Source of the DNA: Cristatella mucedo
Taxonomy: Eukaryota > Bryozoa > Phylactolaemata > Cristatellidae
Length of the DNA: 64,000 nucleotides
NCBI GenBank assembly: GCA_009760855.2
Contig: WPIO01000014.1
Span: 2,106,001-2,170,000 of the forward strand
Direction: 5' to 3'
Positions 1-64,000 of this stretch are shown piece by piece; the stretch's first letter is position 1; each line of letters starts with the position of its first letter. The position numbers and the translations under genes are program-made. The notes under the pieces are model-generated. The model made no database searches. It was not told the origin of the DNA and was given only the letters and a program-made list of their open reading frames with translations.

Positions 1-328
1 AGGAATAATCACTTAATAGCAGGATACATAGAGCTGGGCAAGTGATGCCTCCCAAATAAAACAATAGACATAACTAGAGAATGGCCGATGCAAGCATGTG
101 GTATGGCATCACCAGAGGTAGATGCCATTCGGAACAAAATCTCAGTCTATACATAATATTCATCTTCACCTAATACATGCAATCCTGACTAGAAACAAGA
201 ACCAGCAATACCATTACAATATATGATATGACATCCTAAAGAACATGCAAGCATGCACGTGTAGCAGAAAGCAGAGCCCAGTGAACCACTGCCGAGCTTC
301 GATAACAATGACAGTTGGCTGTACTCAC

Positions 329-486
329 CAGAAGCTAAGCAGTCCGGCATCTTGTGGAAACCTGTCGATGTGGAGACAGATGGCTGTTCGCTATCGTCGA
401 CAGTCTTATCTGGTAGCACAGGCAGCTCTTTGAGGCCCAGACTGTCGTCTGTTTCGATGCTGCCCTTGTGCAAAGGGCTAGCCAAG
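329..486 (-). CDS. Possible exon of an unrecognised minus-strand gene
   Basis: The minus strand has an open frame ending at a good donor (TCTG|GTGAGT, donor at 328-323). It reads SIETDDSLGLKELPVLPDKT followed by VDDSEQPSVSTSTGFHKMPD, an acidic, serine-rich composition that looks like a disordered coding exon rather than transposon debris. A candidate acceptor (GTCGAG|C) lies near 486 behind a weak pyrimidine tract. I do not recognise the protein, and it does not match the expected GPN3 tail. It could be an internal exon of the next gene downstream, or chance. Confidence 0.3.
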
Positions 487-2450
487 CTCGACATAATCAT
501 GGCAGTCAGGATGACAGGAAACATTGATTAGGTAGAAGAACTCGAGTACAACTCTGCTGTAATGCCGTGAAGCCTTTTGAGACCAACCAAGAGGATTCAG
601 CCAAAGGTGTTGCAACAGCCGATTGGGCACTATATAGCCTTAATCGTGACATTGACGAATGGTGGTAGGCGGTGCCGGGAGCTGAGGCCAAGCTCTGTGG
701 GCTCTCCTTTAGGGATACCAAGGGCAGACGTCTTAGGCAGCAACAGGCAGGTGTGAATTCCACCAATTAGCAAGACAGGGAGCAGGCACGTCTATGGCTC
801 CTCCTACCACTGCCTGATGCTCCTGATTGGAGGCCACGGTGACTGTGCCAGTGGTGTAGCTGACCTATCAACGTCCATTCTTTACCAATTGTTGGCTTCC
901 TGCTTAATGTTAGTGAGCAGTGGATTACAATACCTACATCCTCTGGTGGCCCAGTTAGCAGACTCAGTCGTAGTCGCAAACAGCTTAATGCACTGCTGCA
1001 TTGTTTCTATACACATTCTCCACATGTAATCTACACATTAGCCCTGTCCTGCACATAACATAAGGAACTGAGCTTAACAAATTGCACATGAAACTGTATC
1101 AGCTAAGCACAAGCAACTGGCACAGTCCCTTGCCTAGAAATGCAGGACATTACACTCATAATGGCCAATTCATTTTGGCAAAGGAGACTTCTCTTAAACA
1201 GATGTAGATAATACTCCAGTCAACCAAGCGCTTAAATAAGTATCGGGTGTTTAAGGCTCTTCGAGCAATGCCAAAGCACCATTTGATATTAAGTGATGGC
1301 TGTGCACACATTTACAACTCGGAGCAATCGCTGAAGACGGTAAGATGAAGTATCTTACGGAAATTGGATTATTTGAGTGCTGAGACAAATCACATTAGTT
1401 ACAACTTTGCCAGCAACACTAGTGCAGCTAAAAGCAAATGTCAGAGATGCCAGAGTATTGCCTTCGTAGCTTGGGGGCCATCCAATCAAGCCACGGGCAC
1501 CAGCGCACGGGCACCTCAGGAGCTTCGATCATGGTCAGCTTCCCTGCCACAGTGACAATGCCTCGCAGTGACTAGAAAAACAAGCTTTGCAGTTGAACCG
1601 TTTGATCAATTCCAGCATTGCCACTCTGTATTAGCTTTAGTTTGACCTAAGTGCTACCAGTTTATCGACAGCGGCAGCGTTTGTAACAAAGCTTGCTTAC
1701 ATTAAGCCACCAGCATTCCCATCTTTTGTGCAAACATATGGATGTGACGTCAAAAGGCCATAAGTTATTGGTTCTTGCTAAGTTTTCGTTAGTACACTCA
1801 AAGTATAACGTTATCGGTGAGCAAGCTATGATAGGCACACACACCATAACTGAGAAAAAATTAGAAGCATTCAGCTTAGAAGACCGACCATCTAAGAGAG
1901 TAGCACATGAAGTAGCAGAAAAAACAGAAGGCATGAAACGCCAGAATAGGCAAGAGAAGAATAGACAGTATCCTTGCACAAAAATAGTACAATTAAGTCT
2001 CAAAGTATGTGTGCAGGACAAACCATTAAAACCGTAACAGTGAAATGAAGGTCAATTTGTAGCTCTAAAAAGATAATGAGGTTACTATTGATGTGACATA
2101 CTTATTTATAAATCACAAACGCTTCATAGCTGCCTCATTTCGGCTCCTGATGATGCAATTCGTCGAGAAAAAATATCGAAGCTTCGAGTTCAGATCATGA
2201 ACAAGGGTATCGGAACATGGCCTAAGCTATTGGCTTTGCTAAATAAGGCTCTTTAAAAGTGTCTACACTAAGTAGCTTTAAGATAAGAATCTTGTACAAA
2301 GGTGCGAGGGCAGGAAACGAATCAGACTAACACTCAGAAGCAGCTGGCAGACACATGCTGAGCCACTTCAGCTAATCCTCATAGTACCACAGTAGCCGTG
2401 GTAGTGGCTAACCAATTTGAGCAGACTGAGACAGACGAGCCGGTCTAAGC
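487..2450. other. Unrecognised non-coding DNA
   Basis: No conserved exon, RNA gene or clear repeat was found. Short open frames on both strands (for example 766-506 minus, 1693-2037 plus) lack family resemblance and lack convincing splice context. Confidence 0.4.
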
Positions 2451-2454
2451 TAAA

Positions 2455-2870
2455 TGATAAGAGTTTATTACTTTTCAACAGCTTAATTTACAGTGTAGCA
2501 GTGTGCCAAGTAAATTTCATAACTCGGCCAATACTTGACAAGTTGAACTTTTTCAAGTGCAAGTTCAGCTCTGCTTTTACATAACTGCAAGAGTTTGTTT
2601 CTGATTTCTGATTCGGTTGGTTAGTTTTGCTACACATGTAAATGATTGCTGCTAATAAACGTCAAGGATGTTTAATTACTTGTGTAGCAAAGAATTATCG
2701 AGCCAAAATCAAAAGTTAACTCCTGTAATGGACAAGCTTGGCTGAAACTCATATTGAAAATTTTCCGTTGATCTGCTTGCGTTGATCGAGTTATGGAATT
2801 CATAAGGTACATGGCTACACTGCAAGTGAATACGTTTCAAAATCACGAGCATGTATGTACCTTTTACCCT
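2455..2870. mobile_element. Foldback MITE-like element, diverged second copy
   Basis: The left part (around 2483-2545, containing CAGTGTAGCAGTGTGCC and CATAACTCGGCCAATAC) is the approximate reverse complement of the right part (around 2785-2830, ATCGAGTTATGGAATTC and CATGGCTACACTG). The same sequence occurs in the larger foldback element at 22170-23140, so this is a dispersed family. No transposase is encoded; mobilisation by another element is inferred. Confidence 0.65.
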
Positions 2871-2925
2871 TAACAATTGATTACCAGAAGGCTGAAAAGA
2901 GTGAGAGCGCCAAATAGTTTTTTTC

Positions 2926-3159
2926 TTCACCAGCACCCGACTTTTTTGTAGTAAAACTCGGGATCAAAGGAATGTACTTCAGCCGAACAGAGGGCTCGAG
3001 TGCACAAGTATCGGGGAGTGCACAAGTATCAGCGACCCTGTTTTTTTGTGATGTGTGTGCAGTATGCATCCAGCCTTCAAATATTAGACCGAAGCACAAA
3101 GAGTAAATGCACTCGATTAACATGATGCCTTTCACCATAGTGTTTTCATAAACTAGTGT
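2926..3159 (+). repeat. Left arm of a near-perfect 233-bp inverted repeat
   Basis: This arm is the reverse complement of 3289-3521 with only a few differences, separated by a 129-bp spacer. Because of this, frames read from the two arms encode the same peptide on opposite strands (beginning LVYENTMVKGIMLIE), which is a duplication artefact and not a gene. Within the arm, TGCACAAGTATC occurs twice in tandem. Confidence 0.9.
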
Positions 3160-3288
3160 CAATACGACTTACCAAAGGGGTCAGGCAGAGCGGGTCATTT
3201 TCAAGGTGCTGTAAAATTGGAGTATCTGCTATTTTTTTATGAATTTTAGTGACCAAAGACACAATCTGTCATTATTTTTCTGTTGTAT

Positions 3289-3521
3289 ACACTAGTTTAT
3301 GAAAACACTATGGTGAAAGGCATCATGTTAATCGAGTGCATTTACTCTTTGTGCTTCGGTCTAATATTTGAAGGCTGGATGCATACTGCACACACATCAC
3401 AAAAAACAGGGTCGCTGATACTTGTGCACTCCCCGATACTTGTGCACTCGAGCCCTCTGTTCGGCTGAAGTACATTCCTTTGATCCCGAGTTTTACTATA
3501 AAAAAGTCGGGTGCTGGTGAA
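3289..3521 (-). repeat. Right arm of the near-perfect inverted repeat
   Basis: Partner of 2926-3159. High identity between arms suggests a recent inverted duplication or gene conversion. The outer end (AAAACTCGGGAT read from the minus strand) resembles a motif in the dispersed repeat at 3828-4330, so the arms may include part of that family. Confidence 0.9.
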
Positions 3522-3827
3522 GGCCGAACACACGGCCTCAGACGCCTGTCGGTATCGCTCCATTATCGTTCAATGGGGGTTCAAACTAGGCGAGTGACTA
3601 GGCCACTAAACAGCCCCAAACGAGGATAAGTCAAAAAAGTACTTCACTGGCCTGAAAGTTTGCATGGGGTCGCTATCTTCTTGCAAAATGTAACGACCCC
3701 CAAATACAGTATTTGAGCTTTGAAACCCGGCTTTCTTGACGGACAATAACTAGAATAAAGACTTTCTGACATGTCCTTGCTTGATGCTGGACCCCCTAGC
3801 CCAGCCACTCACCTGATTTGAACCCGA

Positions 3828-4330
3828 TGACCACGGAGCAATACCGACAGGCAGCTGAGGCAGGGAGTTCGACCTACACCAGAAGCCGACCTTTTCAATT
3901 TAACTCGGGATCAGCAGAATGTGCAGCAGGAACACTGCCGAAGCTGGTGGCATCTATCCCAGACCAGAAAAGGGAAAAGATAATGTCATGAAGAATCTAG
4001 GTCAGACGACATCACACTGAACACACACATACCAGAATCACATTTGTTTGTTTTTTGGGCTGTCATTAAATATTTTCCCATGCTTTGCTTATTTTTAGTA
4101 CGCCTTGCATAGTGAAAAACCTCTTATTGCCTAAACAAATTTACAGCCACAGCAGCAGCGGCCTTACTTCAAGGATTTTTGCGCGAGTGTGTGTGTGCAC
4201 GTGTGCAGGTATGTATATATATATGTATACATGTTTGCACATATCCATGCACATACAGTGGTGGCCCAAACAATCAAAGCACCCAAGAAATAAACAAAAA
4301 TGTGAAACGCTGTTTTATAAAATTGATTAT
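3828..4330 (-). repeat. Dispersed repeat R1, copy 1 (tRNA-like SINE suspected)
   Basis: Shares an extended block with 5655-6110: a GGCTGAGGC...TTCGACCTACACCA segment, GACCTTTTCA, an AATGTGC motif, then a GGGCTGNC..TAAATA.TTTCCCATGC block and a TG/CA-rich end. Read on the minus strand, the TGGTGTAGGTCGAACTCC segment resembles a tRNA B-box region, so R1 may be a tRNA-derived SINE. Confidence 0.6.
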
Positions 4331-4689
4331 GCAAAAGTACTACTACAAGATAAGTTAGGTTAATGAGAAGCAATGCACGTGCCAAATCGTGCATGCCGCC
4401 ACCTTGATTAGCCTACCACGAGCAAAAAACATGCAAAATTAACTAGTTTGGGGTTCCATGTGGGTATGCAACAGCTGTGGTTTCCGGAAGGATAGTTTTT
4501 GGTAGCTCAATAAGCAAATGGTGAAGTAAGAATTATTTTATATGACATGCACCCCCGTTTAGAAAAATACATCTCAACGACTGTGTCTGGCACTAATACA
4601 AAATGTTAAAGGTTTGAGACTTCTTGTTTTGTGCATGTGCAGGACATGGAAAATCACTTTGGTCGACAGGGAATATGTTCAGCTGTTTA

Positions 4690-5280
4690 GACTAGGTTAA
4701 GGGTCGGATCCATTGGACTGCTAAGGATTGGGGTATACAGTTGTATGGAGTGACAAAAGCCAATTCACACTCCTTTCGAACTGCAAGTGAAGGCAAGTGC
4801 AAGTTCGTCAGCAACCAAACGAAGCCTACTCGCCTAAATTCTAGCAGCCTACGGTCAAGTTCGGGGGTAGGGGAGGTGTCATGGTATGGAGATGCTGTAG
4901 CAGAAATGGCATTAGAGTCCTGAATCGTATACGAAGCATCTTGACCCGAGATGCTTATTTAGACTTTATTCTTGACTTCAGACTACGTAGTGCGATGGCA
5001 CTTCGTAGACTGGATTATATTTTCCAATACGAAAAGGACCCAAGTCTTACCTCTGCCAAAGTTAAGTGTCTTTTTAACAATTTGTCCGAGTTCGGTTATT
5101 CTCCTACGACGTCTATGGAATGGTCGAGTCAGTCTCTGGACCGTAACCCAATCGAACATTTATAGGAAGTGATCAAGCGATGTATACAGCAGCTGACCGT
5201 CAGTATCATATTTGCTGATGTGCTTTTTGAACACTTGCACCCAGCCTGGGGTAACATAAACGCCGATTGTTGCTAGCTTT
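4690..5280 (+). pseudogene. Tc1/mariner transposase relic
   Basis: Degenerate transposase remains: a GGGVMVW-like segment near 4863-4900, the Tc1-typical LTRDAYLDF-like stretch near 4940, then SLDRNPIEHL near 5130-5162, which corresponds to the PDLNPIEHLW block holding the third catalytic acid in Tc1 transposases. Several frame changes and stops interrupt it. Non-functional. Confidence 0.75.
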
Positions 5281-5654
5281 TAATCAGTACCAAGCCTGCA
5301 AGGGTTCGACGGGTCTCTGCAAATAGGGAGGTGCCAAGTTGCTTAAATTAATAAACTGAGCATGATAAGTGATAATTGCAGGAAGCTATTGATATTTCTA
5401 GTTAGATCTATTGTGCTCAGTTTAGCTGTCAGCAACATTCGGTAATTTCCTCAAAATGCAGGCGAGTAGGCAGTCGTCATGGAGGCTACTCCAGCCGTCC
5501 AAATACTTTTGCATATGAGTGTTCCCATACGTTTGTAAGTATGTATGTATGCAAGCATGTATGCAAACCAACAACAACTTGAGTAAAGCACTTTTTTTGA
5601 TGAATCCGTGGGTGGTGGTGATGCAGTGGCCCGGCGCGTGATCCCAACCCATAG

Positions 5655-6110
5655 AACGTCTATGGGACCACAGGCGGCTGAGGCGGGTGTTTGACCTACA
5701 CCACTAGACGACCTTTTCAGTAAAACTCAGGCATTGTGGAATGTGCTATAGCAGATGAAACAACTTAGAAGCTTGTGGCCTCTTTGCCTGGCCAGATAAG
5801 GGAGGCCATACAGAATCATGTAGGCGACGTCACACTAAGTGCACACATACCTGCAGCACATGATTGTCTTTGGGCTGACTGTAAATACTTTCCCATGCAG
5901 CACACAACTTTAGCATGCCTGGCTGGGATCATAGAAATCCTCTTATAACCCGAGCGAAGTGGTGGCCACAGCAGCTCGTGCCACACTGTTAGGACCGATT
6001 TGCGACTGAGTATACATGTCTGCATGCAAGCATACATATTCACATACACATACATGTGCAAGCACGTGCACGTGTGTGCACGCACACATAAAGCACGACA
6101 ACAGCAAGAT
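5655..6110 (-). repeat. Dispersed repeat R1, copy 2
   Basis: Second copy of the repeat described at 3828-4330, with the same order of blocks and a TG/CA-alternating, CATG-rich end at 6010-6090. Frames of 60-107 codons within it are by-products. Confidence 0.6.
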
Positions 6111-8700
6111 GTGGCCATTTGGCACCAAATTCCAAACACACGTAGCAGGTGTGAGTGTGACCTTTTAACACTGAGCTACATCTTACGCCACAGAGATGGT
6201 TTGCATACAAATAGTTGGGGCATGTTTTAAAAATCAAAATGTCTGCATAACTAACTTCGGAAGGAGACGTGACACTGACAGCAGCTTCGAAAAAAATCCA
6301 TGAAGCTAGGGCTGCCAGGGGGGGGGCTTGAGTGCAGTCAGACAAGGGACACATTGATCAGCTAGCCACACACGATGGCCAAGTAGTAAATTATCTCTGC
6401 TGACCACGACTGCAACCACTCAGGCTAATGTGATGACCGTGCTGACCGAAGGAAGGAGAGAGCAGGTGCCAGCAACAGCTGTCAGCCATACAGCTAAACA
6501 AGGTGACTGCAGGAGGTGCACCAGGCATTCACTAGCTGTAGTCAAGGAAGCCTTAGCATAGACCTTGGCACACAATGGTTCAAAAATCCACCCCGTGGGT
6601 CAAACATCAGCACAGCTGCTAACCACGTGACAGTACATTGCACTCAAAGTTGACTGAGGCAATCGCCTGATTGTAAGAACCATTTATCATACACCCACGA
6701 GCATAAGTAGACGAGTTTTTCGTGTTGAAAGAGTAGCCGAGCAGACAAGCTAGCATAGCACTCATGGGATACACTGGCTGACTGCAACACAAGTGCTGGG
6801 CTCAGCCTATGCAAACAAAGACCATACACTGCTACTTTCTTGACAGTCGCGACCTCTACGATGCTTTGTAAGACCGTCATTCATTAATCGTTAACGTTAT
6901 TGCTCCCGACTACTTCTACTAGTAAGTTGCTAAAGGTCTAAACTCGTACAGATGTCGGTCACAATTTCAAAACCTACACTTCGAAGAAGAGTAGGTTTAG
7001 CTTGTATGTGCTGAAGTGTTTATGAGTGTTGGGTCACTAATCGCATCTGGACAAAAAAGGACACGACGATAAATATGGTTGAAAGCAGTGTAAGAAACTC
7101 CAAAAAGTGCAGCCAACTGTACCATAACTCCTAAAGTACTTTACAAGACATCCAAATGCAAGTTCGTTCACGTTTACAATAAACAAAATCTGTGGCGCAC
7201 AGAGCTGGTAAGGCTCTGCCGATGCACAATTTTAATTTTGCCCACTTGTGCAATATAAAATCGTATTGATTTTATTTTGCAACAACGTTCTTTACCAAAG
7301 ACGGACCCTCCCCTTAGGACTAACCAGGTACTGTAACATTCTCCTAAGCCATGGTTCACATACAGTATTGCAGGTGGCGATGGTAACGTACGCATGCAGT
7401 CGTCACTAGTGATATCAGCACACAGCAATATTGAGTCTTCTGATGCTCCACGGGAGTGGAGCAGGAGCCAGGAAACAACTGCGCCTAGCCTCGTGGGTCA
7501 AGAGTCAGCTTCTCCTTAGAGGAAGAGCTAGAGACTAAATACTAGCTAACCAAGAGTGTGTTGCAGAAACAATATGCCTGCAGCAACTTTCACGGGCTCA
7601 CTGCCAGATGATGCAAGCTCCTAGTCAAGCTCGGTCCCAATCTGGGCGGTCTAGCCCAGCAATCACACGGATGAGCATCCCACATGAACTATGTGGGCAC
7701 CGCTGTGATTGTAAGCTAATCTAGCCTAGCACTGATACCCGACAAACCACTGACAGTCGGCTGCTAAAGAAACCCTGTTAAGACTAAATTAGTTTATATC
7801 GCCCACACAGTGCTTCGCACCAGGGGGGTATCAAAATAAGTGTCCTACAACACAGCTAGAGAGCTAATTCCCAGTGGAGCACACTAAACGTGTATATGGA
7901 TTTGGGAAGCAAAGCGCTGTCAATAGCAGGCTTTCTGCACCAGTGAAATTTACAGCAGCACAAACATTACATAGGAGACGACGGCTATCGCCTCGGACCA
8001 GAGCCACAGTAAAGCAGTAGCATAGTCTGGGCTTACCTACAGCAGCAGGAACAAGCTAAGCAGAACCAGTGACACGGCAATTTATAGGAATTTGAAAACA
8101 TTCCAATTGTACCCTAGCCTGTCCTAAGATAATCTTAAAATAGATTCAATGAGCATCATCAAAGCTCAACCATGGAGCCTTGAGCGTACATTCCTGCTTA
8201 CTACCACCAACGCTTCTACCAACAACAGTCACGGTGGAGCCAGGATTGTGATCTAGGAAGGGGTCAAGATCTGCAGAGTTTTTATGCAGGCAAGAGCCGA
8301 AACATTTTCATGTGGGCAGGGCTAGATCAGCAACTGGTGAAAAATCATGGTGCATAATCAGTGTTTATTCGGTTCCAACTCGCTGGTTTCTCATCGAGCG
8401 GAATTAAGACATTCTGTCGTCTGCGACGGTCGACAGTCGGTGGGTGCAAGAATAGGGGCAGGCCTAGACCGATGTGCCCAGCCGTTGGTGATGCCCCCTG
8501 CCCCCATCTGACTCTGCCACTGTCTGCTACCCTATAATCTCTAATTATCTTACAGTGCAGTAATAGAGCAAACCTGTCACAGTGCCTCAGAATTGCAATA
8601 ACACCACCAAATGACCAGATACTCTAATTGCCAATAGCTCTTACATTTCAGACAAGGAATATTGCTAGAGAGAGAGTCAGTCCATTGCTCTACAACATCT
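6110..8700. other. Unrecognised non-coding DNA
   Basis: No conserved exon, RNA gene or clear mobile element was recognised on either strand. Only short, family-less open frames are present. Confidence 0.4.
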
Positions 8701-8702
8701 TC

Positions 8703-8852
8703 TAAATTAAATTAAATAATTCATTTATATAGCGCCCCAAGAGAACTTAATATCTACTCAGGCGCTTCACATATGCCTCGGGGCTCGAGCCCATGACCTC
8801 AGTCAGACCTTGGTCGGGGCGAGCACCTTAACCGCTAGACCATCTTCTATGA
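8703..8852 (-). mobile_element. tRNA-derived SINE (family S1)
   Basis: Minus-oriented copy. Order on the minus strand: tRNA-like head with GGTTAAGGTGCTCGCCCCG (A-box region), GTCATGGGCTCGAGCCCC (B-box region), then the tail GTGAAGCGCCTGAGTAGATA..TTAAGTTCTCTTGGGGCGCTAT and an AT-rich end. The same unit recurs at least eight times in the window. Confidence 0.85.
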
Positions 8853-11670
8853 CAAGTAACAACAGAATGCACTATCAAGTCGAGCCACAGCACGGTGTTA
8901 GTTGATGCCTGCAGCCTGCAGAAAAAGTCGACTTGCCGCCTCAGTCCTGTTCACTCACTGCCCTACCTTTGCCAAGCCTAATGGATGGCTACAACCCCCA
9001 TCCCAGCCCCCCACCCAGTGAGCAGCACCGGTCCTGGCACTCTTCGCCTGAACGAACGCATATGTGAAGGTGCAGCACACACCTGCTCATTCATGTCAGC
9101 AGTATTCAGTATTTAAAAAGAATATTGTATTTCAGTATTTAAATAGAAATATATAGGGGCCGATAGCTCAGAGGAGGAATCTTAGCAAAAGCATTCGAAG
9201 TGCATTGCAATTCAGGTATGCAGATAAACGTGAGAGCGCACACGCATACGCAGCAATTTACCTGAAAGTAACTGTCAGGCAAACAGACAATTCAAAAAGA
9301 ACTAAACATATAATAAGGGTTATAATTAACATATATGCAGCTAAACTAGCAGTAGTCGGATTTAGACAACCCCACCACAGCTTTGCAAAGGCTATCATAC
9401 CACCGTGAAGAAAGGAAATATTTGTTAACCTAAGAAGCTGAATGGGAGGCAAACGTCCCAACCATATAACGTCACAAACAATTGCAAGAATGAATGCAGC
9501 TTTTCTCATTACCAAAAGTACGAAGCAGGTCCAAAATAGAAACTGGCTTTCAACAAGAAAGGTGGGTATACAAATTAGAATGCAAACACGGTTAGAATTT
9601 ATAAGTTTTGTCACAATAAAAAACCATGACCCGAGGCATAAAATGAATAACGATTTACATGGCATAAGCAATCCAGCAAGGTGATTAGGGCATTTAGGTA
9701 TCAGCTAATATGACAGTGTGTGAAAGAAAGTCTGAAATGGTGAAAAAGAAATGAGACCGTGCAAGCCTGCACAGCAGCCCAGAAAAAACAAGTATGATGT
9801 AATACATATATGAGGTATCAATCCAGTGCGAATGTCAAAACTATGTATAATGTCAGTTCAGCTGGCCGGTTGCTTGCAGTGTTAGTATAACAAAATCCTA
9901 TAGCCAGTGGGGATGCCAAGCCCCCCTCCCATTTAACACACTACAAGCAATAACTAAGGACCTCAATATAACTCATGAGCACTATTTAAATTGCCAGCAG
10001 TCGTTCTGTTAGGCTGGTAGGGTGGGATAAAATCTCTCCCAGACTTGTGCGAAGTCTTTCAATTTCATGGGTGGGAACCAAGGCAAGATTTTTCCTTAAC
10101 TCTTCCAATAGGTTGCCTGGACTACCAGACCCCCCTTTCAAATCCCATTCACAATCACATTGGTCTGACGGTTAATGCTCACCTGACCCCTATTTTCAAG
10201 TTGCTCTCCATCCTACTTGGCCAACCCCTCTACCCCACATTCTTCTATGGAGGCTTACGAGTACTAGTTCAGTTCTTACTACTGCAGGGTGGGTGGGTGT
10301 GGTGGGAATTTGCATGACACTTGGACTCTATTCAAGTGCACTGTTATCCACGAAAACTTAAGGGACTTGCCCAGTCCTGAGATAACCGAATACCAGACTC
10401 ACTGGTGGATACCTAAACTTGAGGTGCACAATACTTCTCCATACTCGATCGTACGTTACCCCTACCAATAAGAAGCAAGAATAAAGCCCTGTCATTCTTT
10501 CAGCCCCAGCAGACGAGTCCAAGTACAAGACAGAAGCACATAGTGCCATGCAAACAAAAATGCATCTGCATCTAGCAATAGCCAATAGAAAACGTTGCAA
10601 GTCAACTGCACTGTATCGACACAGAGTAACCCATTGACAGTCACCGCCTTAATATTACTACTCTGGTCAAGTCTCCAGTACTGCACAAGAAAGTAAGTAT
10701 ACACTATGGTCCTTGCATAACAGTGTCTCCTGTCGGGCCAGGCAGTGCATGTCAGTACATGACTCCATCTGCTTTCTATTGAATCCGAAGAATGGGTCGT
10801 ACAGCTCCTGAAGCTGAGCAAGCTAATTCCAAAGATTCTTGGCAAGTCGCTGGTGGTATCAAGTATCCTACGTCACTCCAATTACGGTGCACACTGAGTA
10901 TGTCAATGGTAACCAGCTGAATGCAGTCAGTTAAAGGGCTAGCCAATGAAGCCCTCACCTTGTTTGGTCTGCTTCCCTGACACAGGTCAGGTTTAGTGGC
11001 TATGCAATGTGGCATGCTGCTGTCAGCATCCAAACCAGTATTGCTCCATTGCTTGTCCCTCCTCCGAATTAATCGGACAACCTTTATCGTCACTAACTAG
11101 TGGAAAAGGACCCCAGTTCAAGTAAAATCTCATACATACAAATAATGCCATCTCACATGAGCAACGTACTGATAAAGCAGCAGGCCACTCTGAAACCTAA
11201 GGCCTGCATATGGCCTAGCTCTTTCGTACCTAGTTGAACTGCTACATAAAATCAGCCCCCTACCGATACCTTCCTTTAATTTACGATTGTATGCACCAAC
11301 CAATCTTACTCAGCAGTGACTTGACTGTAGACCTAGTTCCACAATTTCGGCATAATGTTTCAGGCTACCCCTCAAATATTTCAGTCATACTGCTGACTTA
11401 TCCTTCATTTCACGTTATGACCCACAGAATGCACATTGAAAATGATGTAGAGAACTATCTAACAGAACTACCATTTAGTCATCAGGTCTCGGCAAAGTAA
11501 GTGAAAGGTTTACTTAAGCATGATATGCCCATTACTAAATTAAGGCCACGTATGCAAGAATTACATTGCTTGCTATCTAAAAGCAACTAAGCAAATATTA
11601 AGTCACGATCGGTCGTTGTTCACAAACCGTAAGCAAACAAACATATCCACCAGCTCTCATCACCAAATCA
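8853..11670. other. Unrecognised non-coding DNA downstream of GPN3
   Basis: No conserved exon or repeat family was recognised. The 137-codon minus frame at 9671-9258 is hydrophobic and AT-driven, has no splice context and no family resemblance. Confidence 0.4.
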
Positions 11671-11676
11671 TTTATT
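11671..11676 (-). terminator. Candidate polyadenylation signal AATAAA for GPN3
   Basis: The minus strand reads AATAAA overlapping the final base of the candidate GPN3 stop codon (TAA at 11678-11676). If used, the 3' UTR would be very short. It supports the candidate last exon only weakly, because AATAAA is common in AT-rich DNA. Confidence 0.3.
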
Positions 11677-13164
11677 TAGCTCCTATCGCCATTCAAATCG
11701 TCATCACCCTATCCAACATCCATGTAGTCAAATCGGTGTGTTTAGGTTACTAGCATTTACTAGAGACAACTGCTACTCACTATATCGGCACTGCCAGGAT
11801 TTCATGCTCATCCCTAGGGCACCCTTGCTGGGTCCGTGTGAATTGTTCCTAATGGACTTACTCGTGCTGACCCATTGCATCTTATCACTGACCAATAGAG
11901 TGCATGGAATGAGATTATTTTCCTGAGATTGCTCTAAAGAAAGTCCTACAATGCTTATTCCCGTGTTTGCCATTATTTAAGCCTCTTTCTTGGCTAGCCT
12001 TTAAGAAACGAGTAATACTCCAATTTTTTAAACTAAGCTGGACCAGGTCAGAAACAGCATAGTTAATAATCGCATAATATTAGATCTGCTCAGAATCCAA
12101 AGTAATGCATCCTGAAAATAAATGCTGGTAGCATGGGCTCACTGTTTGGGAAGCTGGCCTAAGGGTGTGGCATGCACAGCTGACCATTGTATTACAGGTT
12201 TAAATTTAAAAACTATAGAGTAAACAGTAAAATCGGTCAGCTATGCACCCAATATTGGATTGTTCAACTAGCTGAACCTGGTTAAACCAAAAAGTGCACA
12301 AACACAGCATGTTTACTGCCAAGACATCTATAAAATATAAATATAACTAATTTGTATAGCACCCAAAGAGACCTTAATCTCTATTTAGGTGCATCACATA
12401 TGCATCGGGGCACGAGACCACGACCTTCAGTCACACCTTGGTCGGGGCGAGCACCTTGACCACTGGACCAAGCAAAACAAACACTGTTGAGAGACCGAAA
12501 AAGCCTAGCTATCCTCTCAGTAACAAAACTGTCACCTATCAGCAAGGCACTTACGTGTGCACACCGGAAGTTACGTAGTTAATCGTAGCTAGATGCATTT
12601 CAGAGCTATAATGAGTTTGAACCAATGAGCACACTTACATCCATATCAGCAGTTTTTGGTTCAAGATCTTCACCGTACTGTATGGCCATGTCAACCTGCA
12701 GTAATACGTCTCCAACAGACTCTTCCTTGGACTGATCGAGTGGCAGAAACTTCACCAGACTATAATCATCAATCTGAAGCCAAAGTATAGCATAATCGGT
12801 TAAGCAGAGAGTAGTTGGAAAACAGCTTATTACAACTAAGTCGCTGCATCAAAAAGGTCAAGAAAGCATTACGACTTTCCTAGCATGATCTAAAACGAAC
12901 GAGGAATTCGAAAAACCTGCCAATCAAGCACAAGGCTCATCATTAATTTTTGAGAAACACTAGCAACCTGCGACAAGCCATAGCAGTTGTAGCAGTGCCG
13001 TTTGTATAATCTTTCCACTGACATTACTACATCAGAGATGCCGTCCTGGTTTGGCCGAGAGGTTAAGGTGCTGGCCTTTAACGACCGAGGTCGTAGGCTA
13101 TAGCTATGCCGAAAATGTGAAGCACCTAGATAGAGATTAAACGCACGCGCACACACGTGCACAA

Positions 13165-13207
<43 letters not shown>

Positions 13208-14739
13208 GAAGTTCCACCACTAAAAATGAACTAGTCGGTCAGATGGAGCAGGGAATCCTTGTACAGTCAATGGCTCCATTAAACCGTGACCGCCACAGCC
13301 AAAACAGAATGGCTGTCTTTTGTAGCCTGTGCATCGAATGGTTTAAAATTGCAAAAAAGCGTGTGGTTGTTAAGGATTTTGAGCATTTAGGCATAGTGTT
13401 GCTGGCAACTAATACGCTTGCAATATTTTTACTGTTTGTTCCACAAGAGCTCATACGTGTCTTCGCAATCGCTGTGGAGGCAAGGGGGGGGGCTTTCTCT
13501 ATTTTTCGGCAGAGGGCCATCTTCTTCTTACGGCTCAACTTGGCACCAAGTCCAGCATATGCAGGGGATCGCTGATCTACGGCATAACGAATGGGCAACT
13601 GCAAACCTTGCATGAAATGGATGTAAGCAACCAAGAAGTGGCGTGGACTCTTAAAAATCAGCCATAGAGCAGTTAACTACAATTTGGACAAGCTAAAAAC
13701 ACACGGAAGTAGGCTTATAGACAAACTAAGGTCGCTTAAAGGACAACATTCGTCTGAAGGTGTTGGCTCCTCAGGGACAGATAGCATTGTTCCGGGAGCT
13801 GTTTAAGTCGCTAGCGATCACTACCCGGAAGGTGGTTAGCCCAAATACAGTGTGCCGGAGGCTTGCTACCCATTTCATATTTAGAAGGGTCGGTAAGTGA
13901 AAGCCTTTGCTTATGGAAAGGCACATAGAAGAATAGAAGCACACAGAAGAGACCGGAAGAGATGGGACCAGGACCAAGCCCACTACACTACTTACGACTG
14001 GATCACTTTTATGGACTGATGAGTCCAAATTCATGGTCTGCCTCAACAATAAAAGGAGAACCTTTGTGAGATGGCAAACTGGTGAGGTGTGCCATCCTGA
14101 CTGCCTAAAGCCAACGGTGAAAATCGGTGGCGGTGGTGTCATGGTTTGGGGTTGCATTGACTCTTCCGGTGTATGAGTACTGCACCATATTAACAGAATT
14201 ATGGACCAACAAGTGTACATGGACCTGGTTAAAAATGCTGGAATCTCAAGTGCTAAAGCTCTTCTGGGGAATGATTATATTTGGCAGCAGGGCAATGACC
14301 CTAAGCACACAGCAAAGGCCTTCAAAAAATTTTTTCAATTCAATCAGGTCTCCGAGTCAGGAGTTGGCCGAGTCAGTCGCCTGACCTAAATTCCATTGAA
14401 CATCTTTGGGAAAGGTTTGAGTGCTGTATGAGATCCGACTCTGTTCCTGATGTAACTCCGGATGAGCTTTTTAGTAGGCTGCAGTACCATTGGCAAAATA
14501 TTATGCCAGAGGCTGCCTCTCATCAAAGAGGTCATTGAAAACCTCAGAGAACCGATCTCATATTAACTTGTATGCCCTATCAGCAACATTTTTACTTCCG
14601 TGAGAAATTAAATATGTATATATGACATAGTGCACGTAAATAATCGATGTATTTTGTCTGTATGCTAAGCTGAAAGCCGTCTGCCGGCACCAGGTGGGCG
14701 TCACCATATGGGTGGAACAAGACTTCTTGTTTGGGTGTG

Positions 14740-14817
<78 letters not shown>

Positions 14818-17800
14818 TGTGTGTACACACACAAACACACCACCAGCACTTTCTCTCTTTGGAACATCTAACCCGGCAACTGCAGCAGTTGCTGCAAAAT
14901 TGTAGCTTTTTCTTCAGTGCTCTAAATGATTCTCAAAATTGTTACACTTTTCAATGAAAGAAATAATAACAGCCTCTTGGCCAACACAATACGTATTTGA
15001 ATAAATTATTATCAGGTGATGAGGCATACCGAGTCAGCAAAGGTCTGCAAATAAGTACAGTGAACAAAACAATCATAAACTCTACCATCCAAGTATGAAT
15101 GGTATTTAAGGATGTAGCTTCTTCAGCACCACTGTAGAAATTGTGCATGACCAATCCTCAGAGGTAAGCCCTTCCGTGAGCTATTATTCTTGCCCACCTA
15201 CCAGGACTAATATCAACCGATCTCCCTGAGATGCCATTAAGGGCATATTTCACGTGTGCCCAAGATTTTTTGAAATGATTTACACAGTAATCATAACTAG
15301 CTGTCTACTTATATAAAGTTACTAGAGTTATATTAAGCAGTCACTAATGTCACGCCATGGAGACTCAGCACCATTCAAGTAAGGAGCTTTCTGAATCCCT
15401 GTAAGCTGAACCATAGACTTGGAAAGCACACACTGTGTATGTAAGAACGTATGTGTCTTATGTATCTTAATCTCAAAAAATCCTTGCAGTAGGCGGCAGC
15501 TGAAGTGGCTGCTCCTCAGCTCGGGTATTCTTCTCAATGCCTGGCACACTGAAGTTGCCCAAATCATATTTTAATATGTATAGACAGCCCACAAATTAAC
15601 ACATATGCTCTTGGTATGTATGAGCCAAGTTCGACGTTTCGCCATGATTGTCCATGCTATGCATGTCTATGATTAAAGAATATAAAGTTTAAGGACCCTT
15701 GACGACATTTACAGTCATACTTACCCAACCGAAATCAGAAATAAACTATGGAAGAAAATGAAAAAAAATTGAAATAATGAGTTATAGCCTTGGATAGCCG
15801 GTTGCCAAAGGTGGGTTACGATGTAGCAGGGCATGACTTTGCTTGTTGCGATCGGGTTTATGCTTTTTGATTGTTATAAATACCGGAAGGAGTTGACCTC
15901 GATGTATATCGTTATCTTGAAAAATTAACGTCATTACGGTTTCAAGTGATGGTCTGGCATCAGTTTATGGCTGAGTAGCTTTTATTGATAAAGTTGGCCG
16001 AAAAACGTGATCCGGTGGCGTTAAATTTTCCTACGAGGATCAAGGAGAAAACTTTCACCAGAACTTACTGGTCTTAAAACGTTGCTATCAAGGCTATACA
16101 ACAAAACATAATGGTGGACTACATTTGGTGGCTGATTTGCAAGTGATTTAAATTATAACTCTAAAACTGGAAACACTACTCACTTCTAAATCAAGTGTGG
16201 TCAATCTTGAATAAGTTCATCACAAATACGTGTTAATTTTGATTAATTTGTTACTTTCTATTTCTTAATTAATGCGAACACAGATTTTTCAATTGGCCAG
16301 GTTTTATGTTGGTAATGGATCAAATTCAAGTTTACCACATTCTTGGTCAGAAAAGCCAAGTTTGGGGGAATAATGAATGGATATGAAAGAAAAAGAAAAA
16401 AGAATATGCACACAAAATTTGCAAAGCAGGAAGCTAGTCATAAGCTGTAGACCGAGGCTACAAGTGAGGTCTCGGCCTGATTAACTGAAGTACTCCACTC
16501 GGCAGGCCCAGCAGCCTGATAATAATAAAAATAATAATTCATTTGTATGGCACCCCAAGAGAACTTAATCTCTCTATTCAAGTGTTTCACATATGCCTCG
16601 GGACTCGAGCCCACGACCTCAGCCAGACCTTAGTCGGGGCGAGCACCTTAACCACTGAACCAAACCAGCTCAACCGGCTACGCTGGACGACCTACGACTG
16701 TCTGAAGTGCAGATGCTGTGCAGGAGCAAAGCAAAAGATCTAGCAGCAGCCGAAAGCAAACGCAGGTTTTTTGCATAACTTAAGTACAAATACACATTAA
16801 TTTCGATTTATTTGTTGCTTTTCCTGACTAAATGTGAGCCAAAAATGCGAATTCGTCCTTTTTTCAGGTGAAAATTAAAAGTTTTGGAGGATAGCGAATG
16901 GACATTTTCTATACTTTTCAAGGCACAAGCAATTCTGAAATAACACTTACTACCCAGAAAAAGTATTACACCTTGTAAACAGTCATGCATTTGCATGTAG
17001 CCCAACCTGCATAGGTGCTTCCCTCCTTTAAAAATTCTAAGATGGCATAGAAATCAATTCATCTAAAACTGCTTCTGTCTCCACAATTTAATTCGGACTT
17101 TTATGTCCTTTGACCTTGCAAGGGTTTTGACAAGAAGTTATTAGCTAGCAGCACTTTTTTTTAGTAGTTATTCTCTTCATTAGTCTTCAGTTGCCTTGTT
17201 CCGTTCCGGGATATGCGCCAGCCACTGGTCATATAGTGTCACTCATTTGGGAGAAATAATAAGTGAAGGCACCTTGGCTGAGAAAAGGTCCACCAGTCTC
17301 TTTGCAAACCCTCTACAGTAACAAGGTCAGCACCCATGTCCTATCCCCCTCATGCTCAAAAGATACCACTGGTTGAGGCAGGTTAGGGTTTTCTCCATTA
17401 ATTGCAAGGCGGCATATAGCTCCTCTTCAAACCGTGGCCTGAGACTCCCTGAAGCTTCTATATGATATTGTGTTGACTTCAAGTTCTCAGTCAGAACAAA
17501 AAGTGGCCGAGTAAGACTTGTAAATGCATTTGTTCGACATGGAACCATCAATCTGCAGAAAGATTTTCATGTATAGATCAGGGCAAGGAACTAATGCCTA
17601 TTAGTTTCATTTATGTAGGCCTGTTTCAAATAACACTCCTAACTCCAACAGTTCCATGTAAGACGTTTCTCCCCCAAGCTAATCGATATTGCATAAATTA
17701 GAAATTCTTACATACCAGTAATTTAACTGCCAAATTGGGCTGGCAAGAAAACAAAAACTTGTATTGCTTCTACGCAACTAGGGATTTAGTCAGTCAAAAG

Positions 17801-20800
17801 GAACAGCCTAATTTTGTAAGTTAAATAGCAAATCACAAGGTTCAAATGGAGTACCAAATACTGCCTGGTGAACTGATTTGGAAAGATGGAAGTGCATTTT
17901 TCTGTTTTAACATCTCGCTTACTGTAAGAAGACTAAACTCATTAAAAATGTTAGCCGATTCAACAGCCTCATTTGTATAGCAGCAGAAAAGCCTTACCGG
18001 CTACCACCACCACTTACAGTAGGAAATCAGGGATCGGCCACTGCAGCACTCAACCTACAACCTGGGATTTGAAGAGCGAGCACCTTAACACTGGGCTAAG
18101 ACACAGTGGCTACCATGCAAGCCTGTGAAGGAAATAAGCCAGTGTGTTAGCAAGACAGTGAGGCAAGAATTATTTACCATATGCGCTATTGCATGGTTGA
18201 GACTTCGAAAACGCTCAGCCATTGGCCCACTACCAAAGTCTTCACTGAGAATTGACATCATGTCAGGGTCTAAAAATCTGCAAAATATAATGGAAATAAT
18301 CATAAGACGTCTGTAAATTGCCCTAAGAGAAATCAATCGTTCTATGAACGTTGCATATGCACGAAACGAAGGTTGTCAATTGGTTAGTGATACGGTGCCA
18401 GCATGCTTATACATAAAAAGGCAATTCACATGCCGAGCTCATATTGAAAGGAAAAGTTGGGTTTTAGCTTCTTTTTAATGTCAGGTCAAAAGATGCGATA
18501 GCAGTCGAGAATAAGTTACGGGCTTCGGAAGAGCATACGAAGGAAATGCACGGTCTACAAGAGATCAGGTTTGGTAAGAGGCACAGCTAAATGATGTGAG
18601 TCTGAGGAGCAGGAGGTAAGAAGGGAAGGCTGATTATGAAGTATGTCAGATAAGTAAGCAGCAGCAAGAGAATGAAATGAGTGGCAAAACTTAGGAAGTC
18701 GGTGCACTGCTTGATGGGGATGAGTGCAGGTCGATCAGAAGTGGCGTAATGCGGCAGTTGTAACGTTTACGGCAGACAAACCTAGCTGATGAGTGCTGCG
18801 CCTACTGGAAGTATCTTATCACATAGGCAAGAAGATCTGACTGTACAAGCTTCGCTAAGCTAGCAGTTGCAATATAGGATCCTGACCAAGCAGTTCACAG
18901 TTGATAGAAACCTCTGAAAACAATAGGCAGAGGTACTTTGTCCAAACTCATACAGGAAAGTTTAAGCTTGCTCTCAAGCACCACAAACAGCCTATTCATA
19001 GCTATATTAGAATGGTCCCATTCACATCTTCTGATCAAAGTATGGGAGGTCCTTCCCGTACAGCAACCACGAATGATACAAAAAGGCATGTTAAAGTATA
19101 GACAGGTGAACCAAGTATTTATATGTAATACAAGGATGCTCCCAAATGAAGCCCAGAAGATAACCAGCTGATACAATTCTTTTTTCCATTACAAACCCTC
19201 GACGAGATCCGAAAAGGGAGCACAAGGTCACCAGGCACTTCCACTGCTGACCATGCATTTCCCGAGGCTTTAAACCAAACAAAGTTTGCCCGTACACTCA
19301 AACGAAAAAGTTTTTGGACGGCTAGAGAAGCCGCCATGACGGCCGCCTACTCACTGGCATTTCGAGTAAATATCGAGCATCTGTGTCACCAAGAGTGTTC
19401 ACACTGGCTGAAATGACGATAAGCAGCATGTTCTCACAATTATCACATACCGTACTTAGTTTATTGTGCTAATATGGCACTGCAACCCCTTATTTGCAGT
19501 GACCTGTCGGACTCGCCCAGACATGAAGCTGATCTAATGCTCGCAAACATTGACCGTTATACTGCTCCAGGCTTGTTGCAAGTAAAAAAAACAGCACATC
19601 AATAGCCGTGATACGGACAGCCAGCTGCCGTAGCTGTCGCTTGACTTCATACCACATATAAATGTTCGATTGGGTTCGGGGACTGACTTGACCAGCCCAT
19701 GTCCGTCACAGGAGGGTAAACGAATTCTGATAAATAAGCAGCACAATGCAGCGGACTCGCTTTGCTGTGTCATAGTAGTTCCGTCACGGAAGACAATGCT
19801 GAGTCGTCTTGCCAGTTGATGGAAGTGCCATCTTGCCATGTGCCACAAGTGCACCATCTTTCAGTGATGGACTTTCTTGTTTTAATTAGTAGATATTGCA
19901 AAAAATCATACTTGGGAGTCCTACGTTTTGAAATAGGTCTAACTAGACGTCTTTGGTCATGATGCCCGGTATGCCGAGCAGGGCTCTGGTACCACTTCTG
20001 CTGAAGCATCCCAATACCACGACACCTGGTTCTTCCAAATTTGACCTTCGGCTGTAGCCAATTGGGTAAGTAGGCTTCGTTGGTAAGTAGGCTTCGTTGG
20101 GTCGCCGACGCGAGTAAAGCCTTCTCATACATTTCGAAAAGAACGTGAATCTGCTTTCATCACCCCATACAACTTTACCCATATCGTCAGTAGTCCAGTG
20201 GATTTGAGTCTTAGCCCACTGTAAACGACTCAACATGTTCCTTGCCGACAGAAGAGGTTTTCTCTTTGCAACTCGATAATGCAGACCAGCCTCATCTAGT
20301 CACCTTCTGACAGTGTCACCGATAATACGCATACCAGACGATGCATGCAGACTTTTATTGTGAGCTTTCGCCGAAGCAAAATGGTCCTTGAATGCATCTA
20401 ACTTTATTATGGTGTTTTCCAGCCTAGTGGTAGCACAGAGCCGGCCGGATCGTATAGCATTTTCAGGGCTCCCGGTCTCTTCTATCTTTTCCATGTTGTA
20501 CGAAACTGTACTCTTCGGAATTGATAAAGTAGCAGCAATTTGACCATGTGTGTCCAGCCTCGTGAAGTGCCATGAGTTTGCCCCTCACGAAGCTCGACAC
20601 TTCGGTGAGCTTTGGTATGACTGGTGGACTTTTCCCGGATAAAAAAGTAATCTTCAATGGGTTTTCTTTACAGTTTTGGCTCGTGTGCAGTCTCATGGTT
20701 CCAGGATGAACTGGTGAACGGGTTGTTTCTCGGTTTTATTCTGGCCAAAAAGCCATTTTTAAAGGTGTTAAAAAAATTTTGACTAATTTTGGGCATATTG

Positions 20801-23800
20801 TCCATGAGTTGCCCATCATGGCAATTCGTACGTGTGCATCCAATAATTAGCAGACAGAACCAGCACCCAGTCCAGTCGGTGGCTTAGGAAAAGATAAATA
20901 TATTTAAATATATTTCATTTGTATAGCACCCCAAGAGAATTAAATCTCTATTCAGGCGCTTCACATATGCCTCACGGCTCGAGCCCACGACCTCAGCCAG
21001 ACCTTAGTCGGGGCGAGCACCTTAACCGCTGGACCAACCTGGTAATCGAGCAATTCTGGACTGTCCCAATGCTTTTGCGTTTGAGTGCACCTGCATAGCC
21101 ATGGCAGTACCCTCAGCTTACTACCAACGAAAGAACATTCTATTAACATTGCAAAAAGTCCCATCTTGATCTCCAGGCTAAGCCTTCAGTGTCTAAGAAC
21201 AAGGGTAGTTCGAAGCCAAACAGTTTGGACAGTGCAAAGGCATAAGGTTCGGCTACTTAATGAAACCGATACAAGTTCAGGAACGAGGCAATTCACACTT
21301 TCACGAGAACTTTCACGAGTTGCACTTTCATGAGTTGCAACATTAATGGCTTGGTGACCATCAAAATAATTGACAAGCCATAGTAAATGCCCAACCTATT
21401 AAATTTTCCTGTGAAAAGAGCAAAGCGATGACTTCTTCATGTGGAATGGTTCAACTAAGTTAAACTATAGTAAGCTTAATCCCACTTGTGCCAGCACCAC
21501 AAAGTATCTATTCACATAATTGCTTACTGGCAGTGCATTCTGTGCCCTTCATTGAATCAAAGGTACACGCCAGACCAGATCTTAAACGTCAAAATATGAT
21601 ATGAAACAATATTCCTTGATCGGCAGCACTACCACGAACTCACACCACGCTACCACGAACAGTAGGCCGGGGCTCCATGTCGACCTGATGGGCATATGGT
21701 GCTACATAACTAGCTGAAAAACCTGGGGAAATGCAGCTATTCACACTAGATTGCAATCAAACCAGAGTCTTACATGAGTAGCCAGGTGTTGCAGCAACAT
21801 TAGAATCTGCCTTGCCCTTCCCAAGAAGCTCAACACACTTAAAAAGACAGCAAGCAACTGCAATCCACCTACCTATCAAGATCCTTCTTGGCTTTTCGAC
21901 TGAGCAAGTCGAGTTTAGTCATGATGTTAACATGAGGAATTTCCAAGCTGACCATAGCAGATAAAGCAGACAGTATTCCGGAAACAAACTTTGATGGCTG
22001 GATCATGAACTGGGCATCGATGATAAAAACTCCACACACACGAAAGTCAGCTCGCTGTAGGTGATCGACAAGCCGACGCATCACCGATATATGAGTATAC
22101 AGTTCGATTTGGCCTAAATCAGAACATGCAGAATAAACTAAAAGTGGCATCGTGGGCAGACAAATATAGCGACACTGACTCTTAAGAGTAAATATAAAGA
22201 AAATACGAAAAATATCCGTACAAAGATCGAATATCTGCTTGAGTACTTTTCAATGGACAAACATGCTAGGAATGGAATCAGAAGTTTGGACCATCTCCAT
22301 GTAAAAAGAAAAGACGATTATTCAAACTATTTCTAAACCAGAAGCAACATACCTACAAATAAAAATTTACCAAAACCCAGACGAACACAAAATCATATGC
22401 GACTTGTCTCCCAACTTGTTGAAACTTGGTAGACCAAGGTACATGCATGAAGCTTGTTGAGGTGGATGATTGTGGCTTTCAAACAGCTTCATTTTCAGTG
22501 TAGCTTAATGCCTTATAAAATCCATAACTTTATCAATACTTCATGGATCAACAAAATCTGAAATTTGAGTTCATAACTGCTTGTAAAGCACTGCAGGAAT
22601 TTATTTCTGATTTCAGTTGGATAAGAATTGCTATACACGTCCATGATTGCAGAAAATATAGCTTCAGGACGTTTGATGACATGTGTAGCAATACCTATTT
22701 AACCAAAATCAGAAATAAAATACAGTGCTGCACAAGCAAACTCACATTTCGAATTTCATTTGATCCATTAAGTATTGACCGGGTTATGAATTTTAAGAGG
22801 CACAAAGCTACACGGGAAATTAGGCTGTTTAAAAGTCCTAAGCACGCACCTGAACAAGCTGCAAATATGAACTTCGATGTACCAGGGTTCAACAAGTTAG
22901 GGATGAGTTTATAAGCATATGATTATGGCATCGGTAATTTTATTTGTAGGTATTTTGCTTTCTGTTTACTTCTGGTTTAGATAGGGTTTGCACAATCATC
23001 TTTTTCTGTAAAATAGAAATGGTCAACACTTCCCATTTCATAGCTAACATGTTTGTTGAAAGGTACTCTATACAGATAAACAATTGTTAGACAATTGTTT
23101 TTATATTTTCTTGTCATTTAACGTTAAGAAAACACTTATCACAATGGTAGTCACACAGTTATTTCTCACACCGGGTATCCATACCAACATCAGTTGCATT
23201 TGAAAATCACACATGCTACAGCCTTCAAGAAAAAGACAAGACACTCAAAAAATACAAAGGTACCGGAAAAGTAAGGATAATAGGCAAGCACCAGAAACAT
23301 AGAACTAAAAAATCTTAAAGAGCAATAAGCAAGCTCCATCTAGATCATAATGTGCTTGGTTTAACAAGAAAATCGAAGTGTTATTACATATTAACACTAA
23401 ACACACTTGCTATTAAAGGAAAGCTCAGGCAAAGCAACATTTTTCTAAATGAACTGGACAGAAATGCATGAGAGCTTCTTCTTACAGTGCGAAAAGCAAC
23501 CACATGCTGAAAAAACATGAGGGTTAATTCAAATTAAGTGCAAGTACTATGCCTTACCCGGACAATCAAAAATAATATAGTCGTCTTCGATTTCATCCAG
23601 TTGTTCATCTAACCAATCGAGGTTGTCAGCAAGGTACCTGAATTATTGTGTACAAACGGTAAGCATGTGTAAACAAAAATTTCCCTGATCAATCCCATGC
23701 AAATATACACATCACGTGAACGTTCGTCCAAGGAACTCTATATTACACAAGCATTACAAAAAGGTATTTAAAGATGGCATTGTTTTGTAGACATCTATGT

Positions 23801-26800
23801 GAGTGTTTTAGATAGAAAATCAAGAGCCTAGGCACATTAAATATGCATTCACAGTAGCAGCCACAGCTAGGGGCTCAGAATGGTAAAACAAAAATCGAAA
23901 AATTATTACACGTACTCAAGTCGATGAGAGTTGAAAGTATCTCGTGGAGCAAGTATTTAAAGAAAAATGTGACAAGATACATTGGTGTACTCACAGGGGT
24001 TCATATCGCAACGATAAAAAAGGCTGACAAATGATGGAATAAGATCCACGGCGATGGTAACATCCGCCAGCTTAATACTGTAGGTTGAATTTCTCTATTG
24101 GTGATGCAAAAAGCTCAGCACATACTGAAAGGCAAGGTAGCCAATACACCTTACGGAATAAAATCTTTCTTGTGAAAATGTGGCGGCTAAGAAGCTTTAC
24201 AGGCCCTCTGTTCTTTTAGAGATGTGAGAAGTGGAAAATGTCACTCACAATGGGGATGGGGAGGCAGCAGCTGAATGCTAAGACTTTTTTTGCCCAAACA
24301 GCACAGCTGGCACATCAAGCACCACTCGGCAGAGCTGGCCTCATAGGCTATCAGCCAGAGGCAAGCAACAGACTCGATCGGAAATGACCACAGAAGATAT
24401 GTCCGAGTTAACCTTCACAGTTGGAGGGCATTATACCTGCTGCAATTATAAGCCAACAATAACAGCTTGCCTGATCGGCGAAAGTATAGCACTGGAATTC
24501 CTCCACATTTGCAACAAAAAAGCAGACCCAAAATACCGATAAAGAGTTCTAGTCAAGTTTCCAGACTAAGAGATCATATCCCACAGATGAGCTGGGTCGA
24601 GTAACAAACCCAATATACCCACGGCGACAAACTAAACAAGTAAATTAATGATCAGCTGATCAAGCAAGCAGCAGAAGAGCCTAATCAGCTATCACCACTG
24701 CTTCCAGTAGTGGGCAATAAAAGATTCCCTGCTGGAGGACTCGAACCCATGACCTGGTTTGCGAAGTGTGAGCCCCTTGAATCTAGCCATAAGAACCTGT
24801 TTTTGCAAAATCCTATATGACTTTAGAACCAAAAACCGGTTGTCGCTACCTTTAGCCCAGCCTTTAAAAAACCGCCAAGCAGATCATAAAAAGTTTATTC
24901 GGGACCCACAAAAAAACTAAAAGCCGACATCCTAGTCAAGGCTAACTCAATATGTCCTCTAGCAACATGCTGCCTACAGGTGTAGACATACGCTGACATC
25001 AGCAAAATGCAGTTGTCCAAACCTTATCTGATGCAGGGAGTGGATAGGAAAAAGGCAAATCCTACATCACTTACAGTACAACCATACTCATCGTATTAGC
25101 AAGGTAAATGAATTGCACGAGCCAACAAAAAAAGCTGTAGCCTAGAGCATCCCAATCAACAGAAGACGGCTCATTAGTCCAATCAGTGTCAATAACAAAC
25201 TGACAAAACAAACAACTGGTATATACAAAATGTACTTACTCCATGCAAAAAACGAGGCCACCGTTAGGACCGAGTTTGAGACCCTCGTCATCCATCACAT
25301 CGTCGACGCTTATGAGCTCACGAATGTCTGGTAAAAAAAATGTGCAGCTAAATAAGCCAAAGTCTGTAACAGGTCCACGTTTGAAATTTACCAGACAGAA
25401 TTTTTTGACTAACAAAAAACACGGCACCAGACATAGCTCATTCTGATTGCTTACATTAAGGTGCAGAGAAGCATGAATGCATATAAGCTACTGGTGAGTG
25501 CAAGAGTACATAGAGCAAGGGTAAATGACAGATAAGGTTAAAGTTTGAAGTCCAGAATTTCGCTGGACAAAAGGAGCTTGCACAACTGGCTATTATCGAT
25601 ACTAATGCTAGTAACTAGTTACTCAAGCCTCAAACCAACTAACTTTCTTTAAATATGGAACTCAGGTATTTTGAAGCTGCAACCTAACATTAAAAAATGC
25701 ACTGCCGCATATATGATAACAAACAATCATTTATCGCCCGAAATTAACAACCACAATTCAACATATGCTAACCTTAGGATTGTGCATTCCTGCGAGCCTG
25801 CAGCACAGAAAATTTATTTCACTAGTGAATAAAATTAACACCCATCACCTTGCAATCCTAAGTACAATACTGAGTAAAAAGCTAACAGGCACTGTACTTG
25901 AGTAAATAATTCATAGCACTCTATAAAAAGACTCCCAAGCATCGGAGCATTCCGAATGCATGCTTCGGGTTTCCACAGACTGAGATACTAGCATACAGAT
26001 AAATTCTTGAATTTTGAATCGAAGAACGTTTGTGAATTGGAGTCAAGACCCGATCATATGGGCAAGTCCAGAACCTCAAGTTTGCAACAAAGTACACAGA
26101 TAGCCAATTAGAACTCCGTGCATTTCCAGCAAATAGCAAAATCTCAGGCCGAGATTATTTTTATCATAGAGATTATATCACGAGGGGAAGGGGTTGGCAG
26201 TAGACCCGGTGGGCTACAGCCGCGGTCCTTTGACCAACTCAGATATGGAAAGCTTGGCGGTTTGCTTTCTGCTATGCTCCGTTGCTAACTACTATCCTCC
26301 TTTAACCCACCCATCCCCTCGGCAAGATGCCAGTGACGTTTTACAAAATATTGCTCCTTGAATACTGTTGTTCGTAAGCAGACTTGGCCAGCCAGAAGTG
26401 GGAATAATGAAAAACCTTAACTGCAAGAACGTGACCCCAACCTCGGTGCTAAAATAATAATGGTAACTATCCACAAGCTACATTGAAACGCAAATGCGTT
26501 TTTACTGCTGGGGCAGCCACCATAACTACCACGCCTACTCACCTGCGTTTAGATTAAATATCGAGTGTTACTGTTATAAAAAAAAAGTATGCACAGTGGT
26601 TGAAATAAAAAAATCAACATGTTCCTGCAATGACCATGTATTATATCTATTTACTGAGCTATTATATGACGTTGCACCTCTCTTATTTATAATGACATGT
26701 CGAACTCGCCCAGACAAGAAGCTGATCAAATGCATGCACACAGCCGGTATGTTACTCCAGACTCATTGCAAGTGGACACATAGGGCATCAGCAAACGTGA

Positions 26801-29800
26801 TACAGACTGACAGCTAGCTGGAATAACAGTCGTTCGACTTCATCCCACAAATTAGATTAAGGACCAGAGACTGACTCAGGCAGTCCATCACCGTCACAGG
26901 CTGCTGACCGAACTCAAATAAATTATTAATAAGGCAGTCTAACAACTGCTACCACAAATTAGGAGCCAGCCCTCTGCTATTGCTACACAATATTTAAATA
27001 CCCTCATACACTATTGCTGAAAACAGCCAAAATAAGGCAGTTCAACATCCACTTCCAGAAATTACGTACCCTACCTCTGCTTGACACCCGTAGCCCTGGA
27101 CAGTGGCCATAAATATAACGAATCCATACATCTGCAATTGTTCTGTTTTTGCTATCATTCAACAGCTTTTAAGCTTTCTAAGGGCTACAATTAGTGTGAT
27201 ATATACGAGTAAGAATACTCGTATAGCAAAGTAAAGGAACAGTTTATGAGTTGTCAGGTTATGCCTGAGTAGAGCAATTAGTAGGATCTTACGACATCCA
27301 GTCGTTCGCTAGTTTCTTGCACTAAATGCACTACTGATTTCTCGAATAATCACGATCCAGGTCTGGCCTACGATTGCACTTGCATAAAACAAGAAGTTTC
27401 AAACCTTTAACATTCTCGAACTAGTGCCAGACACAGTCGTTGACATAAATTTCTTTCTAGAAGAGGATACCTGACATTTGCTAAACTTCTCGCTTCACCG
27501 TGTTTTATTATGCTGCCAAAAAATATTCTTCGAAAATCACAACCGTTTGCACACCCACGTGAAACCACCAATTAAGTTATTTTGCATGTTTTTTGCACCT
27601 GTTAGGCTAACCAAGGTGGTTGCATGCACAATTTTGTACATGTGTTGCTTTCCGTTATTAATCTTATCTTGTGGTGGTATTTCTTTGCTTTGATTTTACA
27701 AAACTCAACAGCTTTTGAGATTTGTGTCAATTCCCACGTTGTGTGAATTTTTTGGGCAAGCACTATATTTGATGCTTACAGGTCTGTCTAAATTGAGGAA
27801 ACAAGATAATGCCTACCATGTCAGGTGGCAAACAGAGGGTTGACCACTTGTCGATTAAAGTGAGAATGAGGTTGCCTTGGCAAGCTTGCTCAGAGTTTCT
27901 TTCGAATATTCCGGAGGACTGAGGTAAACTTTCTGATTGACAAATACGATCGGCACTTTTTTGAACTGTCAACTTTTGACGGTACCACTAGATAAATAAT
28001 CTAGCAAACCAACTGCAATGGCTTAAGGGCGTACCCTAAGTATTTGTAACAGGGTTAGATGGCAACTAGCCAACACGGTGGCATTGGAAGTCCATTCACA
28101 CTGCCTGCATATGTATGGCTACCTAATTTGCAATCCCTTTGTATATAGAATTGCATCATCTATGTAGACGGTGTCTGTCTGTGTGTTATTTGGGCTGCTA
28201 GCATTAAAAAAAATTCCTTTATATGGTATGTGCTCTGGACTGATGAGATTGGAGCACGACCTTAACTGCAAAGGCACATGCAAAGAGGTTCTGTTAGCAC
28301 TCAACAAAGTTACGATAAGCATGTACAGTGCTGGCACAGCAGCTCTATGCACAAAGTGAACAAGATAAAACCTAAAATTTTGCAGATTTGTACAATCCCT
28401 AGGCCGACAAGTGTCACCAGAAAGTAGAATTGTAATAATCAATGATAATAATAATAATATGTAATTAGTGTAATAGCAGTAGCAAATAATAGAAAGTATA
28501 TTTGTAGTAATTAATGATAATAATAATAATATGTAATTAGTGTAATAGCAGTAGCAAATAATTCGTGCTGCTATCTGTGTTTGCTTAAAAGATGAGTAAA
28601 ATATGCCTAATGATCTTGCTTGATACTGGCTTATGGCTCCAAACACAGTTTCGATTTTCTAAAGATACATAATTGCAGCACCAGCACAACTCAAAAGTAA
28701 GATTACTGAATTTCCTCAAGTATCCCTCCTACAAAAAAATGTATGTCAACGGGTACATTTGGCATTACTTAAGGAACGACAATGACCTGCAGGTATTAAA
28801 AATTGGTGTTAAGATTATGTAAGGGAGAGAGAGTTTAGTGGATGCTGCTTGAAATACCAACCACTTCAAAAATTTGCTAGTTTAAAATAGTTCTAAATTC
28901 TTTCCTGAGCATAAAAGTGCTTGCTTAATTTCTCAATTTTAAATCTACCACTTGAACTGTTTCTTTTATCTTGCCATATCATGTATGGTATAGAGTTGTG
29001 CATGAACAAAATTACAAGTTCCAAACCTGTCATTGCAGAGAAAGTACCCAGCAAAGTCATAGGGATGCTGTTTTCGACAGAAGCACATTTGGCACAAATG
29101 GAATATTTTACTGCACATTGTTTAGATGGTGCTAGAACAAAATATCCTTTGCAAATGATGAATATGTCACAAGCCGGAAGCTAATTTAACAGCAACCCGA
29201 ACAGATTTACTTAACATGTATTTTAAGTCTGGAAATCAAACCAAAACAGCATCAAGCATCATTTGTCACAAATTTCGTTTTTATATACACATTCTACCAA
29301 CTCGACAACTTCTCTTTCCGGTCAGGAAGAGGCGTACAATACTGCATGATTTGATGGCTCATCTCGATTCTCAAGAGTGGACAAATTTTTCGTGACAGCA
29401 CTATAGATATATATAACGGCATAGCTTTTGACATTTGCGACTGTTTTGTCGAGGCATTCCTGGGTAGACTCTGCAGGTCCTACACAATACAGCTGGCTAG
29501 GAATAGAAAAACGTTATAAATATGCAGGTGTGCTTTCAATTTATATTTTAATAAATGATCATACTTATGACATCTGATTATAGTATATGAACTCAAAACC
29601 AGTGGTCGATATCCGTCGTGGTAGACTCCTCAGCCGGAAAAATACTTGAGACGTAGCGAATCACTCAGTGACAGAGCTTTATGTTTCAAAGTCAAAGCAA
29701 GTACACAGCTACATTTCACAAATTAAAAATTGCTAGTATAAAAGGTATATGGCTTTGCAGCATCATATGCATTCTTTAGGAATGAGCACATGGTCAAACA

Positions 29801-32800
29801 TAAAAATAAAAAGCTAAAAAGTGGCCGAGTTAGTCAACAGTATTAAGCTGAAGTACATTATGGCGTTGCCTACTTCTGCTAAGAAGAAATGTGGCTAGTA
29901 AGCAGCGACGACCTAGAAAAAACTTAGGGTTGCAACGGAAGCAATCCCCATGCACAGCTCCAACCCCAACTTACCAGCAAACACTTCATAGTTGAAGCAC
30001 TCAGCAGCTGGGTCAAGGTTCACTACATGGACAGTCCTCCGTGCAGATTCACAATGCCGGGCAATGGTACTGCAATATGTCGACTGCAACAAAACCAGTG
30101 CTTTATAGAAGATGCTTATAGTACTTATCACTCTATTCATTGTTGAAAATTTAGAGCATGTAGGCCGGCTAACATGTGACTTGGGGCAAAACAAATTCAC
30201 TCCCAGGATACCAATCTGGAGCCTTTGGCTTCCCAGAGCATGCCCTAATGAGCCTTTCTACTTTTCCTTCCACTAACACCAAGCTGTAGATCCCTTCCTG
30301 GTTTTATTAAGGTCGTTTGATACTTGGGATGTATTCTAAATCATGTGAGTGCAGCTAGCAGGCATGCAGGCAATGGAATAAATGTATGCCCATGTGCAAG
30401 CAATGAGTGCACGACTAAACATCCTCAGACGAACAAACTTCGAGAGCCATGTGATTAAAAAAAGCAGACTGAGTAAAGGTAAATCTAAAAATTGGAGGTT
30501 GAGCCATAAATAATAGCAAAAGTTGTCACCTTTCATAATATCACAACTAGAGCACACTAAAGCTAGCCCCAGGCCAAGTCCTGGTGTGATTCTATACGAG
30601 AGTAGCACTAACTAATGCCTAACAGCTTTTGATATCAGCTTAAATTTGAAATTAAAAATTATTACAACCATTTGGTACAAACATTAAAAACGTATCTACA
30701 GTACTTAATAAAGATGCAAGGCCAATTAAAAAATTCTCAAGTTGTGCCTATTGTCACATTACTCCCATGACATCTGCCTGTAATCTAGGTATACTATTCC
30801 CAAACAACTCGTCATTAAATGAGCACATTTGTTCGCCTGTCAAATCGACCAACTGCTAGCAAAGGAAAATTTCCAAAAATCACGGCCTGCTTAGATAAGA
30901 GGGCAAAAGTCAAACTAGTCAACACGTTTGGAATATGGCATCTAGATTATTGCAATTCCCATTACTCAGGACTCCGGCCTGTAGTGCTAATCAGCTGCAA
31001 CTGGTACAAAACTCAGCAGGTCGCCTGAACTGTCATCAACGAAGTAGCTGCCACATCACACCACTTCATACTCAGCTTCACTGGCTCCCTATCAAGCATA
31101 AAATCGATTTCAAGATCCTCGGCATGACTTACAGGTCACTTCACTCACTTGCACCAGCCAAACCAGTCCGACCCCCTTGTTCATCCACTGTGCTCTCGCA
31201 CAACCTGCTCGTCAACATCTGGTCATCTTGTAGTCCATTGCACTAAATTGAAATACCTATTGTTGATCAAGCCTACAGCTCGTTTGCAACGAGAGCCTGA
31301 AATTCTCTTTCAGGCAGTCTACCTGCAACGACCTTGCATGCTATAAGTCTCAGCTCAAAATGCATCTGTTTCGGTCGGCTTTTCCTTCGTCCCACGTCGA
31401 ACTATTCTTTTTTGGTCGGGTGTGCTTTGCTTGTGTACCTGTGCATGATTCATTGCATGTTATTTACTATCCAGGAGTCTTACTTGGTAAGCATGAGTGT
31501 CTTCATGTTTGCTTTAGCGTGGTGACCTAAGTATGATACTTTTTGCTTGTGCATGCTTGATAATCATGCATGCCACTTTCTCTCAGGTATTGATTCTCTT
31601 GCAGTGATTTGTAAAGCACCTGGATAGAGATTAAGTTGTCGTAGCATAATAAACACTGCATTGTTATTAAAAATGCAAGTAGTAGCAAACACTCGTAGCC
31701 ATACACACGAACACTACTACATGCTAGCACAAGCACTACTTGACAGCACTTCGAACTTGCTTGAAAGAAAGAGATACATAAAAGAGTACATCTCAATTAG
31801 TGCTTCACTTTCCACAAGGAGAAAAGATACGACAGGCTAATCAATGCTGAGCCATCTGAAAATTTCTCTGCTCTATGCGATTCATAAAAATCGTTTTCAC
31901 ACCACCGAAATGGCCTCGAAGACATCCAAAAGCCAGACACGTATCTAGATTTTAAATGGGCTATCAAAGTTGAATGCCAACAAGAGCAGCACGTGAATTT
32001 TTAGAATATGAAAAGAAAAAGTTACGGCGATATCACACCAGTTAATGCAAATCTTCAACGCAGTGAAGCATAAAGTTCATTGCAGAATCAACTTTTGTGG
32101 TGAGCCAGATATAATTCTAGGGAGGTCACATAGCCAAAAAATCTGCAATGCAACGCACCATTCAATTGCAATATGTCCTTGAACTACTCATTAATTTGAA
32201 TTTAGAGGCACTCACTCGGCTCCTTGGTCAGAGGCATAGGAAGCTTCTGCCTAAGCACGCACGTACGGCATACGATTTATTCTTATTTACTTATATCGCC
32301 TGGGTACTGCCCACAGTGAGAACCGGCTCTGAAGGCCTCTGTAAAGTTGGTCAATGCCATCATTTGCAGACAGAATAAACATACGTGCAACCACGACAGA
32401 AATGTTTTACGCTTGTCCTCCCTTTCACAAAGAACCAAAAGCTGCCATTCAAATTCTTGACACACCAAATGAGACAAGCGCAACTGCGAACTTAATTCAA
32501 TACGATCTTACGGATATAGCATATCCTTATGTAACTATGCATGTTCCAAAGTGACCTCTCGTTAGAGAGGACCACATCAGCTCCACAGTCAAATCTGCCT
32601 ACTTTCAGCTACACAACATTGCTAAAATTCGGGCTTGTTTAGATAAGGATACCACATTCAAGTTGGTCCATGCATTCGTGACATCCCGTCTCGACTTCTG
32701 CAACTCACTGCTTACTGGCCTACCGGCATGTGCGATCAAGCGATTGCAGCTGGTGCAAAACTCTGCAGCTAGGCTTGTCTGTCGTGAGCGTCGCAGTTGC

Positions 32801-33563
32801 CACATTACTCCACTTCTCGCCAACCTGCACTGGCTACCAGTCAAGCAACGGATTGACTTCAAGGTTTTGTCGCTCACCTTTAGGTCCCTTCATTCTTTGG
32901 CTCCAGCTTTCTCTCAGATCTACTCCCCCACCAGGCCAAGCATCGTACCACCCGCTTTTCGGAATCCAACAGTCTACCAATACCTCGTAAAAACCTCAAA
33001 TCCTTTGGAGACCATGCATTTATTTCGTATGCTCCCAAAGCCTGGAACTCCCTCCCGACCTGCGTCAGAACAGCCCCTGACTTGACCACATTAAAAAAGA
33101 ACTTAAAAACACACCTATTTAGGACAGCATTTAGTGGGTCCCTGTGATTCGTCCTTCATGTGCTTATGCGTGCTGACACTGTTCATGCTGCAACTAACCA
33201 CATTTACATGCTGACCCTGTGCATGTCACCACTAACCATGTTATACATGTTGTTTGTTTATCAAGCATGATATTACTCACAATCCAATTGCATTTCCCTT
33301 GCAGCAAATGTAAAGCGCCTAGAAAGAGATTGAGTTCTCCAAGGGCGCTTTATCAAGTGCATTATTATTATTATTGTTACTACTATGCATTAAATAAGCT
33401 CTACTCACCTAAAAGAGGCAGCTCGCGCACGGCGACTAACGAGCAGCTCCTGCTTCGCCAGCGACAAAGCACCTCCACAAAAACTTATTGCGCCAGATGC
33501 CATCAGAAAGCTTACCTTGCCGCTTCCAGCAGGTCCCATAACTAGTTGCGCATACCTGGGCAT
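11676..33563 (-). CDS. GPN3: GPN-loop GTPase 3 (GPN3), 8 exons, last one tentative
   Basis: Spliced minus-strand gene. Exons: 33563-33516, 30083-29975, 25327-25240, 23637-23558, 22113-21873, 18277-18178, 12773-12639 and a candidate last exon 11708-11676. The first seven total 801 bp (267 codons) with consistent GT-AG sites and phases. Seen: [16 protein letters not shown] start, P-loop completed by S17-T18, the G72-P73-N74 loop motif that names the family, DCPGQ (106-110) and TKLD (174-177). The human protein is about 284 residues and close in sequence throughout. Known for the family: GPN1 and GPN3 assist assembly and nuclear import of RNA polymerase II. Introns split the P-loop between K16 and S17 and split DCPG-Q. 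The last exon would add [10 protein letters not shown] and a stop, giving 277 residues; it rests on phase, an acceptor AG, acidity and an adjacent AATAAA. Introns hold many transposon copies. Identity is very secure, the last exon is not. Confidence 0.93.
12337..12472 (-). mobile_element. tRNA-derived SINE (S1), in GPN3 intron 7
   Basis: Diverged copy with the full order: tRNA-like head ending near 12472, GTCGTGGTCTCGTGCCCCG B-box region, and the GATGCACCTAAATAGAGATT tail, followed by AAATTAGTTATA. It lies between GPN3 exon 7 and the candidate exon 8. Confidence 0.8.
13043..13140 (+). mobile_element. SINE (S1) ending in a CA microsatellite
   Basis: Plus-oriented copy with a clear A-box region (GGTTTGGCCGAGAGGTTAAG) like tRNA-Ser/Leu, a GACCGAGGTCGTAGGCT segment, and the tail GTGAAGCACCTAGATAGAG. 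The hairpin tail is cut short and replaced by CACG/CA repeats that run into the microsatellite at 13141-13204. Confidence 0.8.
13141..13204. repeat. CA microsatellite
   Basis: Imperfect then perfect CA repeat directly after the S1 SINE copy. Confidence 0.95.
13560..14575 (+). pseudogene. Tc1-like transposase, fairly complete but disrupted
   Basis: Transposase of the Tc1 (DD34E-type) group in pieces. Recognisable order: a helix-turn-helix-like N-terminal part, then [15 protein letters not shown] (first catalytic D) near 14016-14050, [18 protein letters not shown] near 14120-14170, [19 protein letters not shown] (second D) near 14270-14320, and [14 protein letters not shown] (E) near 14375-14415 in another frame. 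An in-frame TGA follows DSSGV and a frameshift separates the last block. It lies in GPN3 intron 6 in antisense orientation. Terminal inverted repeats were not resolved, so the limits are approximate. Confidence 0.88.
14746..14838. repeat. GT microsatellite
   Basis: Perfect GT repeat to about 14812, then GC/GT and CA interruption. Histidine- or cysteine/valine-repeat frames over it are artefacts. Confidence 0.98.
16200..16390 (+). repeat. Dispersed repeat R2, left copy
   Basis: Matches 16770-16920 in order: a CACAAATACG-like block, TTAATTTTGATTAATTTGTT, and then an AAGTTTGG..GAATGGA block. The two copies flank an S1 SINE, in direct orientation. Confidence 0.55.
16519..16668 (-). mobile_element. 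tRNA-derived SINE (S1), in GPN3 intron 6
   Basis: Full minus-oriented copy: TGGTTCAGTGGTTAAGGTGC head, GTCGTGGGCTCGAGTCCCG B-box region, tail with AGAGATTAAGTTCTCTTGGG and a terminal AT/AATAAT-rich end at 16519-16540. Confidence 0.88.
16770..16920 (+). repeat. Dispersed repeat R2, right copy
   Basis: Second copy of the repeat at 16200-16390, separated from it by the S1 SINE. Confidence 0.55.
18000..18115 (-). mobile_element. Second tRNA-like SINE (family S2), tentative
   Basis: Minus strand reads a tRNA-like head (TTAAGGTGCTCGCTCTTCAA) followed by CCTACTGTAAGTGGTGGTGG, similar to blocks at 24682-24790 and 49195-49345. Divergence is high, so the family assignment is uncertain. Confidence 0.4.
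19330..20850 (-). pseudogene. Tc1-like element (second family) with broken transposase, in GPN3 intron 5
   Basis: Minus-strand transposase in several frames. In order: an N-terminal part with [20 protein letters not shown] near 20610-20540, [11 protein letters not shown] near 20455-20420, [20 protein letters not shown] (first catalytic D in GDES) near 20215-20155, and [12 protein letters not shown] near 20025-19985. Stops and frameshifts break it. A 17-bp tandem duplication (GGTAAGTAGGCTTCGTT twice, near 20065-20100) disrupts the segment after the first catalytic block. A truncated relative lies at 26490-26960. Confidence 0.85.
20905..21045 (-). mobile_element. tRNA-derived SINE (S1), well preserved
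   Basis: Minus-oriented copy with head CCAGGTTGGTCCAGCGGTTA, GTCGTGGGCTCGAGCC, and hairpin tail AAGCGCCTGAATAGAGATTT..TTCTCTTGGGGTGCTATAC ending in ATTT-rich DNA. It lies in GPN3 intron 5 next to the Tc1-like element. Confidence 0.9.
22170..23140. mobile_element. Large foldback (long inverted repeat) element in GPN3 intron 4
   Basis: The left arm (about 22170-22620) is the approximate reverse complement of the right arm (about 22700-23140). Matching anchors are GAGTACTTTTCAA/AAAGGTACTC, AACCAGAAGCAACATACCTA and its partner TAGGTATTTTGCTTTCTG, CATAACTTTATCAATACTTC and GAAATAAATTC/GAAATAAAATAC. The central spacer is about 80 bp. No transposase is present. The 123-codon plus-strand frame inside (22543-22914) is a by-product. 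The element ends about 55 bp from the acceptor of GPN3 exon 5. A shorter relative lies at 2455-2870. Confidence 0.85.
24682..24790 (-). mobile_element. tRNA-like SINE (family S2), tentative
   Basis: Minus strand shows CATGGGTTCGAGTCCTCCAG (B-box-like) and then CCACTACTGGAAGCAGTGG, similar to the copy at 18000-18115. It lies in GPN3 intron 3... to exon 3 side; coding content is absent. Confidence 0.4.
26490..26960 (-). mobile_element. Truncated relative of the Tc1-like element at 19330-20850
   Basis: Shares a run of anchors in the same order with 19350-19740: CCTACTCAC, AATATCGAG, TGACATGTCGAACTCGCCCA, AGAAGCTGATC, GACTTCATCCCAC, GGGGACTGACT-like, CCGTCACAGG. It represents only the 3' part of the minus-strand element and has no usable coding frame. 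Confidence 0.75.
28419..28562. repeat. 72-bp tandem duplication with an internal ATA/ATG-rich array
   Basis: Units 28419-28490 and 28491-28562 are nearly identical: each begins AGAAAGTA, contains AATGATAATAATAATAATAT and ends AGCAGTAGCAAATAAT. Two copies only, so a recent local duplication inside GPN3 intron 2. Confidence 0.95.
30800..31672 (+). pseudogene. LINE (CR1/L2-like, family L1a) reverse transcriptase 3' fragment, in GPN3 intron 1
   Basis: Degenerate plus-strand copy of the C-terminal end of a non-LTR retrotransposon ORF2. Blocks: [70 protein letters not shown]. The tail (AAGCACCTGGATAGAGATTA near 31616-31635) matches the family tail in degenerate form. Antisense to GPN3. Confidence 0.9.
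32560..33375 (+). pseudogene. LINE (CR1/L2-like, family L1a) 3' fragment, best-preserved copy
   Basis: A 140-codon frame (32663-33085) holds the C-terminal part of the reverse transcriptase [79 protein letters not shown]. It is 5'-truncated, as is usual for LINE insertions. The 3' UTR ends in a hairpin (AAGCGCC 33313-33319 pairing with GGCGCTT 33344-33350, inner GAGA/TCTC stem) and an ATT repeat at 33361-33375. It sits in GPN3 intron 1, antisense, about 140 bp from exon 1. Confidence 0.93.
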
Positions 33564-33720
33564 AGTGGACACCGTGAAACTCACAACGCTCAAGGAGTCA
33601 CGCTACCGCTCACAAGTAAATACTATTAAATGGAACAGCTGTTTCGCCGTAGCTCCCTTGCACTTCCTGCTACCGGTTGGGAATGACCTTGTGATTCGGT
33701 GACCCCCCACTTTTGCCGTG
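33564..33720 (-). promoter_or_regulatory. Probable 5' UTR and proximal promoter of GPN3
   Basis: This short stretch directly upstream of the GPN3 ATG lies between the gene and a LINE tail that begins near 33876. It carries no repeat that I recognise, so the proximal promoter must be compact or overlap transposon DNA. No core promoter element was identified; the call rests on position only. Confidence 0.4.
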
Positions 33721-33875
33721 CTGTACATAACCATCAATATCAGTGACTAACAATTCATCGATAGAGACATATCATCTCAGTCAAACGTTTGAATCTTTCT
33801 GGATTTATAAGAAAGTAGAAGAATTATTTATCCCAGAAATTTAGCATAGTTAAAAGTAGTTGCTACCACTAACCG

Positions 33876-34100
33876 TACGTTCGTGCTAACACTGTGCATG
33901 CTGCCACTAACCACATTTGCATGCTGACCCTGTGCATGTCACCCCTAACCATATATTTCATTTTTTTTCAAGCATGATTTTACTTACCATTCATTTGCAT
34001 GTCCCTTTGCAGCTAATGTAAAGCGCCTAGAAAGAGATTAAGTTCTCTGAGGGCGCTTTTTCAAGTGCATTATTATAATTGTTATTATTATTATTATTCT
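33876..34100 (+). mobile_element. LINE L1a, 3' tail only
   Basis: Contains the family 3' UTR (CACTAACCACATTTGCATGC, GTGCATGTCACC), the hairpin tail TAAAGCGCCTAGAAAGAGAT..GAGGGCGCTTTTTC and an ATT/ATA-rich end at 34066-34100. No coding part remains. Confidence 0.9.
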
Positions 34101-34180
34101 TTGCAACAAATGTAAAGTGCCTAGAAAGTGATTGAGGTCTATGAAAGCGCCATGCCAAACGTATTATTATTAGTAGCAGT
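34101..34180 (+). mobile_element. LINE L1a, second adjacent tail fragment
   Basis: Immediately after the previous tail, a more diverged tail unit follows (GTAAAGTGCCTAGAAAGTGA, GAAAGCGCCATGCC) ending in ATTATTATTAG. This is either a tandem insertion into the ATT array or a tail duplication. Confidence 0.8.
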
Positions 34181-34249
34181 AGTATAGCTGATATAATCCA
34201 CACGTACGGAGCGCCTGAAGAACCTCGGCTGAACTCCGTTTGCACAATA

Positions 34250-34330
34250 AAGAATTTCCTACAGCGGCAATCCAACCCACGCCCCGGGGTATTGAAATTC
34301 CATTACCTTACCGCTGAGCTACGACCCGGG
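34250..34330 (-). mobile_element. tRNA-like sequence, probably a SINE head
   Basis: The minus strand reads CGGGTCGTAGCTCAGCGGTA and, farther on, GGCGTGGGTTGGATTGCC, which look like A-box and B-box regions. I could not fold a full cloverleaf with a good anticodon arm, so a functional tRNA is unlikely. Confidence 0.4.
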
Positions 34331-37070
<2,740 letters not shown>

Positions 37071-37079
37071 CAAGTCACT

Positions 37080-37385
37080 GCGGCCCGTTACAGGCTGGTG
37101 GAAGAACATTATTAATCTCATCATTAATGCGAGGCTTCATGGGTCACACTACGCAACATCCTTTCCAGCCATTCTGAGCAGCTGTTAACATGCTTCTCAC
37201 AACCTCAATTGCTCTCCTGACTCAGCTATGCTTCTCATTTTCTCTTTGTCTGTTGGCTACCGAATACGTTCCGAAAGCCGCTTAGGCTTTGTGTGCGCTA
37301 TACAAAGCTCTCCTGAGTAACACCCACGTGGTCTTTATTGCTTTGTGGAATTACAGACGGCGACATACGCATACACACACGAGAA
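37080..37385 (+). mobile_element. LINE family L1b, 3' tail copy
   Basis: Shares the 3' region with the minus-strand copies at 60515-61262 and 47945-48175: CATCCTTTCCAGCCAT, GACTCAGCTATGCTTCTCAT, TTTGTGGAATTACAGACGG, then an ACATACGCATACAC-type end. No usable coding part. Confidence 0.7.
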
Positions 37386-40146
37386 CCTAATGACATCCAT
37401 TTCGAGCCAAGTGAGAGTACCGTGGGATTCTTCAAGTTCACACTTGTGAGCATCTGATAGGTCAATTAGTCAACTGTTATTTTACAGCACATACCGATAC
37501 TATCGGTTGGTGACAACAAAATTGCAAAGAAGAGTCTACGAGCGAGTCCAGTCGCATTACTCTTATGGGCCAACTCTTGATCGGAAGATTTTTGTGTGGA
37601 CTAATCTTGATGATTAGTAGTTGCAACCAAAACTTATGGCACACGACCCATTCCCGCCTTTCCTGCTAAAGAAGCTTAGAAAAGACTGATTTCCTTAATT
37701 AAATGCGACTTATCGGATACGGAAGTATCTCGCTTATGTAAGCTACACTATTGAGCTTAACATAAAAAGCATTATTTAGATGCAGTTCAAAATATTCCAA
37801 ATGAAATGTTGAAAAAATTCAGTTGATCACGATATGATATCACCCATGATGTGGGCACCCGAAGAAGTGGTTTCGCAGCTCATTAAAGAAATATTGCATA
37901 CTTGATAAAACCATAGTACAGACTATGATGAACCATGAGCAGTATGGCCGACCGGATGTGAAGATATTTCGGCACCTGCTACAGATAGTTATCGTTGGCA
38001 TAAAAGTGAACTATCTTAATACAATCGCCAGCAGAAGACTAAATGGCATTCGTTTTTTAAATAGGGGCCAGAAAATAAATTAGTAACGCCGCGAAACCTA
38101 AGATGTTCGGCTGGAATACTTAGCTCTGCTCTCCTAATTGGAGTTGTCATAGTCTTCGTCCCTAATTGGAGTCACCATAGTGCTAATATTGCTTAAAGCT
38201 CAAAAGTTTCATTCTGGAACCGCCTTAATAGATATTCATTGAGTCCGATCCAAGTCCAAGATAATGATCCATGGCTGGCTAAAGATATGTCTCCCTAGAC
38301 AAAAAATAGTCATTGGCACTCTCCAGACTAGAAAAGTGTCGCTTGGTGTAAGCAAGGCAGCCAAAAAACCACTGAGCCTCTAGCTGCTTGCTCTTTTCGC
38401 AGAGTAGTGTACCAAAGTAGCCTGGGACGGCTGCAATGTGATACTGGTGGTCACCCGGCTACGACAATCCCGCCCTTTGACTTGAAGCCAGATTAGCGAC
38501 CACGCGGATCCATCTGAACAGATTGTGGATATGTGGATCCGGCACAGATTTCTCCCTTGGCACAGTACTCTCTTCCCGAAGGATAGACTGGCGTTCCTGA
38601 ACAATGCCGGCAGTTACAAAAGAGAGTGCCTCGTGTGTGTGAGTCTCGGTTACACCTCTACTCGTACCTCTGGTGACGCGATTAGTACTCCGGAATAGCA
38701 GCAGTCGTCTTGAAGATAGCTTCGGTTCGAGGGCGTCCCTACCGCATCTGGTTAAGCTTGTATTATTGCTATTCCAAGTTCCCCTGCGACCCAGATGCAC
38801 CTCGTCTATTGGGCGTGACCTCGCTGCAACGTAGTTAGGCCCCAGCCGGACTCACACCACTAAGCCCTGATGCACACTAGCCTGGCCGTCTCTGCTGACT
38901 ACGAGGGATTTAATGTTAAACGGCCAGGCGGATCGTCTGACCCTATCAGCGCTGCAGCGACCTGCTCCCGGCTTGTGAGTTGGTCTGTGTACACGCTATC
39001 CTGTATCTCTCTCTTCACTCCTCACGCTCTGGAGAAGCGGTTCTAGGACGATTCACATACGATCATCCACCCACAATTCATCCACTTACAATTAATACAC
39101 TTCATGACTATTTATGCTGACAAGAAACCCTAAATCCAAATTAAAGGATTTGTTTCAACATTTTTCCAGTGTAGTCTTTCAGTGATGTTGTGTGTGCCTG
39201 CTAATCGTGTATTTGTCGCGAACGCCTCACCTGCGGCCAATGGTTAAGCCATTGACACAGCACAGTGTCCGGCCACTAATGTACGGTATATTTCCCGACA
39301 CAGCTGCTGCGATTCATCAAGCTCTCATATATGTAGGCGTGAGAGCAATAAAGATTGAGTCTTGAGACAAATATATGCAAACACTACTCTTGTATGAGGA
39401 AAATAAAGGCCGGCTTTGCAATGGGTAGGAGGGTGTGATGATATGATAAATTAAGTTTGACAATCGTGGCAGCAAGAAAAAATTGTCTGAGCAGAGGCCG
39501 CTGTCGGAAGTTGCTGGAGATTGTTGAGCGACAGTGAACGCGACACACAAGATACAACACACAAGATAACAGCAGCTCAAAAAGTGCAAGCGAACAGCCC
39601 AACCATTAATCTCATCGCTCCTACTTTAGCTCCTTCATCAACGGCCGACTAGGAGATGTATTGATGCTCCGTGCCACTTAAAAGCTTCACCAGTCAAATT
39701 GCCGTGCGTTTGCCACCGTTTGAAAAGGATACACGACTCTAGCCGAAAATAGATGGCCATAGCTGTCGATGGTCGTGATTTATATGTACTTGCACGTTTT
39801 GCTGCACTTTCAAGGGCACACAGAGTAAAAAAAACACAAAACTTTGAAGCCAAAGATCTCGTTCGCTGAATTATTGCTAACAACCCACAGGTGGTAAACA
39901 CGATTGCAACGTAACTAAAAAGCAAACCACATGTGACTGGAACATTAAGCATTCTTTATAATATTATGTGCGGTAGCTCCTTTAACAATGATAAGGGGAA
40001 AAATGCATCTAGGAAGTGTGCCTTTACGAAAGGTTTCTTCTAAATACGCATCCCCGAGCGAAACGCAGATTGAAATGCTGACTAGTTTCTAAGGGCAAGG
40101 TCGAGCCGAGCCTAATCACTGGTTCTGCCGGACAACAGCATGCTCA
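37386..40146. other. Unrecognised intergenic DNA downstream of AKAP10
   Basis: No conserved exon or repeat family was recognised. The 113-codon minus frame at 38800-38459 has no family resemblance that I can name. Part of this stretch is probably the AKAP10 3' UTR. Confidence 0.4.
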
Positions 40147-40251
40147 GCGCCTGTGTCCGGGACGGCGCCTGTGTCCGGGACGGCGCCTGTGTCCGGGACG
40201 GCGCCTGTGTCCGGGACGGCGCCTGTGTCCGGGACGGCGGTGTCCGGGACG
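40147..40251. repeat. 18-bp GC-rich minisatellite next to the AKAP10 stop codon
   Basis: Five perfect tandem copies of GCGCCTGTGTCCGGGACG (40147-40236) and a shortened sixth (to 40251). It begins about 35 bp downstream of the AKAP10 stop codon, so it lies in the 3' UTR. Frames reading SRTQAP repeats are by-products. Confidence 0.98.
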
Positions 40252-40260
40252 GCGGCGTCC

Positions 40261-40286
40261 ATACGCTTAAAGGCTCGTCCATACGC

Positions 40287-40300
<14 letters not shown>
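40261..40300. repeat. 20-bp tandem duplication including the AKAP10 stop codon
   Basis: ATACGCTTAAAGGCTCGTCC and ATACGCTTAAAGGCTCGTCG follow one another. The second copy (40281-40300) holds the final codons and TAA of AKAP10 on the minus strand; the first is an extra copy just downstream of the stop. Confidence 0.97.
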
Positions 40301-50967
<10,667 letters not shown>

Positions 50968-51874
50968 CCCAATACATCATAGCAGCAGTTTCGAGGAACT
51001 CAACGGCGACGTGAATGCTTCGCGACTAGCACCAACAGCAGACCAAGCGGTTAGCCCACGGGAGCTGCCATCGCTTCTTCCGGTTTTACCAGTTGATAAG
51101 GTCGCCCTCCGCACGCCCAGCCTTGACAGCGCGTGTAGCTGGTGCAGCGACGTCGCAGCTGCCCACCCGGCCGGCCCAACTCCTGGTGTCGCGACCGCAA
51201 GCATCGAACGTGTTTTTAAAAACAAGCAACAATCATAGACACGGCGGTCGTCTTTTGAAAGGTACTCGACGCTCGCAAGGCGCCGGCGCCGCCAGCTCGG
51301 ACGTCCTTTAGGGCTAGCGAAGAAGTGCCTGCTGGTGGTGGTGGTGGGACTTGTCTCGTCCGCGGATCGCTGGTGCCGCTGGTCGTGCGCACGGGTATCG
51401 CCAGCGATGCCCATCCGTAGCTACTCCGCGAGAGCTGCTTTCAGCCATCGGCCTGATTCTCCTCGCTATGCGCTCTCCGGGCCGCCGAACATCGCAGCGG
51501 CGCCCTGCTGAACTGCCGGCGTGCTACTATTAGCATGCTCCGCCTACGCCTCGGCGATCCTCGGCGTTGATGCGATAGGCCCTGTGGCTCAAGCTCTCCC
51601 GGCAGAAATTTTGCTCGCCATCACTGCTGCGTGTCTTTCGCGAACTGAGCGCAGTTTCGACCCTCTCGCCGCCTGCGAACGTGCGCTGGCGACAGGGCGG
51701 TGCTGTTGCCGCTGAGGTGCTGCTGCTGGGCATTCTGCTGGCCGCCGCCGCTTCTTCAGAGCTTCGGCTCGCTGTTTTCAGTATTTTTTTCATGCGCCTG
51801 TCGCCGAATCGTTTTTGTAGCATCTTTCATTCTTTGCATTTTGAAGCAGTTCGGATGTTTAGCCTTCATATTCG
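50968..51874. promoter_or_regulatory. Divergent, CpG-rich intergenic segment between AKAP10 and AKTIP start codons
   Basis: Only 907 bp separate the AKAP10 start codon (minus strand, 50967) from the AKTIP start codon (plus strand, 51875). The segment and its flanks (about 50.3-52.6 kb) are visibly richer in CG dinucleotides than the AT-rich, repeat-filled DNA around them, and lack microsatellites and recognisable transposons. This pattern is typical of a shared bidirectional promoter with both 5' UTRs. Minus-strand and plus-strand open frames inside it (for example 51414-50977) resemble no family I know and are probably chance frames in GC-rich DNA. No TATA box was assigned. Confidence 0.7.
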
Positions 51875-54800
51875 ATGACTTCGAAGAAAGACGCGGTAAG
51901 CATTTACTCGAGCTCGTGCCTTGCCTTTTGCAAATTCATTTCTCGTTACGAGTGGCGACATTCGCAAGGCCTCACTGTGTGTGTTTCGCCTGAGCGGTAG
52001 GTGTGTGCTCGCAGTGTTCGTGGTCATTAGCTATGGCCGGGTACCGATCCACTGTGAATGCTGGGCGGTCCCTGCCATTCGATTATAAACGATCATGGTT
52101 CGTTTGTCGCCGCCGAAGCTTTCCCCTGTGAAGTCCGTAATAGCGATTGTTCGAGCCATTGTGGGCTTCGAACAATGGCTGCGTTCTTCTTTCATCTTAT
52201 GCTCAATTACTCAGCTGTGTCTGTAAACTACTCAAGCCATCCCAAAAGCTCCTTTTCTTCCACTAGCCCTTACCGCCTTGCTGGCTGCCTTTTAGTCTTG
52301 AGCTGCCTATGCCGGCTGCTCCCCCACTGATCTTCGGTCTGCCAGCCTCGAAGCATAAGCCGAAGTCAATTGCTGATTTGCCACTGCCATAGGTGCCCGG
52401 AAAATTCGACGATTCGAAAGCTTTAGGACCAAGACGGCGGTGGGCAGATCGCCCTTCGTTGGCAGGCGTTGATCTTATGTCCAACCGAATCGCAACTGCC
52501 AACCTGTCGGTCAAATCTGACGTACTGTGGCAGGCTAGCTCTCCTTCTGGCGTGCAGTAGCCGCTAATCCAACGATCGATTTTACGACTGCTTGTCTTGA
52601 CATCAGCGACCCTCGATCGGCCAGTTGGTGTGCATTATTTCCTTTAGACCAGCGATAGTGGCTGCAGCAGATCACCATCTGACGGCTGGTCATCAATTGA
52701 CTGGTTATTCGAATCGTGCTGACAACCGCTATTACATTTCTTTGTGGTGCCAGTGGCCGCTGATCGGTTTCGGAGGCATGGGTATTTTAATCGCCCACAG
52801 CCCAGCCTTTTCCTTTGTAGTATTATCGGCTGCTCATTTGCATGCTCGTGTGGCTTGATTGCTATGGATACCCCCTCGTAGGCCGTGCCCGTGTCATATA
52901 TTGAAATTCTAGCTCAGTCGGATTTGGCCGGTTTAGGTTAGCCACTCTGGCAGGACCTTGGCAATGAAAGCCGTCAGTTTGTTGGGCTTCCTTTTACTAG
53001 TATAGTGCAACTACCAAACATTGTCTGCATGTCCAGACCACTGCAACCAGGACCGAGTTTTTCCAGTTTCTGTGCTGCCAGGCTAGAAAGCAAAGCTGTC
53101 ACAGTTCCAAAAATATTATGTTCATATTTATTTAGCTGAGTGTGGCCTACTTTTGCCATTGTCACGTGCTCTTCCGGTCAGTTATTGCCAAGACTGAGTG
53201 ACAGGTCTGTTTGGTAATCTGCCTGTCAACTACTGTTTGGTCACTTCGTGAATTCCATCCTGGTGGAGGCATGGGGGTACCTTCCGTGTATCGTTGCCAA
53301 TTTCTAGTCGTGATTTAGACTCTGGTGAGTTATGGAAGGGGTCATGATTTGTTTGCATAAGTTATGTCTGAACTTTTCTCAACGTTTTAGTTTTGGTGAT
53401 GCTGTTGAGGCTAGCCTGTTCCTTTTTGTTTTCCCAGGCTGCTCACTCAGGTGATAAGGCTGCTTCCCCAGTAGACAACAGGAAGCTTTCATCATCACCT
53501 GCTTTGGACATTGAGACACAAGCAAAGCTGGCTCAACGACTAATTAACCCTATGACTGCTACACCCAGAGGTGGCCATGCATATGGACCGTACTTTTTGG
53601 AGTATTGCCTTATGGCAGAATAGTGAGTATGATTTAACCACCCGTCATGTTGTCTGCTGGGCAATTAAATAATTAAATAAATCTAATTAGCCTGATTCTT
53701 TTTGAGCTACCGTTGGCTAACCCTACTCATGAGCCAGTACTGATAATGCATTTGTTAACAACAATGGCTAACTCGCACAGTCCTTGGATCAGGACTTTAA
53801 AAAAAAATAAATGGTTGCATGCAATGCAATTCTTCGACAGTGGAAACTAACATTATTGATAATACAGTACCCATAGAACTTGCTATATGATTGCATAATG
53901 GTCCTATGGTGGGAAGCTATTGAAACATCGAGTGAAGATCTGGTGGTTCTTCATTTTTCTCCTTCGTTTTTAGTCGGCATTGATAGGCTGTACCATTCTG
54001 GCTATAGCTAGTTACTCCTGTGCTTCCGGAAGTTTGGAAATCGATTTGTAATTCAGGTCTTCTTGATCTGCAGCCAATCCCTGTCGACAGCCTCGATACC
54101 AGCATGTGCGATCAGGCGATTGCAGCTGGTGCAAAACTCTGCAGCTAGGCTTGTCTGTCGTGAGCGGCGCAGTTGCCACATTACACCACTTCTCGCCGAC
54201 CTGCACTGGCTACCAGTCAAGCAATGGATTGACTTCAAGGTTTTGTCGCTCACTTTTAAGTCACTTTATTCTTTGGCTCCGGCCTATCTCTCAGATATAC
54301 TCCTCCATCAGGCCAAGCATCGTACCACCTGCTTTTCGGAATCCAACAGTCTACAAATACCTCGTACAAACCTTAAATCCTTCGGAGACCATGCATTATT
54401 TCGTATGCTCCCAAAGCCTGGAACTCACACCCGACTTGCGTCAGAACATCCCCTGACCTGACCACATTTAAAAAGAACTTAAAATGCCTATTTAGGATAG
54501 CATTTAGTGGGTCCCTGTGGTTCGTCCTTGATGTGCTTATGCGTGCTGACACTGTGCATGCTGCCACTAACCACATTTACATGCTGACCCTGTGCATGTC
54601 ACCCCTAACCATGTTATTCATTTTGTTTGTTTATCGAGCATGATTTTACTCACCATTCAATTGCATTTCCCTTTGCAGCAAATGTAAAGCGCCTAGAGAG
54701 AGATTGAGTTCTCTGAGGGCACTTTATCAAGTGCATTATTATTATTATTATTATTCTCTCATTGATGCAGTAAGCTTTAGGAATGCTCTTGATGAGCATG

Positions 54801-57800
54801 CTCCCGTAAAGGCTGCTCATGTATGGGGACACAAGATTCATTTCTGTTTACCAAAGAACTTCGATAGATATGCCTTTGTAAAGCCCAGGCCCAAATGTAC
54901 TTGTTGTTGAAAACCATCTGAATTGGCTCCAGCAGCTGAAAAAATTAATGATGCCTTTATCGGCCTTGCGTTCGGTCGATCTTGTTTTCTTTTGCTGATA
55001 CACGACGAAACTGTGCTTTCTACTCACAAGACACCATAAACGTGCAGCTGGGCCAAGAGACTTTGCTGTGTTGTTATTTATGGAGATACATATGTGCATA
55101 GGTTTCTTGAATGGGGGGCAAGCTTGGATAGCCGACCTAAAGGAAACCTTTTAAAGCAGCTGGGCAGCTGCTCCAGGTAATGAGGAATGTAACCATTGAT
55201 TTATTTGAATGATGCATTGCTTAGAGGTGGCAAATTAAACTTGTACCAGAATTTGGACAGGCGGAAAGGGAATATAGCATCTAGAGTGATATTTGAAATA
55301 AATAAAACCAATACTGCACGTTTAAATAGAGCTTGTACACATGTGCACGCAAACACGTGCATGATCGCATATCGTTGCATGGACTAGAAATAGAAATGGG
55401 GTCTATAGTGGGATGCCAAGAAAAGAAGCAGCGATTCTAGAAAGGATGTTGGGAACTGAAAACCGTCATAGCAGGATTGGATATCTCAATATCTGCTTGT
55501 AGAATGGCAGTAAGCCATGGTATAAGTCATTGTCTGAATTCTCGCCAACTGCTATTGCAGTTAGTGTTAATAGTCATTTTTCACACACACAAGTAGTTCT
55601 TGCCTTGAACCAAAGTTAAATCTTCGATCGATAATGTGCCCATTGCTTAGCCATAGAGCTGACGGCGGGGCATCCGAACCTGAGCCATAGGTGATCATAT
55701 GCGATGGGATGTCAACAATGAGTCTCAGTAATATGGATGACAAGAAAATAGAGGGAAAATACTGGTAGAAGAGAATATTTCTATGAAAAGGTCTCATTCT
55801 TCTACACCGAGGTTTTACCTCTCATTCGTTTGATTCCCCAAAAGACTGGCAGTTAATCTCAGCAACACTTACCTTCGCTTACTCGGTATACGAACTGAGT
55901 TCTGTTGTTTATGATAGTGTCTTGACTCTTCAAGTGCTTGTGGAATTATTTATTTTTAGTCCCCTTCTGATGATCATTGTTCTTTCAATCGCCATTCGGT
56001 CAGCCCCGTGAGTCCTATCCAAATGGTAAGGTCCTAGCACATCATAAGACCCTGGTCATGATGGGAGGTGCTTTAAGCCCTGCAGCCAACATTTTGTAAT
56101 TCCTACTGCAAGCGGGTTTGTAAGGCACCAAGGCTCCTGTTATATACATGTAAATGAGGCTGTTGTATCAGCCTGTTTTTTATCCTGACTAGTAAGTGTG
56201 TTGCAGCCTGCCTGCTTTTAGATGTAGATGAGTTTCCCACCAAGTTCTTAGTGTCCAGTGTACTCGAGCTTCGTTAGTGTGAGTGTGCTGCTAGCACACA
56301 CCCACATATTCAGATATATGCAGACTGGGTGCCAAGGCAGCCTCGCCTCAAGCAGAACCCGATCGCGACCTCTGGCTTACCGGTTCGGTCCTCTACCGAA
56401 CTTATGTGTATACATTTACACTCAGGGCAATACATTTTTACGCAGGCGAGCACAGCACTGTCTTTGGACAGTCGGTTCACTGTCGTTCAGATTACTAAGC
56501 TGCTGCCCAGCAGTCGCCGAGCGCACGGAATGTGCCGATTTTTTGCAGCATGGTGAAAATGAAATCCTGGTCCCCAATGCCCGGAATGCAATGCATATAC
56601 TCGGATCCTTTACCGGCAAAAGAGCCTTTACCCAAACCTTCGGATCCTGCCACGGCCGTGCTTCAAAGTGTGCTGCATGCAGTCGTCTCTGTATTCCTCA
56701 CCTCAGCCTTTGGCTTGCTCGAAGCCAGTGGTTCTGGTTACCGAAGAGTGAAACTTGCTTTCGGCTGTCTAATTAACCGAGTGCCAACCTTTGGAAGTCC
56801 AGTGGGGGCGGGCGTGGCGGTTGGCCCATGGCAGCCTTTCAGCTTTATGCTCCTCGCTCGCAGCCCGGGCGCTTTCTTGGCCATTCGTCGGAAAATGTTA
56901 TCCTCTGCCCCAAGTCGACGCTGCACCGTTCGGCAGCTAGTTGTTGTCCCTGTTGCCTCTTTGTCCCGTGAAAGCACTAGATTAGCCTTTAGCTGGCCTT
57001 CCTAGTGCTCAGCTCAGCCATCTCAGTAGCCACTCCTTCCGACTCGTGTGTTCTGTTCTGGCGGCCTATGCAGTGGCTGCTTCCTAGCATACATGGAGCT
57101 AGACTATACTAGATTAGAGGATTTTCCCTCATTTCAAGTACAGGAGCATTCTTCTTATTGCTCCAGCCCTATTTATGAAGGACTAGCATACTGCCTTTAG
57201 CTAAGTCGCGGTGCTTCTTAACCTTCGGTGTGTAACTATTGCACCGGTTTACATCCTTGACCAGAAAGGGGAATAAAGCAGCCGAACGCTCGTGATTGTC
57301 TTCAAGGCTAGATTCTCAAAAGGCCATGAGATTTAAAGAGGTTGTGGATTTTTGGCCTGATATTGGTCAATGTTGATCATTTCTGTACGTGCACCTAGTC
57401 ATAACCATGTATACGTTCTTCTACATGGTGTGATCCATCATATCTCATTTCTTTTGCCGAGGACGGCACTCCTAAGCCGGTAAGCTGCTTATAGCCCCAA
57501 CAGCATTGGAATCTGGTCTTTTCTGGTGTGCCTAAATACTTAATATACTTGGTGGCAGGTGTGTGTGTGGTATATCTGCTCGTATCTCTGGACTTAACTA
57601 AGTTATAAAGAGTTTTGCTGGAGCGTGTTCCATCGTGCTTTCCGAGCTTCACGATGCATGTAGAAGACAGGCTACTCGAACTTAGCCATCTGCCCCGGCC
57701 GAGATGGCTCTGAGTTAGTTTTATTGTTTTACTTGACTCCATCGTTGCTATCAATACTTCTTGCTTGGTGTTTTAGTGATGCCTAACCCTCATGTCACAT

Positions 57801-60800
57801 GGGCAGATGCAGTATTGTGTGGTCGGTGGGTAAGAAGGATGTTTTCGACAGAAAGATTGGAAACGCATCTCTTGTTACAGATGCTGTCCTTGGCTTACAT
57901 GCTGTTCCTCTGTGCATTGTGTGATGTTGTTTCACCTCTTCTGCTTGTTCAAACTTGATTCAGTGTTGGACTTCAGATGTTGCTACAAAATCTTGATTGT
58001 GTCTTTCGTAGTGACCTGGTACACAAGCAGAAGCTTCCAGGAGTGTATGTAATACCGTCAGCATTGACACCACTATGTAAGTATTGCCAGGCCGGTAGGT
58101 GGTGACAATTTCTTTGTTAACATACTGAATGCCATTCTATTTAATGCCGACCTTTGGATTTTTGTGTTTTTTTCTGATGTTTTTTGCGTGCCTATGCCAT
58201 TACTGATTGCTGCATGCTGCATATTTTTGCACTAGAAATGTGTTTATGGCTTCTTAGAATGATATAGGTCTTTGTGCTATATTAAATGTGATGAGAACAA
58301 CAGCTTAGCTAGCTGGATAGGGAAACGTACGTCGTGTTTTGCTAAAGTCATAATTTCGTCATGATTCGAAAATCCAAAATGTGCCGTGTATGGAGAGATA
58401 CGTTTTCAGTATTTTGAGCCTTAAGTTATTCTTGTATAACACGTGCTCTTAGCTTAGCCCTAACAAACATCAATCATACATATTACAAATAATAAAGAAG
58501 AACACGAAAAGTGCTCTCAAAATGTCAATAGGAACAAATGAGAAGAGCTAAGCACCACGTGTCTGTAGTGACTCTTGAGAAGAGAAAAATGACAAAGGAA
58601 AGTGGGCTGTTCTAGTAGTCAAGTCACGATCGAACTGGAAACTGAACCCCATCCTGCTTACTGTGGCCATTCTTGGTCTGTAGACAGTACCTTGCAGAGA
58701 AGCAGGCACATGTATGCCAATGTTTCTGTTGGTATTGGTTTTGGAGCGGTTGCACTTGCTGTCTGGCTTTAGCTTTGCTCGCACCTACCTTCTGCTTTTA
58801 TATTATATATATATACTACGTTTGTATAGCACCGTAAGAGAACTCAATCTCTATTCAGGCGCTTCACATATGCCACGGGTGGGGCTCGAGCCCACGACCT
58901 CGGCCGGACCTGGTTCGGGGCAAGCACCTTATATTCTGTTACTTCCCTTGTGCACGATTTTAAACTCACTGGAACTTTATGGAAATGGAAGTGTGCTACG
59001 TACGACAAGACATTATTACTCGTCCCCATTGATTGGTTTGAGATGTGTGAAATGCAGCATCTGTTGGTCTGCATAAGAAATCCGGTAATGTGGCTGAAAA
59101 TGGTCCGGAGATTACAGCTGAAAATCAAGTCACCTATTCATGTGTAGCCAAAGTCGATGGATGCATTATTGCTTAATGGCCAGCTGCCGTTCTGAGCTTT
59201 GAGGCCTTGCCTGCACCTAATGTTTGCCTTCTGTTCACTAACCTAATTATTGAATCCCCACAGAAAATGAATGTATTTAAGGTATCTTTAAGATTTTATA
59301 TAAGCAAGTACCTAGTAATTAAAAAAATTGTTATGACCCTTTCAAAGTAAATGATAAAAAAGGTAAATGATGGTGTGCCAACATGTAGGTATCTATTCTG
59401 CTCAGACGGTGCCTCAAGCAGCTTTGACCGCACTGTTCTTCGACAAAGAAAGGTGTTCACATATGGTCTGGGAGGCAAGCATCTTAATGGCTGACCTTAC
59501 CTAACTGATGCCACCCTGGTTTGGCCCCGGGTCAATGGGCTCACCTTTACGACCGAGGTCGTGGGCTCAAGCCCTGCAGCATGTGTTAAGCACCTGAATA
59601 GAGATTCAGTTCTCTTAGGGTGTTGTAAAAATGACATATTTTTACGGCATACACGAGACCGTCCAAAAACAACAGGGGTGACTATTTATTTGTCTTAAGT
59701 GAACCTGTGTGGAGGTTTTTCGAATCAGTAGATCTAGAATGTCATGGCACTCCCGGTGTGTTTGTACTGAAGTGGATGTTTTAAGCTAAAACTTCAGTGT
59801 TGACCTGACCTGTTCTCCTTTTATAGAGTCAATTACTGGCCTTTGCCTTTTCTTAATTTACCGTGTTCAGCCTACAGTTATGTGCAGCCTGTTAAAAAGG
59901 TCACTAGAAATTCTGTGTGGTCATTTCATGGCTTGGCATCCATTTCCAGTGTCTACATCTACTTGTGAGCATTTGTCTCTCGTCTGTATATCGTATTACG
60001 GTCTTGCTTAGTTCCAAATATCGTGCCAAGAAACACTAATTTAATTAGCAGGACTAGCCACTCTGACGATCACTTGATCTATGACCTTTTGTTGTTTTAG
60101 TGTGGCACGGTATTATTTTTGTCAGGCAGGGCCATTACCAGGATGGAGTGTTCAGATTTCAGCTGTTTCTGCCTGACGTTTACCCAGATGCAGATCCACC
60201 GGTGAGCTTATACATGCATTCTGAATGTGTATGATGTGTTAAATAAATTAGAAGTGGCTGTAAATTGATTATGGTGCTGTGATGAAATGCTAAAAATCAG
60301 TCAACTTATTCACTCTGGCCTTGACCTGACTGTCTCAATGCTATATCAATTAAAAGTTATTTTGGTATGATATACCAGTCGGTCTCATCTGCAGTAAGTA
60401 CTAAGGGATTTCCAAAGTGAATGGGATATATAAAGAGATGGCTGGGTTTTTTACAATATGGACTTCTCGGGTATGCTTTCCGAACCAATTAATGGCTTGG
60501 GTGCATGTATGTATGTATGTAATGTAATGTAATGTATCTCCGTCTGTAACTCCACAAAGCCGCAAACACAACTTGAGTTTTATGCATGAGAGTTTTGTGT
60601 AGCACACTCAAAGCAAAAACAGCTTTTGGTGTGCATAATATAGCTAGCATACTTTATCTTACTCAACAAAAATAAAATGAGAAGCATAGCAGAGTCTGGA
60701 ATGCAGTAGGATGGCTGGAAAGGATGTGACTAGGCGGCAGCAGGAGAGATGTCGTTGCATAAGAATTGTGGAAGTGAGTTCCACCGTCTAATACTTGCAG

Positions 60801-63800
60801 AGCAAAAGCTTCCGCCGCCAATGGTTTTTAAGCAGAGAATGGAACAGCTAATGTATTGTCCATACAGGACCTGAGGGGTCAAGGAGGCTGAAACTGGTGC
60901 AACAATTCAGCTTGTTATGAAGGAGCCAAGCCATGGTGGGCCTTGTGGGTCAGCATTAGAACTTTAGTCTGTAACCTTTGATCAACCGGCAACCATCCAA
61001 GCTCTTTCAGCAAAGGTGACACATGGTCAAACCTCTGGGATTAGCAAACTAGACTTGCAGCCATATTCATCACCAGCTTTGCTGGCATAGTGGCTTTTTT
61101 CGGTAGCTTAGCCAAAATGGAATTGCAATAATCAAGCCGAGATAGAACTAACATGTTAAATTTTTGCAAGCCGCTGTGGAAGACTGTCCCTAATCTTAGA
61201 TAGGGATCAGACGTGATGGCCAGCTGTGAAGGCAGTCTTCTTAGTGATTCTTTCAAAATTTAGGTAGCTGTCAAAGACAACACATTAATTCCAAGCACAT
61301 AGTGTACTTCGCTTTCACAGCTTGACTGAGTCTAGGCTTTCGCCCCTGCACGGCAACGATGAATTGCAAAGAGGACCGCAAAGATAAAGATCGCTAACGT
61401 TAGAGAATATAACAAAAATTACCTCGTGCCAGATTTGTATAGCACCTTAGTAGCTAAGAAGTTGTCTAGACACTGAGGTGCTAAAAAAGAAAAAGGAAAT
61501 TATTGCTTGCATGTATGAACACGTATGTGTATGTATTTATGTACATGTTGGCCTAAGCATAAAGCAGTCTCCTTTTTTGATACCATGCATTGTAATCCAT
61601 TTCGTTGTCAAACAGAAACTCGGTGCCTAATCACCCCTTCGGCTTACAGCCGTGATTAAAAACCCATTCATTATTTGCTATGTGCAACCGTTTTTCGAGG
61701 CACGTTCTCATGCATGACAAGACTGGAGTAAAGTGCTTTTAATTACTTAGGCAATGGCCACGAGACTTAAAAGGTGCTTTTATATCGTGATGGGTGGATC
61801 TCTCTGAGAGATGCATGCTTAATAGTACAACCAAACACTAATTGCTTGCTGCTTAGCCAGCACATAGCCGTGTTCGTTGATTGGAGCTTCGATATCTAGT
61901 CTGTCGTGACCATCACAGAAGAGTGAGAACTATATGATTGAAAATGTCGTGCATATATTATTTTTATGTGTTCGTCTTAGCAAGTTGCCAAATATCTTGG
62001 TATTTTTAATGATTGTTTGGATTTCTACTTGACTTGTCTTGTTCGTAGTCCTGCCTGTGCCCTCTTCCAGTTGAGTTAGCACTCGCATGACCATCACATA
62101 GTGCATGCCTAATAATTGGAAATGCATACGTTCGTTTGTGTGTTTCTGCACTGTGTACGTGCTCGTTGAAGTCTTGCGTGAAATGGGCATTATGTCCGCA
62201 ACTAACTGCGTGCGCAACTGCCAGTCATCATTAGCCCGTGCTGTCTAAGTGTAGGTGAGCTCGTGTATATCGAAATGGCACTCGATATTTTTGAGCCTAG
62301 AGTAAACTGTTACGTGTACTGCTCACATTGGTCTCGTGTTGTCGCAGTTACAACTAGAGGCAGTATGTTGCATATAGTCTAAATAATTAATCCTGTAGAG
62401 CATCGTCTTTGATCCGCCTGCATTTCATCCTGTTATCAATGGCAGCACCGGTGAGCTCGATGTCAGGAGAGCATTTCCCAAGTGGAGGTAAGTGCAGAGC
62501 AGCTTCGCTCTCTGGATTCGCATGGCACAACAACAATTTTGGTCAAACCCAAGTGTACCCAGCATAAAAAGCAAAAGTGACAAGAGACGTGCTGTCAGCT
62601 CTGACCTACTGCTCGCCCGAGAGCTGCTTCATTCTTGCAAGGAGCTTGTATTTTCAGGCGGCACAGCCATCACGTTTGGCATGTTCTACAATATGCTGCA
62701 AAAATTTTCACCAATGTGGAGACAAACGACCCTGTCAACGAAGAGGCTGCAAGACTGTAAGGCCGTTCGGCCGCGAACTCGGCATGGATGTCAGCATGTA
62801 CCGTCTGCTAGAGCTGAGTGAACGAATCGCCCTCGCTGTGCTCATTCTAGGTACGAAAAAGACCTGGAGTTTTTCAAGTACAAGGTCTCTGAGTGTATTG
62901 CCAAATGCAAGGAACGGCTCTACGAGGCTCCGAAGTCCGAAGATCCTCATCTATTTAGGTGAGCGAGCTCTCAATCCTGGTAAAAACATCTCTTGCTATG
63001 TTATTGTTTGTGCCGTCGACCTCGTTAAAGAAGTTTGCTGCTCGTTTTCGCATCTGCTGACGTTATGATGCACCCAATCCTAATCGCAGCTAATCAGCTG
63101 TTGCAAATACTCGCGACTGCGCACCTGTGTGTGGTGTTTGCGCAGCATCTCGGCATAATATGGTCCTGGCCAGCCGGTCCAGAGTGTCCGATGCTGTAAA
63201 TTGGAAATGTAAAGCAAATGCTGCTCCGACAGCTGCCTACCGCCCCTGACCTGCATCCATAGGCACACACAGAATGGTGCAATGATTTGGCGGTGGTATT
63301 TGGCTCCCTCCCCCCCCCCCCCCCGTGTCGTCGATCTGGGTGGGGAAAAGTCAGGCGGCTGCTTGCCTCCCGGCATTCTCCTTCTGGGTCTGGCCATTGG
63401 GCCCTTCGGTTCCTGTCCTTACACTCGTGCATGCAGTCATTTGAGAGCTGGCAGCTGACCTCGAGTATTTGCTGTGTTCTTTGAGCCTCCTGCCTTTCTG
63501 GTAATGAAGCAATAGCACTGCAATGTATTGTCTGGCCTTGTAGCACCTTACTCATTGCAAGCATTGCTAAGTATGTCCACTCAGGAGTAGAAACCCTTGT
63601 ATGTTAGTAAGGCTCGATGCTGTACTCACCCTTTCTGTAATGGCTCTGATTGTGTATGGCAATTGCAGCGCTTAGCTGTGTTCATCTCCAAGATATGCTC
63701 TCATGGGTTTGTACTGCTGGGAAATGCGATGGCTTCGCCTAAAACAGTCTTGTACTGTGCCAAGCTGCCAACCCAGCATTCAGGTTGTACACCAACATTT

Positions 63801-63945
63801 GATTGAATCTGGTAATAAGTTATCCAACCCTTTGTTTCTGTTCAAATGTCTTCTTCAGCTTGTGCCTACCATTTGCCATTACAGATTTACGCCGTGGGAC
63901 CCGTTTGTGCATGAAGAGGCTAAGAAGAAAATGCTATCCTCAAAG
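51875..63945 (+). CDS. AKTIP: AKTIP (FTS) homologue, inactive E2-variant protein; 3' end outside window
   Basis: Exons: 51875-51895, 53438-53622, 58012-58076, 60101-60201, 62399-62487, 62658-62756, 62851-62958, 63885-63945; 729 bp, 243 codons, all phases consistent. The last donor (AAG|GTAAAT) shows that at least one more exon lies beyond the window; the human protein has 292 residues. A short N-terminal tail (MTSKKDAAAHSGDK) is followed by the UBC-like fold at about 55-205: [49 protein letters not shown]. Where an active E2 has its cysteine, this protein reads [13 protein letters not shown] with no cysteine, as expected for an E2 variant. Known role of AKTIP: partner of Hook and FHIP proteins in the FHF dynein-adaptor complex; it was also described as AKT-interacting. 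The first exon is only 7 codons, chosen because its phase and donor fit exon 2. Introns 2-4 hold LINE and SINE copies. Confidence 0.93.
54094..54757 (+). pseudogene. LINE (family L1a) 3' fragment in AKTIP intron 2
   Basis: A 132-codon frame (54063-54461) holds the reverse transcriptase C-terminal blocks: [59 protein letters not shown]. It is followed by the family 3' UTR, the hairpin tail (GTAAAGCGCCTAGAGAGAGA near 54684) and an ATT array at 54736-54757. Very close in sequence to the copy at 32560-33375, so both derive from a recently active source. Same strand as AKTIP. Confidence 0.93.
54760..58011. other. AKTIP intron 2 remainder, nothing conserved recognised
   Basis: A segment directly after the LINE (near 54790-54830) reads [15 protein letters not shown]; a DxHAPxK-like motif is common in LINE proteins, so it may be decayed LINE coding DNA. 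A 172-codon plus frame at 56258-56776 has no family resemblance and no splice support. Confidence 0.4.
58800..58935 (-). mobile_element. tRNA-derived SINE (S1) in AKTIP intron 3
   Basis: Minus-oriented copy with GTCGTGGGCTCGAGCCCC and the tail AAGCGCCTGAATAGAGATTG, AGTTCTCTTACGGTGCTATA, ending at a TA repeat (58801-58815). Confidence 0.88.
59508..59640 (+). mobile_element. tRNA-derived SINE (S1) in AKTIP intron 3
   Basis: Plus-oriented copy: CCACCCTGGTTTGGCCCCGG, TTACGACCGAGGTCGTGGGC (B-box side), tail TTAAGCACCTGAATAGAGAT..TCAGTTCTCTTAGGGTGTTG. Confidence 0.88.
60515..61262 (-). pseudogene. LINE family L1b reverse transcriptase 3' fragment in AKTIP intron 4
   Basis: Minus strand encodes the C-terminal region of a CR1/L2-type reverse transcriptase, distinct from L1a: [18 protein letters not shown] near 61140, [20 protein letters not shown] near 61040-60980, [16 protein letters not shown], then [17 protein letters not shown] near 60800-60755. 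Stops interrupt it. The 3' end is an ACATT/ACATAC repeat (60505-60535). It is antisense to AKTIP. Confidence 0.88.
63307..63325. repeat. Poly-C run in AKTIP intron 7
   Basis: A run of about 17 C with one T near its start; homopolymer, prone to sequencing error. Confidence 0.9.
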
Positions 63946-64000
63946 GTAAATACAGGTAACTGTGTGGTGCTGTCCACGTTTCTGTCGAAGTAAGAGAAGA

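Follow-up and report, generated by a model that had tools for sequence, protein, structure and literature searches.

SINE S1 and LINE-A share a 3' tail predicted to fold as a hairpin

The window analysed here, a stretch of 64,000 nucleotides, contains copies of a short SINE (S1) and of a LINE (LINE-A) with a 3' hairpin of about 47 nt in common, well above chance by blastn within the window, as well as a fragment of a second LINE (LINE-B). These copies are:

30876..31669, + strand: LINE-A copy of the old subfamily O, with reverse transcriptase (RT) fragments at 30876-31159 and a tail at 31611-31669
32615..33085, + strand: young-type LINE-A, C-terminal part of the RT ORF (ORF 32555-33085); tblastn relatives in other loci at up to 95% amino-acid identity
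33310..33375, + strand: young LINE-A hairpin tail with (ATT)n end, sharing 96.97% identity with the LINE tail across 66 b; -19.3 kcal/mol
34018..34083, + strand: second young-type LINE-A tail, 93.9% over 66 b; hairpin -19.7 kcal/mol
34112..34175, + strand: decayed LINE-A tail, 78% over 64 b; hairpin lost, -4.7 kcal/mol
54684..54749, + strand: young-type LINE-A tail, with its own RT fragment at 54030-54287
8716..8842, - strand: SINE S1 copy, head and tail, tail 8770-8715
12341..12471, - strand: SINE S1 copy, tail 12397-12337
13040..13140, + strand: SINE S1 fragment, its tail (13117) truncated in a CA repeat
16534..16671, - strand: SINE S1 copy, tail 16590-16524
20908..21037, - strand: SINE S1 copy, tail 20964-20910
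34933..34965, - strand: SINE S1 tail fragment
40747..40816, + strand: SINE S1 copy, tail (at 40781) partly rearranged
58811..58931, - strand: SINE S1 copy, tail 58867-58813
59551..59639, + strand: diverged SINE S1 copy, tail at 59585
60837..61151, - strand: LINE-B RT fragment, with a different 3' end and (ACATT)n downstream; the unrelated-tail control

LINE and SINE copies are present where the original prediction had placed them, its coordinates being approximate copy edges, and the tail that it quoted at 33310-33375 (+) reads as given. This tail belongs with the RT fragment at 32615..33085, the two forming one young LINE-A copy; the RT fragment alone returned no Pfam family at E ≤ 0.01. For the copy ending in the tail at 34018..34083, a start at 33876 comes from the original prediction only. 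The sole subfamily O copy in the window, absent from the earlier list, has two tblastn matches to LINE-A (amino-acid identity 69% across 62 aa, 55% across 33 aa). Its tail, which agrees with that of the SINE at 75% of 60 b, has a decayed hairpin (-3.4 kcal/mol).

That two A+T-rich 3' ends should resemble each other by chance or low complexity is a natural concern, and the LINE-A and S1 ends are indeed both A+T-rich 3' of the hairpin. The likeness sits in the hairpin, however, outside the terminal repeat. Tail matches at E ≤ 1e-4 numbered 18 in the window against none in each of ten shuffled windows (blastn with two queries, so that one place may score twice; the shuffle was approximately dinucleotide-preserving), and a degenerate 20-mer fitting both tails has 26,079 exact matches genome-wide (13,023 + 13,056), against none in 572 Mb for the same pattern reversed. 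The shuffled windows and the reversed control rule out chance similarity, to which we assign practically no probability.

Evolutionarily, the tails are homologous, and the SINE is not closest to the LINE type with which it had been matched. We collected 237 tails, 43 of which (including a cluster of nine antisense matches to the same hairpin) were unclassified and excluded, and sorted the others into the SINE type (S), the old and young LINE-A subfamilies (O and Y) and a type M of only 7 copies, whose typed consensus reads GGGCGCT, as in the antisense-match cluster, and whose plain majority gives GGGCTCT. Core consensus identities to S were 43/49 for O, 41/49 for M and 40/50 for Y, with local alignment scores of 69, 61 and 51, where 1000 shuffles each reached at most 22, 22 and 27, such that the S1 and LINE-A consensus tails align far better than shuffled sequence. 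The nearly base-for-base match claimed with the young type thus comes to only 40/50, with O slightly closer; over 47 positions, S agrees with O at 42 and with the young variant Y2 at 38, and the youngest SINE type at 41 and 39, respectively, a small lead of O over Y. The 3' end of LINE-B is unlike S1, aligning with the S tail at a score of 24 at best (equalled in 1/1000 shuffles) because of a 12-nt motif, GCGCTATACAAA, that lies about 60 nt 5' of the LINE-B terminal repeat. The proposed pairing of SINE and LINE through a common hairpin tail is therefore well supported, since the tails are homologous and fold alike and LINE-B, whose 3' end differs, serves as control, even though the LINE type originally named does not have the closest tail.

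Structurally, the consensuses of all four tail types are predicted to fold into one type of hairpin (z -4.9 to -6.0), and for none of them did any of 500 shuffles fold as well. In the predicted fold of the S1 tail RNA, a small internal loop separates the lower stem from an upper stem of 5 bp, which a hexaloop closes; the outer stem, inner stem and 6-base loop first proposed hold for the consensuses as a predicted fold, the copies at 34112 and 31611 having lost the hairpin. Some details needed correction: the SINE sequence given as GGGGTGCT is GGGGCGCT in the consensus, the outer stem runs further than described, with 11 pairs in the young LINE and, in the SINE, 7+3 around one A·A mismatch, and where a G-T pair had been described for the SINE, at pair 8-37, 52 of 66 copies have G-C and 10 have G-T. 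Of the 194 classified tails, 21 that did not align without gaps or were too diverged (S, 7; O, 5; M, 3; Y, 6) do not enter these pair counts, which leaves 4 copies of M. Differences between family consensuses in the stems keep or add pairs, and one, again at pair 8-37, is a compensatory double change (G-C in S, M and Y, A-U in O), a narrow margin over no compensatory change at all; within families, pairing double changes are no more frequent than in shuffles (2 against 1.4 expected in S, 11 against 10.9 in O and 3 against 3.9 in Y). Support for the shared structure from compensatory change is weak.

A search of the window against Rfam at the gathering score gave no match, to UnaL2 (a model that we take to be part of the Rfam library) or to any other family, and at E ≤ 5 seven loci gave seven weak matches, none of them named UnaL2, one of which (E 3.8, far below the gathering score) overlaps a SINE tail on the opposite strand. 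At a separate locus, L101, a tail of the SINE adjoins, in inverted orientation, a LINE-A tail of old appearance, and the two form a long palindrome; the miRNA-like Rfam matches there were all below the gathering score and were rejected, the inverted tails explaining the palindrome. A flag on TTTACG was likewise dropped as too loose, fitting many copies, and an empty result from a DNA search with the SINE consensus was given no weight, since that search passes over very common words.

Beyond the hairpin the two families part. Three ATT units follow the tail in 56/70 Y, 21/40 O and 2/7 M copies against 3/73 S copies, and four TA units follow 13/73 S tails; on the end-repeat comparison called for in the original prediction, then, S1 and LINE-A do not match. 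An identical terminal repeat in SINE and LINE is usual for stringent-type pairs, with no requirement for it. Target-site duplications of the SINE did not rise above chance (at least 8 b in 4/75 copies, null 2.4%). Of the 75 tailed SINE copies, 36 align from one of the first six positions of the head and the others from further in, as expected from 5' truncation in target-primed copying, although divergence may also shorten alignments. The whole element measures about 140 bp, with a head of about 84 nt and a tail of about 50 nt. Within 130 b 5' of the tail, an A-like box occurs in 35/50 loci and a relaxed B-like box in 41/50, as counts without a shuffled control, so that the head carries candidate pol-III-like boxes. 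Of the tRNA homology of a tRNA-derived SINE the head shows nothing recognisable, ARAGORN having found no tRNA in 17 loci and a search of 10 loci at E ≤ 10 having returned no tRNA family.

Functionally, LINE-A is a non-LTR retrotransposon. One broken copy (L053) carries an Exo_endo_phos endonuclease domain (EN; PF03372, 5.3e-12) and RVT_1 (PF00078, 2.8e-26) on separate ORFs, and the LINE-A RT has 12 solved-structure matches, among them LINE-1 ORF2, R2 and group II intron RTs. Between EN and RT, L053 has an LW..E..Y stretch spaced as in the tail-binding region of L2 LINEs described in PMC4176376, where the L2 cTBR residues are Pro, Trp, Glu and Trp at fixed spacing; in this candidate cTBR (L053:4032) Trp and Glu are in place, Pro is replaced by Leu and the other Trp by Tyr, the pattern having been chosen post hoc to tolerate these variants. 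An APE-type endonuclease with RT fits the L2 clade, though it is not specific to it, and LINE-A is an EN+RT LINE resembling those of that clade.

Near-identical copies of both families are present: 73 SINE copies are identical across 105 bp (exact 105-mers of S, genome), and Y2 yields 2,459 exact 100-mers, so that S1 and LINE-A were both apparently recently active. The O-copy search (at least 41 matches; 1459 first-look candidates, 40 scored) found no young O copy, the best 40 of those 1459 candidates being 85-91% identical to the O consensus, and the LINE subfamily with the tail most similar to the SINE seems to be extinct. With even the best-scored O copies this diverged and 73 SINE copies identical, it was probably young LINE-A that mobilised the recent SINEs; its tail keeps both stems and, in variant Y2, has the SINE's 16-nt apical hairpin. 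The youngest SINE tails retain states that Y lacks (the internal loop, GCTATAT) and have changed from C to T at tail position 44, where the Y consensus has the same base.

Thus, we consider it highly probable that S1 and LINE-A form a SINE/LINE pair of Okada's "stringent" type, in which S1 has its tail from LINE-A and is mobilised in trans. Observed are the tail homology, the common predicted fold, EN and RT in one LINE copy and thousands of copies; from these we infer S1 transcription by pol III, recognition and binding of its tail by LINE-A and trans-mobilisation. Most likely, the tail was acquired from a LINE-A relative near subfamily O, and S1 was later served by Y. If LINE-A works as ZfL2-1, ZfL2-2 and UnaL2 do, its protein would bind the hairpin of its own transcript and, in trans, that of S1 RNA, and, once bound, would begin target-primed reverse transcription there.

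The states missing from Y in the youngest SINE tails (39/47 to Y2) would need no tolerance in recognition if the true recent partner were an unsampled young LINE subfamily with exactly the S1 tail, young LINE-A merely sharing ancestry. We think this unlikely, as every one of 50 loci retrieved with a perfect 30-mer of the S-type tail has a SINE head at the junction and none a LINE, which holds the LINE share of such tails to about 6% at most and is still compatible with a rare source LINE. The differing terminal repeats, and the presence in LINE-B of GCGCTATACAAA, kept in S1 and lost in Y, could instead mean that the tail is a relic, taken once from LINE-A by an S1 now moved by an unrelated LINE such as LINE-B or by another route; this is improbable, with the motif in LINE-B set well away from the terminal repeat and the rest of that 3' end not resembling S1, and with the hairpin of the youngest SINE type intact and its apical 16 nt equal to Y2. 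Nor does the hairpin alone show the direction of transfer, yet the LINE subfamily tails run on from mutually alike upstream 3'UTR (CAGCAAAT / CAGCATCT / CAGCGAGTT context) and SINE homology to the LINE ends at the head/tail junction, which makes capture of the tail by the LINE from the SINE a very slim prospect.

Within the preferred reading of S1 and LINE-A as a stringent-type pair, we tentatively raise a natural stem-loop swap, in which the SINE kept most of an extinct LINE subfamily's tail and amplified on with its successor; we rate it as possible and no higher, because for the youngest SINE O leads Y2 by only 41/47 to 39/47. The successor enzyme would then have to recognise the stems together with the AGAGA-TTAAGT-TCTCT apical hairpin while being indifferent to the internal loop, to the terminal repeat and to the sequence flanking the tail on its 3' side, and the youngest SINEs, with their change at position 44, may be adapting to it. 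A literature search found no paper on SINE/LINE partner switching or SINE-LINE subfamily coevolution. With a LINE tail that changed and a SINE tail that followed incompletely, the genome may offer a ready-made experiment on tail reading; cell-culture work on LINEs of eel and zebrafish has taken up the question of which parts of a 3' tail a LINE enzyme reads (PMC4176376).

S1 is thus very probably a further example of a known trick, the borrowing of a copying enzyme through a shared tail, and adds to the known pairs an abundant, apparently recently active one in what looks, with a mitochondrial reading of invertebrate type, like an invertebrate-type animal genome. As in UnaL2/UnaSINE1 of eel, an L2-clade pair of the stringent type, a LINE and a SINE have a common stem-loop 3' tail; as in ZfL2-1 and ZfL2-2 of zebrafish, the LINE-A tail runs through lower and upper stems and a loop into a repeat unit; and the zebrafish and eel L2 LINEs encode an EN+RT protein with the tail-binding region between the domains, where LINE-A has its candidate (all as described in PMC4176376). 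The terminal repeat is (ATT)n in LINE-A and TGTAA in UnaL2 (PMC3747384), and S1, in contrast to UnaL2-type pairs, lacks the repeat of its LINE. The same logic holds for the tRNA-SINE/L2-tail pairs in Table 1 of PMC3747384 (MIR-L2, AFC-CiLINE2, HAmo SINE-HAmoL2, SINE2-8_SP-L2-1_SP and Nve-Nin-DC-SINE-1-L2-22_NV), next to which S1, compared by description only, is a short element whose head passes almost directly into its tail. For its T-rich end there is a precedent in maize, again by description only, in ZmSINE2 - LINE1-1_ZM (PMC3747384, Table 2), a pair of the L1 clade and of a plant, in which a SINE with a LINE tail has its own 3' repeat, (T)n.

The similarity that the original prediction saw between the LINE and SINE tails exceeded chance in the window, with 18 blastn matches (E ≤ 1e-4, two queries summed) versus none in ten shuffled windows. 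Genome-wide (572 Mb in 688 contigs, with the window in contig C55), a degenerate 20-mer fitting both families had 26,079 exact matches and its reversed control none, and exact 30-mers of the S type (SINE S1) and of the Y1 type (a hexaloop variant of the young LINE-A) occurred 3,392 and 4,065 times, respectively. We collected 237 distinct tails from the window and from fetched loci elsewhere in the genome, with classes assigned from the sequence upstream of the tail.

Classes of the 237 distinct tails
SINE S1 (S): 73 of 237
Young LINE-A type (Y; the L1a of the original prediction): 73 of 237
Middle LINE-A type (M): 7 of 237
Old LINE-A type (O): 41 of 237
Unclassified: 43 of 237

The locus sample is non-random: 30 plus 20 loci were picked via perfect S tails, 8 via the joint 20-mer, a further 25 regions via joint-20-mer places, and 39 via likeness to the window's O copy. 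Among the 50 loci picked via perfect S tails, every junction carried the SINE head and none a LINE. Within Y, the hexaloop was TTGAGT in 27 of 67 tails (Y1) and TTAAGT in 26 (Y2).

All LINE-A consensus tails aligned to the S tail better than the 3′ end of LINE-B, a second LINE, with local scores of 69 (O), 61 (M) and 51 (Y), each reached by 0 of 1000 shuffles, versus a best score of 24 for LINE-B, reached by 1 of 1000. Core consensus identities were 43/49 (S-O), 41/49 (S-M), 40/50 (S-Y), 40/50 (O-Y) and 45/50 (M-Y). O is closest to S by a small lead only, since the ungapped identities run so near each other, both to S (O 42/47, M 39/47, Y2 38/47) and to the youngest SINE type (O 41/47, M 38/47, Y2 39/47).

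Structurally, the shared fold was recovered, with the S, O, M and Y consensuses all giving one predicted hairpin type, composed of a lower stem, a 4 + 2 nt internal loop, an upper stem AGAGA/TCTCT and a hexaloop TTNAGT. The lower stem has 11 pairs in the young LINE, and 7 + 3 around an A·A mismatch in S, O and M. Between consensuses, 2–4 of 32 stem positions and 2–7 of 15 remaining positions differ. The apical 16 nt are the same in S, O and Y2, and Y1 and M are each one base off. Between S and Y2, 0/16 apical and 9/31 other positions differ (Fisher 0.015, uncorrected, for a region picked post hoc), and the same test gave 0.11 for S-O and 0.07 for S-Y1.

Covariation in the stems, a check that had been proposed, is weak: one compensatory change separates the consensuses (pair 8-37, A-U in O and G-C in S, M and Y), but within S, O and Y pairing double changes matched the shuffled expectation (M, with 4 copies, was left out), as expected of dead copies. 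Stem changes at 3-42, 7-38, 1-44 and 4-41 kept or gained the pair. CpG decay of dead copies is an unlikely source of the O state at 8-37, because decay would strike C7 as often as G8, yet at least 23 of 36 O copies have A at position 8, and only 1 of the 34 with pair 7-38 listed has T at position 7.

The end repeats, whose comparison had also been proposed, are not shared: LINE tails continue into (ATT)n, with three ATT units in 56/70 Y and 21/40 O versus 3/73 S, and SINE ends are mixed and A+T-rich. T5 runs occurred within 30 nt past the core in 16/72 S copies and in the following 30 nt in 4/72 (5/70 and 1/70 in Y; 3/40 and 2/40 in O); the S1 runs would suit pol III termination. For the SINE, target-site duplications were no more frequent than expected by chance.

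Searching with the O consensus gave 5,285 first-look candidates, and 40 scored copies were 85–91% identical. An exact O 97-mer had no match genome-wide, a weaker test because the typed consensus could differ from the real source sequence at one base or another. Identical copies numbered 73 for S (over 105 bp) and 2,459 for Y2 (over 100 bp). With CpG sites excluded, median divergence was 9.9% for S heads in 16 copies not picked by tail and 5.9% in 46 copies partly picked by tail, 13.1% for the O 3′UTR (44 copies), and 10.5% for the Y 3′UTR (54 selected copies against one mixed Y consensus); Y overall is therefore of widely mixed age and young only in part, for example in Y2. SINE amplification postdates the observed O copies by a good margin, and the simplest reading is that recent SINEs were served by Y. 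Tail position 44 is T in 17 of the 19 SINE copies that diverge from the head consensus by no more than 4%, as in the Y consensus, and mostly C in older SINE copies; this agreement may be coincidence, as it concerns a single site and the head consensus is itself the young type.

Several individual copies deserve mention. Some SINE copies (window 12341-12471, L017, L038, L039 and L048) have a variant head containing an additional stretch like AAGGTGAATGTATTGAAGG (loose match). A few diverged SINE copies (window 12341-12471, window 59551-59639 and L050) have tails with GCAC resembling that of O; older subfamilies of the SINE may therefore parallel the old LINE. In L013:1501-1650, a SINE S1 tail is followed immediately, in the same orientation, by a truncated LINE-A tail that looks like an insertion into the A+T-rich end of the SINE. 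At L101:107-199, a SINE tail and an old-looking LINE-A tail, adjacent and inverted, make up a long palindrome, which several Rfam families of miRNA precursors match, always below the gathering score; such inverted pairs could mislead miRNA annotation in this genome. Apart from these elements, mitochondrial COX1 on contig C688 is open under the invertebrate code (TGA = Trp), on which basis the host is read as an animal, and COX1-like stretches on other contigs, of 72–75% identity at C166:4376013-4376291 and C549:2641810-2642016 are possibly nuclear copies of mitochondrial DNA.

LINE-B encodes a reverse transcriptase (RVT_1, 1.5e-29, in L047) whose C-terminus is about half identical to that of LINE-A, and ends in an (ACATT)n repeat ~60 nt downstream of a short GCGCTATACAAA motif; it may have a SINE partner of its own.

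Copies of LINE-B
Window 61151-60837, minus strand: LINE-B copy
Loci L047, L051, L017 and L057: further LINE-B copies

The LINE-A copy L053 contains an endonuclease ORF, a reverse transcriptase ORF and, between them, a third ORF with the stretch LWFTTDIKLAKSTKRKLEKAY, in which a Trp, a Glu and a terminal aromatic residue are spaced as Trp325, Glu341 and Trp344 of the zebrafish LINE ZfL2-2, residues that PMC4176376 places in the tail-binding region. This common spacing suggests that LINE-A may belong to the L2 clade. According to the same paper, the cognate loop is essential for stringent-type zebrafish LINEs and stems are exchangeable at some cost, with one protein region proposed to bind the stem and an adjacent region to read the loop. 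By analogy, the LINE-A enzyme would recognise the tail's pairing and apical hairpin. Here the apical hairpin and pairing are kept and the internal loop, flank and repeat have diverged, as the zebrafish model predicts. The enzyme is inferred to bind and mobilise S1. PMC3747384 has tables of SINE/LINE pairs with common tails, many of the L2 or CR1 kind, and also lists a precedent for a SINE that has a LINE tail but a (T)n end, ZmSINE2; S1 and LINE-A are thus a further case of a known type of pair.
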